Source: Prochlorococcus sp. AG-402-P18
GTDB lineage: Bacteria; Cyanobacteriota; Cyanobacteriia; PCC-6307; Cyanobiaceae
Assembly (NCBI GenBank): GCA_003216275.1
Contig: QCJC01000003.1
Coordinates: 1 to 64,000 of the forward strand
Length of the DNA: 64,000 nt
Reading direction: 5' to 3'
In this document: positions 1 to 64,000 of the stretch, one piece after another
Numbering within the stretch: the first letter of the stretch is position 1
How the letters are laid out: the number at the start of each line of letters is the position of its first letter
The notes under the pieces: model-generated
What the model was told of the DNA's origin: nothing
The model's input: the letters and a program-made list of their open reading frames with translations, nothing else
Database searches by the model: none
Translations under genes and position numbers: made by a program

Positions 1-362
1 AGCAGTACACCTGTACTAGCAACGGTAAGGAGGTGATGTCAAGTATTAGATTCAGGCTCAACGAAAAAATGACACAAATATCTGAGGTCGTTTAACGATG
101 ACGTATGGACGTAGTCACCCCCAGCCGCCCTTAAAGATCACAACACAGGCAGATCATTGCTCAATTAAAAGCGTTAGATTAGCTATCTAGCGCACTTCTT
201 TTAACCCTCAACGATAAGCAAAGGGATAGAACAGCAGCGTCACAGAACGGTACAGCAATAGCAGGGACCTGTAAGCAAGTGAAACTGAGAGGATAAGCTA
301 GATAGATTCCTGCAACTAGACTCTTAGAAGCTGAAGAAAGTCTTACGCTTTTCCCAATTGGA
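1..362. other. Upstream non-coding stretch with one possible leader peptide
   Basis: No convincing gene is seen. The only well-formed start is an ATG at 36, just after a strong AAGGAGG Shine-Dalgarno run; it opens a 19-codon frame ending at 95. It could be a leader peptide or chance. A longer minus-strand open frame at 179-460 has no recognisable features and runs under the promoter of the excisionase-like gene, so I do not call it. Confidence 0.35.
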
Positions 363-391
363 GTGACATAGCGTGACACTATGTATATAAT
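363..391 (+). promoter_or_regulatory. Sigma70-type promoter with overlapping repeats, upstream of excisionase-like/integrase genes
   Basis: GTGACA at 363-368 (one mismatch to the -35 consensus) and a perfect TATAAT at 386-391 are 17 bp apart. A second GTGACA at 373-378 repeats the first exactly one helical turn (10 bp) away. An inverted repeat ACATAG/CTATGT (366-371 and 379-384) fills the spacer. Such an arrangement suggests an operator for a ribbon-helix-helix or HTH regulator. Expected transcription start is about 398, ahead of the genes at 500 and 820. Confidence 0.55.
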
Positions 392-499
392 ACGAGTACC
401 CAAACAAGCCGCCCAGTGCTTCATCAATGGTGCCGATGACATCCGACAAGCAGTCATCACCGCCTAGCCAAAGGCGTTTGAAGTGAGTTGGCAGAGATC

Positions 500-790
500 A
501 TGTACTCGCAGCATGAACAAATTATTCAAATTAATTTCAAGTCAATTCAATTAATGCGTTTAACTTCAAAGCTAGTAAAACAAAGAGATGCTGCTGACTA
601 TTTCAATGTCAGCGAAAAGACCATCCAGCGATGGAGAAACAATCAAATACTCAAGGCAGGTATTCATTACCGTAGAAAAACTCCAGCTATCGCTAATTCA
701 CCATATTTATACGATCTTGAGAAATGTGAAAACAAACTCAATGACGTAGACAAAAGAGACGTTCGTCGTATGGAATTAGCCATGGCTTAA
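500..790 (+). CDS. HTH (MerR/excisionase-like) DNA-binding protein
   Basis: The product is a basic protein of 96 residues. Its central segment has a helix-turn-helix (QRDAADYFNVSEKTIQRW) followed by a wing-like stretch with an HYRRK turn, as in excisionases and MerR-type HTH_17 proteins that bind near attachment sites. It lies 29 bp before the integrase on the same strand and behind the 363-391 promoter, the usual place for a recombination directionality factor. The ATG at 500 is chosen; an in-frame TTG at 488 would add four residues, and neither has a strong ribosome site. The DNA-binding fold is fairly clear; the excisionase role is inferred from position. Confidence 0.6.
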   Translation: MYSQHEQIIQINFKSIQLMRLTSKLVKQRDAADYFNVSEKTIQRWRNNQILKAGIHYRRKTPAIANSPYLYDLEKCENKLNDVDKRDVRRMELAMA

Positions 791-819
791 ATCTTTTAAG
801 TCTTTTTAGAAATCATCCA

Positions 820-1653
820 ATGAAACTTATCGACGCAGTTAGGCTTGCGTTTGAGGTAAGACCTTCATGGAAATATGCTTCAAACAGCACAGCTGACATC
901 AATACACGCCATGCAATCAGAGTGTTAGGAAAAGGATTAAGTATCGAATCAATCAAACCTTCAACCTTTACACAACTTGCAGACGCATTATTAAAAGAGG
1001 GATATGCATCAGCAACATGCAACAAGATCATGGCTGCATTGCATACTGTTTTAACGGAAGCACACCTAGAAGGAGTGCTGTCTTCAGTCCCTTCTTATCG
1101 ACGTTTAAAAGAGCCTCCAGCGAGCAAAGACGTCTATGAACCTACTGAACTAGATACGCTGCTAGAGCAGGCTTTAAAGCTCAACAAAGACGGTCTTTTG
1201 TTGCATAGGACTCTTCTATTTCTATATCTGACAGGAGCTCGCAGAAGTGAGCTATTGAATCTGAAATGGAATGATTGTGAATTAGATAAAAACAAGCTCA
1301 CCTTTGTTGATACAAAGAATGGAGATGATCACACAATCTCAATTCATCCAGAATTAAAACCTGTTTTATTAGAGATGTATCGTGAACGGATTGATGATGA
1401 CAAAGTATTTCCTTGGCAATCTCGTAACTCTTTAAATAACCGAATGAAAAAATTAAAGAAGATTACTGGGTTAGGAAGTAAACGCGCTCTTCATCAAATA
1501 CGTCATACAACTGCTACTCGATTAGTAGATGAAGGTGTAGAGATTAGAGCGATACAAGCTGTATTAAATCACCGTTCAATTAAAACAACTCTCAAATATG
1601 CAAAAGCTTTAGAGGCAACAAAAGCTAAAGCGATCAATCAACTCTCAATCTAA
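820..1653 (+). CDS. Tyrosine recombinase / integrase
   Basis: This 277-residue site-specific recombinase is complete. The N-terminal 100 residues form a SAM-like core-binding domain (LADALLKEGYASATCNKIMA). The catalytic domain follows, with all expected residues visible: Arg141 in TGARRSELLNL, Lys166 in TKNG, His225-x-x-Arg228 in HQIRH, His251 in LNHRS and nucleophile Tyr260 in TLKYAKAL. It should integrate and excise the element at a tRNA gene; the intact tRNA-Pro at 15,634-15,707 is the likely target. It follows the HTH gene at 500, probably in the same transcript. Length suits tycheposon and phage-type integrases. Confidence 0.93.
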   Translation: MKLIDAVRLAFEVRPSWKYASNSTADINTRHAIRVLGKGLSIESIKPSTFTQLADALLKEGYASATCNKIMAALHTVLTEAHLEGVLSSVPSYRRLKEPPASKDVYEPTELDTLLEQALKLNKDGLLLHRTLLFLYLTGARRSELLNLKWNDCELDKNKLTFVDTKNGDDHTISIHPELKPVLLEMYRERIDDDKVFPWQSRNSLNNRMKKLKKITGLGSKRALHQIRHTTATRLVDEGVEIRAIQAVLNHRSIKTTLKYAKALEATKAKAINQLSI

Positions 1654-1665
1654 AACAAAAAACAA

Positions 1666-1821
1666 ATGAATATAACTCCTCGTTCGTCAAAAGACGAAGT
1701 GATTACGGCTGCTTGTGAACTCACGGATATACAAGCAGCCCAGATCAAGGACCTCAAAGGAAAGAAGAACACTCTTCTATTTCTACTTGTCGTTCTCACT
1801 TCCGTACATCTTCTTTATTAA
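1666..1821 (+). CDS. Small single-span membrane protein
   Basis: This 51-residue frame starts with ATG 12 bp after the integrase stop. Residues 1-34 are polar with a helical DIQAAQIKDLKGKK segment, and residues 35-51 form one hydrophobic span (NTLLFLLVVLTSVHLLY) ending the protein. Small tail-anchored proteins with a similar SKDEVITAACELTD-like start are, from memory, common in marine cyanobacterial and cyanophage genomes, but I could not check. Its tight spacing to the integrase suggests co-transcription. Function unknown. Confidence 0.6.
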   Translation: MNITPRSSKDEVITAACELTDIQAAQIKDLKGKKNTLLFLLVVLTSVHLLY

Positions 1822-1844
1822 TCACGACTATTCAAGGACTATCA

Positions 1845-2732
1845 ATGCCAGCTACATCAACTAAAACCGATAACAAAATTCAAACTCCAATTGGACTAAC
1901 AACGAAATTATTTTTTGGACTCGATTCAGAGACACTTTCAAATTATGGATATGCCAAGAGCGATCTGTCCTATATCAAATCATCAGATTATAGAGAGAGC
2001 AGGAGAATCACAGGTACAAAGAGTAGAGAAGAAACTATCTTTACTTATCTACACGGTCACAAGCTGGAGCAAGATGGTCGTCACTACAAACGATTAGCAA
2101 TTGCAGAAGAGAAGTTAAGTGGAAGATGCATGAAGAAATGGTGCGAGGCAGTCAAACTTGCTGAAGGCACCATGAGAGAACTACTAACCGAATGCAAAAC
2201 TTTTGGACTTTTAAAGCAGGGAGAGGAGAAAGAGCCAATCAATATCACTCCCGAAGAAGAAAGCTCTGACATGTCAGAGGCATTAACACCTGAACAATTT
2301 TCACAATCAGTTCCAACGGCAAGAGGAGAAAAAGCTTTAAGGAAAGCAGAAGATGAAACCGTTAAACAAATAAAAGTTGGAGCAGCTAATGGTGAAACTT
2401 ATAGCGAAAAAGAGATCAAGAAAATAGATGAAGAATTCAAACAAGAAAAAGAAGAAGCTAGAAAAGCCGAATTAACTCCTGAAGATCTAGAGCTTGAGGA
2501 AGCAATGAGATCTAAAGAAGAGGCTACCCTTTCTGCAATTCATCTCATTAATCGATTCTTGGACAATACTGATCAGCTTCTAAATACCATGAATCAAATT
2601 CAGCCAAACATATTGAATTTAATTGAGATGAAGAAGCTAAAAGAACTGAACAAAAAGATGGAAAACCTTGATGAATCAATCTTTGAGGTAAAAGGAATTA
2701 TCTTTGATGCTCTAGCAGCAAAGGTTATTTAA
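1845..2732 (+). CDS. Orphan protein with possible winged-helix N-terminus and long coiled coil
   Basis: I do not recognise the family of this 295-residue protein. The first 125 residues are mixed and contain KWCEAVKLAEGTMRELLTE, which could be a recognition helix of a winged-helix domain. Residues 135-230 are very rich in Glu/Lys and should be a long charged helix, and residues 230-295 look like a further amphipathic coiled coil (MNQIQPNILNLIEMKKLKEL). Its place between the integrase and the RHH regulator would suit a replication-initiator or partition-like role, but that is only positional inference. Confidence 0.7.
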   Translation: MPATSTKTDNKIQTPIGLTTKLFFGLDSETLSNYGYAKSDLSYIKSSDYRESRRITGTKSREETIFTYLHGHKLEQDGRHYKRLAIAEEKLSGRCMKKWCEAVKLAEGTMRELLTECKTFGLLKQGEEKEPINITPEEESSDMSEALTPEQFSQSVPTARGEKALRKAEDETVKQIKVGAANGETYSEKEIKKIDEEFKQEKEEARKAELTPEDLELEEAMRSKEEATLSAIHLINRFLDNTDQLLNTMNQIQPNILNLIEMKKLKELNKKMENLDESIFEVKGIIFDALAAKVI

Positions 2733-2911
2733 CCTTCAATTAAATCCTGAATCTCTGAGGGATATGGTATTTGTTGTTTTCTATTGTAAGCACGTACATA
2801 TTTCTTTCGATGTCTACCGATCATATTCAGATCAAACGTAGATAAACCATTTTCATTTTCAAAAGGTAAAAGAGGGCATCTCTTCACTATCTTTTTGTGT
2901 GATTCATCCAT
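2729..2911 (-). CDS. Small basic orphan protein
   Basis: This 60-residue basic protein is convergent with the 1845-2732 gene and overlaps its end by 4 bp. It has a KKIVKRCPLLPFENENGLSTF segment followed by a basic stretch (NMIGRHRKKYVRAYNRK). I choose the ATG at 2911, which follows an AGAG-rich stretch; an in-frame TTG at 2938 would add nine residues. No family recognised. The clean codon use and the tight convergent packing argue for a real gene, but it is short. Confidence 0.5.
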   Translation of the reverse strand: MDESHKKIVKRCPLLPFENENGLSTFDLNMIGRHRKKYVRAYNRKQQIPYPSEIQDLIEG

Positions 2912-3008
2912 TAGATCTCTACCAATATTATTTATCAAAAATCAACTAGAAAATATCACAAGGAATATTAGTCAGTTTATAAACCGTATCCATAACAAAA
3001 CAAAAAAG

Positions 3009-3043
3009 AAAGGAAGCTCGATCAAATCGAGCTCTCCTTTTAA
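3009..3043. terminator. Rho-independent-type hairpin, probably bidirectional
   Basis: AGCTCGAT and ATCGAGCT form a perfect 8-bp stem around a CAA loop. The stem extends outward through AAGGA/TCCTT with one mismatch, with an A-run on the left and TTTT on the right. It lies just before the RHH gene at 3064, downstream of the 1845-2732 transcript. Confidence 0.6.
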
Positions 3044-3063
3044 AACACTCAATCAATGTATAA

Positions 3064-3741
3064 ATGAGAAAACTAACTAAAGATCAACGGTATTACAGAA
3101 AGAGAAAAAAGGCTTCTAGATTTAGCGGAAGAGTAAGTCTTGAAGCATTTGAAAGACTTGAAGTAATGGCTCAAGACGCTGAGATAACTAAAAAAGATAT
3201 GCTTAACAGAGTTCTAATAAACCATATCGGTAAGTATGGGCCTTACTATCAAATTGCTCATCCGAAGAAAAGATATAAAAGAGCAAAAGGAAATGAGAGA
3301 CAACTTACTTGTGAGATATCAACAGCTGCTTATTACAAATTAGACAAGCTATCTCGTATCGCTGGATTCTCTAAAGCAAGAATAGTAGAGACATCGATTA
3401 TTACTTATAAGCCATTAACTCCAGAACAAAAGGAAAAACAACTTAAGTACAGAGAAGAGAATAAAGCCAAAGCTGAATGGTATAGAAATCCTGAAATTGG
3501 TATTTACGATCAAAAGTTACCTAAGAGAAGAAGTAAGTTCATACACTGTGGGGATAGTTTCTTCAAGCACTACAAAGGGATACCAGCTGAAAAATGGGAT
3601 GATGATGAAGTAGAAGAGTATTTTAATTTAACTAAAAAGTGGATACAAAATAATTCACATACACACAAAAAGATAAGTGCTCAATTAGATGATGAATGGC
3701 TACAGATTATGGAAAGCTATGGTGATCGCCCACCAGATTAA
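3064..3741 (+). CDS. Tandem ribbon-helix-helix DNA-binding protein
   Basis: The 225-residue protein appears to carry two RHH (Arc/MetJ-like) units in one chain. Unit one spans about residues 20-57 (strand FSGRVSLEAFERL, then helices to LINHI). Unit two spans about 80-116 (strand RQLTCEISTAAYYKL, then helices to SIITY). The N-terminus is highly basic (RYYRKRKK), and the C-terminal 100 residues are charged and unclassified. A single chain with two RHH units would act as an intramolecular dimer. It is probably a regulator of the element or a partition/replication accessory protein. The ATG at 3064 lies 21 bp after the hairpin. Confidence 0.7.
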   Translation: MRKLTKDQRYYRKRKKASRFSGRVSLEAFERLEVMAQDAEITKKDMLNRVLINHIGKYGPYYQIAHPKKRYKRAKGNERQLTCEISTAAYYKLDKLSRIAGFSKARIVETSIITYKPLTPEQKEKQLKYREENKAKAEWYRNPEIGIYDQKLPKRRSKFIHCGDSFFKHYKGIPAEKWDDDEVEEYFNLTKKWIQNNSHTHKKISAQLDDEWLQIMESYGDRPPD

Positions 3742-3890
3742 CTAAGACAAACAAGATCTAGACTCAATAGATTTTCAATCCCTTACCTATACAGAGAAGA
3801 GAGTGAAAAGCTCTATCAATAGTCGCCCATTAGATTTGATTAGACAAACAAGATATAGATTCAAAAGCTTTTTAATGGGTACCGTATAAG
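3726..3890. repeat. Diverged direct repeat after the tandem RHH gene
   Basis: About 55 bp around the stop codon of the 3064 gene (from TCGCCCA at 3726, including GACAAACAAGAT) recur about 107 bp downstream (from TCGCCCA at 3833, again with GACAAACAAGAT), roughly 70% identical by eye. This looks like a partial duplication of the gene's 3' end. No open frame fills 3742-4114. Confidence 0.5.
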
Positions 3891-4016
3891 AGGGAAGAGA
3901 TCTATAAAGACAACAATCTCCTTTACTTATGTTCCGGTGAGCGAAGCGAACGAACATCACGCAAGCACCTTTTTTATCTCCCAAACTACAAACACAAAAA
4001 ACTCAACGCCTGAAAG

Positions 4017-4074
4017 TTCAATCCGAATGATTTAGATGTCCCGTAATAGGACATTCCGTTTCATTCAGATTGAG
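4017..4074. repeat. Long nested inverted repeat (possible origin, operator or structured RNA)
   Basis: TCAATCCGAATGA (4018-4030) pairs with TCATTCAGATTGA (4061-4073), 12 of 13 positions. Inside it ATGTCC (4036-4041) pairs perfectly with GGACAT (4049-4054) around a 7-nt loop. There is no T-run after it, so it is not a simple terminator. It sits in the 370-bp gap between the RHH gene and the cargo operon. Confidence 0.6.
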
Positions 4075-4114
4075 ACTGAATGGGTAATAGATAGTTATTT
4101 AATTCACAGTCATC

Positions 4115-4261
4115 ATGAAACCTATTAAACATCTACCAAAGATCAATTCAAAGACAAATGAAGAACTAAAAGAAACAACTGATGATCAATCTAAGAATAG
4201 AACTGATCATGAATATCAAAAGATGATTCGTAGAGTTTTAGATGAGGTATTTCCTGATTAA
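4115..4261 (+). CDS. Small hydrophilic orphan protein
   Basis: This 48-residue frame starts with ATG after the large inverted repeat and ends converging with the 4238-4837 gene, overlapping it by 24 bp. The product is fully polar (Lys, Thr, Asp, Glu) with an amphipathic C-terminal helix (EYQKMIRRVLDEVFPD) that could be a protein-protein interface. No family recognised. It is plausible because its base and codon use match its neighbours, but it is short and unsupported by homology. Confidence 0.4.
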   Translation: MKPIKHLPKINSKTNEELKETTDDQSKNRTDHEYQKMIRRVLDEVFPD

Positions 4262-4837
4262 AGAATTAATGTTAGTGATCATATTATTCAACTTTTGAAC
4301 CGCACGCTCATACTCCTCATTTTCCATATAACTTGGATCTATATAGTTTTTAATTTGAGATAGGATGCAATAATCAAAAGCATAGACCTTAAATCTACAG
4401 AGCAAATCATTACCTTTTTTCTTGATTTGACAGTTAGCATCTCTATTGCGAAACCAATCGTCAAACATTAGATTCAAACCTTCTGTCTTTTCTGCAGACA
4501 ACCCTTCATCTTCTTCGAAGCTTTCTATACAATCGCTTAAAGTTTCTCCTGATTCATGATCAAGTTCTTCCATGAAAGGTATGAAGTTTTCATCAAAAAA
4601 ATCAATCTTCAATTCATTGGTATTGCATAAAAGAACAATTGGCCAGTAGTGCTCACGAGCTTCCTGCATAGCAGATGGATAGTCATCGGATAGTTTTGGC
4701 TTTAGTCTTATCATTTTCCTAACTGTTTGATTTAATTTTCTTTTGTCATCTAAGGTTCCTTGGAATTCACTTAATTGAGCATCTCTTTTTTCCATTAGCT
4801 TTGCCCATAACTTTTCATTGGATTCTTCTTTACTCAT
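4238..4837 (-). CDS. Cargo orphan, family A copy 2 (CNT/ESGE motif)
   Basis: The 199-residue protein is a paralogue of the 7409-8191 product. They share a block reading roughly LLCNT.E.KI.FFD..F.......D.ESGE..SDC.E.F....GLS, and later a FK.Y.FDY motif. Unlike copy 1 it lacks the N-terminal GK.LLEKVDEL/ACGY module and starts with a charged helix. It is the last gene of the minus-strand operon; its ATG overlaps the stop of the 4837-5931 gene by one base. No enzymatic motif is visible. Function unknown. Confidence 0.75.
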   Translation of the reverse strand: MSKEESNEKLWAKLMEKRDAQLSEFQGTLDDKRKLNQTVRKMIRLKPKLSDDYPSAMQEAREHYWPIVLLCNTNELKIDFFDENFIPFMEELDHESGETLSDCIESFEEDEGLSAEKTEGLNLMFDDWFRNRDANCQIKKKGNDLLCRFKVYAFDYCILSQIKNYIDPSYMENEEYERAVQKLNNMITNINSLIRKYLI

Positions 4838-5931
4838 TAGCCATCACAGAAACGTGAAGAAGGATGGCAATCTTCAATCTTGAGACCATGAATTCCTGCT
4901 ATTTCTTCTGCATCAAACCAATCACTAGTATCCAATTTATTATCTAAATACCAGTAGCTAACTACATAAGTTACCATCATAGGTTCATCAAATCCATATA
5001 GATCCAATTCTTCTTTAGCTGTCTCTACATCCTCCAAATATTGATAAGAGTCTAAATATTCTTGATCTGCTTTATAATTTGGAGGAGTCCACACGTCATC
5101 GCTATAACCTAAAACATAATCAATATTCATATCAGTTAATTTCGCTTTAGAGTAATCCCACTCCTTGGACTCTTCAACAATCCTTTTTGGTATATAGACA
5201 TAGCCTCCATGACCGTCATCAGGAATACACCATCTACCTTTAAAAATAGATAAGCCTTCTAAATCAGTTGGAATATTGCCATCTTTTAAACTTTTGTTTA
5301 CTGCTTTAGACATATCTAGAGCAGTATCTATTGCAATATAAAACAAGTCTAGTCTAGGGACAAATCTTATTTGATCAGCTGATATATCTTTTAGACGTTC
5401 AATTAATTTAATCTCAGTATATTGATTAATATCTAAGGCATTGAATTCTTTATTAGGACATCTTATATCAAAATAACCACAAGCCAAGGCAACTTTCTCC
5501 TTAGAATATTGTCGGTCTCCAAGCATAAATATTTCTTCAATAAGAGCTAATAAATATTCGCCAACAACAGGGTTCAACCAAATAGATGTAAGATCAACAT
5601 CAGAACTCTTCTGTGCTTGTTTAATCCTAGACATCTGAAGCCTAGTATAGGTATCTAGAAAAGAATAGTTTTCTGATTCACTTACATCATTATCTTCTTT
5701 AGATATATAATCATCTACTAAGTCCTTACCTTTTGAAGATATTTCAACTTGAAAATTATATTCTTTATTTTGGCTTTGAATTGATTTCGGCTTAGCATTT
5801 TTACTATAAAAGAATGCAGTATTAAAAGATTCTTCACTGGAATAACCACAAGCAGTAAAGATGAATTGATCATCATGTCCAAGTTTTTTAAGCTCGTCTA
5901 CTTTTTCTAGAAGTTGTTTTCCGATTAGCAT
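4837..5931 (-). CDS. Cargo orphan, family B copy 2 with AbrB-like N-terminal module
   Basis: The 364-residue protein starts MLIGKQLLEKVDELKKLG followed by TACGYSS, matching the GK.LLxKVxELGD...R.CGY pattern of cyanobacterial AbrB-like regulators and of many picocyanobacterial island proteins. A second ACGYF motif lies mid-protein (about residue 147). The C-terminal 130 residues are shared with the 5943-7412 product: HGG.VYIP.R.V.ESK.WDYSKA, then WFD.EEIA..HGL..EDCH..S..CDG at the end. The TPR region of copy 1 is absent. It lies 11 bp after copy 1. Nucleic-acid binding by the N-terminus is inferred; the C-terminal domain is unassigned. Confidence 0.75.
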   Translation of the reverse strand: MLIGKQLLEKVDELKKLGHDDQFIFTACGYSSEESFNTAFFYSKNAKPKSIQSQNKEYNFQVEISSKGKDLVDDYISKEDNDVSESENYSFLDTYTRLQMSRIKQAQKSSDVDLTSIWLNPVVGEYLLALIEEIFMLGDRQYSKEKVALACGYFDIRCPNKEFNALDINQYTEIKLIERLKDISADQIRFVPRLDLFYIAIDTALDMSKAVNKSLKDGNIPTDLEGLSIFKGRWCIPDDGHGGYVYIPKRIVEESKEWDYSKAKLTDMNIDYVLGYSDDVWTPPNYKADQEYLDSYQYLEDVETAKEELDLYGFDEPMMVTYVVSYWYLDNKLDTSDWFDAEEIAGIHGLKIEDCHPSSRFCDG

Positions 5932-5942
5932 ATGATTACTTA

Positions 5943-7412
5943 TTATCCATCACACCAAGTTGAGGCTGCGTGACAATCTTCATACCTCAGGCCATGAAAC
6001 TCTGCAATCTCTTCATCATCAAACCAACCTGAGCGTCCAAGATGGTCATTTAAAAACCAATATTGATTTACATGCATATATTTCATTGGCTCATTAAATG
6101 AATAATGCTCCATTAATTGTTGAGCTTCCTTCTCTAAACCTATCTTGTATTCTTCAGCATCTTCTTTCGTACAGTTTGCTCTCTCTAGAAAGCATGGCAA
6201 ATCATCTTCGCTAGGGAACCTTTCATTTACGATATTTTCAATATTCCAATCTTTTAAATTTGCTTTTGAGTAATCCCAATCTTTAGATTCATTGACTAAG
6301 CGAGTTGGTATATAAACAGTGCCTCCATGATCTTCATCAGGATGACATAATCTATTTTTAAAAATTGAATAAGTCCATTCATATTCTTTTGCTCCGTTGT
6401 ATTTCTCAAAAGCAATATTTTTTTCTCTCTCAAACTCCTCAAGAGATGGTGTTAATTCAATTTTTTCTAAAGCTTTTAAGGAATATTTTAAAATTAATAA
6501 ATCTAGATCTTCTTTTTTGGAAGGCAAGTTAAATTTAAAATATCCACAAGCAATAGCTACTTCACTAACGCTATAATCTTTTGAAAGGTGATTTATTATT
6601 AAAACTAACTCCTCACCTTTAATTTGATTATCTTTAAATCTAGTTTCCAGCTCAGTTCTATCTTCATCTAATTTTTTTAAGGAACGCCTTGCTATAGCTG
6701 CCTTATCAATATCTGAATCCAATTCATAAATATGATAGTTACCAGTTAATTCCTTGCATGTAGACCTATATATATAAGCTTGTGGAAATGCTGGGAAAGC
6801 ATCTATCGCTTTATTTAAATCTTCAATCGCACCTACGAAGTCGTTTGCATCTTTTTTAGATATAGCTTTATAGAAATATTCACGAGCTTGGGAATTAATA
6901 TCATTGTTAATCTTGAAATTATAGCTATTTTTTTTAGCAGTTTCTTTAAGTTTCATCTCTTCTGATTGGGTTGAATATTCATTCCTAATTTGCTCATAAT
7001 CTTGGCCTTTATTTTCTATTTTTTTCCTTAACTCTTTTTCTACCTTCTTCATCTCCTTTTCCTCTTCTGCTTTTAATCTTTGTTTAATTTGGTTAATCAA
7101 CTCTGTATTATCATCATTGCACAGTTCGTTTGCTTGATTCAAATCATTTAAAGCAAATTTTAGTTGCCCCTTAGCAAACCTCAAACGACCTCTTTTTGAA
7201 TAAGCTTCTCCATTTTTACTATCAAGTAGAATTACATTACTAAGAAGCTTAATAGCCTCTTCTGGGTTGCTCTCATATGCTTCAATTGTTTTTTTCATAT
7301 TCTCTCTTATTTCTTCTAGGCGACTATCTTCTTTAGGTTTACACTCATCTACGAATTCAGGGAAAAGACTCGGCTGAACAGGTGTATTGTCTTGAGTATC
7401 TTTAGTAGTCAT
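5943..7412 (-). CDS. Cargo orphan, family B copy 1 with TPR-like repeats
   Basis: The protein has 489 residues. An N-terminal disordered leader (1-30) is followed by TPR-like helices (about 40-100, NGEAYSKRGRLRFAKGQLKFAL), a long Lys/Glu coiled coil (105-165), a second TPR-like segment (about 175-240, DFVGAIEDLNKAIDAFPAF) and a central VAIACGYFKF motif. The C-terminal domain is shared with 4837-5931 and ends EDCHAASTWCDG. Start overlaps the stop of the upstream gene by 4 bp (ATGA type), so translation is probably coupled. TPRs imply protein-protein binding. The conserved His/Cys C-terminus could bind metal, but this is speculation. Confidence 0.78.
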   Translation of the reverse strand: MTTKDTQDNTPVQPSLFPEFVDECKPKEDSRLEEIRENMKKTIEAYESNPEEAIKLLSNVILLDSKNGEAYSKRGRLRFAKGQLKFALNDLNQANELCNDDNTELINQIKQRLKAEEEKEMKKVEKELRKKIENKGQDYEQIRNEYSTQSEEMKLKETAKKNSYNFKINNDINSQAREYFYKAISKKDANDFVGAIEDLNKAIDAFPAFPQAYIYRSTCKELTGNYHIYELDSDIDKAAIARRSLKKLDEDRTELETRFKDNQIKGEELVLIINHLSKDYSVSEVAIACGYFKFNLPSKKEDLDLLILKYSLKALEKIELTPSLEEFEREKNIAFEKYNGAKEYEWTYSIFKNRLCHPDEDHGGTVYIPTRLVNESKDWDYSKANLKDWNIENIVNERFPSEDDLPCFLERANCTKEDAEEYKIGLEKEAQQLMEHYSFNEPMKYMHVNQYWFLNDHLGRSGWFDDEEIAEFHGLRYEDCHAASTWCDG

Positions 7413-8191
7413 CTAATCAATTGCCAAATCTCTTTAGACGAATCAAGCCATACATCTGGAATAAAATAATCAAAGGTATAAATCTTGAATTTGTTCAATA
7501 AGCCATTGTCTATACTATTTCCCTTATTGTTATCTTCTAAGTTCCCTTCCATAAGCTCTACTTCTCTATCTAGCAAAAAACATAGTTCTTGATGTAAATC
7601 TTGTATTATTTTTACGCCTCCAAGAATAGTTGTTGAATAAGGTACTCCTTCGTTCCATTCCAACTCTTGAATTAGTAAATAAAACTCCTCTTCATCCTCA
7701 CAAGACAATCCTTGTTCTCGACAAAAATCCTCTTGGCAATCACTAAAAGACTCTCCAGATTCATTATCAAATCTAGTAACGAGAGTTTGGAACTTTTGAT
7801 CAAAAAATTGAATCTTCTGTTCATCGGTATTACACAACAGAGCTATTTGGATAAGTAACTCATCCTGATAAAAATATATTTCTTTGATCTCATCGTTAAT
7901 CTCCTGTATAACCTTTGCTCTCTTTTCTTCTGAATCTTTATCTGGGATCAAGCGTGATTGTTCCCTAATCAACTTTGCCCAGCGCCTCCCTTCTTTAATT
8001 GCTAATGAATGTTCTTTTCTCTTCTGCTCCTCATACTTGGCTTCAGCATAGGAACGGGAAAAGCCAGCTGTTAAAGCTATCTCTTTATTATCTTTGTTGC
8101 TATAGGAGTAGCCACATGCCTTTATTACAGCTGAATCAATTCTGCCTCCAAGCTCGTCTACTTTTTCTAGTAGTTCTTTTCCGATTAGCAT
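7409..8191 (-). CDS. Cargo orphan, family A copy 1 with AbrB-like N-terminal module
   Basis: The 260-residue protein opens with MLIGKELLEKVDELGG and an IKACGYSYSNKD segment, the AbrB-like pattern seen in cyanobacteria. The middle and C-terminus are paralogous to the 199-residue product at 4238-4837 (CNTDEQKIQFFD, DNESGESFSDC, FKIYTFDY). The 41 bp encoding its start are nearly identical to the start of the family B gene at 5931, although the rest of the two proteins differ, so the module has moved between families. It is 15 bp downstream of the 8207-9124 gene. Confidence 0.77.
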   Translation of the reverse strand: MLIGKELLEKVDELGGRIDSAVIKACGYSYSNKDNKEIALTAGFSRSYAEAKYEEQKRKEHSLAIKEGRRWAKLIREQSRLIPDKDSEEKRAKVIQEINDEIKEIYFYQDELLIQIALLCNTDEQKIQFFDQKFQTLVTRFDNESGESFSDCQEDFCREQGLSCEDEEEFYLLIQELEWNEGVPYSTTILGGVKIIQDLHQELCFLLDREVELMEGNLEDNNKGNSIDNGLLNKFKIYTFDYFIPDVWLDSSKEIWQLIR

Positions 8192-8206
8192 AATTAATCT
8201 AATTTT

Positions 8207-9124
8207 TTATTTATCTTTTATTATGAAATCAATCTCTTGCTTACCCCTTTTAAGAATTCTAGAAATACGTACCTTAAGACTTTCCTCATCCAAAATTTTT
8301 TCAATGGAATGATACGCCTGTTCCCAATGATAAAGATCATTCAAATAATCAGACTTATCCTTGTCTGGGATATCTGAAAATTTCATCCAATTAGTATCAA
8401 ACTTTATCCAATCTTCATTTAAAAGTAATTCTCTGAAAAATGTATGGAAGTTATCAAATGTCTGATTAAATAAATCATTAAAATGCTTATAGACATTAAT
8501 TTCTTTATCTTTAGGATCTATATCAATAGAAATAAATTCATCTTCTTTTATAAAACCTCCTAAAAACCTCAGTATCAACTCATCTTTTTCATGTGAAAAA
8601 AGATGAATATTAGCCTTGTAAATTAAATCATATAAGCTGAATGATTCAGCGTACTTTTCTCCAAGATCTAAATACACATGCCCCGCACCATCATCCCATG
8701 AATTAATTCCATATTTTTTCAGCATATTTTTAATTACGTTAGCGACTTGTTCCTCTCTTAAATCAATATCTAAGTCTGAGTCGTATTCATCGTCAGTTTC
8801 AAGAATCACTCCGCCAAAATGTAAATAAGTACTCCCTGTACTTACTAAATCTCTAAACTCGAGACGATTAAAAAATATATAAGGATGACCAGCTTCACTT
8901 TCCATTTTTGCTCGGCCATCTCCTCCATTTTCACCGCACTCCATACTTATCAAAAAGCCCCTTTCTTCAAGTTCTAAAAATGCCTTTCCAATAGAACTCT
9001 CTAAAAAATATTTACTTTGAGTTAGTACTAGTTTTCTATGTATATATTCATCATTAAGATCCTCAAGTACTCCTTTTCCTTTTGGTGTTTCAAAGAAAGC
9101 TTTAGTTAATTCTTGAGTATTCAT
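8207..9124 (-). CDS. First gene of cargo operon, orphan acidic protein (weak DUF6891 resemblance)
   Basis: This 305-residue protein leads the minus-strand operon. A segment from about residue 80 to 155 (HPYIFFNRLEF, then YLHFGG, then EEQVANVIKNMLKKYGI, then SWDDG.GHVYLDL) recalls the layout of DUF6891-type proteins, but the resemblance is from memory and weak. The rest is acidic and helical, with a basic C-terminus (ISRILKRGKQEIDFIIKDK). The upstream 160 bp are shared with the divergent RHH gene at 9287, so the RHH protein may control both sides. Confidence 0.7.
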   Translation of the reverse strand: MNTQELTKAFFETPKGKGVLEDLNDEYIHRKLVLTQSKYFLESSIGKAFLELEERGFLISMECGENGGDGRAKMESEAGHPYIFFNRLEFRDLVSTGSTYLHFGGVILETDDEYDSDLDIDLREEQVANVIKNMLKKYGINSWDDGAGHVYLDLGEKYAESFSLYDLIYKANIHLFSHEKDELILRFLGGFIKEDEFISIDIDPKDKEINVYKHFNDLFNQTFDNFHTFFRELLLNEDWIKFDTNWMKFSDIPDKDKSDYLNDLYHWEQAYHSIEKILDEESLKVRISRILKRGKQEIDFIIKDK

Positions 9125-9286
9125 ACTGGGCTAAACAAGCTCAAAGACAGAACTTCTCTGGTTTAATGCAGAGATGGATTCGCAATATGGCGCTCCTTTT
9201 CATTTCGTGCAACCCTTCAAATAAGAATTTTCCAACAACTTAAAATTACACTGGACTCATCTCTAGACAACTCAAAAAAGGACTAC

Positions 9287-9403
9287 ATGGATCTCAGAGT
9301 CAAGCTTCCAACCCACTTAATTAATAAGGCAGAAGATCTCCGTAAAGAATGGGGGCTCCAATCAAGAAGTGCTGTTATACAAAGACTTCTCGAAGCTATT
9401 TAG
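9287..9403 (+). CDS. Minimal ribbon-helix-helix (CopG-like) regulator
   Basis: The whole 38-residue protein is one RHH unit: strand MDLRVKLPTHLI, helix A NKAEDLRKEWG, turn LQSRSA and helix B VIQRLLEAI. That matches the minimal size of CopG/Arc-type repressors, which dimerise to bind operators or plasmid copy-number sites. The ATG follows an AAAAAGGA ribosome site with good spacing. It lies divergent from the minus-strand cargo operon and 112 bp before the DnaB-like helicase, so autoregulation and control of the helicase are likely. Confidence 0.7.
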   Translation: MDLRVKLPTHLINKAEDLRKEWGLQSRSAVIQRLLEAI

Positions 9404-9514
9404 AGAAAAGAATGAGACAGGAACTAGACCAGATAGAAGAAATAGTTAAGAATTTTTTCCAGTAGCGCAATCTAAATTTATCCGCTTAGATGATTTTCCA
9501 AGCCAAAATATTTG

Positions 9515-10444
9515 ATGCCGAAGAAGAAGAAAAAGAAAAATGAGACAAAAGGAAAAAGCCTAAAGAAACTCAAGTTTTCAGAAAAGTTATCACCTGTGGC
9601 AGACATCCTTACCACAACCTTTGATGAGATTGAAAGTCGCTCCCTAGGAACTTCTGTTGCTGGTATCCCAGTCAATTTTTATGACTTCGATGCGCTTACA
9701 CAAGGTCTGCAACGAGGCTCTTTGGTTGTTCTTGCTGGAAGGCCAGCAATGGGGAAGACATCGATATCATTGAACCTTGCGAGGAATGTCGCTGCGCTGC
9801 ACGACTTACCTGTTTGTATCTTTGGACTTGAGACGAGTAAAGAGCAATTAACTTACAGATTGATATCAAGCGAAGTCGGAATTGAAACCAGTCGATTAAG
9901 AACTGGCAGGTTGCAGCATGATGAATGGCCATACCTTGGAAGAAGCATTAATTCGCTTGGTAAATCACCAATTTATATATGCGATAAAGCCAATATCACA
10001 GTCAAAGAGATGGCTAAAAAGTGCGAGAAAATAAAAGAACGAGAAGGGAAAGAACTTGGTTTAGTTGTGATCGACTATGTCCAACTCATGGATGGGAAAA
10101 GATATATAGAATGTCGAGATACAGAGCTGGGAGGGATAGTGATTGATATTAAAAACATGGCCAAACAATTAAATGTTCCAATTCTTCTAATGTCTCAACT
10201 CAGTCGTGATATTGAGTATCGAGAGAATAAACGTCCCATGCTTTGTGACTTAAGAGAGACACAATCACTGGAAACTCATGCAGATATGGTTGTGATGATC
10301 TATCGAGATGAGTACTACAACCCTGAAACAATCGATAGAGGAATTACTGAACTCATTACTTGTAAGCACCGGAATGGTCCCGTTGGTACTGTCAAACTCC
10401 TTTTCGAGCCACAGTTCACAAGGTTTAGAAATTTAGCTGCATAA
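9515..10444 (+). CDS. Stand-alone DnaB/RepA-type replicative helicase ATPase
   Basis: This 309-residue protein contains only the RecA-like C-terminal half of DnaB, without the primase-binding N-terminal domain. Walker A is GRPAMGKTS (around residues 75-83), Walker B is LVVIDYVQLM, and the DnaB motif 4 region (RETQSLETHADMVVMIYRDEYY) is intact. A Lys-rich tail (KKKKKK) opens the protein. The ATG at 9515 is preferred; a TTG sits directly before it. Helicases of this size serve plasmids, satellites and tRNA-associated islands, so it suggests autonomous or excision-coupled replication of the element. A run of 14 bp links it to the next gene. Confidence 0.88.
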   Translation: MPKKKKKKNETKGKSLKKLKFSEKLSPVADILTTTFDEIESRSLGTSVAGIPVNFYDFDALTQGLQRGSLVVLAGRPAMGKTSISLNLARNVAALHDLPVCIFGLETSKEQLTYRLISSEVGIETSRLRTGRLQHDEWPYLGRSINSLGKSPIYICDKANITVKEMAKKCEKIKEREGKELGLVVIDYVQLMDGKRYIECRDTELGGIVIDIKNMAKQLNVPILLMSQLSRDIEYRENKRPMLCDLRETQSLETHADMVVMIYRDEYYNPETIDRGITELITCKHRNGPVGTVKLLFEPQFTRFRNLAA

Positions 10445-10458
10445 GAGAATCTATTGAA

Positions 10459-11352
10459 ATGACAATGACTAAAAGTCGACAAAACTTTGAACTAAAAGTT
10501 TGTACTCACTCGCTAAATACAGATGAAAAAAAATTCCTTTATTACTGGAAAATCATTAAAGAACAAACTGTAGAAAATGAGAAAATTGAATTTTTTAAGA
10601 ATCATCCTGAAGCCTTTAATTTAAAAAGTGGAACTCCCTATAGCAATGACGAACTTGATGAAGACTGGGATTGGGAAGTTCATCTTTACAACAAGATCAA
10701 AATAAAAGATTGGGACAATGGTTCTGATGAATTACTTTTTGGCCATAATCTTAATGGGATTATCAAAGAATATATTTACCTAAAGACTCCTGAAGGTTGG
10801 CATGAAAGTGATTTTGATATTCAAATGACTGAAGAAGATGTTGAAGAGTTTTATATAAAGACCAAAGAAAATATTTTTCCAAATGAATTTATAGTTTTTG
10901 CCTTTAATAGAATTAAAGAATTTATTAGTGGTTATGTCTTTCATTCCTATGATCAAATCGAGAGTCATATTTCGACCTTATTAAAAGAGTCATCAAAAAC
11001 TTACAACGAAGATGAACTATATGATCTTATTGAGGAAAAATTAAAGCTCTGGGAAACCCCTTATACAGAAGCACAAATTGAAGTTGGAGCAAAAAATATC
11101 TTTAACCAGTTGTATCAACATGACAATCATCAACATGATTATTATTCAACAAAGCCATCTTTTTATGAAAGCGGCAAATCAAAATTAGACGCTAAAGATT
11201 ACCAAGGCGCGATTGATGATTTCAATAGAGCGATTCTAGTAAGTCCAAACAATCAAGACATCAAATGGAAAAGAGGTATAGCCCACAGCCGATTAGGGGA
11301 TCATGAATCAGCAAATAAAGATTTCAAACAAGTAAGAAGGCGTAAAGGTTAA
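10459..11352 (+). CDS. Orphan cargo protein with C-terminal TPR
   Basis: The 297-residue protein has an acidic N-terminal 230 residues of unknown family, with a DWDWEVHLYNKIKIKDW stretch and a His-rich QHDNHQHDYY near 225. A TPR pair follows at about residues 233-290 (KLDAKDYQGAIDDFNRAILVSP, then KRGIAHSRLGDHESANKDF). It starts 14 bp after the helicase and ends 3 bp before the next small gene, so it should be in one transcript with them. TPRs point to protein binding. Function unknown. Confidence 0.75.
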   Translation: MTMTKSRQNFELKVCTHSLNTDEKKFLYYWKIIKEQTVENEKIEFFKNHPEAFNLKSGTPYSNDELDEDWDWEVHLYNKIKIKDWDNGSDELLFGHNLNGIIKEYIYLKTPEGWHESDFDIQMTEEDVEEFYIKTKENIFPNEFIVFAFNRIKEFISGYVFHSYDQIESHISTLLKESSKTYNEDELYDLIEEKLKLWETPYTEAQIEVGAKNIFNQLYQHDNHQHDYYSTKPSFYESGKSKLDAKDYQGAIDDFNRAILVSPNNQDIKWKRGIAHSRLGDHESANKDFKQVRRRKG

Positions 11353-11355
11353 CCA

Positions 11356-11550
11356 ATGAATAATTCAAACTCAACAAATATCATCCCTTTATTTGATCCA
11401 AAGAAGTGGGAGAAAGCTGAACAATGTCCGCATGACATCAAGTTATTTCCAGAAGGAGCAAAGCCCGATGTATTAGAAGGTAATTGGCTACCTCAAGATG
11501 CCTGTGGAGGTCATCAATGGAATTCAGCGATCAATAAGTGGGTGATCTAA
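11356..11550 (+). CDS. Small orphan cargo protein
   Basis: This 64-residue soluble protein has Trp, Cys and Pro spread evenly (DPKKWEKAEQCPHD, then GNWLPQDACGGHQWN, then KWVI at the end). No family is recognised. Its start is 3 bp after the previous stop, and its TAA shares a base with the ATG of the next gene (TAATG at 11548-11552), so translation is likely coupled. The compact, Cys- and Trp-containing sequence suggests a small folded domain. Confidence 0.6.
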   Translation: MNNSNSTNIIPLFDPKKWEKAEQCPHDIKLFPEGAKPDVLEGNWLPQDACGGHQWNSAINKWVI

Positions 11551-12095
11551 TGAGTAATTCAAAAGAAGATCATTTTGAGAAAATTGGATATCGTATAAAA
11601 CAAATTATGCGATCAGTTAATGATACTTATCGGTACATTTGCGAAGACGACTACTTACCTGAGCCTTCTGAATTAAAGTTAATATTAGTTCAGATTGAAA
11701 GTCTATTGGATCTTCTTCCTTTAGGTAATCTCTATAAAGTTGAGTCTAAAAACTCATCAAAAAATGCCAAGCATTATGAAATGAGTGGATGCGAAAAAGG
11801 TAATGCTGGTAACTATCAAGGTGCTATTGATGACTTCACAAAGGCAATAGAAATTAATCCTAGCAATGCTTATCTTTATATAATTCGTGGATTTACTAAG
11901 AGTGAATTAAATGATTATCAAGGTGCTATTGAGGATTACAACCAGGCATTAGTAATTGACCCTAATAATGAATATGCTCTTTCCAATCGTGGATTCGCAA
12001 AGTTACAGTTAGGAGAGAAGGAAAGTTCTCTTGCAGATTATTCCAAGGCTTTAGAAAGTCCTTTTGATGCTGATATTTATTCAAAAGGTCTCTAG
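11550..12095 (+). CDS. TPR-repeat protein
   Basis: The 181-residue protein has a 70-residue helical N-terminus followed by three TPRs (about residues 73-106, 107-140 and 141-170), each with the GNYQGAIDDFTKAIEINPSN-type consensus. I take the ATG at 11550, which overlaps the previous stop; an in-frame GTG at 11538 would add four residues. The TPR sequences closely resemble those in the neighbouring 10459 and 12108 products, so these genes may have exchanged repeats. It probably acts as a protein-binding scaffold; the partner is unknown. Confidence 0.75.
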   Translation: MSNSKEDHFEKIGYRIKQIMRSVNDTYRYICEDDYLPEPSELKLILVQIESLLDLLPLGNLYKVESKNSSKNAKHYEMSGCEKGNAGNYQGAIDDFTKAIEINPSNAYLYIIRGFTKSELNDYQGAIEDYNQALVIDPNNEYALSNRGFAKLQLGEKESSLADYSKALESPFDADIYSKGL

Positions 12096-12107
12096 CTTTA
12101 TTTAAAT

Positions 12108-12740
12108 ATGACTAATTCTAAAAATAGTTTAAATATAAGAAAAGAATACCTGAAAGAGAAAGCCTTAATCGTTGCTGTCTTCTTGTCTCTTCTTCCTCAC
12201 GGAGAAGTCTATGGATTCAACAAAGTCAAGACAGCTAATGACTACCTAGATGAAGCGGAACTAATCATAGAAAAAAATTATATGCCACTCCTCGAAAAGA
12301 AGAAAGGTGAAAAAGATAAGTTTCTTCAGCTTGTCAATCAATCATTGAAGCTAGAAGAAAGTGCTAGAGCTTATCTCTATCTCGGATTTGTTAGACATAT
12401 GGCCTTTGACTCAGATAGCTACAAAGATTCAGTTCAATACTACAAAAAAGCTATCGAATTAAAGCCAAAATACATTAGAGCATTGGTTGCTTTAAGTTCG
12501 GCACACACAAATGGCAAAAATTATCAGGAGTGTATGAATAGTACCAATCAAGTCTTAAAGATTGATCCCCAGAACAAGATAGCTAAACGACTTGAAGAAG
12601 ACTGTCAGTCCTCACTAGATCAACACAACCTCAACGAATGCATGAAAGATTATGAGGTCTTATGGCATCGTGAACCAAAGAACAAAGTAGTCTTAAAAAA
12701 GATCGATGAATGTATGGTTGAACTAGGGCAGAAATCATGA
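12108..12740 (+). CDS. Membrane-anchored or secreted TPR protein
   Basis: The 210-residue protein starts with a basic stretch (NIRKEYLKEK) and a hydrophobic segment (ALIVAVFLSLLP, residues 19-30) that could be a signal peptide ending near HGEVYG or a membrane anchor. The remainder is TPR-like (SARAYLYLGFVRHMAF, then DSVQYYKKAIELKP, then YQECMNSTNQVLKIDP). It is the only exported-looking protein in this operon. Its last bases overlap the next start by 4 bp (ATGA). Confidence 0.7.
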   Translation: MTNSKNSLNIRKEYLKEKALIVAVFLSLLPHGEVYGFNKVKTANDYLDEAELIIEKNYMPLLEKKKGEKDKFLQLVNQSLKLEESARAYLYLGFVRHMAFDSDSYKDSVQYYKKAIELKPKYIRALVALSSAHTNGKNYQECMNSTNQVLKIDPQNKIAKRLEEDCQSSLDQHNLNECMKDYEVLWHREPKNKVVLKKIDECMVELGQKS

Positions 12741-14593
12741 CTAGTTCAAAAAACTTTTCTTCTACCAAAGAATACGATCCAACTACTGACCGTGATGCTG
12801 TCCTTGAAGCAATTAATTTGTCAAGAGGAATAGCTCTCAGGTATGCCGACAAGAGATTAAAAGCTGACCGCATACTTGTCCTTGAGGCCATTAAGTCGTT
12901 TGCAAGAAGTAAAAGCTATGGGTCAGCCAATCCCTTCAGATATGCCGATAAAAACTTGAAGTCAAACTATCAATTTGTCCTTGAAATTATTAGAACAACT
13001 GGGAAGATCCCACCGCATATCGATGACAGCTTATGGTCTGATCATAAATTTGTCATTGAAGTTATTAAAGGGAAATCGATGGATGTTGTTGATTATCTCG
13101 ATAAGAAATTGTGGTCTGATCATAAATTTGTCATTGAAGCCTTTCAAGAAATGAATGACCAAAATATCTTTACATATAGTCTCCAAAAGATTGATATGAA
13201 ACTTTTGATGAATCCTGAAGTAGCCATTGAAGTTCTCAAAAAAGGTAATCAGCTTGACTGCCGCCATGACATGGAATTTCTTTGTCAGACAGGTTTACAT
13301 TGTCTCAGCGATGATGAAAGGTTGTGGTCTAATCCTAAATTTGTCATTGAAGCCATGAAACTATCAAACGGAGAAGCATTCGAATATGCTCATGAAAGCT
13401 TACTGAGTGACAAAGATTTTGTACTTGAATCTATTAAGTTGTTCAAAAGAATAGGTCTCCGATATGGCATTGAGAGCTTGAAGATCAACCGTGAATTTGT
13501 TTTAGATGCTGTTAAGGAAGAAGGTCTTGAACTCGAATTTGCTGATAAAAGATTACAGGCAGATCCTGAAATAGTACTTACGGCTATTAAATCAAATAGC
13601 AATGCTATCGATTATGTCGATAAGAGTTTGTGGTCTAATCGTAAATTTGTTTTAGAAGCAATTAAAGTGGCAGATGGTCGAGCTCTTGAATATGCTGATG
13701 AGACCTTAAAAGCCGATCGTGAGTTTGTCCTGAAAGTTGTCAAAGATACTCATGGAAACATTCTCTCCCATGCTGACAAGATTCTCAAGGCTGATCGTGA
13801 AGTGGTCTTTACAGCCATTAAGTCATCAAAAGGGCAAGCCTTACAGCATGCTGATGAAAACTTAAAAACCAATCGTGAGTTTGTCCTAAAAGCTTTAAAA
13901 TTAGGAGCAAGTTTACGAGACGTCGGTAAAAGTTTGTGTTCTGATCGTGAAGTCGTTCTTACAGCAGTAAAGAGTGATGGAAATAATTTTAAATATGCAG
14001 ATAAGAGTTTGAAGGCGGACCGTGAAGTGGTACTAGAATCTATGAATCATGCCTATGGCAACGACATGGTGCTAGGTAATGTCGACAAAAATTTGTGGGC
14101 TAATCGTAAGTTTGTTCTTGAAGCTATTAAGTTATGGCACAAAAACACACAAAATAGATTCATCGAGCATCCTTTCCAATTTGCTAATGAAAGATTGAGG
14201 AGTGACCGTGAAGTTGCACTAGAAGCTATTAAATCAACAAACGGCAAGGCATTTCTAGATACCGATCCTCATTTGCGAGCCGACCGTCAATTTATCTTAG
14301 AAGCTATTAAGGTATCAAACGGACTGGTATTACCATATGTAGATAAAAATATATTCAACGCTGACCCTGAAGTTGTCCTAACAGCTATTAAGTTACTTGA
14401 CAAAAAGAACTTTAAGTATTCATTGCCTCTCAGATGTGTAGATGAAAGTTTATGGTCTAAACGTGAATTTGTTTTTGAAGTAATTAAAAATAACATTGAC
14501 TATATACCTTGTGATATAGAAGTAGGTTTACTGTCTGACCATCAAGTAAGAATTACAGCGTTAAATCAAATATTGAGTACTAAAGAAAAATAG
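12737..14593 (+). CDS. DUF4116-type repeat protein
   Basis: The 618-residue protein is built almost entirely of repeats of about 40-50 residues reading roughly ...ADREFVLEAIK..G.ALEYADK.LK.... This is the DUF4116 repeat pattern (Pfam family), found in many large repeat proteins of bacteria and protists. More than a dozen units are visible. At DNA level some units are nearly identical over about 28 bp (near 13,030 and 13,110), showing recent unit duplication. No signal peptide or catalytic motif is seen. A binding or surface role is possible but unproven. It is the last gene of the helicase-led operon. Confidence 0.82.
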   Translation: MTSSKNFSSTKEYDPTTDRDAVLEAINLSRGIALRYADKRLKADRILVLEAIKSFARSKSYGSANPFRYADKNLKSNYQFVLEIIRTTGKIPPHIDDSLWSDHKFVIEVIKGKSMDVVDYLDKKLWSDHKFVIEAFQEMNDQNIFTYSLQKIDMKLLMNPEVAIEVLKKGNQLDCRHDMEFLCQTGLHCLSDDERLWSNPKFVIEAMKLSNGEAFEYAHESLLSDKDFVLESIKLFKRIGLRYGIESLKINREFVLDAVKEEGLELEFADKRLQADPEIVLTAIKSNSNAIDYVDKSLWSNRKFVLEAIKVADGRALEYADETLKADREFVLKVVKDTHGNILSHADKILKADREVVFTAIKSSKGQALQHADENLKTNREFVLKALKLGASLRDVGKSLCSDREVVLTAVKSDGNNFKYADKSLKADREVVLESMNHAYGNDMVLGNVDKNLWANRKFVLEAIKLWHKNTQNRFIEHPFQFANERLRSDREVALEAIKSTNGKAFLDTDPHLRADRQFILEAIKVSNGLVLPYVDKNIFNADPEVVLTAIKLLDKKNFKYSLPLRCVDESLWSKREFVFEVIKNNIDYIPCDIEVGLLSDHQVRITALNQILSTKEK

Positions 14594-14620
14594 AGAACCG
14601 CACAAATATCTGAGCTTATA

Positions 14621-14940
14621 TAGCTACTCAATCAAGACTTCAGTCTTACCCATTTCTTCTTATTACCTATTGCTCTACCGTTAAAAGAAGCAATGACCTT
14701 TGTCTTGTGATTAGCACTACTTTCAAAAATACTCTTTTTATCTACTTCTACATATTGAAAAATCTGAATCTGATTAGTTCCCATTCTTTTGATATGAGTC
14801 CTTCCGTCAGTATTTTGAATACCGAGATACTCAATAGCTTTCTTCCAAATCTCTTGAGTTGAGTCGAAGGCTCCAGTCACAAAAGCAGCTTGTATTTCCA
14901 TAACTCATAAACTTAGGTTCTTGTTTTAGCTACTCAATCA
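14621..14940. repeat. 14-bp direct repeats flanking a single-gene cassette
   Basis: TAGCTACTCAATCA occurs at 14,621-14,634 and again exactly at 14,927-14,940. The repeats bracket the minus-strand gene 14,632-14,901. This looks like a small insertion with duplicated ends or a recombination cassette. Confidence 0.5.
14632..14901 (-). CDS. Small basic orphan protein
   Basis: This is an 89-residue basic protein on the opposite strand to its neighbours, framed by 14-bp direct repeats. The sequence is mixed alpha/beta (AFDSTQEIWKKAIEYLGIQ, then QIQIFQYVEVDKKSIFE) and ends KKKWVRLKS. No family recognised. Orientation and flanking repeats suggest it was added separately from the rest of the operon. 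The ATG at 14,901 is used. Confidence 0.55.
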   Translation of the reverse strand: MEIQAAFVTGAFDSTQEIWKKAIEYLGIQNTDGRTHIKRMGTNQIQIFQYVEVDKKSIFESSANHKTKVIASFNGRAIGNKKKWVRLKS

Positions 14941-15002
14941 CCGAATAGCAAATAGAGAAGAAATGATTTAAGAATGACCAAATGCTCATTCAACCAAAAG
15001 GC

Positions 15003-15038
15003 GTTACAGTCCAATCAAATGTGCGACACTCTGTGACA
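15003..15038 (+). promoter_or_regulatory. Putative RHH operator: GYGACA repeats at 10-bp steps
   Basis: GCGACA at 15,023 and GTGACA at 15,033 are exactly 10 bp apart, with a related GTTACA at 15,003, two turns upstream. The last copy ends 4 bp before the ATG of the RHH gene at 15,043. The same GTGACA pair with the same spacing lies in the excisionase/integrase promoter (363 and 373). Confidence 0.4.
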
Positions 15039-15042
15039 GGTA

Positions 15043-15384
15043 ATGGGTTCACCTAGAAAGCGAATAGGATTTCTCCCTCGAACTCAAGTTCAAGAAATTA
15101 TTGATCAACTATGTATTGAAGAAAATTTGAGTCAGTCGAAAGTTGTTGGGATATTGGTAGAGGAAGCATTAGCTGCTCGTGGAATATTTGATCCAACACA
15201 AGGACAAGACTTTGAAGCAAATCCAAATTGGAAAGCTCAAGCAAGATCACTGATGAAAAAGGATAGTACTGAAATCAAGAAGCCAAGTTTCACTAAATCA
15301 GGAAAGGCATCAGCAAGCGATGCTGAACTGATGGAGCAATTCAAAGAGTTCCAAGCTTTTAAAGCAATGATGGCCAACCAATGA
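15043..15384 (+). CDS. Ribbon-helix-helix (CopG-like) regulator next to the attachment tRNA
   Basis: The 113-residue protein has an N-terminal RHH unit (residues 5-47: RKRIGFLPRTQVQEIIDQL strand and helix A, then NLSQSKVVGILVEEALAARG helix B), a flexible polar linker, and a C-terminal helix (DAELMEQFKEFQAFKAMM) that may oligomerise. The start overlaps repeats that look like its own operator. Similar repeats occur in the integrase promoter, so it is a good candidate master regulator of the element. Overlaps the next gene by 4 bp. Confidence 0.72.
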   Translation: MGSPRKRIGFLPRTQVQEIIDQLCIEENLSQSKVVGILVEEALAARGIFDPTQGQDFEANPNWKAQARSLMKKDSTEIKKPSFTKSGKASASDAELMEQFKEFQAFKAMMANQ

Positions 15385-15554
15385 ATCCAATACTCGCTAC
15401 TTCTACACAAGCAAATCTTCTCTATGTATTAGGAGGAGGCTTTGTTTTATTAGGAAGCTATTTCTTTGGTCGCTTGGTTACGTTCTTTTTCCCTAAGAAC
15501 CCATTAGTCAGAAAAGGCAAAAAGGATAAATCCAAGTCAGAGCAAGACCTTTAG
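15381..15554 (+). CDS. Small single-span membrane protein at the element's right end
   Basis: The 57-residue product starts ATGA-coupled to the RHH gene. Residues 11-37 form one hydrophobic span (ANLLYVLGGGFVLLGSYFFG and following), with a highly basic C-terminal tail (RKGKKDKSKSEQ), predicting the tail in the cytoplasm. It is the last gene before the tRNA. Small membrane proteins thus lie at both ends of the element (1666 and here). Function unknown. Confidence 0.62.
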   Translation: MNPILATSTQANLLYVLGGGFVLLGSYFFGRLVTFFFPKNPLVRKGKKDKSKSEQDL

Positions 15555-15581
15555 ACAAAAGCCTAGGCAGGTCTTTCGATA

Positions 15582-15603
15582 AAAACGTCAGCAAAACGTC
15601 AGC
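15582..15603. repeat. Tandem 11-bp repeat beside tRNA-Pro 3' end
   Basis: AAAACGTCAGC occurs twice in tandem (15,582-15,592 and 15,593-15,603), 31 bp from the tRNA 3' end. Short direct repeats near an attachment site are typical arm-type binding sites for tyrosine recombinases or excisionases. Just upstream, AAGACCT/AGGTCTT (15,544-15,575) forms a weak hairpin over the preceding gene's stop. Confidence 0.45.
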
Positions 15604-15633
15604 AGGCTATTTATTCAAACTGTGAGATCCCAA

Positions 15634-15707
15634 TCGGGGCGACAGGATTCGAACCTGCGACCTAGTGCTCCCAAAGCACCCGCGCTACCAAGCTGCGCCA
15701 CGCCCCG
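15634..15707 (-). tRNA. tRNA-Pro (anticodon UGG)
   Basis: A complete 74-nt cloverleaf: acceptor CGGGGCG/CGCCCCG with discriminator A, D arm with GCGC stem, anticodon loop TTTGGGA giving UGG, and T loop GTTCGAATC. No encoded CCA. It is the attachment gene of the flanking element, which abuts its 3' end. Copies of its 5' half recur at 18,256 and, more decayed, at 18,134 and about 16,985. Confidence 0.95.
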
Positions 15708-16102
15708 CCAAAAATAATTGTAGCCCCTGATAGCTTCTAAGAGAATAGAAATTCTCTAAAGATTGATGCAACAATGATCAAATACAATCATTGGAACCTT
15801 TTTGTCGCCTGCAATTGACTTGAATCTCAATCAATATCAACGTTCATAGAGAGTAAGAAAGTTCCATATCCCTGTAAAGTCATAAAGGCAATTTTCATCC
15901 AAATAAGTAATACCCTCAAAATTGCTAAATATTCTATAAAAAATCACAGTTGAAGATAGAAAAATATTTTTGTCGTTAGAAATTTAGTGTTTTTTCGCTA
16001 GTAATTACAAATATAGTATATTCAAATTACAAAAATAAAAAATTTTTGGTTTTCAACGTATGATAAAAAATAATAAATTATTTTAGGGAAGAAGAACTAA
16101 GC
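15708..16102. other. Non-coding tRNA-Pro upstream region, very AT-rich
   Basis: The first roughly 95 bp should carry the tRNA-Pro promoter. They align by eye with 18,289-18,385, including ATTGTAG, GATCAAAT and a CTTTTT block. The rest is strongly AT-rich with no open frame and probably contains the promoter of the 16,103 gene. Confidence 0.5.
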
Positions 16103-16900
16103 ATGTTTTCTTTAGATAATGATTTTCTCCCATTTCTAGAATCTTACAAAAAATTATTTGATAAGAAAACTATCCAAATAGGTGAATGGTATTTAATAAG
16201 GCTTGGAGTTGCAAATGCTACTGGTGATAATGATTTAGATCCTGATGATTTCGATGATAATGACTTTATTGAAAACCAAGTTGGAATACAAATAACTATA
16301 GCTGATGTAAGTATTGAAGGGAAAAGTTTTACTTTAATAGATTTAGGAGATGGAAATTCAGCTTTATGTAAAGACTTACTATATAAAAGGGATGATTATT
16401 CCGATGACATAACAGCTTTTACTGAGACACTTTATAATCTAAAGCCAAATTTATTTGAAGGATCTGAAGCAAAGGAATACGTAGACGTATTAAATGCTAT
16501 AAAAAAGTTCGATACAAAAGGCAATGATTATTGGGTGACAAATAATTCTTCGTCTCCGAACAATTTAAATATTCCATTTCCTTTCTGGCTACTATCATCT
16601 CTAACTTTAGCTGCTAAAGATAGTGACTCAGCTTGGATTTATTGGTTAACAGGGTATCCTCATGAGTTAGAAAAGTATTTTTTTTATGAAGGAAGAGATT
16701 CCACTCCAATAGCAAAATATTCTCCAAGTGTATTCATGATATGTTCGAAAATAGATGATTCAGAAGGAGAATTTACATTTAAAGATGGATTATTCTCTCT
16801 AAGTGAATGTGAAGATAAATATAAAAATCTGAGTGATTTTTTCTCATATTTATCTGACAATAGTCACGTTATCGGGTTGAGCTTATCAAAAGATTCTTAA
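16103..16900 (+). CDS. Acidic orphan protein in tRNA-Pro remnant island
   Basis: The 265-residue protein is rich in Asp, Asn and Ser. It opens with MFSLDNDFLPFLESYKKLF, has a DPDDFDDNDF acidic run near residue 50, and an aromatic segment (FPFWLLSSLTLAAKDSDSAW) near 155-185. No signal peptide, catalytic motif or known family is seen. The ATG follows a GGGAAGAAG ribosome site. It lies between the intact tRNA-Pro and a decayed tRNA copy, so it was probably delivered by an earlier insertion. Confidence 0.7.
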   Translation: MFSLDNDFLPFLESYKKLFDKKTIQIGEWYLIRLGVANATGDNDLDPDDFDDNDFIENQVGIQITIADVSIEGKSFTLIDLGDGNSALCKDLLYKRDDYSDDITAFTETLYNLKPNLFEGSEAKEYVDVLNAIKKFDTKGNDYWVTNNSSSPNNLNIPFPFWLLSSLTLAAKDSDSAWIYWLTGYPHELEKYFFYEGRDSTPIAKYSPSVFMICSKIDDSEGEFTFKDGLFSLSECEDKYKNLSDFFSYLSDNSHVIGLSLSKDS

Positions 16901-17361
16901 ACATTTAATTTTTTTTTTAATTTTGGATAAATAAAATTTAAATTAATAAAAGATAACGTTTATAAGATAATTTTAGAGGATTTCATAATACCTGCGCTAC
17001 CAAGAGGCATGCCCGTTCTAATACCCCTTCATGCCAGCCTTGTGGGCCAGCAAAAGTTATTTGTATATATAACATTCTATTCAAATAATTGTTTAATTTG
17101 AGTTCTCAAATATTACTTGATAAATTCAAGAGCAAAGTCAAAACCAAATTAAATATTGGATTATAAACGGGAGACGGGAGTAGAAAACCATTGATATAGA
17201 TTAAGTTCCTACCAATCCCAGAAAGCTCCAAGCAAGTAGAAAAAGGTTTTAAGACTTTTAACAGTGCGAAAAAATGTCAAATAAGCTTATAAAGCTATTG
17301 AATCAGTCTTAGTCTGATTAGAAAGTAAAATTAACTCTCTAAAAATGAAATATATATCAAC
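16901..17361. other. Non-coding gap with decayed tRNA-like fragment
   Basis: No gene is seen. At about 16,982-17,024 the sequence TTTCATAAT, then TGCGCTACCAAG, then CCCGTTCTAATA, resembles the decayed tRNA-Pro copy at 18,128-18,177, which also has TTTCATAAT and CCGTTCTAATA. It is interpreted as a further decayed attachment-site remnant. The remainder is AT-rich. Confidence 0.4.
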
Positions 17362-17958
17362 TTATAACTTATTTAATTTATTAGCTATAGCAAGAGGGTC
17401 TGAACCCAAGTCTATAAATTCATATTTATCAGGTGATTCAGAATTAATAAATACTGCTTTCATCAATCCTTCAACAGAGGTACTCACTGTGAAATTATCA
17501 TCGCCAAAATCGTAATCATAATTTGCATCAACTTTAAAATATTTTTTAGTATTTTTTTTGTATATATCTCCATAGTTACCATCACTTGTGCTATCTGGAT
17601 ATTTAACTTCAAGATTTCTGGATCTAATAATAATTAATTCCTTTTCATAGTTTAAAATCTCTTTAATAAAGTCATCATCATCTGGAAATATCCAATTAAT
17701 GAAGCTGCCATTAGATAAATATTGATCTAATTTAGATTTTTCATCAGGAAGATAAAAGTAGCAGCCTAAAATAACTGGTTCATATTCTTCTATAAAAAAT
17801 TCATAATCATCTTCTTCATAATCATCAAGTTCAATTTCTTGAAGACAGTTATTAGACCCTTCAAACAAGAAATAAACAAGCTTATCTCCATCTTTAATTG
17901 ATAATTCACTTTCGACTGAATCACCAATTATTTCGTTGAACTTGTCATTTACATCCAT
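17362..17958 (-). CDS. Acidic orphan protein, convergent with 16,103 gene
   Basis: The 198-residue protein has close to a quarter Asp plus Glu (runs ELDDYEEDDYEFF and FPDDDDF), alternating with aromatic and beta-prone stretches (KLVYFLFEG, VILGCYFYLP, ELIIIRSRNLEVKYP). No family recognised. With the 16,103 product it forms a convergent pair of acidic proteins inside the tRNA-Pro remnant island. DNA mimicry or an antitoxin role could be imagined, but nothing in the sequence demonstrates it. Confidence 0.68.
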   Translation of the reverse strand: MDVNDKFNEIIGDSVESELSIKDGDKLVYFLFEGSNNCLQEIELDDYEEDDYEFFIEEYEPVILGCYFYLPDEKSKLDQYLSNGSFINWIFPDDDDFIKEILNYEKELIIIRSRNLEVKYPDSTSDGNYGDIYKKNTKKYFKVDANYDYDFGDDNFTVSTSVEGLMKAVFINSESPDKYEFIDLGSDPLAIANKLNKL

Positions 17959-18051
17959 GTTATTGAAAAATCAAGTTTCACATTTAAATAATAATATAGA
18001 AAAACATCCAATTTCAATTCTTTTATACCTCTAGCACCCCATTCGATTGGT

Positions 18052-18178
18052 ATTTTGTCGCTCGCTATCGCCCAGAAAGGTTTTGTTGAATTAAAAACCT
18101 AAGCTATAACAAGACTGTCGCTTGTCTAATTTCATAATCCCAAAGCACCCGGGCTATTCGAGGTAGTCCGTTCTAATA
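18052..18178. repeat. Decayed tRNA-Pro attachment copy, unit 1
   Basis: The unit runs TTTTGTCGCTCGCTA, then AAGGTTTTGTTG, then GACTGTCGC.TGTCT, then CCCAAAGCACCCG and GGCTA, the last part matching the tRNA-Pro anticodon loop and arm. The same ordered landmarks repeat in the next unit. Beyond GGCTA the tRNA similarity is lost. Confidence 0.55.
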
Positions 18179-18385
18179 AGTTTTTGTCGCTCGCTAAGGT
18201 TTTGTTGCCTCAAAAAAGCCTTGCCATCACAGGACTGTCGCATGTCTCAAGTTCTGCTCCTAAAGCACCCGCGCTACCAAGCTGCGCCAAAGAAGATTGT
18301 AGACCCTGAAAGCTGCTAAGAAAAATATAATTTTTTTAAAGTTTGAAGGAATAGTGATCAAATTCAATTATTAGAAGCTTTTTAA
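18179..18385 (-). pseudogene. tRNA-Pro remnant (5' half plus upstream DNA), unit 2
   Basis: TGCTCC.AAAGCACCCGCGC and the following TACCAAGCTGCGCCA match the intact tRNA-Pro 5' half with one difference over about 35 bp (18,256-18,290). Similarity continues through about 95 bp of the tRNA's upstream DNA. The 3' half is replaced by, or decayed into, sequence shared with unit 1, and the acceptor stem is broken (GCGCCAAAG), so it is not functional. This is what remains when an insertion supplies a new tRNA 5' end and promoter. Confidence 0.7.
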
Positions 18386-18533
18386 AGCTCAAAGAATACT
18401 TACTACCCCAGGACAAAATATTGATAAAAAGCAACGAGAAATAAACAGTAATAATTCAAATACTCCTTTAAATAGGAAAATGAACAAAGAACAAAGCTAA
18501 ATTACTAGCAACAAGAGGGTTAATTCTTTTGAA

Positions 18534-20471
18534 ATGAAAAAGATATCTCTAGATATTCAACAGTTTCAGATAAAAGTCTCAATGGCTTTAAAAGATAACA
18601 ATACTGACAATGCAATAAAAATTTGTCAAGAACATCTAGATAAGAATTTCGAGAAATGGATAATATTTGAAACACTCGCTTTTATATACCTGATCAGATC
18701 AGAATGGCTTAATTCATCGAATTTCTCAGAGAAAGCTCTTTCATTGAACAAAAATTCAGCTCAAAGCTGGTCGACATTAGGTATTGCTTTTAAAAATTTA
18801 GGTAGATATAAAAAAGCACTTTCGGCTTACAAGCAATCTATTGAGATCAATCCTACATCTGAATTAGTCCTTTCGAATATGGGACTTGTTTTATGGAAAC
18901 TTAATAGAAATGAAGAAGCTAAATTAGCATTAAAAAAAGCACTTGAAATCAGACAATCATTTCCTGAGGCTGCTTATAACCTAGGCAAGGTATATGAATC
19001 TGAAAACAAAATTGATGATTCTATTCTATACTTTAAAGAAGCAATCAAAATAAGAAATAATTATTCAGAAGCAATTGTGGATCTATCTATTTGTTTAGAT
19101 AAAAAGGGAAATACGATAGAAGCAATTAGATTACTTGAAGAATCTGTTGACAATAAAATAAATACACCTTTAATAATAAAAAATTTAATATACCTAAAAG
19201 GTAAAATTTGTGATTGGACTAAACAAAATCTAATAGAAGAATCATTAAAAGAGCTTGGGATAAAAGGAAAAGCTATAAGTCCTATGGGTTTAATGGCTTA
19301 CGAAGATTCACCTGAAAAACATCTTATAAGGGCACAGAGATTTTGGGAACAGAATTTCATTGAGGAAAGTACTAAAATGCCGTTAAATATGAATAAAAAG
19401 ATTAGGGTTGGTTATTTTTCAGCAGATTTTAATGAACATGCTGTTATGCATTTGATGACAAGAGTTTTCGAACTGCATAATAAAGATAAATTTTCGATTT
19501 ATTGCTTTTCTTTTGGGAATAAACCCGAAGATAGATATAAAGAAAGAATAGTTAATTCTGTGAATAGATTTCTAGATGTAAAAGATAAAAAAGATATAGA
19601 GATTTCTAAAATCTCTAGAGAATTAAAAATCGATATAGCAATTGATCTTATGGGATATTCTAAAAATAGTAGGCCAAAAATTTTTGCCTATAGAGCGGCT
19701 CCAATCCAAATCTCATACTTAGGTTTTCCAGGAACTATGGGAGCGAAATCAATTGATTATATTATTGCTGACAAATATTTAATCCCTGAGGAAAGTAAAA
19801 ATTTTTATTCTGAAAAAATCATTTATATGCCAAACTGCTATCAATGTAATGATGATAAACTATTACCATCATCTTCTCAATATAGTAAACAACTACTTGG
19901 AATTAATAATAATGATTTTGTTTTTTCATGTTTTAATGCAAATTACAAGATTACACCAAAAGAATTCAATATTTGGATTAGACTTTTAAAAAAAATTGAT
20001 AAAAGTGTCTTATGGTTAGTAAAATCAAATCAATTTTCAGAAATTAATCTTAAAAATATTTTAGTTAAAGAAGGAATCGATCCAAAAAGGATTATTTTTT
20101 CAGAATATATAAAAATTGAGGATCATTTATCAAGATTAAAAATTTCAGACCTTCATTTAGATACTTTTAATTATAATGCTGGCGCAACCGCTTTATTTTC
20201 ATTAAAGGCTGGAGTCCCTATCCTTACTAAAACTGGTCGGAGTTATACAGCAAGAATGGCTACAAGTATTTTAAAGTCTCTAGGTTTAAATGAATTAATA
20301 ACTACGACTGAATATGAATATGAAAATGTTGCATATCATCTAGCAACTAATAGTGAATTATTGAATGAAATAAAGTTAAAGGTAAATAGATTATTGAAAA
20401 GCGAATTCTTTAATTCCTCAAATTTTACAAATGATCTCGAAGAAATTTATATTAAATTAAATAATAAATGA
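18534..20471 (+). CDS. TPR protein with SPINDLY/OGT-type GT41 glycosyltransferase domain
   Basis: The 645-residue protein has N-terminal TPRs (about residues 40-210, such as SWSTLGIAFKNLGRYKKALS and SEAIVDLSICLDKKGNTIEA) and a GT41 domain from about 288 to the end. Typical GT41 landmarks are present: RVGYFSADFNEHAV, PIQISYLGFPGTMGAKSIDY, and DTFNYNAGATALFSLKAGVP followed by TKTGRSYTARMATSILKSLGL. These enzymes transfer GlcNAc or a related sugar to proteins. It stands alone after the tRNA remnants, so it may be variable cargo that alters cell-surface or protein glycosylation. The ATG at 18,534 is used. Confidence 0.88.
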   Translation: MKKISLDIQQFQIKVSMALKDNNTDNAIKICQEHLDKNFEKWIIFETLAFIYLIRSEWLNSSNFSEKALSLNKNSAQSWSTLGIAFKNLGRYKKALSAYKQSIEINPTSELVLSNMGLVLWKLNRNEEAKLALKKALEIRQSFPEAAYNLGKVYESENKIDDSILYFKEAIKIRNNYSEAIVDLSICLDKKGNTIEAIRLLEESVDNKINTPLIIKNLIYLKGKICDWTKQNLIEESLKELGIKGKAISPMGLMAYEDSPEKHLIRAQRFWEQNFIEESTKMPLNMNKKIRVGYFSADFNEHAVMHLMTRVFELHNKDKFSIYCFSFGNKPEDRYKERIVNSVNRFLDVKDKKDIEISKISRELKIDIAIDLMGYSKNSRPKIFAYRAAPIQISYLGFPGTMGAKSIDYIIADKYLIPEESKNFYSEKIIYMPNCYQCNDDKLLPSSSQYSKQLLGINNNDFVFSCFNANYKITPKEFNIWIRLLKKIDKSVLWLVKSNQFSEINLKNILVKEGIDPKRIIFSEYIKIEDHLSRLKISDLHLDTFNYNAGATALFSLKAGVPILTKTGRSYTARMATSILKSLGLNELITTTEYEYENVAYHLATNSELLNEIKLKVNRLLKSEFFNSSNFTNDLEEIYIKLNNK

Positions 20472-20650
20472 TCAATCAAATTTAGTTTATTCGGGTAATT
20501 AAAAGAACTGCTTGGAAGGATCTTTCACACAAAAATTATGAAATAAAGCTGAATATAAATTGGTGCTATTTTCAATCTCAGCTCTTCAATTGCCAGGAGG
20601 TGTCTATGTCTTAAAGGAGTGTTTTTATATATGGAAAGGCTTCGACACTT

Positions 20651-20845
20651 TTGCTTAACTTATTTTTTCTTTCTCTGGCGGTATTACTGACTGGATGCAA
20701 TATTTCTGGAGGTGGAGGTAGTTTTAGTTGGGACTTACCAGGCAAACCTGAAGATCACTCCTGTGAAGATGTCGGAATAATGGCATCTAGTTATTGCTCT
20801 ACAGGCGAATATCCACACTTATGTGATTGCCCCCCCTTTCGCTAA
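20651..20845 (+). CDS. Small predicted lipoprotein with non-ATG start
   Basis: The 64-residue product opens with a hydrophobic signal and lipobox (FLSLAVLLTGC), followed by a Gly-rich linker and a mature part with five more cysteines (SCEDVG, SYCSTG, LCDCPP). A TTG at 20,651 is the standard start. An AGGAG at 20,615-20,619 sits 7 bp before an in-frame ATA at 20,627, which would give a better signal N-region (MYGKAS). The nearby ATG at 20,631 is out of frame. It is probably exported and attached to a membrane; disulphides are likely. Function unknown. Confidence 0.6.
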   Translation: MLNLFFLSLAVLLTGCNISGGGGSFSWDLPGKPEDHSCEDVGIMASSYCSTGEYPHLCDCPPFR

Positions 20846-21093
20846 TTATTAAATAGTAAACAAAAGCATTGCTTTTGCTGCTCATAAGAACAAAGTATTT
20901 CTTTTACTTCCTAACTATGTACGAATTTAATTTCGCCTGTATCTACATTTGCCACTTAAAAAATAGTTGGAGCTTGTAAATCTCTTGAACCCACGACAAA
21001 AGAAAGCACCTTGCAGATTTCATTCTCGCAAACCAGAACGGTATCTCTAGATTTAACCTTTAAAATAGTACTTCGTTTTCATGGCCTTCCAAC

Positions 21094-21204
21094 TTAATCG
21101 TTAGTTCTTTCTACTTGGTGAGTTTTAGCTTCTTGATTTGATTTGTCTTTAAAACCAGCGAAGTCAACTTTCCCCCAAACCCAAGCAAGAGATGAATCAG
21201 CCAT
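21094..21204 (-). CDS. Very small soluble protein
   Basis: A 36-codon frame with ATG at 21,204 encodes MADSSLAWVWGKVDFAGF, then a polar KDKSNQEAKTHQVERTND tail. Codon choice is normal for the genome, and the hydrophobic-then-charged order looks like a real peptide rather than noise. No ribosome site stands out. I recall no certain family. Too short for usual ORF cut-offs. Confidence 0.42.
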   Translation of the reverse strand: MADSSLAWVWGKVDFAGFKDKSNQEAKTHQVERTND

Positions 21205-21310
21205 AATTTAAAGGGCAAAACTAATGGATGAATGAATATTCAACCCATCGTCTTACCTACTCATGGTAATTCCTCTGGTTAGTTAGAATGCTTGAGCATT
21301 AATAAAAACT

Positions 21311-21472
21311 TTGACTCCACACCTAAACCATCCTTTTTTGATATTAATTTGGCACCTACTTGTTGGTTATCTTTTTACAGTAAGTGTTGACTGGAACTGG
21401 ATACCGCTTACAAAAGAAGAAAAGAAAAGAGGTCAATCCCTTGATCAAATTCGAGGAAAAATATTCGGTTAA
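21311..21472 (+). CDS. Small single-span membrane protein with TTG start
   Basis: The 53-codon frame has a hydrophobic span (FLILIWHLLVGYLFTVSV, residues 9-26), a DWNWIPL turn and a charged C-terminal helix (TKEEKKRGQSLDQIRGKIFG). An in-frame stop at 21,293 leaves only TTG at 21,311 (or TTG 21,338) as start. The composition and the membrane-turn-helix layout look genuinely coding. No family recognised. Confidence 0.42.
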   Translation: MTPHLNHPFLILIWHLLVGYLFTVSVDWNWIPLTKEEKKRGQSLDQIRGKIFG

Positions 21473-22257
21473 TATTTAGTATTTAAAAAATTTCAACTCC
21501 TAATAATAAGTGAGTTAGTAGATTTTAAGGATAAATTCCTATACTTTTGATTTTCCTAAAATGGGAAATGCTTATAAATTTGATTATAAATTTCCGAATT
21601 TTAAAAGAAAAATCAATTCCAAATAAGTAGAAATCATAAAAATAGGGTCGATCACAGCAAAACATGCCACATCAGTTGAAATTTTGTATTATCTTCTTTT
21701 TTTACCTGCGAGTACAAGGTCAAATGGCTCAACGAATTAACGTTGCACTAAGTTCTATTCCAACAGGCAGCAGAGATCTAATGGAATTCATTTTCTTCTG
21801 CGCAATAGGCTTTACAGCTGGAAGTCTAGGTTTAATATGATTCAAACAATAATGCAATACCTAAATGAAATGCAGATAGCAGTTTTCAATAGTCTTAAAT
21901 AAAAAAAGCTTTAATTATTTAGGATTAAGACTTCTAGTATTAATTATGATCTAATTCAAGACATTTAGTCAAAAAACCTACATCTAAATCGTTACTCCTA
22001 TTTTATTTGGATAGTTATTAGAGAGGTTTGAGTTATATTAAGGAATAAAATCCATAATAAGTATAGGCTTTACTTTGATATATAGCCATCAAAATAACAA
22101 TTTAACATCAAAGAAATAATCGAAGGATAATAATAAATAGCATAAGAATAACTAATAAGGATAAATAGCCAGTGACTTATCTGTGAAGAAGATGTTATTC
22201 CTGGTAATTGAAGAACAATATCGAAATTATTTTTTCGAGTTCTTTAAGTGAGAGAAT
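21473..22257. other. Intergenic region without a supported gene
   Basis: No supported gene is seen. Two short frames near 21,725 and 21,781 read as plausible peptide halves (MAQRINVALSSIPTGSRDL and MEFIFFCAIGFTAGSLGLI) but lie in different frames. They could be a frameshifted small membrane protein. The rest is AT-rich. A strong hairpin follows at 22,258. Confidence 0.35.
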
Positions 22258-22295
22258 AGAAGGCAGTTTTTTTATTTGATTTTATACTGCCTTCT
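22258..22295 (+). terminator. Strong hairpin with no annotated gene upstream
   Basis: AGAAGGCAGT (22,258-22,267) and ACTGCCTTCT (22,286-22,295) form a perfect 10-bp stem with an 18-nt T-rich loop, followed by TTCTATAAAA. No protein gene ends nearby on either strand: the closest stop is at 21,472, and the next gene starts at 22,441. It may end a small RNA or be a structured leader of the 22,441 gene. Confidence 0.5.
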
Positions 22296-22440
22296 TTCTA
22301 TAAAAAGAATTTATTTAATTTAAAAAACTTATAAAAGATTATAAAAACATTTGATTCTACAAAAAATATAACTTAGCCTAAAACACAAAAAGAAATTAAA
22401 TGGTACATAATAAAGTTTCTCTTTCCATAAGGCTTCTTCA

Positions 22441-22839
22441 GTGAAACTTATCCCAAATTTTGCTGAACTCCTGCATGAAATCGAGCTACCATCACCGGAA
22501 AAATGCTTTCTCATCGAAGTTGGAGATGAAAAATATATAGACAAATGGATCAAGGATGGTCAACTTTCATGTGAACTAGAACATCTGTTCGAATGGATCA
22601 GCGTCGAATACAAACTCAAGAAAAAAAATTTAAATGAGGAGGAGCAAGCCATTGCTAAGGAGATTAAAAATAGATTTCCTATTGATAAATGGCGAGTTAT
22701 AAAAATTTTTAGTGATCACCAAAGAAAATATCGGTACTACAAAAAGGCGATAGAGGACGTGAAGAATCGCACAACGCCTCGTATGACAGAGCAAGCAATT
22801 ATGACAATATTCAGCCCTGGCTGGAGTATAAATACCTAA
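22441..22839 (+). CDS. Orphan soluble protein
   Basis: The 132-residue charged protein starts with GTG after an AAGG ribosome site at about 22,428. It reads as a mainly helical protein (NFAELLHEIELPSPEKCF, then LNEEEQAIAKEIKNRFPIDKW, then YRYYKKAIEDVKNR). No catalytic motif or membrane span. I do not recognise the family; it is probably restricted to picocyanobacteria. Confidence 0.6.
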   Translation: MKLIPNFAELLHEIELPSPEKCFLIEVGDEKYIDKWIKDGQLSCELEHLFEWISVEYKLKKKNLNEEEQAIAKEIKNRFPIDKWRVIKIFSDHQRKYRYYKKAIEDVKNRTTPRMTEQAIMTIFSPGWSINT

Positions 22840-22881
22840 TATGGTATAAATACCTATATAATGTTTAAAAGCTAACTCGTC

Positions 22882-22977
22882 ATGATTGAAAAGTACCCAC
22901 TGCTTCCTTTTCTTTTATTTGCAGGAGCACTAATAAGCACAGCGACTATTGGTTTGCCAGTATTTGCTATTAATTGA
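22882..22977 (+). CDS. 31-residue single-span membrane peptide
   Basis: MIEKYPLLPFLLFAGALI then STATIGLPVFAIN forms one clean transmembrane span. The size recalls photosystem or cytochrome small subunits, but the sequence matches none I can name with confidence (not PsaI, PsaM, PsbM, PetM or PsbN). It starts 43 bp after the previous gene. Confidence 0.4.
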   Translation: MIEKYPLLPFLLFAGALISTATIGLPVFAIN

Positions 22978-23374
22978 TTCCAGCCTATTAGTGGCCTACT
23001 TAAAATAGCTGAACTATATTATATAGTTTATAGAGGATATCTTAGGTAATTCTCATACCTAATAACCTCGAAAACTTTCTAAATTGATTCATCTAAAATA
23101 AATTAAGTTCGCTAACTTCAGTGAAAATTTTGTAATTATATTAATTAGCTAATATTGTAGACCAATAATTAAACAAAAAATATGAAGAATATAAAAATAT
23201 TACTAGATAAACCCAGTTAAGCCATGATGGTCTGTCATTACTCTTAGTCATAAATGTGATAAATCCATACAAAGACAATATAATATATATTGATGTGATT
23301 AGTCTTTAACCTTTAAGCTGAAACCAGATAACAAACATGAAAATCAAATAGTAATTACATAAGAGGAATAATTA
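22978..23374. other. AT-rich intergenic stretch, nothing identified
   Basis: No open frame, tRNA or convincing hairpin is seen on either strand. The last part carries an AAGAGGAATAATTA ribosome site for the gene at 23,375. Confidence 0.4.
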
Positions 23375-23875
23375 ATGAACAAAGACTATAAGTTTCTAGA
23401 AAAACACAAAAATGAATTTAGAACTACATACAAAAGTCTAAAGGGTAAGAAATGGTCACTAGATTTTCCTGTTTTTCTTTTTGATAGAGATTGGTTCAAA
23501 TTAACAAAAGTATCCTTGTATCATTTAGAAAAAGAACTTAAGCCAGACAATTCTCAAGAGGCTCCTGAAATAATTCAATATCAACAATTGCTAAAAGAAG
23601 GGCATGATCAATTATTTGCTATTCAACAATGTTGGCACGAATTTGGGATAGAAGACTTTCATCGATCATTAAGAAACTCTTCTAAATGGGAAAAGAGGGG
23701 TAACCAAGGATGGACATTTAAAAAGTATGCATCACTCATAATTGGGTATAGGCAAATCATTGAGAATCAAGAAATTAGTATTCCAATAATCATCTTGGGG
23801 AGAAGTCACAAAGAAGCTCATCATATCGAATGGATAAGCCAAGAGTTTATTTCAGCATTACAAATGCCAGGCTAA
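23375..23875 (+). CDS. Orphan soluble protein
   Basis: The 166-residue protein has many aromatic and charged residues (SLDFPVFLFDRDWFKL, HDQLFAIQQCWHEFGIEDF, HKEAHHIEWISQEF). The ATG at 23,375 follows an AAGAGGA ribosome site, supporting the start. No membrane span or catalytic signature. Family not recognised. Confidence 0.68.
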   Translation: MNKDYKFLEKHKNEFRTTYKSLKGKKWSLDFPVFLFDRDWFKLTKVSLYHLEKELKPDNSQEAPEIIQYQQLLKEGHDQLFAIQQCWHEFGIEDFHRSLRNSSKWEKRGNQGWTFKKYASLIIGYRQIIENQEISIPIIILGRSHKEAHHIEWISQEFISALQMPG

Positions 23876-23900
23876 AATATCATTAAGATATCCACTTTCC

Positions 23901-24077
23901 TCAAGCAATAGTTAGATCATCAGATCTAGTTCCCCACTCAGTATCTTCTAAAAGATCAGAATAAGCAGAAGCATTAACCAAGTTATATTTTTGAAATTTC
24001 CAATCAGAGTCCTCAAGGTAATCTGAATACTCAAAAGTTTTTGCAAGAAGAGAAAATTCCTTACTAAAAGGGCACAT
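23901..24077 (-). CDS. Small acidic soluble protein
   Basis: This 58-codon frame has ATG at 24,077: MCPFSKEFSLLAKTFEYSDY, then LEDSDWKFQKYNLVNASAY, then SDLLEDTEWGTRSDDLTIA. It is rich in Asp, Glu, Ser and aromatic residues with balanced codon use over its whole length and no internal oddities. It is convergent with the 23,375 gene, 25 bp away. No family recognised. Confidence 0.5.
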   Translation of the reverse strand: MCPFSKEFSLLAKTFEYSDYLEDSDWKFQKYNLVNASAYSDLLEDTEWGTRSDDLTIA

Positions 24078-24284
24078 AATTTTTAGTATATTTTTAATGA
24101 TTTACGCTACTGAAGACAAAAGCAAGTAAAAATAATAATTCCTAAATATTTTGCTTGTATAAAAAGTAAAAAATCCTTTTGATCTATAAGCAGATTTTGA
24201 TTCATTTTTCATTTCCCAGGTTTTACAGGTTAAGGCTTTCTATTCAAGAATTCATATATAATGTAAGAAGGAAATGAAAAAAGA

Positions 24285-24587
24285 ATGAATGAATTACGGA
24301 GCAGAGAGCATTCAGGGGAGTTTGACTTTGACAAACTCCCAGAAGGAATTTATTCATTCTCAGGAAAAGAAGGTTTTGTAAAAGTTGAAGTAGATAAAAA
24401 TGGTCGTCAAGAATGGAATCTAGACAATTGGTTTGCTTCCTTAGATCCCGATACAAATGAAGAGCAAAGACAAAAAATTATTCAAGATATCAAAAAAAGA
24501 CTAAATTCAGATACAGGGATGATTAATCCATCTAATAAAAATTCAAAAAAGAGTTTTCTGAATGATTTAATAGATAAGTTAAAGTGA
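24285..24587 (+). CDS. Small orphan soluble protein
   Basis: The 100-residue protein has a compact N-terminal part (EFDFDKLPEGIYSFSGKEGF, then VKVEVDKNGRQEWNLDNWF) that reads as a small beta fold, followed by helical segments (NEEQRQKIIQDIKKRL and KSFLNDLIDKLK). An AAGGAAATGAAAAAAGA ribosome region precedes the ATG. Probably a conserved picocyanobacterial hypothetical; function unknown. Confidence 0.65.
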   Translation: MNELRSREHSGEFDFDKLPEGIYSFSGKEGFVKVEVDKNGRQEWNLDNWFASLDPDTNEEQRQKIIQDIKKRLNSDTGMINPSNKNSKKSFLNDLIDKLK

Positions 24588-24755
24588 AAGAATCATTTAA
24601 AGAAAAGAAATATCTCTTTTGAAGCTATTCCGATTAGAAAATATCTTAACAAAGTACACCATGCATACCAGTAAACACATTCCTTATCAGACTTTGAAAG
24701 TTCTTCTCCTTTTGATTTTAGTAATAAGTTGAATCGATAATTTGCATTATTTTTA

Positions 24756-24965
24756 GTGACAAAAATCAAGCAGACAGAAAATGTTAATAAAAAACTTTTT
24801 CTTGATAACGATAAGAAAGAAAGAAAAAAAGAAAAATTAGATAATAAATCTATTTGGGGGATAAGCATTGCTGGTATTACTAAAATATTAGATAAAATAT
24901 ATACAATCCTAAGTAAAAAGTACATGTATAACCCAATGAATACTATATATTTAGCAAATACTTAA
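24756..24965 (+). CDS. Doubtful small Lys-rich protein
   Basis: The 69-codon frame starts with GTG and reads mostly Lys, Asn and Glu, then a modest hydrophobic segment (SIWGISIAGITKILDKIYTIL). An overlapping minus-strand frame (24,593-24,925) is hydrophobic because of the complementary A/T runs. Neither has a ribosome site. The plus-strand one looks slightly more protein-like, but this could all be non-coding. Confidence 0.28.
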   Translation: MTKIKQTENVNKKLFLDNDKKERKKEKLDNKSIWGISIAGITKILDKIYTILSKKYMYNPMNTIYLANT

Positions 24966-25080
24966 AAGGAATGCAATTTTAGTTAAAAGTTTAAAACCGC
25001 TTTAGATTCAGCTAAACCTTAAATATATTTCAAGATAGCGTAGATAAGAATTACAAAAATTAGATAATAAACTTCGAACA

Positions 25081-25368
25081 ATGAAAATAATACGTTATGA
25101 TATCTTTAGAAAAATTCTAAAAATGAAAATATTTCTTTTGATTTCTCTAAGTATTTTAGCAATATTTTTACTTGGAAGACAAGCATTTTATTCTGCAAAA
25201 AGAAATCTTTTCAGAGATCTAGAATCTTGGTCAGGTAAAGATATAAATATTAAACATAATAAAGCACTAGAAAATATTAATCTAAATAAAAATGAAAACT
25301 ATTTAAAAATTATTGCTGATGAATCTAAAATTTACCTTGAAGAGCAGGAGTTAAGAGATGAAGAATAA
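25081..25368 (+). CDS. Small membrane-anchored orphan protein
   Basis: The 95-residue protein has a basic N-terminus (RYDIFRKILKMK), one membrane span (IFLLISLSILAIFLLG, about residues 17-32), and a charged soluble C-terminus (SAKRNLFRDLESWSG, then YLEEQELRDEE). Predicted to be anchored with the C-terminal part exposed. No family recognised. Confidence 0.58.
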   Translation: MKIIRYDIFRKILKMKIFLLISLSILAIFLLGRQAFYSAKRNLFRDLESWSGKDINIKHNKALENINLNKNENYLKIIADESKIYLEEQELRDEE

Positions 25369-25462
25369 AAAGATTTATTGGCTATTAGAGTAAACCAAAA
25401 AATAAACTCTCAAATACCTAATCCACTTCTTTGATTATAATAACTTTAATCAGTCAATTGAA

Positions 25463-25684
25463 ATGAACATTCCATTCTTACTAAATAAATTAATCTATTC
25501 ACTTTCAATAATGAATACATTACTTGATATGACAATAAATAATCCAATATTTATTTTTGCTCTGATAACAGTGATCTGGTTTATACCTGGAATCCTAGTA
25601 AAAAGGATTAGTGAAGCCAAAAGAAAAAAAATAAAGAAAAAGGCTCAGGATGATTCTATAGCAAGACTTTATCCAAAAGAATAA
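25463..25684 (+). CDS. Small membrane protein with basic tail
   Basis: The 73-residue protein has a hydrophobic span at about residues 28-46 (PIFIFALITVIWFIPGILV) and a strongly basic helix after it (KRISEAKRKKIKKKAQ). The tail is predicted cytoplasmic. It belongs to the string of small membrane proteins between 25.0 and 26.9 kb. Function unknown. Confidence 0.58.
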   Translation: MNIPFLLNKLIYSLSIMNTLLDMTINNPIFIFALITVIWFIPGILVKRISEAKRKKIKKKAQDDSIARLYPKE

Positions 25685-25823
25685 TTAGCTATTTCTTACG
25701 ACAATTATAAATTCTAAAATTAATTTTAAGATATAAATATATAGATATATAGATATCTTCATATAAATATCTTAAACTGAACAATTGATGAGATAAACTA
25801 ACTGAGTAAACAATTACCAGAAT

Positions 25824-26096
25824 ATGATAAAGAAACTAGGACAATATGGTGGATACTTATTAAGTGGAATATTAATTGCATGGCTTATAAACCCAATAGC
25901 TGCTCTTTCCTTCCTTGAAGTATTATTCAAAATGACTATATTAATTTCGATTCCCGTATCAGGTGCATATCTGCTAGATAGAATTATTCTTTTAAAGCAT
26001 CAAAAAGCATGGAATTTAATTCTTCCAATATGGATAGTAATAAGTATATATTTTAGTTATAGACTTGTTAGGTTAATCGATAACCTAATTAATTAA
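25824..26096 (+). CDS. Small multi-span membrane protein
   Basis: The 90-residue protein is largely hydrophobic with three likely spans (GGYLLSGILIAWLINPIAAL, then MTILISIPVSGAYLLDRIIL, then WNLILPIWIVISIYFSYRLV). The ATG at 25,824 is used; no strong ribosome site. No family recognised. Confidence 0.58.
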   Translation: MIKKLGQYGGYLLSGILIAWLINPIAALSFLEVLFKMTILISIPVSGAYLLDRIILLKHQKAWNLILPIWIVISIYFSYRLVRLIDNLIN

Positions 26097-26412
26097 AAAT
26101 CTTTAGTATGGACTATTTCAAATTTCACACATGAATATTCGCTGAATTAAAACTTAATTATCAATATATTTACTCATACGGAAATTCATATTCATCAATC
26201 TATGTAATTCAATATTATTTCTAGAAGTCTTTTGTTTTTCTAACACGATCAAATCAGGTGATAATCATACGATAACTAGATTGGCGCCTAAAGACCTATC
26301 TCATGAGCGGATATAAAATCTTAAGCATTTAAAGAAGTTAAAATATTCAACCTTCTCGAAAGAATCCATGCTTTATGGTTAATGATTGATAAAGTAAAAA
26401 ATTTAGAGAACA
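26097..26412. other. AT-rich intergenic stretch, nothing identified
   Basis: No gene-like frame or stable structure is seen on either strand. It separates the small membrane protein cluster from the gene at 26,413. Confidence 0.4.
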
Positions 26413-26655
26413 ATGGAACTCCCCTTCCTTACAGCAATATTTTTCCCTGACTATGGTTACCAAGGCATCCCTTGGGATTTGTACTTACTCCACTTCTTCT
26501 TCTTTGCAATAGTAATCCCATTTCATGTGATCATCTTTGCTGCTCGTAATGCTCAAACCGTAAAACCTAATGGGGTAAAGGACTGGCTCAAAGGAGAGAC
26601 CAATTCAATCAAAAACAACGCAACTCCGTTTCCAAACAATTTCCCTACTGCTTAA
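26413..26655 (+). CDS. Small membrane protein, probably conserved in picocyanobacteria
   Basis: The 80-residue protein starts MELPFLTAIFFPDYGYQGIP, has one span at about residues 22-45 (WDLYLLHFFFFAIVIPFHVI), and a polar Asn-rich C-terminus. The aromatic lead-in and the GYQGIPWD turn give it a thylakoid-protein feel, but no family can be named. Codon use is less AT-biased than the genes before it, which fits core rather than island origin. Confidence 0.62.
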   Translation: MELPFLTAIFFPDYGYQGIPWDLYLLHFFFFAIVIPFHVIIFAARNAQTVKPNGVKDWLKGETNSIKNNATPFPNNFPTA

Positions 26656-26759
26656 CTTCCAGCAAAGCCTAAAAAAAATGTCTTAATTTATCAAGGTGCT
26701 ACAAGTTCACTAAATTTGGGCAATTTTAGGTTTATATATATACCTGCATCTAAAAAAAA

Positions 26760-26903
26760 ATGCTTCATTTGCCATTCTTAACCTTTGCTTTAGGAGGGGG
26801 AAGCCTCTCAGCGACTATTGTCGGCGTTGTATCACTTGTTCTATTCGGACTAGTTGGTGTAATTGCAGGTCCAAATCTATCTAAATTTGATTCTGAAGCG
26901 TAA
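26760..26903 (+). CDS. 47-residue single-span membrane protein
   Basis: MLHLPFLTFALGGGSLSATI, then VGVVSLVLFGLVGVIAGPNL, then SKFDSEA: a Gly/Val-rich membrane span with a short acidic tail. The size and glycine-rich helix resemble small photosystem or light-harvesting accessory subunits, but I cannot match a specific one. It lies 104 bp after the 26,413 gene and 110 bp before a strong terminator, so it is probably the last gene of that unit. Confidence 0.52.
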   Translation: MLHLPFLTFALGGGSLSATIVGVVSLVLFGLVGVIAGPNLSKFDSEA

Positions 26904-27013
26904 GAAGACAGAGAGTAACTAATCTCTACTTCTCCTATTTTCCCAAAATCAAAATCTTAGTATTTTAGATCTGAGATTTAATTGGGAATCTAAATTTTTT
27001 TATAAAAAATTCT

Positions 27014-27056
27014 AATTCCATTGAGTGAAATACCACTTGGTGGAATTTGTTTTTTA
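27014..27056 (+). terminator. Rho-independent terminator
   Basis: AATTCCATTGAGTG (27,014-27,027) pairs over 14 bp, with three G-U pairs, with CACTTGGTGGAATT (27,034-27,047) around a 6-nt loop, followed by TGTTTTTT. It ends the transcript of 26,413-26,903. The rest of 26,904-27,317 shows no gene. Confidence 0.75.
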
Positions 27057-27317
27057 CTTGCATGAAATGATTTAAAACTTCAGCTCTGATTTATAAATTT
27101 ACTGGACTTAAAACCTCCTCCAGGCACGCATTATACATAAGATTATCTAATGCTTTACATCACTATTAAATATGAAGCTTGATAAGACGATGCTTTGGCT
27201 TATACATTTATGTGCATATAAATATACAAATCAAACAAATGGAAATGAATCCTTATAAGCCTCTAATACAAGTACTCCAAAAAATCTGCAAAACTTTGAA
27301 GTAAAAACTCAAAGAAT

Positions 27318-28856
27318 CTAATGAGCAGATTTATATTCGCCTCCTCTTCCTCCTGCTTCACTTGCTTGTCCTATTCGAGAAAATAAATTTAAGCTCTCAT
27401 CATTTAAATTAATTACTTCTACCTTAGACCCTCCTAATTTTATACGTCTAATTACCTGATCAAGAACAGCGACTCCACTTTGATCCCAAATATGAGCATC
27501 AGCCATATCTATAGTTACCCTCTCAGGATGTTCGTGTAGCTCAAAGCCTTGTCTAAAGTAAATACTGCTAACAAAAAACAAATTTCCTTTAACTCTATAA
27601 ACCCTATGATTTTCACTATTTAAAGAAGATTCCACCTTAATTACTTTTGCTACCTTTCTACTAAATAACAAGGCAGCTAATCCAACGCCCGAAAGAAGTC
27701 CTAGAGCTAAATTATGAGTAATAACAGTAACGAAAACAGTTAATATCATAACTGAACTATCACTTCTAGGTATACGACGGATTTCTTTAATTGAAGTCCA
27801 ATTTGCTGTGTTTATTGCGATCATAATCATGACCCCAACAAGTGTTGCCATGGGAATTTGATTAACCCAGTCTTTTGCAATAAGAATCATTCCGATTAAA
27901 CAAACCCCAGAACTTAAAGTTGAAAGACGGGTTCTTCCACCATATCCAACATTCATAACTGATTGTCCAACAAGGGCGCATCCAGCCATTCCTCCAAAAA
28001 GAGAGCTAACAATATTGCCAATACCTTGTCCACGAGCCTCAACATTTTTATTTGTACTCTTATCAGTCAAATCATCAAGAATATCCTGAGTAAGGAATGT
28101 TTCCATTAGACCCACTAAAGATATCGCTAAAGCTGTTGGTAGTATCAAACCAAGTGTTTCAAAATTAAATGGCACTTTAGGAAAACCAAAACCAGGCAAT
28201 CCATTTGGAAGAATTCCTAAGTTCGATACAGTTGGGACATTAAAATTAAAACCAATAGAAATCGCAGTGCTAATAAAAATTGCAACCAGAGCAGAGGGTA
28301 AAACTTTGGTAATTCTTGGTAATAAATAAATAATTAAAAGAGTAAGCACTGTTAAAGCCCAAACCGCTGGTAGTTGAATTGCTGTGACGACTTTCCCGGA
28401 ATGGGCAAGATCAATTCCCAAATGTGGCAACTGTGCCAGAAAGATTAATATGGCAAGTCCATTAACAAAGCCATCCATTACAGGCTGTGGAACAAATCTC
28501 ATTTGATGAGCGAGTCTTAAATATCCCCAAGCAATCTGAAGTACGCCTGTAAGCAATCCAGCAGCCAAAAGGTATTGCAACCCAAGTCCAGGTCTTATAT
28601 TTTCTCCCTGTTGAACAATCCCTGTCATCAAAAGAGCAGTTGACCCTGTTACAGAGGTGATCATTGCCATTCTGCCTCCAAAAATTGCAAGTGTTACAGA
28701 CAGCAAAAAGGCACCAAATAATCCAACTCTTGGATCAACTCCTGCGATACCAGAAAAAGCTATCGCTTCTGGAATCATGGCAAATGCCACAACAAGTCCA
28801 GCTAGAACATCACGAGAAGAGGAGGCAAATCTCTCCTTTGCAATTAAGTTGATCAT
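27318..28856 (-). CDS. SulP-family anion transporter with STAS domain (BicA-like)
   Basis: The 512-residue protein has about a dozen membrane segments from [19 protein letters not shown] (residues 19-37, the SulP signature region) to about 390, followed by a cytoplasmic STAS domain (about 415-500: [20 protein letters not shown]). SulP proteins carry sulphate or, in cyanobacteria, bicarbonate (BicA) with sodium. In Prochlorococcus such a gene is usually annotated as a sulphate or BicA-type transporter, and substrate cannot be told from sequence. Single gene on the minus strand, marking the return to core genome. Confidence 0.9.
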
Positions 28857-28947
28857 TTCAAAACTATGCTGATACCATCCTGCCTTATTAGATAAGAGAA
28901 TTTATATCTTCAAGATAATCTCCTTACTAATTTGAATAAATCGAAGA

Positions 28948-29142
28948 TCATTCTGATTTATCTTTTCTCTCAATAAATGAATCCATCAGTTTTTTATACT
29001 CATTCTCCCTTGAGCTTTTTGCAAAGCCAATAATAAAAGCAATAGATGAAACTAGAATTAAAAGAATTATTGCTGGACTAAGACCCATTTCGCTAGCAGT
29101 TAAAGCAAAGGGAAAGGGAGCTTGCATTAAGTGTAAATTCAA
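28948..29142 (-). CDS. Small membrane protein
   Basis: The 64-residue protein has one span (PAIILLILVSSIAFIIGFAK, about residues 23-42) and a charged tail (SSRENEYKKLMDSFIERKDK). The N-terminal MNLHLMQAPFPFALTASEMG could be partly cleaved. Located between the SulP transporter and the DUF3303-like gene, all minus strand. Function unknown. Confidence 0.55.
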   Translation of the reverse strand: MNLHLMQAPFPFALTASEMGLSPAIILLILVSSIAFIIGFAKSSRENEYKKLMDSFIERKDKSE

Positions 29143-29241
29143 CTTTAAATAAGAATAAATTGGTAAGGCTAACCTTGGAAGTTATTTAGACAGAAGTTTA
29201 TTTGAAAAACAACTTAAAATTAATATATGCAAGGCCTTTTA

Positions 29242-29538
29242 CTATTTTTCCTTAATTAGAGTAACAAATTCTTCAGTTGTCAAAGCAGGTTTGTACTCCC
29301 AAGTCATTCCATATTTATCTCTCCAGGATCCGAAGACCTTAAATAAAATTGATGCACTTGATGCCTTACAAATAATTACACCTGTCCCATCTTGCGGCGT
29401 ATGAACCCACGCAATTCTCTCATAACCATCAATAAGATCCTGAGACTTTCCACTCTCAACATAATCTACAAATGCTTCTGATGAATAAAGTTGATCTTCA
29501 GAGGATTCAAATTTCCAAGTAACTACATAAAGCTGCAT
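29242..29538 (-). CDS. DUF3303-like small protein
   Basis: The 98-residue protein (MQLYVVTWKFESSEDQLYSS, then YERIAWVHTPQDGTGVIICK, then FKVFGSWRDKYGMTWEYKPALT) has the short ferredoxin-like alpha/beta pattern of the DUF3303 family, common in cyanobacteria. No catalytic site is known. Assignment is from pattern recognition and moderately sure. Confidence 0.65.
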   Translation of the reverse strand: MQLYVVTWKFESSEDQLYSSEAFVDYVESGKSQDLIDGYERIAWVHTPQDGTGVIICKASSASILFKVFGSWRDKYGMTWEYKPALTTEEFVTLIKEK

Positions 29539-29635
29539 TTTCTTTTTGAGTGTATTTTATATTTAATTCTTAGTACAATAAAACACCATCTCTATTAGAA
29601 GATTTCTTGGATATGCTATTCAAATTATTTGAAAG

Positions 29636-29959
29636 TTATTTTTTATTTCTAAAACCTGGTTCAAATTGTCTTCTAGCTGCCTGAGTTCTAAGCAATAACT
29701 GTCTCCCAGAACTTGAGAGGGTAAAACGTAGTGCTTTACCCGACTTGAACATTGCCTCTCCAATTGCCTTTGTTCTTGATAATTCGATTTGATATGCCCT
29801 ACTAACTGCTCTTTCAGCATCAACATTTGCTAATTGTGCCTGTTGGGCTAAACGTTTAGTTTTTGACTTTGGAATTACTGTGAGCTCACTTTCAGGTTCA
29901 GCCCACCTCCATAACCAATTTGAGTTGGATTTTGTAATCGAAGATGATTTCTTAACCAT
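29636..29959 (-). CDS. Basic conserved hypothetical protein
   Basis: The 107-residue, highly basic protein (KSKTKRLAQQAQLANVDAER, then RQLLLRTQAARRQFEPGFR at the end) has a Trp-rich WLWRWAEPE motif near the N-terminus and a long helical middle. I start it at the ATG at 29,959, 6 bp after an AAAGGA site, rather than the TTG at 29,989. It might bind nucleic acid given its charge. Family not recognised. Confidence 0.6.
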   Translation of the reverse strand: MVKKSSSITKSNSNWLWRWAEPESELTVIPKSKTKRLAQQAQLANVDAERAVSRAYQIELSRTKAIGEAMFKSGKALRFTLSSSGRQLLLRTQAARRQFEPGFRNKK

Positions 29960-29989
29960 ACATCCTTTCCCATAAAAGATAGAGGCCAA

Positions 29990-30389
29990 CGCACCTCTTT
30001 AAAAGACCCTAACCGCTATAGGAAAAAAAGATGATTGAACAACCAAAAAGAAAATGAAAGTTAAAAAAGGCTCTTAGCTGAAATCCAAATGACTAATCAA
30101 TTAGAAATACCTTATGCAAGCCTATTAAAACGATTTAAATAAAAATCTAAGGCTCAACATCATCTAGAATGTCTTTAAAAGTAATATGATATTTTTTAAT
30201 TTATTAACAAATTTAATTTACTGGGAATCTCATTAAAGCCCACATATAGAAAGATATATTTATGGCAATTGCAATGCCAACTGAAAATTTCTTCATAAAA
30301 AATTAAATTATTTTATTTATAATTCAACAATAAAGTTACTTATGAGAAAGTATTTATATTCCCATCAACACATTAGCCATTTCTATTTA
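29990..30389. other. Intergenic region, nothing firm
   Basis: No supported gene. A 14-codon frame at 30,262-30,306 (MAIAMPTENFFIKN) has an ATG but no ribosome site. The rest is AT-rich. Confidence 0.35.
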
Positions 30390-30740
30390 TTAATAATCAG
30401 AAAGGAAAAGTAATCCTGATCTGCAATCATCAAGAACTTCTTTAACCTTACTAATTTTCAAATCAAGCAATTCATCCTCCTTTAACTTGATCCATAGGGG
30501 CTTGATGAATTCATTCTCAGATCCAAGTCTTATGCGAGCTCCAAACCAAGTTGCATTGGCAGGTATCGATGCTCTGCATTGAACCTCATCCTCATCCAAA
30601 TCAACTTTCCTTTCTATGAGCCATTCATCAATATAGATCAAAGGCGAAAAGTTATTTAGGCCAGCATAAGCGGAAGTACACGTGCAAAGGAACACGAATG
30701 AAAAACAACAATTCTTCAAAGCTATTAATGACTTAATCAC
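30390..30740 (-). CDS. Secreted conserved hypothetical protein
   Basis: The 116-residue protein starts with a signal peptide (MIKSLIALKNCCFSFVFLC, cleavage likely after TSAYA near residue 26). The mature part (YIDEWLIERKVDLDEDEVQC, then ANATWFGARIRLGSENEF, then EVLDDCRSGLLFLSDY) has two cysteines that may pair. Predicted periplasmic. It lies 35 bp from the tRNA-Lys gene on the same strand. Function unknown. Confidence 0.62.
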   Translation of the reverse strand: MIKSLIALKNCCFSFVFLCTCTSAYAGLNNFSPLIYIDEWLIERKVDLDEDEVQCRASIPANATWFGARIRLGSENEFIKPLWIKLKEDELLDLKISKVKEVLDDCRSGLLFLSDY

Positions 30741-30774
30741 TTCATACGATCCACCAATAGCCTTAATTTAAGAA

Positions 30775-30846
30775 TGGGTCGCCTGAGATTCGAACTCAGG
30801 ACCAGCCGGTTAAAAGCCGGATGCTCTACCACTGAGCTAGCGACCC
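30775..30846 (-). tRNA. tRNA-Lys (anticodon UUU)
   Basis: A 72-nt cloverleaf on the minus strand: acceptor GGGTCGC/GCGACCC with discriminator A, D arm AGCTCAGTGGTAGAGC, anticodon loop CTTTTAA (UUU), T loop GTTCGAATC. No CCA encoded. No integrated element or repeat is seen beside it, unlike tRNA-Pro. Confidence 0.95.
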
Positions 30847-31058
30847 TCGATGGAACAATAGTAATTGACCAATATGAAAAATATCATGTTGTCGAAGCAT
30901 TAATGGACTTAATGTTTCTTTATGAGGACTAAAAAACAAAAACAGATGTTTTTTGGCTTCCTAATTAACTTCTAACATGTTTTGGAAGTCTTAATAAATA
31001 CTTGAGGGACATCAGAATATTATTTACTTAAAATCGTATAAGGGAAAAACATCACAGT

Positions 31059-32462
31059 TTGAAAGAAGTTCAAAAAGTAATCGTAATTGGAGCTGGTCTA
31101 GCGGGATCAGAGGCAGCATGGCAAATAGCTAATGCTGGAATAAAAGTAACTCTCTTTGAAATGCGCCCAAAAAAGAGATCCCCAGCTCACCACACATCCG
31201 AATTCGCAGAACTAGTTTGCAGCAATAGCTTTGGGGCTCTTAGCAGTGATAGAGCAGCTGGACTCCTACAAGAAGAGCTAAGAAGCTTAAAATCAATTGT
31301 TATCGAGAAAGCTGATCAACACTCTGTCCCTGCAGGAGGAGCACTTGCAGTTGATAGAAGCCAATTTAGCCTATCTATAACCAATCAACTTTCTTCGCAT
31401 CCCCTCATCAAAATAGAGAGAAAAGAGTATCCACATCTTCCTAATGAAAACCAAATAACAGTTTTAGCCACAGGTCCATTAACAAGCGAATTACTTGCAG
31501 AGGATATAAAAAAATTTACTGGAGAAAAAGAATGTCATTTCTTTGATGCAGCTAGTCCCATAATCACAGGAGAAAGTATCGATTTCTCAACAGCATTTCG
31601 AGCAAGTAGATACGACAAAGGTGACGCAGATTATGTTAATTGTCCGATGAATAAGGAATCGTATTTAAATTTTCACTCTGAATTAATCAACGCACAACAA
31701 GCAGAGTTAAAGAATTTCGAAAAAGAGTCAGCAATTTTTTTTGAAGGCTGTCTTCCAATAGAACAGCAGGCAAAAAGGGGAATAGAGACGATGCGTTTTG
31801 GACCATTAAAACCAATAGGATTGTGGGATCCAAGATGGGGAGATGTTAATGACAAAAAACTACGTATGCTTAAAAGAGCTCATGCGGTTGTTCAACTAAG
31901 GCAAGAAGATAAGGCGGGTCAGTTATGGAATCTGGTTGGATTTCAAACAAATTTAAAATGGGGCGAACAAAAAAGAATATTTAGAATGATTCCTGGCCTA
32001 TCAAAAGCAGAGTTTATTCGTTTTGGTGTTATGCATAGGAATACTTTTCTTGAATCCCCAAAACTCATCGAGCCAACACTTCAATTTATAAAAAGAAAAA
32101 CTTTATTTGCTGCTGGACAACTAACAGGGACAGAAGGCTATGCTGCTGCTATTGCTGGAGGCTGGTTGGCTGGAACCAATGCAGCATTGCTGGCTAAAGG
32201 TCTAAATACAATTAAGTTGCCATCGTCTACCATGATTGGAGCTTTAACCAACTTTGTCAGCAATAGTCAAACAAGTTTACGAATTCAAAATAAGAAAAAC
32301 TTTCAACCTATGCCACCTAATTTTGGATTACTCCCAGAACTTGATTGTAGAATTCAGAATAAACGAGAAAGATATAAAAAATATAGAGATAGAGCCTTAA
32401 GTCAAATACAAATCTTGAAAGAAACTGTATTAAATAAAAATTTTTCTTCGACGATCATTTAA
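31059..32462 (+). CDS. trmFO: TrmFO, folate/FAD-dependent tRNA uracil-54 methyltransferase
   Basis: The 467-residue flavoprotein makes ribothymidine-54 in tRNA using methylene-tetrahydrofolate and FADH2. The N-terminal FAD fold is clear ([18 protein letters not shown], residues 8-25), followed by [14 protein letters not shown] and [11 protein letters not shown]. The C-terminal [17 protein letters not shown] completes the FAD site. The start is TTG at 31,059, after AAGGGA; no ATG fits. Length is normal. It is 16 bp before crtH, likely one transcript. Confidence 0.93.
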
Positions 32463-32478
32463 AAATTACTTCAACATT

Positions 32479-34041
32479 ATGACTTTATTAACAAATAAAA
32501 AGAATTCTTCTTTCAAATGGGATTCGATAGTTATCGGTTCTGGTCTTGGTGGTTTAGTAACTGCAAGTCAACTGGCGAGCAAGGGGGCTAAAGTTCTCGT
32601 ACTTGAACAATATAAAATCCCTGGTGGGAGTGGTGGCTCATTTAAAAGGAAAGGGTATTCTTTTGATGTTGGCGCATCCATGATATTCGGCTTTGGGAAA
32701 AAGGGATATACAAATTTACTAACACGAGCACTTAAAGATGTTGGAGAAGAGTGTGAAACAATCCCTGACCCAACCCAACTGGCATATCACCTACCTGATC
32801 AATTAGAGATAGCTGTTGACAGAGATTATAAGAAATTCATTTCTAAACTAATTGATTTATTTCCTCATGAAAAAAAAGGGATACATCACTTTTATGAGAC
32901 ATGTTGGAGTGTATTTAATTGTCTAGATTCAATGCCTTTACTTTCAATAGAGGATCCAGGATATCTAATGAAAGTTTTTTTCAAGTCTCCCCTTTCATGC
33001 CTTGGTCTTGCTAGATGGTTACCTGTAAATGCAGGTGATGTCGCCAGACGGTTTATAAAAGATCCATCACTATTAAAATTTATAGATATTGAATGTTTTT
33101 GCTGGTCAGTTATGCCCGCAGACTTAACTCCAATGATAAATGCAGGAATGGTCTTTTCTGATAGGCACTATGGAGGAATTAACTACCCTAAAGGAGGTGT
33201 AGGGGTTATTGCAGAAAAATTAGTAAGAGGAATTGAGAACTGTGAAGGTCAAGTTAGATATAAATCCAAAGTAAAAAAAATAATTTTTGAAGGTAAATCT
33301 GCAGTAGGAGTACTATTAGAAAATGATGAAAAAATATATAGTAAAACAGTTGTTTCTAATGCAACAAGATGGGATACATTTGGAGGAGAAGGAATCAATG
33401 ACCCACTTGTTGAATCAAAAATAATTCCACCTTCAGAAGAAAAGTGGAGAGAGAGGTATGTCCCCTCTCCCTCATTTCTATCATTGCATCTAGGAGTTAA
33501 TGCAGACATCATTCCTCCCAAAACTCACTGTCATCATTTACTTCTTGACAAATGGGAAGAGATGGAAAGAGAACAGGGAGTTTCTTTTGTATCAATACCT
33601 ACCTTATTGGATTCATCATTAGCACCGTCAGGTAGCCATATCATTCATGCTTTCACACCATCTTCAATGGATAATTGGGAAAGCTTAAATAATATAGATT
33701 ATCTAGCAAAAAAGAAAACAGATGGAGACAATTTAATCTCAAAATTAGAAAAGTTATTTCCCAATCTAAGTCAAAACATTTTACACAAAGAAATAGGTAG
33801 TCCTAAGACACATAAGAGATTTCTTTCACGAAACCAAGGAAGTTATGGCCCAATTCCATCAATGCGATTACCTGGTCTACTTCCAATGCCATTTAATAGC
33901 ACAAGTTTTAATGGACTTTATTGTGTAGGTGATTCATGCTTCCCTGGTCAAGGTTTAAATGCAGTAGCTTTCAGTGGTTTTGCCTGTGCTCACCTTATAG
34001 GCTCAAAGCTGGGAATGAATAAATGGAAACTCCCAGAATAA
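32479..34041 (+). CDS. crtH: CrtH-type carotene cis-trans isomerase
   Basis: The 520-residue FAD-dependent enzyme belongs to the CrtISO/CrtH branch of phytoene desaturase-like proteins, which isomerise poly-cis-lycopene to all-trans-lycopene in cyanobacteria. The FAD motif VIGSGLGGLVTASQLASKGA lies at residues 18-37, the IPGGSGGSF motif follows, and the C-terminus has the typical GLYCVGDSCFPGQGLNAVAF. Located at the thylakoid or plasma membrane. Next to trmFO; convergent with the response regulator. Confidence 0.9.
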   Translation: MTLLTNKKNSSFKWDSIVIGSGLGGLVTASQLASKGAKVLVLEQYKIPGGSGGSFKRKGYSFDVGASMIFGFGKKGYTNLLTRALKDVGEECETIPDPTQLAYHLPDQLEIAVDRDYKKFISKLIDLFPHEKKGIHHFYETCWSVFNCLDSMPLLSIEDPGYLMKVFFKSPLSCLGLARWLPVNAGDVARRFIKDPSLLKFIDIECFCWSVMPADLTPMINAGMVFSDRHYGGINYPKGGVGVIAEKLVRGIENCEGQVRYKSKVKKIIFEGKSAVGVLLENDEKIYSKTVVSNATRWDTFGGEGINDPLVESKIIPPSEEKWRERYVPSPSFLSLHLGVNADIIPPKTHCHHLLLDKWEEMEREQGVSFVSIPTLLDSSLAPSGSHIIHAFTPSSMDNWESLNNIDYLAKKKTDGDNLISKLEKLFPNLSQNILHKEIGSPKTHKRFLSRNQGSYGPIPSMRLPGLLPMPFNSTSFNGLYCVGDSCFPGQGLNAVAFSGFACAHLIGSKLGMNKWKLPE

Positions 34042-34058
34042 TGATCAAATTATAGAGA

Positions 34059-34823
34059 TTATGAAGGTAAGTTATCTAGACTAAATCTATATCCTTGTTG
34101 ACGAACAGTTGTAATACCACCACCATCGCCTAAGCCTGCCTGTTCTAATTTTCTTCTAAGTGTCAAAACCTGAGTATCAACTGAGCGTGGGCCACCGCTA
34201 AATGGAGGCCAAGCCATTCGTAAAAGTTCATGACGACTTCTAACCATGCCAGGTGGCATTAACAATGCACATAATAATGCGAATTCTCTGGGACTTAGTT
34301 CTACAGGCTTCTCGCGCAGGGTAACTTGTCTAAGTAAAAGGTGGACTTCCAGAGGGCCTACTGCGACGCGCTCCTGTAAACCAATTCTACCTCTTTTTAA
34401 AAGAGTTCTACATCTAGCAGCTAATTCTTCTAACCCAAAAGGTTTTCTCAATACATCATCAGCTCCATCATCTAGAAGACCTACAACAGGTTCTACACCA
34501 GTTCTTGCTGTAAGAACAATTACAGAGCATCCCAATTGCTGCGCAAGACGAAGTGCTGAGCTTTTTTCTAATATCTCAGCACTTACTAGTAAATCTGGTG
34601 ATTGATCTCGACATAGATCCACTGCCTCTTCAGCAGAGCCTACGGCTGCGGCAAGTTGGCCATCTTGTCTTAGTCTCTGAACCAAAACAGTCCTTAAAGT
34701 TGGATGTGGCTCTACAACCAGCACCTTCGATGGAGATTGTGTGGTTGCTTGAATAGGCGAAGAACCTGAGGAGGATCCTTGAATTTGCTCAGTAGCAAGC
34801 TGATCTGCAGGTATTAATGTCAC
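34059..34823 (-). CDS. OmpR-type response regulator lacking the phospho-acceptor Asp
   Basis: The 254-residue protein has an extra 30-residue Gln/Ser-rich start, a receiver domain (33-140) and a winged-helix DNA-binding domain (about 150-250: VELSPREFALLCALL, then RSVDTQVLTLRRKLE, then TTVRQQGYRF). In the receiver the usual LLD is PDLLVSAEIL, so Ala82 replaces the phosphorylated Asp, and the acidic pair is reduced to VEPH. Thr105 (LTAR) and Lys127 (RKPF) remain. It is therefore an atypical regulator, probably controlled without phosphorylation. Its GC is visibly higher than its neighbours. Divergent from 34,912. Confidence 0.85.
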   Translation of the reverse strand: MTLIPADQLATEQIQGSSSGSSPIQATTQSPSKVLVVEPHPTLRTVLVQRLRQDGQLAAAVGSAEEAVDLCRDQSPDLLVSAEILEKSSALRLAQQLGCSVIVLTARTGVEPVVGLLDDGADDVLRKPFGLEELAARCRTLLKRGRIGLQERVAVGPLEVHLLLRQVTLREKPVELSPREFALLCALLMPPGMVRSRHELLRMAWPPFSGGPRSVDTQVLTLRRKLEQAGLGDGGGITTVRQQGYRFSLDNLPS

Positions 34824-34911
34824 AAGTCAGAAAAGTACACCCTTAGACTAGAGAAGATTTTAAAGCAAACTGTTCACTGACTACCAAGAATAGTCCGTGT
34901 CTTAGCAAACC

Positions 34912-35178
34912 ATGACATCTTTTGATGCTCCAGAGGCAATCAAACACTTCCAATCTATTTGTGATGCTTGTCAAGAGCTAACAAGTCGATACCACAGCCC
35001 TTCTGAACTAAGGATTTATGCAGATGGATACCTGCACTCCCTTAGGAATTGCAATAGATTAGGCTCTCGTGATCAAGAAAAATTAGAAAAATTAATTGAT
35101 AGATGGATAATGGATCCTTCAAGCTTTATTGGCCCAGATGGAGATATAAACAACCTTTTTTTTCAAAGAGAAAACTAG
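34912..35178 (+). CDS. Conserved cyanobacterial hypothetical protein
   Basis: The 88-residue soluble helical protein (EAIKHFQSICDACQELTSRY, then RIYADGYLHSLRNCNRL, then KLEKLIDRWIMDPSSFIGP) has two cysteines in ICDAC. It is divergent from the response regulator, sharing about 88 bp of promoter region. I recall similar small proteins in picocyanobacteria but no function. Confidence 0.65.
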   Translation: MTSFDAPEAIKHFQSICDACQELTSRYHSPSELRIYADGYLHSLRNCNRLGSRDQEKLEKLIDRWIMDPSSFIGPDGDINNLFFQREN

Positions 35179-35200
35179 TTATATAGAAAAAAGTAACAGG

Positions 35201-35524
35201 TTATGAAGCTAGAGCAATTTCCAGTTTTTCTTTCAATTCCCCAGAGTTATACATTGCTATCAAAATGTCAGATCCTCCAATAAATTCACCCTTTACATAA
35301 ACTTGAGGTATGGTTGGCCAATTTGAATATTCTTTAATACCTTCACGAATTTCCATATCAGAAAGAACATCAAAAGTATCAAAGCTTATTCCCAATGAAT
35401 TAAGAATTTGAACAACATTGTTAGAGAAACCACATTGAGGCATCAATTTATTTCCTTTCATAAAAACAAATATTGGCTTTGAATTTATAAGGAGTTCAAT
35501 TTTTGAACGAGTTTCGGAATCCAT
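35201..35524 (-). CDS. grxD: Monothiol glutaredoxin (Grx4 type)
   Basis: The 107-residue protein has the CGFS active site (MPQCGFSNNVVQIL, Cys31) and the conserved WPTIPQVYVKGEFIGGSDI segment for glutathione binding. This family carries or transfers [2Fe-2S] clusters. It is 10 bp downstream of bolA, its known partner, so a joint role in iron-sulphur or iron homeostasis is well supported. Confidence 0.93.
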   Translation of the reverse strand: MDSETRSKIELLINSKPIFVFMKGNKLMPQCGFSNNVVQILNSLGISFDTFDVLSDMEIREGIKEYSNWPTIPQVYVKGEFIGGSDILIAMYNSGELKEKLEIALAS

Positions 35525-35534
35525 GAGAGAAAAA

Positions 35535-35765
35535 TTAATTTGGGGTTGAGGTGTTCAAGGCGAGAGCATGAATGATTTCGGTTTTTAATTCATTTTTCAA
35601 GGCGCTATAAACCAGTTGATGTTGCTGAACAAGAGATAAACCCGAGAATTTAGAAGAAACAACATTTACTTCAAGGTGATCACCTCCACCTAAATCTTTC
35701 ACATCAATGCGAGCATCTGGGAGTGACTGCTTAATTAAACTTGTAACTTCTTTGGATGTAATCAT
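35535..35765 (-). CDS. bolA: BolA-family protein
   Basis: The 76-residue protein has the BolA fold pattern: [19 protein letters not shown], then [15 protein letters not shown], then [19 protein letters not shown] ending with IHALALNT. BolA proteins bind monothiol glutaredoxins through a shared Fe-S cluster, and the adjacent grxD gene fits. The ATG at 35,765 gives the usual BolA start (MITSKE); an in-frame TTG at 35,792 would add nine unusual residues. Confidence 0.88.
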
Positions 35766-36088
35766 TTTCAAATGTGTTGTTAATAGTGTCAAGGAGGAAG
35801 GTCATCTCAAATTCGTGAGATAGTGATGCCAATTGATGCTTATACATAACCAAGTTCAACAAATTGTTGGATAAGGCATTGGTGCATCAGCTGGATCTAA
35901 AAAGTACTAGTATCTTACTTATTTTAATAACTGATTTCCATTTGAGAGAACTAAGAATTTCAAAAAGGCATTCAGAACCCAAAGACAAAAAAAGAGAAAT
36001 AACTAATTTAATCGGAATAGAAATACGAATAACTTTAAAGCAGTGAATTTATGAAAATTCTCATTGTTAATTAGTACTGATTTTAATA

Positions 36089-36790
36089 TCAAATGCGTCC
36101 CACAGCGACTAAAGCGGATTGCTCAGCATCGTACATACTTTGGGATAGTGCAATATTAAAATCATTAGTGGAATAATTGTTTTCTCTAGAAACTAATAAT
36201 GGTTTAGAGAAACAAATTGCTGCAGATCCGCAAAGCTTAGGAATAACCTCGCTGTAGGCAAGACCAACAGGAACAATTTTTATATCTAAACCTTTATTAG
36301 ATGCAAGTTGGGCTAAACGAATCAATCCTTTTTTCAGCTTTATAGGTTCACCAAAACGATTTATCTTTCCCTCAGGGAAGACAACTAATTGCTGTTTAGC
36401 AATTAACAAATCCACCGCGAATCTAAGACTAGTGAGCGAAGGTCTTCCTTGATCAATTGGAAAGCAACCTAATCTATTTAAGAACCAACCCTGTAACCCC
36501 CTCATCTCTGAGCGGGTAACCATATATCTACAGTCTCTATTACTGATTCTTCTTCCAGCTGCCATAGTTAGCATCAAAGCATCCCATCTTGCTCTATGAG
36601 TTGGTGCAAGCACGACCGAGCCACCAAAAGGTAAATTTTCTTTCCCAATAACAATTCTTCTTCGAAAAAAATTATTCAATGCTATATCTTGTGTCGCCAC
36701 CATGGCTAATCGACTCCAAAAAGGATCTACTCCAAGACATATTCTTTTTTCTCGCTGAAGAAGGGGCAAAGGAACCCTCATTAAAATCAT
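36089..36790 (-). CDS. plsC: 1-acyl-glycerol-3-phosphate acyltransferase family protein
   Basis: The 233-residue protein has the PlsC motifs: HRARWD (HX4D, near residue 65), a MVTRSEMRGLQGWFLNRLG segment, FPEGKINRFG (near 140) and VPVGLAYSE. It should acylate lysophosphatidate in membrane lipid synthesis. Length is short but normal for the single-domain form. Located between the bolA cluster and pdxJ, divergent from pdxJ. Confidence 0.87.
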   Translation of the reverse strand: MILMRVPLPLLQREKRICLGVDPFWSRLAMVATQDIALNNFFRRRIVIGKENLPFGGSVVLAPTHRARWDALMLTMAAGRRISNRDCRYMVTRSEMRGLQGWFLNRLGCFPIDQGRPSLTSLRFAVDLLIAKQQLVVFPEGKINRFGEPIKLKKGLIRLAQLASNKGLDIKIVPVGLAYSEVIPKLCGSAAICFSKPLLVSRENNYSTNDFNIALSQSMYDAEQSALVAVGRI

Positions 36791-36908
36791 CCACTTAAGA
36801 AGTTAACTCTGAAAGCTTTATTATTAACACTCGCACTGGGCAGTTACTCCAGCGGCTAAACCTCAAACTTGTTTTAGTGAATACAATCAAAGTGTATTTT
36901 TGATTATC

Positions 36909-37646
36909 ATGGCAAGTCTTGGCGTAAACATCGATCACATAGCAAATGTCCGAGAAGCCCGAAAGACATTTGAACCTGATCCCGTAACATTTGCTCTTTT
37001 AGCTGAACTTGGAGGAGCTGACGGAATAACAGTTCACTTAAGAGAAGACAGAAGACATATTCAAGATCGAGATGTTTACCTTCTAAAAGAAACAGTACAC
37101 ACTCGTTTAAACCTTGAGATGGCTGCAACTGAAGAAATGACTTCGATTGCGTTGAAGATCAAGCCAACTATGGTCACCTTAGTCCCAGAAAGAAGAGAAG
37201 AAGTCACGACTGAAGGAGGACTCAACGTCCTTAAGCACAAAGAAAAATTAAAGGAAATAATTCAACAATTATCTGATGCGGGAATACCATCAAGCCTATT
37301 TGTAGATCCCATACAGAAGCAACTTGAGAGTTCTGCAGAAATAAAAGCTGGCTGGGTTGAATTACACACAGGTAAATATGCAACTAACAAAAACGAAGCA
37401 AAAGCAACACAATTAGCAATTATCAAAGAAACAACTGCCATAGCAAAATCCTATGGATTGAGAGTCAATGCAGGGCATGGACTGACCTATCAGAACGTTG
37501 AAGCAATTGCAAATATTGAAGGGATTGAAGAATTAAATATTGGCCATACAATAATTTCTAGAGCCCTTGCCGTGGGACTATCTCAAGCAGTGAAAGAAAT
37601 GAAAAGCCTAATTGTCAATCCAAGGAAAAACAATTGCTATGTATAA
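36909..37646 (+). CDS. pdxJ: Pyridoxine 5'-phosphate synthase
   Basis: The 245-residue TIM-barrel enzyme condenses 3-amino-2-oxopropyl phosphate with deoxyxylulose 5-phosphate. Signatures: [16 protein letters not shown] at the start, [14 protein letters not shown] near 50, [22 protein letters not shown] and the terminal [12 protein letters not shown] then [13 protein letters not shown] use the ATG at 36,909; a TTG at 36,900 would add three residues. Confidence 0.95.
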
Positions 37647-37674
37647 AAATCATGTTCAAATCGCTTTTTGACTC

Positions 37675-40600
37675 TTGTTAACTATTTATCGTAGTAATAA
37701 AGCGGAATGGTTAGCAGAAATATTAGGACAGGAACTGCGATTAAATCCTCCTAAAATAACTGAGGAAGTTGATATTATTGTAAATACGTGGCCAACTAGC
37801 AGATGGTTAAGTGAGAATCTTTCAATAATTAATAATATCAATGCACTAGTTAAATTCCCTTTTCCTGGAACATATTTAAAAAAATTAGTTAGTGTCATTT
37901 TAGAGATTGAGCCTATTGGAAAGGATCCATGGGAAAGAAACTATCTTGTTTGGAATATTATGGAATTATTGCCAGAATTAATGGAAAGGAAAGAAGCTGA
38001 GATAATAAAAACATGGATAGGGAAAAGCCAAAAAGAGAACGAAGAAATCAATATAAACTTATGGGATCTTGCTAACAATATTGCCGAGATGTTCGATGAA
38101 TATATACTCTATAGACCTGACATTATTAAACAATGGTTAGGCAAGAAATCAGAGAAAAGACTGAAAGACTTAACTGTTAATAAACATGCACTTTGGCAAG
38201 CAACACTATTCAAGTTATTGCATGAAAAGATAAAGAAAGACCCTTTTTGTATTCAGGTCGAAAAAGCAATTGAAGTATTAAAAAATGGTGATGTTTCTAA
38301 ACTAGATTATCCAAAAAACCTATATATCTATGGAATTACCAGTCTGGCACCATTGCAAATAGATCTAATTCAGGCTTTATCAAAAATAATACATATCAAA
38401 GTTTATCTGATTTCTCCTTGCAATGATCTATGGCAACGATGTGAGGTGAGAAGAAAAAAATTTAGCGACACATGGAATACTCCACCTGATAAACAATGGC
38501 TACTTGAATCTCCAAGACTTGAGGCATTTCTTGGAAGGATGGGTGCTGAATTTCAACAGTTACTTGAAGGAAGTGGAGAATATCAATTGGGTAAAAGAAA
38601 TGAAGAAGATATTTTTGCGCTTTCAGCAGAAATAGCTTCTAATAAAGGTAAAAAGCCAACGCTATTAGAACAGCTACAACAAGAATTAATATCAACAGAA
38701 ATTGAAACAGTTTTAACAAAAGAGAAATCGGACATATCACTACTTTTTCTTAAGTCCTCCGGCAAGTATCGTCAGGTGGAATTAATACGAGATCAAATAT
38801 TACAGTTCCTTGCTAACAACAAGAATCTACAACCTAGAGACATTTTAATAATGACACCACAAATAGATAGCTATGCACCAATATTTTCTTCGGTCTTTAA
38901 CAATATAAACCAAGATACTACTCCTCTACCTTGGGTAATCACTGATAGAGGCCAAGAAGATAAAATTGGTTTAATACATTTTGTTTTAAACCTATTAGAA
39001 ATTTCAGCGAATCGTCTAACTGCATCAAATTTTGAAATCCTGCTAGCTAATCCAGCATTACAAAAACAACTAAACATAAGTTTTGAAGAGATAAGCAGCA
39101 TTATCGAGAGTCTTCAATCTGCAGGTTTTACATGGGGACTTAATTCTACAGAGAGATATGGAGAGGAAGCTCATAGCCTATCTTGGTGCCTAGAAAGACT
39201 CTTATTAGGTCTTGTTTTACCAAACAATCCTATTGATGGATTAAACAACATCTCACCTTATTCAGAGAATATTTCAAATACAGAAATTATAAAATCATGG
39301 AGTATCATTTCAAAACTATATAATTACATCGAAGAAATTCGGAGTAAACGAACATGCAACGAATGGATAAAACTTTTAACAGCACTAATCAAAGATTTTT
39401 TTAATGATGGAGGTGAATGGGCATGGGAGGCACAACAACTACTAAATATTGTTAATAACCTAGGTGAAATAGCAGAAGAATGTGAACTTGAAATCGATTG
39501 TTTAGTTATTAAAGACATTATCACCAAAGCACTGAGCTACACGAATGGAAAGTTTGGACATAGAACCGGGAAACTCACAATAAGTGCCTTAGAGCCAATG
39601 AGAGCAATCCCTCATGAAATTATTATAATAATGGGACTAGAAAGTAGTTCCTTTCCAAGGATTGAGAATAGAAGAAGCTTTAATCTACTAGATAAAAAAA
39701 GACGACTTGGAGACCCAAACCAATATGACAAAGATCGCTATGCATTACTAGAAGCTCTAATCTCAACTCGTCAAAATCTATTACTTGCATGGAATTCCAA
39801 AGATTTAAAAACAGGAGAAGAGTTTGAACCCCCAAGTCCTATTCAACAATGGTTAAGTTACTTAAAAATCAAATTAGGTGCTAATACACTTAAAGAAATT
39901 GTTATTGAGGCACCTGCAAATCCTCTTGATCATTTCAACTTTATAAAAAACACACATTCACAAATTATAAGTTGTGATAAAAAAAACTTGAAGGCTAGAG
40001 AATGCATTAACAAATCTATCCCAATTAAAAGAATTTCACTTGCATTACCACTTAATTGGAAAGATCCTGAAGGAAACAAAGATACATCCTACTCTTACGA
40101 GAAGACAAAGGAATGGCTTCTAAATCCACAAATAACATGGCTAAAAGAAAATGAAATCAAATCAAGAGAATATATCAATCTAAGAGAAGACAATGATCTT
40201 CTTGAATTTACAGAATTAGATAGATATAAACTTATTAAGAATCGGCTCGAGAATACAGACGTAGAAGAGTTAAATAACATGAAAAAGGATATTAGCTTCT
40301 GGAAGCAGAATTATACTGGAACAGGAGTTTTCCCTCCTAAGGGATCTGGTCTAATAGAAGAAGAACTACTAGAAGAACGATGGGATAATTTAATTTCTAC
40401 AATTAATGATATTGGTAAAATTACAAAAAGAGTCATAAAAACAAAAGATTTCGAGAGTGAATTTTATTTTGGAGGAGACAATTTAATACTAATTGAAATT
40501 GGTAATTTAAAATATAAAACTCTTATGAACGGATGGATTAATCATTTATATTTTTCTGCAAATGCTTCATTGAATTCTAAAACAATAATAATATCAAAAA

Positions 40601-40968
40601 AAACAAGCTCTGATAACAAAGTTAACTTTGAGATAACGAAAGAAATAGAACCAATTAATAAGAAAGAAGCAACAATAATTATAGATAACTTAAGCAAGAT
40701 AGCAGCATCAGGGAGAGAGAATTGCTGGCCTATTCCACCAGAAAGTGGCTTATTTTATGCGCTGGCGAAAGGAAAAGGGATAAATAAAATGAAGCAAGTA
40801 TTTAAAAAGAAATGGGAAGGGGACTTTTACATCAAAGGAGAGAGGGAAAGTTTAGCAATGCAGCTTTGCTTCGGGAGAGAATGTAAATCTTCCACCTTTT
40901 TAGATTACGAATACTTCGATGATATTTTAATGAGTCTTTATAAGCCAATACTAAGGAATATCAAATAG
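37675..40968 (+). CDS. recC: RecC subunit of exonuclease V
   Basis: The 1097-residue protein is an inactivated-helicase subunit that recognises Chi and guides the RecBCD complex. Family features include an early ILGQELRLNPP region, NLYIYGITSLAPLQIDLI (near 215), DILIMTPQIDSYAPIF, LTISALEPMRAIPHEIIIIM and RRLGDPNQYDKDRYALLEAL. Starts with TTG at 37,675, 28 bp after pdxJ. Forms a set with recB and recD just downstream. Confidence 0.9.
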   Translation: MLTIYRSNKAEWLAEILGQELRLNPPKITEEVDIIVNTWPTSRWLSENLSIINNINALVKFPFPGTYLKKLVSVILEIEPIGKDPWERNYLVWNIMELLPELMERKEAEIIKTWIGKSQKENEEININLWDLANNIAEMFDEYILYRPDIIKQWLGKKSEKRLKDLTVNKHALWQATLFKLLHEKIKKDPFCIQVEKAIEVLKNGDVSKLDYPKNLYIYGITSLAPLQIDLIQALSKIIHIKVYLISPCNDLWQRCEVRRKKFSDTWNTPPDKQWLLESPRLEAFLGRMGAEFQQLLEGSGEYQLGKRNEEDIFALSAEIASNKGKKPTLLEQLQQELISTEIETVLTKEKSDISLLFLKSSGKYRQVELIRDQILQFLANNKNLQPRDILIMTPQIDSYAPIFSSVFNNINQDTTPLPWVITDRGQEDKIGLIHFVLNLLEISANRLTASNFEILLANPALQKQLNISFEEISSIIESLQSAGFTWGLNSTERYGEEAHSLSWCLERLLLGLVLPNNPIDGLNNISPYSENISNTEIIKSWSIISKLYNYIEEIRSKRTCNEWIKLLTALIKDFFNDGGEWAWEAQQLLNIVNNLGEIAEECELEIDCLVIKDIITKALSYTNGKFGHRTGKLTISALEPMRAIPHEIIIIMGLESSSFPRIENRRSFNLLDKKRRLGDPNQYDKDRYALLEALISTRQNLLLAWNSKDLKTGEEFEPPSPIQQWLSYLKIKLGANTLKEIVIEAPANPLDHFNFIKNTHSQIISCDKKNLKARECINKSIPIKRISLALPLNWKDPEGNKDTSYSYEKTKEWLLNPQITWLKENEIKSREYINLREDNDLLEFTELDRYKLIKNRLENTDVEELNNMKKDISFWKQNYTGTGVFPPKGSGLIEEELLEERWDNLISTINDIGKITKRVIKTKDFESEFYFGGDNLILIEIGNLKYKTLMNGWINHLYFSANASLNSKTIIISKKTSSDNKVNFEITKEIEPINKKEATIIIDNLSKIAASGRENCWPIPPESGLFYALAKGKGINKMKQVFKKKWEGDFYIKGERESLAMQLCFGRECKSSTFLDYEYFDDILMSLYKPILRNIK

Positions 40969-40982
40969 GCTAATTATTAAAT

Positions 40983-41549
40983 ATGAAAATCAAAGACACT
41001 ATAAATATATTAGTCAATAATATTGTAAAGATTATTTCAAAGTGGGGATTTACCAAAAAAGGTCTTTTAAAAAATTCAAAAGGAGAATGGTATTTGTTTT
41101 GTCAGGTATTACTAATCCTTTTGCATTTAATTCCTCCTTTCCCAGATAAAGAATACTTAACATATCCTATAAATATTTGTTCTATAGTTATTGGAATTAC
41201 AATTGCAATTAAAGGCTTAACAATTGCTCTCAAAGCATTTACAGATTTAGGAGATAACCTTTCACCTCTGCCCTATCCTATGAAAGAATCAATTTTGATA
41301 ACAACTAATTCATATCAAGATTGTCGGCATCCTCTATATAAGGGTCTATTATACATTTCATTGGGAATATGTATTTTCACATTAAGCTTAATACATTTAT
41401 TTCTTTTTATATCATTAGGGTTTATTCTAAAATCTAAAGCATTAAAAGAAGAGGAAAAACTAAAAATGAAATTTACAGAGTACGAAAGTTATATAAGAGA
41501 AGTGCCAGCGATAATAAAAAATATAAAGATACTAGATTGGAGATCATAA
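40983..41549 (+). CDS. Isoprenylcysteine carboxyl-methyltransferase-like membrane protein
   Basis: The 188-residue protein has four to five membrane spans and the ICMT/PEMT-type motif DCRHPLYKGLLYISLGI (about 113-129) followed by a C-terminal EEEKLKMKFTEYESYIREVP, the usual active-site signature. Such enzymes methylate small molecules or prenylated targets; the bacterial substrate is unknown. It sits 14 bp after recC and about 100 bp before recB, splitting the recombination genes. Confidence 0.8.
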   Translation: MKIKDTINILVNNIVKIISKWGFTKKGLLKNSKGEWYLFCQVLLILLHLIPPFPDKEYLTYPINICSIVIGITIAIKGLTIALKAFTDLGDNLSPLPYPMKESILITTNSYQDCRHPLYKGLLYISLGICIFTLSLIHLFLFISLGFILKSKALKEEEKLKMKFTEYESYIREVPAIIKNIKILDWRS

Positions 41550-41646
41550 AAATGAGAACAATATATAATTTTTATTATAAGAATAAAGAAATATTCAATA
41601 GTTCAAAAGGCGTGAAGAGTTCAAACTTTTCATCAAATAAATCATA

Positions 41647-44600
41647 ATGGCTAAAATAAATCCATTTATACCTAATATGTACCCTTTAACGAATGGAATG
41701 CGACTAATAGAAGCTAGTGCAGGTACAGGTAAGACATTTTCCCTAGCTCATCTGGTATTAAGGTTATTAACAGAAGAAGAGTATTCAATAAACGAAATAC
41801 TTGTAGTTAGTTTTACAGAAGCAACAGCTTCTGAAATTAAGTCCAAAATAATTGAAAGGTTAATTATGGCTTTAAAAGCTATAGAGTCAATTCATACCAA
41901 TAGTGAGTCATATGAAATCGACGATGTATTAAAAGAATGGATCAAAATAAATATAACTACTACAGAAAGAGGCGTATATTTTGCATCCTTACTTCTAGAA
42001 GCATTAGAAAGAATCGATAGTGCAGATATAACAACAATACATGGATTTTGTAGTAAAACAATTCGAAGAGAGGCAATAGAGAATGGTAATAGTTTTAACC
42101 CAACAATTGAGAAGGACTCTTATTCACTAATAAATGAAATAGTTGAGGAATATTGGAAAAATCAACTATTAGAAATAGAAACTCAAGAATTAAAAGGGCT
42201 ATTCAAAACCAACTTTAATCGTCAGAATTTGATTCAAATTCTTAGTCTATTAGATAATGACTCAAATAATAAATTTATAACATCATTTGAGGGATTAAAA
42301 GTAGAAGAAAATCTAGCTAAGCAATTAAATAATTATATTGATTCGTTATGGATAGATTTCAAAACCGGATGGGAAGAAAATGGAGCTAGAATAGAAGATA
42401 ACTTTATTCAAATTGCGAAAAATCTAAAATCTCAAGGTTATACAGATACAAAACCATACTCATCTAAACCAAGGAAAAATCGCTCCGATGTTATATGTAA
42501 ATGGATTGAATCATATAAAAACAAAGAAAGACCTTCATACGAAGATATTCAAAATCAATCTCTTATTAATAACTATTTTCATCCGAAAAATCTTTACCAA
42601 TTAAATAAAAAATATAATATCAATGTTTCAACAGAAGAAATAAATTCATTGCTTGACATTATTGTTGAATTATATGATAGTCCGAGTGAATATGTATGGG
42701 AACATGCTCTATCTTGGACAAAGAGAGAGCTTGAAGAACGAAAATCAAAAAAAGGTTTAATAACTTATTCAGATCTATTACAATTATTAGATCCAAATAA
42801 CTTTTATACAAACAAAAATAAAGAAGACATTCATAATAATATTTATAAGAACTTACAACATAGATATAAAGCAGCATTAATAGATGAGTTCCAAGATACA
42901 GATCCAGTCCAATTAAGATTACTCAAAGAAGCCTTTGGAAATAAATCAACCCATCTTTTACTTATGATTGGAGATCCAAAACAAGCAATCTATAGTTTCA
43001 GAGGAGGGAGCTTAGATACATATATGAAGGCAAGAAAAGAATGTGATCGAATTGATTTCATGAATGCTAATTACCGAAGTACAAAACGTCTGATTTTAAT
43101 ACTCAATAAATTATTTCTTGATGGTCTAATAAGATCAAATCTAAAAACTCAACAACTAAAGCCTTGTTCCCAAGAAGAACTAGTAAAGCTCAATGGTATA
43201 AAAGAGCCCTTAAAAATCTTAAATATTATTGAAAGCAATAACAAGGATAAAGCACAAGCTATAAAGTTGGAATCTAAAAGCAAAATAGAAGAGAAAATAC
43301 CAAAAGTTATTGGTTCATATTTGATAGAACTATTAAGCAACAATTCCAAAAAACTAAATCCATCAGATATTTGCATACTAGTTAATAGACATGATCAAGC
43401 TAAAAGCATCCATAGTTATTTATCAAAAATAAAAGTCCCATCACAACTTCTAAGCAATGAAAACATTTTTTCAAAAGAAGGGGCTCAAATTCTACAAATT
43501 TTCATTAACTGTATAGTTAGTCCATACAATCAACAAGAACTAACTCTCCTCGCATGTTCTGAGCTGTTGCAATGGAAAAAAGATAAGCTTTTTTCATCAA
43601 AATCCAATGGCGATCTTGATTGCTTATCGTCAAAATTCTATGAGCTTGCTAGATTGTTTCCCAAGCTTGGTCTATTAGGTTGCTTATCCAATTTTCTAGA
43701 AGGAGAATTAATAGCTGATCTATCTCAAAGAGGAACTTTATTAAGTGATCTTTATCAAAGTGCTCAGCTACTAGATGAGCAGATCTATCGTCAGGAATTA
43801 GATGCCAATAGGGCTTCACAATGGCTGAGTCGTCAACGTTTCCAACCCCCTGATTCAATTCCAGATGAATATCAACCTAATAGTGCTATCAGTAATAGTT
43901 CAATCAATATAATTACAATACATAAAAGTAAAGGGCTTCAGTTTAAAATAGTAATATGTCCATATTTGTGGCAAAAGCCTCCTGCTCAAAAAAGTCATAT
44001 TTGGAAAGAAGGCCAACACCTATTAATTTCAAAGAAATACAAATGGTATAAGAAATTCATCTCATATCAAGAATACACAAGGAAAGAATCATTAAAGGAA
44101 GCCGAGCGATTAGCATACGTAGCCCTAACAAGAGCAAAAAATCAATTAATTATCGTATGGACAAGAGCTGCAGGACAAGAAGGCAATCCTCTTTCAGGAT
44201 TTTTACTTGGATCAGAATTAATAGATCTACCAATAGAAGATCATTCAAAGGAACTGATTCAGAAATCCTTCAATAAAAGACAACTAAAAGTAGATATTCA
44301 AGATATTGAATTTCAGGAAGTAAATAAAACTTGGATACAACCCAAAAGTGAAATCAAGTTATCACTTGGATCAGTTCCATGCCACCAGTTTGATAATAGC
44401 TGGGGAAGATATAGTTTTTCTAGTTGGAGAAAAGAAATAGATAATGAATCAATAGCAAACAATTCATCCGATAAGTACAATGAAGACCTTAGGTTTAAAG
44501 ATGAAAATAATGGAATTTCATTAACCAAATCAAATTATGCGTTAAAAAATAGCGATCCTATCAATAATTTATTAGAAGAGAACCTATGGCCAACAGAAAG

Positions 44601-45420
44601 CCCAATAGGTAACTTTCCACGTGGTCCAATAGCAGGTACATGCCTCCATAGAATCCTGGAAAAAGTTAATTTTAATGATCTTGAAAATCAACAAAAAATT
44701 TCATCTATAATAGAAGAAGAGTTAAAAAAAGTTGATATCAAAAGCTCCTTCATTAAGCCAATATATATTTTATTAAAGAGAATTGCAAATATCCCTTTGG
44801 GTGGTCCTTTAGGTAGATTTCAATTGAAAAATTTAGATTCTGACAGCTCAATCAAAGAATTAAATTTTGATATGCCAATTTGCCATGAAACTACCCCAAT
44901 AAATACTTCGGAATTATCATCTATATTTAGAAAAGACGTCCAAAACAAATATGGATTAGATTATTTAGACAGACTAAGTAAGCTAAACATTAATAGCAGC
45001 GGTTTCTTAACAGGATCAATTGACCAGGTTTTTGCAGACAATGCAAATCATAAAAGTGCTAAATGGTGGGTAATAGATTGGAAGAGTAATTGGATTGGAA
45101 CTCCAACATCAAAAGAAAATAATTCTAGTTGTGGTCCCTCAAATTATTTGATAAAAAGAATGGATGAAGAAATGTACCATCACCACTATCCACTACAAGC
45201 TCATATATATCTACTTGCATTACATAGATTCTTAAATTGGAGACTGCCAAATTATTCAATACAAAAACATCTTGGAGGTTACATTTACGTGTTTTTGAGA
45301 GGTCTCCCAGATAAAAAAGATATAGAGGAAAAGAATTATCCAAAAAGAACTCCTGGCTTAATAGTCGAACCGGCACCTCTTGAAAGAATTCAAGCATTAG
45401 ATTTATTAATAAATAGATGA
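41647..45420 (+). CDS. recB: RecB subunit of exonuclease V (helicase-nuclease)
   Basis: The 1257-residue protein is the 3'-5' helicase and nuclease. UvrD-type motifs: ASAGTGKTFSLAHL (Walker A, residues 19-32), ALIDEFQDTDPVQL, MIGDPKQAIYSFRGG, INIITIHKSKGLQF and VALTRAKNQL. The C-terminal nuclease domain has GSIDQVF then WWVIDWKSNW, with the Asp and Lys of the cleavage site. The stop overlaps the recD ATG. Complete, normal length. Confidence 0.95.
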   Translation: MAKINPFIPNMYPLTNGMRLIEASAGTGKTFSLAHLVLRLLTEEEYSINEILVVSFTEATASEIKSKIIERLIMALKAIESIHTNSESYEIDDVLKEWIKINITTTERGVYFASLLLEALERIDSADITTIHGFCSKTIRREAIENGNSFNPTIEKDSYSLINEIVEEYWKNQLLEIETQELKGLFKTNFNRQNLIQILSLLDNDSNNKFITSFEGLKVEENLAKQLNNYIDSLWIDFKTGWEENGARIEDNFIQIAKNLKSQGYTDTKPYSSKPRKNRSDVICKWIESYKNKERPSYEDIQNQSLINNYFHPKNLYQLNKKYNINVSTEEINSLLDIIVELYDSPSEYVWEHALSWTKRELEERKSKKGLITYSDLLQLLDPNNFYTNKNKEDIHNNIYKNLQHRYKAALIDEFQDTDPVQLRLLKEAFGNKSTHLLLMIGDPKQAIYSFRGGSLDTYMKARKECDRIDFMNANYRSTKRLILILNKLFLDGLIRSNLKTQQLKPCSQEELVKLNGIKEPLKILNIIESNNKDKAQAIKLESKSKIEEKIPKVIGSYLIELLSNNSKKLNPSDICILVNRHDQAKSIHSYLSKIKVPSQLLSNENIFSKEGAQILQIFINCIVSPYNQQELTLLACSELLQWKKDKLFSSKSNGDLDCLSSKFYELARLFPKLGLLGCLSNFLEGELIADLSQRGTLLSDLYQSAQLLDEQIYRQELDANRASQWLSRQRFQPPDSIPDEYQPNSAISNSSINIITIHKSKGLQFKIVICPYLWQKPPAQKSHIWKEGQHLLISKKYKWYKKFISYQEYTRKESLKEAERLAYVALTRAKNQLIIVWTRAAGQEGNPLSGFLLGSELIDLPIEDHSKELIQKSFNKRQLKVDIQDIEFQEVNKTWIQPKSEIKLSLGSVPCHQFDNSWGRYSFSSWRKEIDNESIANNSSDKYNEDLRFKDENNGISLTKSNYALKNSDPINNLLEENLWPTESPIGNFPRGPIAGTCLHRILEKVNFNDLENQQKISSIIEEELKKVDIKSSFIKPIYILLKRIANIPLGGPLGRFQLKNLDSDSSIKELNFDMPICHETTPINTSELSSIFRKDVQNKYGLDYLDRLSKLNINSSGFLTGSIDQVFADNANHKSAKWWVIDWKSNWIGTPTSKENNSSCGPSNYLIKRMDEEMYHHHYPLQAHIYLLALHRFLNWRLPNYSIQKHLGGYIYVFLRGLPDKKDIEEKNYPKRTPGLIVEPAPLERIQALDLLINR

Positions 45421-47138
45421 ACGAACAATTTCAAAAGAAGTTCTCCCCCGATCTGAGTAAATCATTATTAGCCACTTTAAAACGCTATTTTCCCCCCAAA
45501 GAGTTTAATGAAGCTTTAATTGATATCGTCAATATATTAATAGATGGGTTATCAAGTGGCGACATGTATATAGACATAAAGGAAACTCCCATAAATATTG
45601 AACTTAAACACAAAGGTTGGCCTAATGTTCATTTAAAAGCATTAAGAGCAAGTGGTTGGGTCACAGGAACAAACTCACCCATAGTTTTATATGGCAATAA
45701 AATTAGTTGGCGTCGAACACATGAAGAGATTATATCGACTGTTCGAAAAATACTCTTAAGAAATGAGCCTATTAATTCTTTAGATCAAGAGTTAATAATG
45801 CCAATTAATCCCATAAATTTAGACCATCTAAATATTCAACAGAAGAAAGCTGTTAACCTTGTCGAAACTCAAAAAATAATCTTGCTAAGTGGTGGGCCTG
45901 GCACAGGTAAAACAAGTACAGTCCTTCAAATGCTTTTATATGCACTAACAAAAAATCCTACTCATAAATTTGCGATGGCTGCTCCAACAGGGAAGGCAGC
46001 CAAAAAACTTAAAGATACTATTCAGGCAGGTATTAAAGACTATGAATCCCCTCTAAATAATCAACTTTCAAAGATACCTTGTAAAACATTACATAAATGG
46101 TTAGAAGCAGGGGCAAATGGATTCAAAAGAAATTCCCAACGTCTACTTAATTTAGATTTAATAGTTGTAGATGAAATGTCAATGGTGGACTTATCAATTA
46201 TGAATGGATTACTCGATTCCTTACCACAATCCTGTCAAATAATTTTAGTGGGTGATCCAGATCAACTATTACCAATAGAAAGTGGAGGTATATGGCAAAT
46301 TTTGCAAAGCAAAGAAATTAATAAAAATTTCCAATCAAACTCTGTCAAACTTACAAAATCATATCGAAATAAAGGAGATATTGCTTTATTGAGAAATACA
46401 TTAAAGAATGAAGGATTGGATGCCTTTTGGCGAGTACTTTCAATTAAGGAAGAGTCATCAAATATAAATCATCATCTTTCCTCCTTAAAAAGGATTCCAG
46501 ATCCCGTAGTAAGTACACTTTTAAACTATAAAAAGAATCTTATAGAATTTACCGAGAATTGTCTTCATTGCATCCCTAACGAAGCATGGCAATCAAGCAT
46601 GTTCGAGGTAGCGACATCAGAGGAGATCCTAAACCTCTTTAATTTTATAGATAGTTTACTTGTACTCTGTCCACAAAGATATGGTAATTGGGGAGTACAA
46701 AAAATCCATCAGTTACTCTTAGGAGAAAGTTTTGGGAAGGGTGTTCAAAACTGGGCACAAGGCACACCAATTATGGCAAGAAGTAATCAAGCTGAACTAG
46801 GTTTAGCTAATGGAGACGTTGGGATAATCATAGGCAATGGTGATAAAAGACGTTTTTTATTTAATGTCTTTTCTGAGGAGCAAAGACTTGTTACTCGCTT
46901 AATCAACCCCTCAAGATTAAATTTATTTGATCCTGCATTCGCAATGACAATTCATAAATCTCAGGGGAGCGAAGCTAATCAAGTCGTTTTACTTTGGCCA
47001 GATGCCTCAAAAATGTCAGAAGAAAATAATCTCAGAAAATTATATTCTGATGATTATGAGAAAAGAATGATTTATACGGCAATAACTCGTGCCAAAAAAC
47101 AATTAACGGTAATAACCAATAAAGAAGAAGACTTTTAA
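45417..47138 (+). CDS. recD: RecD subunit of exonuclease V
   Basis: The 573-residue 5'-3' helicase has Walker A LLSGGPGTGKTSTVLQML (about 155-172), DLIVVDEMSMVDLSIM (Walker B), ILVGDPDQLLPIESGG and the late FAMTIHKSQGSEANQVVLLW plus YTAITRAKKQL motifs. ATG overlaps the recB stop by 4 bp, consistent with coupled translation. With recB and recC it repairs double-strand breaks and degrades foreign linear DNA. Confidence 0.95.
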   Translation: MNEQFQKKFSPDLSKSLLATLKRYFPPKEFNEALIDIVNILIDGLSSGDMYIDIKETPINIELKHKGWPNVHLKALRASGWVTGTNSPIVLYGNKISWRRTHEEIISTVRKILLRNEPINSLDQELIMPINPINLDHLNIQQKKAVNLVETQKIILLSGGPGTGKTSTVLQMLLYALTKNPTHKFAMAAPTGKAAKKLKDTIQAGIKDYESPLNNQLSKIPCKTLHKWLEAGANGFKRNSQRLLNLDLIVVDEMSMVDLSIMNGLLDSLPQSCQIILVGDPDQLLPIESGGIWQILQSKEINKNFQSNSVKLTKSYRNKGDIALLRNTLKNEGLDAFWRVLSIKEESSNINHHLSSLKRIPDPVVSTLLNYKKNLIEFTENCLHCIPNEAWQSSMFEVATSEEILNLFNFIDSLLVLCPQRYGNWGVQKIHQLLLGESFGKGVQNWAQGTPIMARSNQAELGLANGDVGIIIGNGDKRRFLFNVFSEEQRLVTRLINPSRLNLFDPAFAMTIHKSQGSEANQVVLLWPDASKMSEENNLRKLYSDDYEKRMIYTAITRAKKQLTVITNKEEDF

Positions 47139-47167
47139 GAAAGTGATCAACTTATTCCTAAAAGGAT

Positions 47168-47196
47168 TTTTGAGATGATAAAATTTAAGTTATAAT
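47168..47196 (+). promoter_or_regulatory. Probable promoter of DEAD-box helicase with ~90-nt leader
   Basis: A perfect TATAAT lies at 47,191-47,196, with TTTTGA/TTGAGA candidates for the -35 box at 47,168-47,175. The 47,200-47,287 leader is more GC-rich than its surroundings and holds GTTGTCTGCCT then AGGCAAC, able to fold. Cold-shock DEAD-box genes often have regulatory leaders. Confidence 0.42.
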
Positions 47197-47287
47197 CCCT
47201 TTAACAAGGCGAGTCAGCAAAGCACGGTTATATACCGATCGGAAGTTGTCTGCCTAATTTGAAGGACAAAAAGGCAACCATTCTTAG

Positions 47288-49054
47288 ATGACAAATAAAA
47301 ATACACATGAGGATTCCTCGTGTCCAGTAGATCAAGATGCTTTAGAAGAATCTTCTAAGGATATATTGGATAAAAGTAATCAAAATCCTGCAAATGGATT
47401 TTCAGATTTTGATTTTAGTGAAGAACTAATTCAAACACTCACTGATAAAGGATACTTATCACCCACTCCGATTCAGACAGCAGCAATTCCTGAATTACTC
47501 CTAGGTCGAGATTTAGTTGGACAAGCGCAAACTGGTACAGGTAAAACAGCCGCATTCGCATTGCCGATTCTAGAAAGATTGGAAAGGAATGTTGGACATC
47601 CACAAGTCTTAGTTCTCGCTCCAACCCGCGAATTAGCTATGCAAGTGGCCGAGTCCTTTCGCTCTTATGCAGCAGGTCATCCTCATTTAAAAGTACTAGC
47701 TATCTATGGAGGTTCTGATTTTCGAAATCAAATCAACACACTTAAGAGGGGAGTTGATGTTGTGGTCGGAACTCCAGGGAGAGTGATGGATCACATGCGC
47801 CAGGGTACTCTTAATACGAGTCATCTAGGTTGTTTAGTCTTGGATGAAGCTGATGAAATGTTAAGAATGGGTTTCATTGATGATGTGGAATGGATTTTAG
47901 AACAATTGCCAGAGGAAAGGCAGCTAGTTTTATTCTCAGCGACTATGCCATCTGAGATAAGAAGATTATCGAAAAAATATTTAAATAGTCCTGCAGAAAT
48001 AACTATAAAAGCAACTGAGTTGAAAGAAAGACTAATTAGGCAAAGGTATATAACTGTTCAAAATGTTTATAAAGTCAATGCACTTCAACGAGTCCTTGAA
48101 GCTGTATCAGAAGAAGGTGTAATTATATTTGCTAGGACTAAAGCTATTACAATTGTAGTAGCTGAAAAATTAGAATCATATGGATATAACGTAGCTATTT
48201 TAAATGGAGATATTCCCCAAAATCAAAGGGAAAGAACTGTCGAAAGATTAAGACAGGGTTCTATCAATATTTTAGTAGCAACGGATGTAGCAGCAAGAGG
48301 ACTCGATGTGGATCGAATTGGTTTAGTTATTAATTATGATATGCCTTTTGATCGCGAAGCTTATGTCCATAGAATTGGAAGAACTGGTCGTGCAGGAAGA
48401 AATGGAGAGGCTATTCTTTTTGTTAATCCTAGGGAGAGATCCTTTTTGAGCAATCTTGAAAGAGCTGTAGGTCAATCTATTGAGAAAATGGATATACCAG
48501 ACAATGAACTTATCAACACTAATCGAATTAAGAAGCTACAAACAAAATTAATAAAAGCAGCATCGACAGATAGAGAAAATCCAGAAGAGACTAATATTTT
48601 AAAGGAATTAATTCACAATGTTGAAAATGAGTTAGATATAGAGCCAAAAGAATTAACACTTGCTGCTTTAAATTTAGCAGTTGGTTTTAATTCACTCCTA
48701 GAAAATGGAAATGAAGATTGGATAAGACAATCAGCTCAAAGGAATCTAAGAAATGATCGAAGAGACAATAAATTCAAACAAAGACGGAGGGGAGATTTTG
48801 ATAACGATAGACTTGAGAATGAGATGGAAAGGTTCAGAGTTGAAGTTGGACACAGAGATAGAGTTAAACCTGGAAATTTAGTTGGAGCAATTGCCAACGA
48901 AGCTGGTTTAAAAGGAAGAATGATTGGAAGGATAAGAATATTTGAGAATTACAGCCTAGTTGATTTGCCAAAACAAATGCCAGATAAAGTATTTCAAGCT
49001 CTAAAGAAAGTCAAAGTAATGAATAGAGAGTTACAGATTAATAGAACTGACTAA
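47288..49054 (+). CDS. deaD: DEAD-box RNA helicase with DbpA-type RNA-binding C-terminus
   Basis: The 588-residue protein has a Q motif (SPTPIQ), AQTGTGKTAAF (Walker A, about 78-88), PTRELAMQV, LDEADEM, SAT, RGLDVDRIG and HRIGRTGRAGR, all canonical. The C-terminal 70 residues (FRVEVGHRDRVKPGNLVGAI onward) form a DbpA-type RRM fold that binds structured RNA. It probably remodels rRNA and mRNA, as CsdA/CrhR do. N-terminal 35 residues are acidic and disordered. Confidence 0.93.
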   Translation: MTNKNTHEDSSCPVDQDALEESSKDILDKSNQNPANGFSDFDFSEELIQTLTDKGYLSPTPIQTAAIPELLLGRDLVGQAQTGTGKTAAFALPILERLERNVGHPQVLVLAPTRELAMQVAESFRSYAAGHPHLKVLAIYGGSDFRNQINTLKRGVDVVVGTPGRVMDHMRQGTLNTSHLGCLVLDEADEMLRMGFIDDVEWILEQLPEERQLVLFSATMPSEIRRLSKKYLNSPAEITIKATELKERLIRQRYITVQNVYKVNALQRVLEAVSEEGVIIFARTKAITIVVAEKLESYGYNVAILNGDIPQNQRERTVERLRQGSINILVATDVAARGLDVDRIGLVINYDMPFDREAYVHRIGRTGRAGRNGEAILFVNPRERSFLSNLERAVGQSIEKMDIPDNELINTNRIKKLQTKLIKAASTDRENPEETNILKELIHNVENELDIEPKELTLAALNLAVGFNSLLENGNEDWIRQSAQRNLRNDRRDNKFKQRRRGDFDNDRLENEMERFRVEVGHRDRVKPGNLVGAIANEAGLKGRMIGRIRIFENYSLVDLPKQMPDKVFQALKKVKVMNRELQINRTD

Positions 49055-49058
49055 TAAA

Positions 49059-49343
49059 ATGCCTCATAAACTATTCATCAGCAGCCTTATTACATTCATT
49101 ATGATAGAAGTAAGTAATCCACTTGAGACTCAGGCAAAGAAAAATAGTTCCAAGAATAGTCTTCTTAATAAATTCTGCGTTGCAACATTAAAATCAAAAA
49201 TTGATATTAAGAATAAAAATGATTTCAATGAAATAAGTAATTTTACCTGTAAATGTTTTTTTAAACAGTATAATTCCGGTTTTTCTATAAAAGCCTCGCG
49301 AATCTATTGTAGGAACAAGGCCTCAGAAAAATATAGCCTATAA
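49059..49343 (+). CDS. Small secreted Cys-containing protein
   Basis: The 94-residue protein starts with a signal-like stretch (HKLFISSLITFIMIEVSNPL, cleavage likely after ETQA) and a basic mature part with cysteines in NKFCVATL, FTCKCFFK and IYCRNK, which probably form disulphides. It starts 4 bp after the helicase and ends 21 bp before the ABC exporter. Function unknown. Confidence 0.6.
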   Translation: MPHKLFISSLITFIMIEVSNPLETQAKKNSSKNSLLNKFCVATLKSKIDIKNKNDFNEISNFTCKCFFKQYNSGFSIKASRIYCRNKASEKYSL

Positions 49344-49364
49344 CAAATTAAAAAAATTAATACA

Positions 49365-51155
49365 ATGCTTAATTCAAAATTCAAACAATCCAATAAACCA
49401 TTAATAAGACTTTTAAGTAATCTTAAGAAGCAGAAACGTTTAATTTATTCAGCTATTACTTGCTCCATACTAAATAAATTCTTTGACCTTGCTCCACCTG
49501 TTTTAATTGGTTTATCAGTTGATGTTGTAGTAAGAGAAGAAAACTCTTGGCTAGGATCAGTTGGACTTAATACAGTACCAGATCAACTTATTGCACTTGC
49601 ATTTATTTCCTTTTTAATATGGAGTGCTGAATCATTCTTTGAATATTTATATGGACTAATGTGGAGAAATTTAGCTCAAAGAACACAACACTATTTAAGA
49701 ATTAAAGCATATGATCATTTACAAAAATTAGAAATGACCTTTTTCGAATCAGATAATACTGGAAGGTTAATGACTGTATTAAACGATGATATCAATCAAC
49801 TAGAAAGATTCTTAGATGAGGGTGCTAATAAAATTATTCAATTAATAATTACTGTTTTTATTGTTGGTGGAGCAATGATTTTCTTGGCGCCAGGAATTGC
49901 ATTATTAGCTTTCATTCCCATACCATTGATTCTCTGGGGTTCCATTAATTTCCAAAAAAACTTAGCGCCTAGATACCGTGAAGTAAGAGAAAAAGCCGGA
50001 GATCTTGCCTCAAGACTAAATAATAATCTCAGCGGCATGCTAACGATTAAAAGCTTTGCAACAGAAGATTGGGAACTTGGAAGATTAAAAATAGATAGTA
50101 ATTCTTACCAAAAAAGTAATAGAAAAGCTATTAAATTATCAGCAGCATTTATACCCTTAATTCGTTTCGCAATACTATTTGCATTCCTTGCGATATTAAT
50201 CGCTGGAGGTTTTCAGACTTGGCGAGGATATATGCCAGTTGGAACTTATAGTTTTTTAGTATTCATTACACAAAGATTATTATGGCCATTGACTACTTTG
50301 GGGCATATTTTAGATGATTATCAAAGATCAATGGCTTCAACAAATAGAGTTTTAGACCTAATAGATACTCCAGTTAAAATTAAAACTGGAAGAATCAAGT
50401 TAGATCCTAGACATGTTCAAGGTGGTATATCATTTAAGAATGTTGAATTCACATATGAAGGGCGTTCTCAAGTAATAAAAAACTTTAATTTAAATATTAA
50501 CCCTGGGAAAAAAATCGGAATTGTAGGAGCAACGGGTTCTGGGAAAAGCACACTAGTAAAACTATTATTAAGACTTTACGAAATAAATAAAGGTTCAATA
50601 AAAATAGATGGGAACTCTATCGAATTATTAGATTTAAACAGTCTTCGTCGATGTATTGCCTTAGTTAGCCAGGAAACATATTTATTCCAAGGTACAATTG
50701 AAGAAAATATCTCTTATGGATCACAAAATATTGATGAATCTAAAATAATAAAAGCAGCAGAACTGGCAGAAGCAACGGAATTTATTAATCAACTACCTCA
50801 AGGTATAAAAACAGTAGTGGGTGAAAGAGGTCAAAAATTGTCAGGAGGGCAAAGACAAAGGATAGCAATTGCTAGAGCAATATTAAAAAACGCACCAATA
50901 TTAGTATTAGATGAGGCAACAGCATCTGTAGATAATGAAACTGAAGCCGCGATTCAACGTTCTCTAAAAAAAATAACAAAAAATTGTACTACAATTGTTA
51001 TTGCACATCGCTTAAGCACTGTAATTGACGCTGAAGAAATTATTGTTTTAGACAAAGGTGAAATAAAAGAAAAAGGAACACATACGTCTCTACTAAAAAA
51101 TAAAGATTTTTATTATTATTTATGGCAAATTCAAGCAGGAGAAAATAATATTTAA
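49365..51155 (+). CDS. ABC exporter (MsbA-like half-transporter)
   Basis: The 596-residue protein has a six-span membrane domain (about 30-320; for example LAPGIALLAFIPIPLILWG) and an ATP-binding domain (about 345-590) with Walker A GATGSGKST, Q-loop VSQETYLFQG, signature LSGGQRQRIAIARA, Walker B ILVLDEATASVD and H-loop IAHRLST. It should work as a homodimer exporting lipids or other hydrophobic compounds; substrate unknown. Confidence 0.92.
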   Translation: MLNSKFKQSNKPLIRLLSNLKKQKRLIYSAITCSILNKFFDLAPPVLIGLSVDVVVREENSWLGSVGLNTVPDQLIALAFISFLIWSAESFFEYLYGLMWRNLAQRTQHYLRIKAYDHLQKLEMTFFESDNTGRLMTVLNDDINQLERFLDEGANKIIQLIITVFIVGGAMIFLAPGIALLAFIPIPLILWGSINFQKNLAPRYREVREKAGDLASRLNNNLSGMLTIKSFATEDWELGRLKIDSNSYQKSNRKAIKLSAAFIPLIRFAILFAFLAILIAGGFQTWRGYMPVGTYSFLVFITQRLLWPLTTLGHILDDYQRSMASTNRVLDLIDTPVKIKTGRIKLDPRHVQGGISFKNVEFTYEGRSQVIKNFNLNINPGKKIGIVGATGSGKSTLVKLLLRLYEINKGSIKIDGNSIELLDLNSLRRCIALVSQETYLFQGTIEENISYGSQNIDESKIIKAAELAEATEFINQLPQGIKTVVGERGQKLSGGQRQRIAIARAILKNAPILVLDEATASVDNETEAAIQRSLKKITKNCTTIVIAHRLSTVIDAEEIIVLDKGEIKEKGTHTSLLKNKDFYYYLWQIQAGENNI

Positions 51156-51156
51156 A

Positions 51157-51702
51157 TCAAATAAAAAATCTAAATGAGCTAATAACTCTTTTATAAATAT
51201 CTTGCATCTTTGACCAACGTTGTTCACTTGAGCTTGCAGCAAGAGTATATAAATAACCTCGGTCTACTGCAACAGTGGCAAATTCATGCCTACTTTTATC
51301 ATCTAAATTTACAGCGTATTCAAGATCATAAAATTTGTGATCATCAACTTCTCTCTCCTCTGCATCTATTAATTGAATAGGGTTTTGACTATTTTTCTCT
51401 CCAAATAGTCTTTCTCCAACGGCACTAGCTCCACCTAAATCATCCAAATCCACCTGATTCTCTAATTTAGAAATAACAAGACTAAGCGTTTCATCTGAGT
51501 TAATTAAATCATGGTAAACGACCTCTGGGCCATTATCGACAGCCACTCTCGTCCACCCTGTTGGGAATAAAAAACCATATCTGCCATCTTGACTTTTAAA
51601 TGGTTCCAATCCTGAAGCTCCTCCTGTAGAGCATGCTCCAAGAGTTAAAACAAGAGCTATAGCCAAAAGAGACTTGAAGGATGTTCTTAGAAATTTGATC
51701 AT
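51157..51702 (-). CDS. PsbP-family lipoprotein
   Basis: The 181-residue protein has a lipoprotein signal (LLAIALVLTLGACSTGG, Cys24) and a PsbP fold: DGRYGFLFPTGWTRVAVDNG, then VVYHDLINSDETLSLVISKL, then FYDLEYAVNLDDKSRHEF, ending YTLAASSSEQRWSKM. In cyanobacteria (CyanoP) it is a lumenal lipoprotein helping photosystem II assembly. Convergent with the ABC exporter, one base apart. Confidence 0.88.
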   Translation of the reverse strand: MIKFLRTSFKSLLAIALVLTLGACSTGGASGLEPFKSQDGRYGFLFPTGWTRVAVDNGPEVVYHDLINSDETLSLVISKLENQVDLDDLGGASAVGERLFGEKNSQNPIQLIDAEEREVDDHKFYDLEYAVNLDDKSRHEFATVAVDRGYLYTLAASSSEQRWSKMQDIYKRVISSFRFFI

Positions 51703-51821
51703 TTTGAAAACTCAAGCATCAATATTTTGATATATTTCTAATTTAACTGACGGTAATCTTCTTTAAATTAGTGCAACCCAGATAAAAGTTTGACTAAATT
51801 CTAAGTAATTGCTTCTGAACT

Positions 51822-52421
51822 CTGAGCAGCTTCACTAAACCATTATCAAAATTGATTGATCAATTTGAGCAGTTGCCTGGGATAGGGCCCAGAACCGCCC
51901 AAAGGCTAGCTTTGCATCTATTACGTCAGCCAGAAGAGAAAATAAAATTATTTTCAGAAGCTTTAGTTAATGCCAAAAATCAAGTAGGCCAATGTAAGAA
52001 ATGTTTTCATTTGACCGCAGGAGAATTATGCGAAATTTGTTTAGATAAACAACGATCTCAAGATCTTATTTGCGTTGTTGCAGAGTCAAAAGATTTACTT
52101 GCTCTTGAGCGAACTCGAGAGTACAAAGGTATTTATCATGTAATTGGTGGGTTAATTTCTCCAATGGATGGTATTGGTCCAGAAATGCTTGAAATATCTA
52201 GTCTTGTAAAAAGGGTAGATAAAGAAAATATCAAAGAAGTCATACTTGCCTTAACACCAAGTATTGAAGGAGATACTACTAGTCTCTATTTAGGAAGACT
52301 GTTAAAACCATTTACAAAAGTCACTCGTATTGCTTACGGACTTCCTATGGGAAGTGAATTAGAATACGCCGACGAGGTGACACTTTCACGTGCTCTAGAA
52401 GGGCGTAGAGATTTAGATTAA
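51822..52421 (+). CDS. recR: RecR recombination protein, apparent CTG start
   Basis: RecR of about 200 residues helps RecFOR load RecA. Seen: [17 protein letters not shown] helix-hairpin-helix, zinc finger C..C...C..C ([16 protein letters not shown]) and a Toprim domain ([19 protein letters not shown] then GIGPEMLE). The first standard start is TTG at 51,852, but the frame runs upstream as [15 protein letters not shown], the conserved RecR N-terminal helix, to CTG at 51,822, with a stop at 51,816. I therefore place the start at CTG. Confidence 0.85.
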
Positions 52422-52433
52422 ACCTCAACAAAA

Positions 52434-53360
52434 ATGACAACAACAACAAGAAAAACAACAAAATATAGCAACTTCCTCCCAGAAGAACGTTTACCAAATT
52501 GGATAAAACCATCCATTGGTAATGTTTCTCAATTAGAAAAAGTTCAAAAGCTCGTAAAGGAAAACAGATTACATACGATCTGCGAAGAGGGTAGATGTCC
52601 TAATAGAGGAGAATGTTATGCGGCTGGTACAGCTACTTTCTTATTAGGTGGCTCAATCTGTACAAGGAGCTGTGCATTTTGTCAGGTAGAGAAAGGAAAG
52701 GTACCTCAGAAAGTAAATATTTTTGAAGCAGACAAAGTTGCAAAAGCTGTTCAAGCTTTGAATCTAAAATATGTGGTATTAACCGCAGTAGCAAGAGATG
52801 ATTTACCAGATCATGGTGCAAGTTTATTTACGACAACAATGGATGCCATTAGATCATTGAATCCCAGTGTCGCGATAGAAGTTCTGACTCCTGATTTTTG
52901 GGGTGGCAATAATAAAGACAATAACGACAAACAAAAAGAACGCCTTAAATTAGTGCTCTCAGCTGAACCCATTTGCTTCAATCATAATCTTGAGACTGTC
53001 AAAAGACTTCAAAGAGAAGTTAGAAGGGGAGCCACTTACGAACACTCACTAAATCTTCTAAAATCTTCCAGAGAGATTGCTCCAGAGATTCCAACAAAGT
53101 CGGGACTAATGCTTGGACTGGGAGAAAAATTTTATGAAATCATTCAAACACTTAAAGATCTTAGAGAGGTGGACTGTCAATATTTGACTATCGGTCAATA
53201 TTTGCGCCCATCACTAGCTCATATCCCCGTTTCTCATTATTGGTCACCAGAAAAATTTAATGATTTTGGTAGAATTGCAAAATCATTAGGTTTTAAGAAA
53301 GTAAACAGTGGTCCATTAGTAAGAAGTAGCTACCACGCCAATGAAACACTAGAGAAATAG
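52434..53360 (+). CDS. lipA: Lipoyl synthase
   Basis: The 308-residue radical-SAM enzyme inserts sulphur into octanoyl-protein. Both clusters are visible: auxiliary [12 protein letters not shown] and radical-SAM [22 protein letters not shown] and SGLMLGLGE are typical. It lies 12 bp after recR. Length normal. Confidence 0.95.
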
Positions 53361-53377
53361 CCTTCATACAATTTTAA

Positions 53378-53878
53378 TTACTCAGACCAACGCCGATAAC
53401 TTCTATCAAGCACCTCCTCACAATCTCCAACCATAAAGGCACCTGCACCACCCCAAACAAGTCTCAGTGGCAAATCCAATGGGGAAGATCCAATATCTCT
53501 TACTTTTTTAAATCCACGTCTACGAAAGTATCTCTGTAAGGCTTTGTGTTGGTTGTTTTCATCATATATTGCTAATAATCTAGCGCTCCTACAGGGGGTT
53601 TCTTCCAAAGCCCAAGCCATAGTAGCCGCCCAAAGCATATCGCCTACTTTATTGTTGGCATTTTGACCAACTTTCATAACATCAAGCTGTAGACCTTTAG
53701 TATTTTGATATGCCCATCCTTTCATTTCTCCCAATAGTTGGATTTTATCCTTACTCATCAATTCTCCAACAACGAACTTGAAAGCCCAAATACCTAACGG
53801 TTTTCTAAATTGAATTCTTAGTAAAAGCCCTTTATCGGATGCTTCTTTCTCTAACATAGTTAAATTAGGCGTAATCAT
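53378..53878 (-). CDS. GNAT-like conserved cyanobacterial protein
   Basis: The 166-residue protein has a C-terminal region reading like an acetyltransferase end (CRSARLLAIYDENNQHKALQ, then RYFRRRGFKKVRDIG) and a Trp-rich middle (GDMLWAATMAWALEE). The canonical acetyl-CoA loop is not clear, so the enzyme class is uncertain. ATG at 53,878 overlaps the trhO stop (ATGA); a TTG at 53,890 is less likely. Confidence 0.65.
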   Translation of the reverse strand: MITPNLTMLEKEASDKGLLLRIQFRKPLGIWAFKFVVGELMSKDKIQLLGEMKGWAYQNTKGLQLDVMKVGQNANNKVGDMLWAATMAWALEETPCRSARLLAIYDENNQHKALQRYFRRRGFKKVRDIGSSPLDLPLRLVWGGAGAFMVGDCEEVLDRSYRRWSE

Positions 53879-54843
53879 GATGATGGCCAAATAGAATTTT
53901 CTGGTAGCAGTTTCATTATTTGGTCAATCTGACGTTGTCTCTCTGCGAATCTAGCTCTATCAGAATCGCTAAACTTATTTACACAATTTTCACATTGCAA
54001 GCCTTTAATATAACTTGTTTTTTTTATATCCTCAGGAGAAATTGGCAAGCCGCACGCATGACACATCCGATGTGAACCTGGCAAAAGTTTATTATCCAAA
54101 GAAACACGTTGATCGAAGACAAAGCACTCCCCTTCCCACAAATTCTTGTCAGGTGAGATGTCCTCAAGATATTTAAGTATTCCGCCTTCAAGGTGATAGA
54201 CATCAGAAAAGCCTTCTTCTATTAGATACGAAGTTGCCTTCTCACACCTTATTCCTCCCGTGCAATACATACCTATTTTAAAAGAGGAATTATTATCTAT
54301 TAATGGTTTCAAATGTTTATTAACCCACTCAGGAAATTCACGAAAAGAGCTTGTATGAGGGTTTAAAGCTCCTGCAAAATTCCCAATTTTTATTTCATAT
54401 TCATTTCGAGTATCAATAATCACCGTCTCAGGGTCTTCTAAGAACTCATTCCAATCACAGGCTTTTATATATTTGCCAACAGATTTTGAAGGGTCTATTT
54501 GTTCGCAACCAAGAGTCACGATTTCTTTTTTCTTACGAGCTTTAAAACGACGAAAAGCCTGCCTCTGAGTCCAGCTGTATTTAACATTAATTTCAGAGAT
54601 TTTCAAAAGTTGCTTTAATCTTTCAATAAAAACAATAATCCCATTTTCAGATCCACAAACAGTACCATTAACCCCTTCAGATGCAATTAGAATAGTTCCT
54701 TTAATTTCTTGACTATTCGCTAAGTTATTTAGATTTTCTTTGATTAAAGAAATGTCTTGGTCAAGAATCGGTAAGAAATTATAAAAGGCCGCAACTTTAT
54801 ATTTTAATTTGTTGATGTTATCACCAGTAACCATACTATTCAA
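53875..54843 (-). CDS. trhO: TrhO, rhodanese-like tRNA uridine hydroxylase
   Basis: The 322-residue protein has the YceA/TrhO layout: an N-terminal acylphosphatase-like domain ([17 protein letters not shown]), a rhodanese domain with IDTRNEYE and active-site [10 protein letters not shown], and a C-terminal Cys-rich part ([13 protein letters not shown], then CENCVNKF). It makes 5-hydroxyuridine-34 in some tRNAs. It overlaps bioB by 4 bp (ATGA). Confidence 0.9.
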
Positions 54844-55883
54844 TCTAGGGGGAAATTTACTTGGACACCGGCATCTGACAAAAGCTTACGATCAGCCTCG
54901 ACCTCTGGATTGCTGGTTGTCAAGAGCATGTCTCCGTAGAAAATTGAGTTGGCTCCTGATTGAAGACATAGTATTTGAGCTTCTCTACCTAATTGTTGTC
55001 TTCCAGCACTAAGTCGGATCTTACTCTTAGGCATAATAATTCTTGCCGTCGCAACCATCCGCACCATCTCTAATGGATCAATAGAAGATAAATCCCCCAT
55101 AGGAGTACCCTCAACAGCAACTAAAGCATTAATAGGAACACTCTCTGGATGTGGATTTAAAGTTGCTAGAACCCTTAACAAAGACGCTCTATCAGAAATG
55201 GATTCTCCCATTCCTATGATTCCACCGCAACATACTGTGATTCCAGCTGTACGGACTCTTTGTAAGGTTTTAAGTCTATCTTCATAAGTTCGCGTTGATA
55301 TAATTTTTGAGTAGTGCTCAGGGCTAGTATCTAAATTGTGGTTATAAGCTGTTAATCCTGCTTCTGCCAATCTCAAAGCTTGATTATCTGTGAGCATACC
55401 AGCAGTAACACAAGCTTCAAGTCCAAGTTTTCGAACACCTCTAATCATTTCAAGCATTGAATCAAATGCTATTCCATCTTTGATCTCACGCCAGGCCCAA
55501 CCCATACAAAATCTATCTGCCCCAGCATCCTTCGCTACTCTGGCTTTTTGAAGGACTGAATCAACCTGCAAAGTAGGGATTGGATCAACTTCTGTATCGT
55601 TATGAACAGACTGAGGACAATATGCACAATCTTCTGAACAGCCTCCTGTCTTTACACTTAAAAGAGAAGCAAGTTGAACTTTATATCCTGGGTTGTACGA
55701 CCTATGAGCTATTTGAGCTCTCCACAATAAATCCATTAGAGGTAAGTCAAGTATTTCTTTTATTTCTTGCAGAGTCCAATCATGGCGAAGATCTGCTCCT
55801 TTCAAAAAATCAAAGTCTATAAAAGATTCACCCTTTGGGATGGATTTAATAGATTCTCCAATACTGGAATTGATTCGAGTCAT
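54840..55883 (-). CDS. bioB: Biotin synthase
   Basis: The 347-residue radical-SAM enzyme converts dethiobiotin to biotin. [10 protein letters not shown] binds the 4Fe-4S cluster; [32 protein letters not shown] and RLSAGRQ are family blocks that hold the second cluster and substrate. First gene of a three-gene minus-strand unit with trhO and the GNAT-like gene. Confidence 0.96.
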
Positions 55884-55976
55884 AAAGAATTAGAATATAA
55901 AAAGTTATTCATCTTGTTTAGTTTTAGCTGATCATCTAGAAAAAATCAGAGAATTCAATATATACAATTATTTTAG

Positions 55977-56747
55977 TCATACTCCGCCAAACCTCCTTCT
56001 TCTAGATTGGTAATCAAGAAGAGCCTGTGTTAGCGCGACTGCATCGAAGTCAGGCCATAAAACATCAGTTACATGAATCTCAGCATAAGCTAATTGCCAT
56101 AAAAGAAAATTGCTTATCCTTTTTTCACCGCTAGTTCTAATGAGCAAATCAGGATCAACCTCACTTGCTGTGAACAATTCAGAAGCGAATACATTTTCAT
56201 CTATTAAAAGAGGGTCTAATTCGCCTCTAACTGAACGTTCTGCCAGCTTTTGTGCTACTCGTACTAATTCTCTTCTACCTCCATAATTTGTACAAACATT
56301 GAAATGGATTCCTTTATTTGAAGCTGTTGATTCAATTGACTCTATTATTAGTTCTTTTAGCGCAGTTGGGAGTGGGTCAAGGTCACCTAAAAAATTAATC
56401 TTTACTTCTTCGAGTTTTAAATTGGTTAATTCTCTTTGAAGTACGCTTTCAAAAAGTGTCATTAAAAAATTAACTTCCTCGCATGGTCTCGACCAATTTT
56501 CAGTTGAAAAAGCATAAACAGTAAGGGCTCCTATTCCCCAATTGCTACACAAATGCAAGGTGGTTTTTAAAGATTCAACTCCTGCCGTATGACCTATTGT
56601 TCTTGGTAAGCCCTTTGCTTTTGCCCACCTGCCATTACCATCCATAATTACAGCGATATGATCTGGCATGCGTTTATGATCCAATTCTTTAGGAATTGGG
56701 CAAAATTCTCTAGCCTTATCAGTACTTATCACAGAAGGGATAGTCAA
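55977..56747 (-). CDS. uppS: Undecaprenyl diphosphate synthase
   Basis: The 256-residue cis-prenyltransferase makes the lipid carrier for peptidoglycan. [15 protein letters not shown] with the catalytic Asp, [22 protein letters not shown] and [19 protein letters not shown] are all present. ATG overlaps the cdaA stop by 4 bp. Confidence 0.95.
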
Positions 56748-57649
56748 TTGGAAGACTCCTTACTGTTATTAATTCTCCCAAGATTAACTCTCGACTGACC
56801 AACTTTAGGTTCATTATTAGAAGAACTCGGTTTCACTGAAGAATTAATGCTGTTTGACTTTGATACAGAAGAGGATAATGAAGGATCCATCAATTCTTTC
56901 AAAAGATCAAGCAATCTACTACTAGTAATGGGTCTCTCTAATCGTCCTTGACTAGCTAAAGACAAAGTACCTGATTCTTCTGAAACCACAACACATATAC
57001 ATCTATCGAACCTTTCAGTTATCCCAAGTGCTGCAAGATGTCTTGTCCCATATCTACTTATTCCTTGTCTTGAAAGAGGTAATATTACACCGGCTGAAAT
57101 TATTCTATTTCCCTTAACCAAAACAGCTCCATCATGAAGTGGGGTATCGGCTGCAAAAAGATTTAATAACAATTCTGACGATAATTGTGCATCTATTGGA
57201 ACACCGGGAAAAAGAAAATCTTCTGGACGCAAATCACTCCCCATATCAACAACAATAAGTGCGCCTTTCCTATTTTGTGATAAACGACCTGCTGCTTCAG
57301 TTAACTGAGCGAAAGTATTTGAATTTGCTCTGAATTCTTTTTGAGTATTACCAAGAATTACAGCCAACCGACCTGTCCCTAATAATTCCATCAGTCTTCT
57401 CAATTCTCCTTGCCATAAAATTGCCAAAGATAGTGAGCAAGCTAAAACTAAGGCATCAACAAGTTTTGACGTAATTGGTAAATCTGCAAATCTTTGAACG
57501 AACCAAGCTAACGAAACTAAAAAAAGATACCCCCTCAACAACCACAAGGTTCTAGGTTCTTTAACTCTTGTAAAAAGAAGCACTCCTAGAGCAGAAGAAA
57601 ACAATACATCAAGAAGAACACGCAAATTTATTAGCCACCAAAAATTCAC
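56744..57649 (-). CDS. cdaA: CdaA-type diadenylate cyclase
   Basis: The 301-residue protein has three N-terminal membrane spans and a DAC domain (about 100-245) that makes cyclic di-[17 protein letters not shown] holds the DGA motif, and [18 protein letters not shown] is the RHR region with Leu in place of the third-position Arg. A Ser/Asn-rich C-terminal tail (about 250-301) is probably disordered. Between lysA and uppS, linking second messenger and envelope genes. Confidence 0.9.
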
Positions 57650-57678
57650 TCCTAATCTCCAACCTTTCTTAAACTTAC

Positions 57679-59043
57679 CTAATTCTTGGAAATAAAGCGA
57701 TCAGGAAGTACATCTAATTGCAACAGATCTTCAGGAAGTTCTCTCCTTTGTGTTAATTCAACTAATCCATCGCTAACTATTACTGTTGCTGGTCTAGGGA
57801 TTCTGTTGTAATTAGAGCTCATAGAATAGTTGTAAGCTCCTGTTCCAAATACTGCAAGAAAATCTCCACTTTCACAATAGGGAAGGAAATAATCTTTCAA
57901 TAAAACATCTCCCGACTCACAATGTTTGCCAGCAATAGTAACTTTCTCTAGATCTTTATTTAGAGGTTTATCTACCAAACAAGCGCTATAGAGGGATTCA
58001 TAAGTAATTGGACGAGGATTATCGCTCATTCCTCCATCTACAGATAAGTAAGTTCTAATCCCAGGAACAACTTTTTTTGCTCCAATCTGATAAATAGTTA
58101 GGCCTGAATTGGCCACAAGAGATCTTCCTGGCTCACACATTAATCTCGGCAAATCAAGATTTCGAGCTTTGCAAGCTTCAACAACAGCAAAAGAGACACA
58201 TTGAATCCATTGTTCAATTGAAGGTGGGTTATCTTCTGGAACATATTTAATGCCGAGACCACCACCTATGTTTAAGTCTGTGATCGGATGGCCAACTTCT
58301 CTAGCCATCTTTAAAGTATCTGCCATAACGCCAGCAAGATCTATATGAGGCTGAGTTTCAAAGATCTGGGAACCAATATGTGCATGTAATCCAGTTAAAT
58401 TAATCCATTTATAACTCTTCAATTCTTTTAAAACATCTTCAACTTCATCAGGATCAAAACCAAACTTACTATCTAAATGTCCAGTCCTTATATATTCATG
58501 AGTATGGCATTCTATCCCTGGTGTAAAACGTAACATGACCTTTACAGGAGTGCTATCAGAAACAATTCTTTTAAGTCTTTCAATATCATGATGATTGTCT
58601 AGGACAATAATTACATTATTTTGATAAGCGAAACTCAATTCACTATCCGATTTGTTATTTCCATGAAAAACGATTTTCTCTCCTTTAACTCCCCCTCTTA
58701 AAGCTGTTAACAATTCCCCCTCTGATACAGCATCTAGTCCAAAACCTTCTGAAGCTATAAGTGCGCAAATTGTTAATGAGCTATTAGCTTTTGAGGCATA
58801 TAAAGGAAGAGATTTTCCTGGATAATATTTTTTTAAGGCATTAATGTAAGTTCTACATCCAATTCTGATTGACAATTCATCAAGAACATAAAGTGGTGTT
58901 CCATATTTTTTTGCAAGCTCACTTAATTGAAAACCACCCACAAATAATTTCCCACTTTCATTTATTGCTGAAGAGATAGGAGATATGTTCCTATTTGGGC
59001 TATTCATATCTCTATGTGATTCATAAGATCTAAAAAGGGGCAT
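57679..59043 (-). CDS. lysA: Diaminopimelate decarboxylase
   Basis: The 454-residue PLP enzyme makes lysine from meso-diaminopimelate. PLP Lys is in LPLYASKANSSL; further blocks are GLDAVSEGELLTAL, HAHIGSQIFE, LNIGGGLGIKY, EPGRSLVANSG and CESGDVLLKD. First gene of lysA-cdaA-uppS. About 25 extra N-terminal residues precede the usual start. Confidence 0.95.
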   Translation of the reverse strand: MPLFRSYESHRDMNSPNRNISPISSAINESGKLFVGGFQLSELAKKYGTPLYVLDELSIRIGCRTYINALKKYYPGKSLPLYASKANSSLTICALIASEGFGLDAVSEGELLTALRGGVKGEKIVFHGNNKSDSELSFAYQNNVIIVLDNHHDIERLKRIVSDSTPVKVMLRFTPGIECHTHEYIRTGHLDSKFGFDPDEVEDVLKELKSYKWINLTGLHAHIGSQIFETQPHIDLAGVMADTLKMAREVGHPITDLNIGGGLGIKYVPEDNPPSIEQWIQCVSFAVVEACKARNLDLPRLMCEPGRSLVANSGLTIYQIGAKKVVPGIRTYLSVDGGMSDNPRPITYESLYSACLVDKPLNKDLEKVTIAGKHCESGDVLLKDYFLPYCESGDFLAVFGTGAYNYSMSSNYNRIPRPATVIVSDGLVELTQRRELPEDLLQLDVLPDRFISKN

Positions 59044-59133
59044 TGAAATTTTTTCTAATATTTAAACAATCTAGAGATCTATCAACCGATTAGTATTCTT
59101 TTTGTAAAAAACCAGGCTCAATTATATCTGGAA

Positions 59134-59586
59134 ATGAAACTCAGAACAATAAAGCTTGGAATAAGTGATTTAGATGCTTGCATCAAACTTGACAGAGACT
59201 CATTAGATTGTCTTTGGACAAGCTCTCAATGGGAAAGGGAGCTAACTGACTCTAAAAGAATTTGCCTTGGAGCTGCTGAATACGAGACTCAACAACTTTT
59301 AGGCCTCTGCACCGCATGGATAATTCTTGATGAATTACACATAACCTCACTAGCTGTTGATCCACAACATCAAAGGAAAGGAATAGGAAAATTTATGTTG
59401 GCAAAATTAATTAAACATGCAAAATCACTTAAAACAAAGCAAATAAGATTGGAAGTAAAAGATATAAACATGCCAGCCAAAGCGTTTTACAATTCTATGG
59501 GCTTTGAAAGAATTGGATACCGATCAAATTTTTATAAAGATGGAACAGATGCTGTTGTTTATAAAAAAAAACTAATCACCAAATGA
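59134..59586 (+). CDS. rimI: RimI-type ribosomal protein alanine acetyltransferase
   Basis: The 150-residue GNAT protein has LHITSLAVDPQHQRKGIGKF (acetyl-CoA loop QRKGIG) and the terminal LEVKDINMPAKAFYNSMGFE typical of RimI, which acetylates N-terminal alanine of ribosomal protein S18. Divergent from lysA, about 190 bp before clpC. Confidence 0.88.
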   Translation: MKLRTIKLGISDLDACIKLDRDSLDCLWTSSQWERELTDSKRICLGAAEYETQQLLGLCTAWIILDELHITSLAVDPQHQRKGIGKFMLAKLIKHAKSLKTKQIRLEVKDINMPAKAFYNSMGFERIGYRSNFYKDGTDAVVYKKKLITK

Positions 59587-59775
59587 TTAAAAAGCAATAA
59601 AGTACGGTTTACCGAAGGATAAAAAGATAATTGACTGGATATTTGTACGAATAAATACTTTTTACTATTTCCTAAAGAACAGACAATATTTACCCTTTAT
59701 AAAAAAAAACCTTACGGTACACATTTCACACTTAACCCTGATAAATTAGATTAAATAGTTAATGGCCAAAGCCAA

Positions 59776-62352
59776 ATGTTCGAGAGGTTTACAGAAAAGG
59801 CAATAAAAGTGATCATGCTTGCTCAAGAAGAAGCTAGGCGTCTTGGGCATAACTTTGTTGGTACAGAGCAGATCCTTCTGGGACTAATTGGTGAAGGAAC
59901 TGGTGTTGCTGCAAAAGTTCTTAAATCAATGGGGGTAAATCTGAAAGATTCGAGAGTAGAAGTAGAAAAGATAATAGGTAGAGGTTCTGGCTTTGTCGCC
60001 GTTGAAATCCCCTTCACACCTAGAGCTAAAAGAGTTCTTGAACTTTCATTAGAAGAAGCACGACAATTAGGTCACAATTACATAGGAACCGAGCATTTAT
60101 TACTTGGTCTCATTAGAGAAGGTGAAGGTGTTGCTGCAAGAGTGCTTGAGAATTTAGGCGTTGATCTAACCAAAGTAAGAACTCAAGTTGTTCGCATGCT
60201 TGGTGAAACGGCAGAGGTTACAACTGGTGGGTCAGGTTCAGGGAAAGGTTCTGTAAAGACTGCAACTCTTGACGAATTTGGAACAAATCTAACAAAATTA
60301 GCAAGTGAGTCAAAGCTTGACCCTGTAGTTGGGAGGTACGATGAAATTGATAGAGTAATACAAATATTGGGTAGAAGAACTAAAAACAATCCGGTTTTAA
60401 TTGGTGAACCAGGAGTTGGTAAGACAGCAATTGCAGAAGGGCTTGCACAACGGATTCAGCAAGGCAACATACCAGACATTTTAGAAGAAAAAAGGGTATT
60501 AACACTTGACATAGGACTTCTCGTAGCTGGTACAAAATATAGAGGTGAATTCGAAGAAAGATTAAAAAAAATAATGGAGGAAATAAAATCAGCAGGAAAC
60601 GTTATTTTAGTTATTGATGAAGTTCATACATTAATAGGTGCAGGAGCTGCTGAAGGTGCTATTGATGCTGCAAACATTTTAAAACCAGCTTTAGCACGAG
60701 GAGAGCTACAGTGCATTGGTGCAACTACTCTTGATGAATATCGAAAACACATAGAGAGAGATGCGGCTCTTGAGAGAAGGTTTCAACCTGTAATGATTGG
60801 AGAGCCCTCAATCCAAGACACAATTGAAATCCTTAAGGGTTTGAGAGAAAGATACGAGCAACACCATAGGTTAAAGATTACTGACGAAGCATTAAATGCT
60901 GCTGCAAATTTAGGTGATAGATACATATCAGATCGTTTCTTACCAGATAAAGCTATAGATCTCATTGACGAAGCTGGAAGCCGAGTAAGACTACTTAATT
61001 CAAAATTGCCGCCTGAGGCTAAGGAGGTAGATAAAGAATTGAGAAAAATACAAAAAAATAAAGAAGAAGCTATTAGAGATCAAGATTTTACTCAAGCTGG
61101 AGAACTTAGGGAAAAAGAAGTTGCACTAAGAGATAAGATAAGAAACTTATTACAAGACATAAGACAAAAAACTACCTCGAATAAAACAACAGAGCCCAAT
61201 AACGATCAACAAACTAACAACGATAGTGAAGCTCAGGCTCAGAATATCAATCAATCAGATGATCCAAAAACTTCTCAACCTGTAGTTAACGAAGAAGATA
61301 TTGCACATATTGTCGCTTCATGGACTGGAGTTCCCGTTCAAAAACTAACCGAGAGTGAATCAGTAAAGCTTCTAAATATGGAGGAGACATTACATCAGAG
61401 ATTGATAGGTCAAGATGAAGCAGTTAAAGCTGTTTCTAAAGCAATAAGAAGAGCAAGAGTAGGTCTTAAGAATCCAAATAGACCAATTGCTAGTTTCATT
61501 TTTTCTGGCCCAACTGGTGTAGGTAAAACAGAGCTAACCAAAGCACTAGCTACATACTTCTTTGGAAGTGAAGAAGCAATGATTAGATTAGATATGTCTG
61601 AATTCATGGAAAGGCATACAGTAAGTAAACTAATTGGCTCGCCTCCAGGATACGTTGGTTTCAATGAAGGTGGTCAATTAACCGAAGCTGTAAGAAGAAG
61701 ACCTTATACAGTGGTTTTATTCGATGAAATAGAAAAAGCTCATCCAGATGTATTCAATCTTCTACTTCAATTATTAGAAGAGGGAAGGTTGACTGATTCC
61801 AAAGGAAGAACCGTTGATTTTAAAAATACACTAATAATTATGACCTCTAATATTGGTTCAAAAGTTATTGAGAAAGGTGGAGGTGGATTAGGGTTTGAGT
61901 TCTCAGGTGAGAATCTTGAAGATACACAATATAACCGAATTAAGTCTTTAGTTAATGAAGAACTAAAGCAGTATTTCCGCCCTGAATTCCTAAACAGATT
62001 GGATGAGATCATAGTATTTAGACAACTCTCCAGAAACGAAGTTAAAGATATCGCAGAAATAATGCTAAAAGAAGTGTTCTCAAGAATTAAAGAAAAAGGA
62101 ATATCATTAACTGTTTCCGACGACTTTAAAGAAAGGTTGGTTGAAGAAGGATACAACCCTTCTTACGGAGCTAGACCTCTAAGAAGAGCAGTAATGAGAT
62201 TGTTAGAAGACAGCTTGGCAGAAGAAGTTTTATCAGGAAGAATCAAAGATGGTGATAAAGCAGAGGTTGATATAGATGAAAGTAAAAAGGTAATTGTTAA
62301 GCACCTTGGAAAGGACAATTCAACCCCCGAGCTAGCAAGTGCAGCTGTTTAG
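59776..62352 (+). CDS. clpC: ClpC, HSP100 chaperone of Clp protease
   Basis: The 858-residue AAA+ unfoldase has two N-domain repeats ([16 protein letters not shown] and [16 protein letters not shown]), NBD1 with [16 protein letters not shown], a UVR-like middle ([20 protein letters not shown]), and NBD2 with [14 protein letters not shown] and TSNIGSK. The link before NBD2 carries about 40 Asn/Gln/Thr/Asp-rich residues (nucleotides about 61,170-61,290). It delivers proteins to ClpP and has roles in plastid-type protein quality control. Confidence 0.97.
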
Positions 62353-62377
62353 ATTTCAAATATAACGGGTTGATTAT

Positions 62378-63490
62378 ATGTCTTTAAGTATTCATACTAT
62401 CTCACCCACAAAAATAGTTAAAGGCGAAAAAGCTTGGATTAATTCTCATGAAATGATATATAAATTATGCAAAAAACCTTTACTTATAGGCAGAAGTAAT
62501 TCAACTAAAAATATTAGGAATTCATTTAAAAATGATCTTATTTCAATAGGTGTACAAGCAATCTCTTACGAGCTAAATCATGATTGTTGTGAATTAGATA
62601 TCCAAAATGCATATCATTTCGCAAACAATAATAATTGCGATGCGATTATTGCTGCAGGAGGTGGGAAAGTTCTCGATACTGGAAAATTAATCGCTGATTT
62701 ACTCAACATAAATTGCATCACTGTGCCATTGAGTGCTTCTACCTGTGCTGGGTGGACTGCTTTAACTAATATCTATACTCCTGACGGGAAATTCATTAAA
62801 GATGTAACCTTAAAAAAATGTCCTAACTTACTAATCTTTGATTACAGCATTGTTCGAGCTGCTCCGCCAAGAACTCTTGCTAGCGGTATGGCAGATGCTG
62901 TTGCTAAATGGTATGAATCATCCTTAACAAGCTCAGCAAGCCAAGATGCTTTTGTTCAACAAGCAGTTCAGATGGCTCGAGTTTTAAGAGATCAGTTATT
63001 TCTTAATGGTTACAAGGCTTTCAAAGATCCGCTAAGTAATTCATGGGAAATTGTTGCAGAAGGATGTGCTCTAACTGCTGGAATAATTGGAGGGCTAGGA
63101 GGCTCAAGATGCAGAACAGCCGCAGCACATCCAATTCATAATGGATTAACTCAATTGTCCTATAAAAGCAAACCACTTCATGGAGAACTCGTTGGATTTG
63201 GTCTGCTTATTCAATTGCATTTAGAAGAGAAGAATTCAAATAGTCAATTACCAAAACAAGCTAAATCGCAACTTATTGAATTCTTATCTGAATTAAACCT
63301 TCCTATTTCAGTTGAATCTATATGTTTAAAAAATCCAACCTCAAATGAACTAGATAAGGCATGCAAGTTTGCATGCAAAAATGAATCAGATATACATCAA
63401 TTACCTTTTCCTGTAAATGAAAAAGATCTTTTAGAAGCATTTCAAAGTTATCAATCCTTGCCCGAAACCTACAACATGATTTTAAAATAA
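62378..63490 (+). CDS. Iron-containing alcohol/glycerol dehydrogenase family protein
   Basis: The 370-residue protein has the GldA-like NAD site (AIIAAGGGKVLDTGKLIADL), a STCAGWTALTNIYTPDG loop, and likely metal ligands in ASGMADAVAKWYE (Asp), AAHPIHNGL (His) and LHGELVGFG (His). Substrate uncertain: glycerol dehydrogenase or a related polyol or 2-deoxy-scyllo-inosose-type cyclase. 25 bp after clpC. Confidence 0.88.
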   Translation: MSLSIHTISPTKIVKGEKAWINSHEMIYKLCKKPLLIGRSNSTKNIRNSFKNDLISIGVQAISYELNHDCCELDIQNAYHFANNNNCDAIIAAGGGKVLDTGKLIADLLNINCITVPLSASTCAGWTALTNIYTPDGKFIKDVTLKKCPNLLIFDYSIVRAAPPRTLASGMADAVAKWYESSLTSSASQDAFVQQAVQMARVLRDQLFLNGYKAFKDPLSNSWEIVAEGCALTAGIIGGLGGSRCRTAAAHPIHNGLTQLSYKSKPLHGELVGFGLLIQLHLEEKNSNSQLPKQAKSQLIEFLSELNLPISVESICLKNPTSNELDKACKFACKNESDIHQLPFPVNEKDLLEAFQSYQSLPETYNMILK

Positions 63491-63503
63491 TATTTAAGAG
63501 CAT

Positions 63504-64000
63504 TGAATCACCAGAAATATAATAATATAAATCCAACAAATTCTGTAAGAGATTACATAGAAAATATAAAAGATAGTATTATAGACAAACAAGCTAGCAG
63601 ACTTTTTGATGATCTGAAATGGATCGAACTTGAAGGTATTTCAAGGAATAAGTCAGAATTATTTCCTACAGTTATCTCGGGGAAAGGGCAGAAAATTCTT
63701 CTATTACATGGTTTTGACAGTTGCTTTCTTGAATATAGACGTCTATCACCATTTCTGAAAAAGAATAACAAATTAATCATTCCAGATTTATATGGATTTG
63801 GCTTTTGTCCTAGACCAATTGGTAACAAATATGGATTCAAATATTTAATGGAACATTTGAATTCTATTTTAAACTTATTTTTTGAAAATCGTCCGATAGG
63901 TATAATTGGAGCTTCAATGGGTGGGGCTTTAGCTTTAGAGCTTGCAAGACAAAACCCCAAAAAGATTAATAAGTTGCTTCTTTTATCACCAGCGGGTTTA
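63504..64000 (+). CDS. Alpha/beta hydrolase, truncated by window end
   Basis: The first 165 residues are visible. A TTG at 63,504, 13 bp after the previous stop, opens the frame. Seen: KILLLHGFDSCFLEYRRLSP (oxyanion-hole HGF), LIIPDLYGFGFCPRP, and the nucleophile elbow IGASMGGALALELAR (Ser). The catalytic acid and His lie beyond the window. Substrate unknown. Confidence 0.85.

Follow-up and report, generated by a model that had tools for sequence, protein, structure and literature searches.

Organisation of the tRNA-Pro locus

The window, by which we refer to the entire stretch of 64,000 nucleotides analysed in this study, corresponds to the initial 64 kb of contig C3 in a Prochlorococcus genome of 1.85 Mb. 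It harbours an intact gene for tRNA-Pro(TGG) and the following features in its surroundings:

820..1653, plus strand: tyrosine integrase (PF00589) encoded in the 3'-side island
15582..15604, no strand: direct repeat AAAACGTCAGCA x2 with a spacing of 11 bp; putative arm sites for the integrase of the 3'-side island (p=0.003)
15634..15707, minus strand: intact tRNA-Pro(TGG), the presumed rebuilt junction
15666..15675, no strand: 10-bp core TGCTCCCAAA in the anticodon loop and stem edge, common to 5'-half remnants and 3'-half fragments
15708..15806, minus strand: type-B upstream DNA with the putative promoter, now at the intact tRNA
16103..16900, plus strand: cargo ORF of 265 aa
16990..17004, minus strand: weak third 5'-half remnant (copy 3), marginal
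17362..17958, minus strand: cargo ORF of 198 aa
18033..18133, minus strand: repeated distal terminal block (Z, second copy); arm motif TTGTCGCTCG at 18055
18134..18178, minus strand: decayed 5'-half remnant (copy 2)
18155..18254, minus strand: distal terminal block (Z) containing a decayed hairpin and, at 18184, arm motif TTGTCGCTCG; since the profile match runs on, it overlaps copy 2 in its first bases
18255..18289, minus strand: stranded 5' half of tRNA-Pro (copy 1)
18290..18383, minus strand: stranded older type-B promoter DNA

A preliminary description of this region had proposed that, besides the intact gene, there are three copies of its 5' half in increasing stages of decay. The best preserved, copy 1, is real: its tRNA part is identical to the intact gene at 34 of 35 positions, and in combination with about 95 bp of upstream DNA (18255-18383) it is recovered in a search of the whole genome with an E-value of 1e-24 and attains a local alignment score of 125, compared to a maximum of 32 in shuffled sequences. 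Its upstream DNA resembles that of the intact gene also when aligned by itself (score 84 versus 33 upon shuffling), and the copy lacks the first 7 nucleotides of the tRNA and 2 nucleotides of upstream DNA. The decayed copy 2 and the flanking block that precedes it were significant in equivalent comparisons, with scores of 33 (shuffled maximum 22) for the remnant and 55 (shuffled 29) for the match of the flank at 18033-18133 to 18155-18254, although this copy may reflect a local duplication of 120 bp instead of a separate insertion. As for copy 3, a segment of 15 nucleotides (ACCTGCGCTACCAAG) matches at 14 positions and GAGGCATGCCCGTTCTAATA in its vicinity is also present in copy 2, and it is thus a probable remnant of a 5' half; with p at about 0.001-0.003 for the stretch of 70-80 nucleotides, its assignment is marginal and not certain. 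The intact tRNA is the sole match in an Rfam search of the region, the remainder scoring at chance level, and a scan of the window region for terminators found none.

The DNA that separates the tRNA from the stranded half, about 2.5 kb in length, contains two ORFs, two distal blocks with arm motifs and the decayed remnants. Relatives of the two ORFs were found neither in 40 congeners nor in Pfam or PHROGs. The stranded 5' half that marks the far end (18255-18289) shares the 10-bp core with 3'-half fragments. No integrase was found in this insertion or in the 5'-side intervals of any congener examined; similarly, a dedicated 5'-side integrase was not found in the genome of the window. Lacking this gene, the insertion is best viewed as a non-autonomous or decayed relative of the 5'-side elements described below, and the same would hold for the other short 5'-side insertions of the genus. 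Directly outside of the stranded half, a gene (18534-20471) codes for a TPR protein with a glycosyltransferase family 41 domain, which may be cargo from an older insertion that has lost its own remnant.

Types of upstream DNA among congeners

With a conserved neighbouring protein as query, we identified 19 loci in named genomes, all from Prochlorococcus single cells, of which 18 are 70-76% identical. Fourteen congener loci were fetched first; in 13 of these, the DNA on the right-hand side of the tRNA reaches the core genes found in the window, while the fourteenth terminates at a contig end. Since these core genes are common to the loci, the DNA between them and the tRNA is either variable or inserted.

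The intact tRNA-Pro is preceded by three kinds of upstream DNA, termed types A, B and C. Type A is found in nine congeners, all of which have an empty 5' side that is free of remnants. Type B is found in 11 genomes (the window and ten congeners) and type C in three. Stranded halves of type A are present in five type-B genomes, the copy in L056 being badly decayed, and stranded halves of type B in four, with one genome containing both. In a tree of the upstream DNA, type A (10 intact, 4 stranded) and type B (11 intact, 4 stranded) are separated by a split with support values of 100/100. At these loci, the 5' half and promoter of an element have thus taken the place of those of the host, whose own promoter is stranded, which bears out the earlier suggestion that a past insertion had supplied a new 5' half together with its promoter and stranded the previous one. 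Neither of the two findings that would have contradicted serial insertion was made: the upstream DNA is significantly similar, and the remnants are missing from empty sites. In L051, the tRNA with type B is followed by a stranded B and subsequently by a stranded A, an order that, as read from the sequence, is the record of two successive insertions. L094, a complete genome of type C, carries a stranded C half 1.5 kb upstream of the tRNA with a gene for a pilin-like protein in between and, 8.8 kb to the other side, a 3'-half fragment adjoining an integrase-like gene, illustrating that both sides of a single tRNA are occupied in a closed genome.

The pilin-like cargo, which several genomes carry on the 5' side, is characterized by a prepilin N-terminus (GFSLIELVVVVSVL) and a long C-terminal part (L094:9930-10937, L051:6911-9091), with traces in L098 and L102; the L051 and L094 proteins are 71% identical, although their promoters are of types B and C. 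A different pattern is observed in L057 and L096, where the type-B DNA abruptly gives way to different upstream sequence about 55-70 bp from the tRNA and no remnant is found, suggesting that a 5' element was lost via deletion or gene conversion.

Mapped onto a tree of 17 neighbouring core proteins, promoter types change 10 times, compared to a mean of 10.3 upon shuffling; this tree contains many weak branches, and its strongly supported branches alone force several changes of type B. The scattered distribution implies that type B was acquired repeatedly. A single ancestral event inherited by descent was rejected, as promoter type does not track the core-protein tree. Among L051, L052, L053 and L095, the noncoding type-B DNA is 93-99% identical, compared to 78-89% for their sulP coding DNA, where the values for L095 are possibly lowered by its shorter sequence. 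In 27 of 28 type-A pairs, coding DNA is better conserved than the upstream DNA. The B copy of the window itself has diverged to about the level of coding DNA and was thus acquired earlier.

A common core flanked by putative arm repeats

The ten bases TGCTCCCAAA of the anticodon loop define the junctions on both sides, as 3'-half fragments end and 5' halves begin with them. Direct repeats with a spacing of 11-12 bp are located near -71 on the 3' side of the tRNA in most genomes (p<0.05 in 21 of 24). Their sequences differ among genomes, as would be expected for arm sites of different integrases, to which we putatively assign them; the repeats at 15582-15604 of the window and near -71 in L051-L064 offer a catalogue of candidate 3'-side arm-site specificities. 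The 5' side shows the same design, with two copies of TTTGTCACTCG in type B and of TAGGCCGC in type C, and these motifs recur at a distance of about 80 bp from the distal core. In congeners and in full elements, repeats clearly flank the core on either side, whereas the 5' side of the window retains single decayed motifs only and its proximal repeat is not significant.

The 3' flank of the tRNA in the window is foreign, and the tyrosine integrase and a DnaB-like gene are encoded in the island on its left. The far end of this island is located on another contig. A 3'-half fragment with the ancestral 3' flank is found on contig C21 of the same genome, and such fragments also mark the distal ends of 3'-side elements in five congeners. 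Contigs C3 and C21 remain unjoined and differ in their arm-like repeats, and the 3'-side island may therefore be composite. These observations support the earlier proposal that islands have grown from both sides of the tRNA, with other elements using this anticodon-loop core from its 3' side. The same island encodes a protein of 618 aa with at least nine DUF4116 repeats (12737-14593).

Integrase-bearing elements in related genera

A search of the family with the distal block and type-B DNA led to a sister genus, where the arms are directly followed by a protein of 422-429 aa that matches a PHROG integrase family (E 5e-18) and, below the curated cut-off, a Pfam integrase. Among 40 loci fetched for homologues of this protein, 18 start beside tRNA-Pro on its 5' side; 17 of these adjoin an intact gene, the 5' end of which lies at a projected distance of 70-152 bp, and one adjoins a 5' half. 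All loci with more than 39.0% identity are among these 18, as is one with 38.8%. No tRNA-Pro is visible on L180 (39.0%), a fragment located at the end of a contig, and none was found in the other 21 loci within the approximately 1.5 kb fetched on each side. By its genomic placement, a dedicated clade of predicted tyrosine integrases is thus located on the 5' side of tRNA-Pro in related genera.

In contrast to the short insertions of the genus of the window, full elements of these genera contain the integrase. Whole elements in the arrangement described above are found in four complete genomes, where the stranded 5' half (38-42 bp) is located 19.0, 25.1, 28.7 or 43.2 kb from the tRNA. The upstream DNA of stranded and intact copies is 46-54% identical, which indicates that the promoter was replaced, and in G155, G143 and G226 the arm motifs match at both ends. 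An integrase-bearing 5'-side element on contig C5 of G226 (L140:1-18320) contains genes for phosphate-binding-like (PHROG 5385), GAPDH-like, MFS transporter-like and metallophosphatase-like proteins, a cargo with an apparent link to phosphate or arsenate. A search of viral contigs with two DNA patterns and one protein revealed no free form.

Discussion

Our results make it very probable that the remnants upstream of tRNA-Pro(TGG) are junctions of mobile elements that have integrated from the 5' side of the gene, with a tyrosine recombinase presumably catalysing the crossover in the anticodon loop. In the proposed mechanism, the element would carry the 10-bp core next to its own tRNA 5' half and promoter, and integration would join the 3' half of the host to the 5' half and promoter of the element, thereby rebuilding a complete gene. 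The former 5' half and promoter of the host would be stranded at the far end, beside the terminal block Z of the element. Later insertions would enter at the rebuilt tRNA, leaving the newest nearest to the gene and pushing older ones outward, and the larger 3'-side island would employ the same core with another integrase. The new promoters probably drive the rebuilt tRNA, and the insertions devoid of an integrase may either have used one in trans or lost their own. Integration from the 5' side is supported by the empty sites with promoter A together with stranded A halves in B genomes, by the common core of 5' and 3' fragments and the matching of arm repeats at both ends, by the integrase clade at 18 loci and the four complete elements with unrelated promoters, by the layers of L051 and the scatter of promoter types on the core tree, and by the higher conservation of noncoding compared to coding DNA in four type-B genomes. 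Counted against it are the absence of a 5'-side integrase in the genus of the window, the insignificant proximal repeat in the window and the failure to detect a free form in viral contigs.

The copies might alternatively have arisen independently of integration, by simple segmental or tandem duplication of the region with the tRNA promoter, and copy 2 with its flank, which is a tandem repeat of 120 bp of copy 1 with its flank, could indeed have arisen by local duplication. As a general explanation we regard this as hardly credible, since duplication cannot account for promoter A at a stranded half and promoter B at the tRNA next to it, breakpoints are located at the anticodon-loop core in every genome, and whole elements reside between the copies in four complete genomes. 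Very unlikely is also that the stranded 5' half, with its linker and hairpin, constitutes a gene for a small RNA that is kept for its own function. The well-conserved tRNA half and a hairpin succeeded by TTTTTT after the 5' half in five congeners and G226 would be compatible with such a role, but the hairpin of the window is weak, the distal blocks of G100, G251, G155 and G143 lack a T-tailed hairpin, its presence tracks integration and not species, and a terminator in the end of the element would account for it. We have thus set aside this interpretation of the chimera in light of the stranded type-A promoters and the whole elements.

A spread of the B promoter by ordinary homologous recombination between lineages instead of site-specific integration appears improbable, since such exchange would be expected to leave neither a stranded 5' half with the old promoter nor matched arm repeats or terminal blocks. 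It is contradicted wherever a remnant exists, but some B promoters have possibly spread in this way at a later stage. In its favour, the type-B DNA of L057 and L096 passes into other sequence without a remnant, which could result from conversion or deletion.

A review describes recombinant tRNA genes of bacteria as retaining the original promoter in all but very few cases, and the use of the 5' half by archaeal pTN3-like integrases as having a bacterial counterpart that is seldom encountered (PMC8371274). Elements that restore the 5' half are thus known but rare, and the filters of Islander accept 5' fragments upstream of a tRNA (PMC4383910). As in islands of the Islander type, the target tRNA is split and rebuilt and a displaced fragment marks the far end. 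However, in the usual case the 3' half is rebuilt and the host promoter kept, whereas here the 5' half and promoter are replaced, and this serially, and the short insertions lack an integrase. In analogy to pTN3-like integrases, the rebuilt tRNA would be expressed from the side of the element, but the present elements are bacterial, belong to another integrase clade and form serial layers, and their integrase adjoins the tRNA and is divergent from it. The tycheposons, quoted as cargo elements of 4-200 kb with a tyrosine recombinase at one of seven tRNA genes (PMC10872708), share with the present elements their occurrence in Prochlorococcus, the delimitation by tRNAs and the tyrosine recombinase (PMC10872708, PMC11389934); compared to the definition as cited there, the 5'-side insertion of the window is small and without an integrase, while the 3'-side island contains an integrase and a DnaB-like gene. 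In mycobacteriophages, arm-type sites flank a 10-bp core in a tRNA (PMC10865867). Phages of tRNA-dependent lysogeny resemble our case in the core of about 10 bp in an essential tRNA and the flanking pairs of putative arm-type sites, but supply a whole spare tRNA gene, whereas the present elements would rebuild the gene of the host from its 5' side. What appears new is the serial replacement of promoters and the dedicated integrase clade. In the literature compared, to which the original tycheposon description and Williams 2002 did not belong, we found no account of a clade dedicated to one tRNA across genera, of serial layers or of promoters moving between lineages.

In a broader view, to which we assign even chances, the tRNA-Pro(TGG) of picocyanobacteria would serve as a two-sided landing platform, where an integrase clade and integrase-less satellite cassettes keep inserting on the 5' side, carrying a promoter between species and generating an ordered array with the newest nearest to the tRNA, with 3'-side elements behaving likewise at this core on the opposite flank; the promoter that is installed may alter the supply of tRNA-Pro. 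At this locus, the exception to the rule of promoter-keeping recurs across many genera, with at least three promoter types, and the layers in one genome record the order of arrival. This makes the history of insertion readable from its promoters, explains the islands on both flanks of tRNA-Pro and renders the effect of promoter replacement on a tRNA testable.
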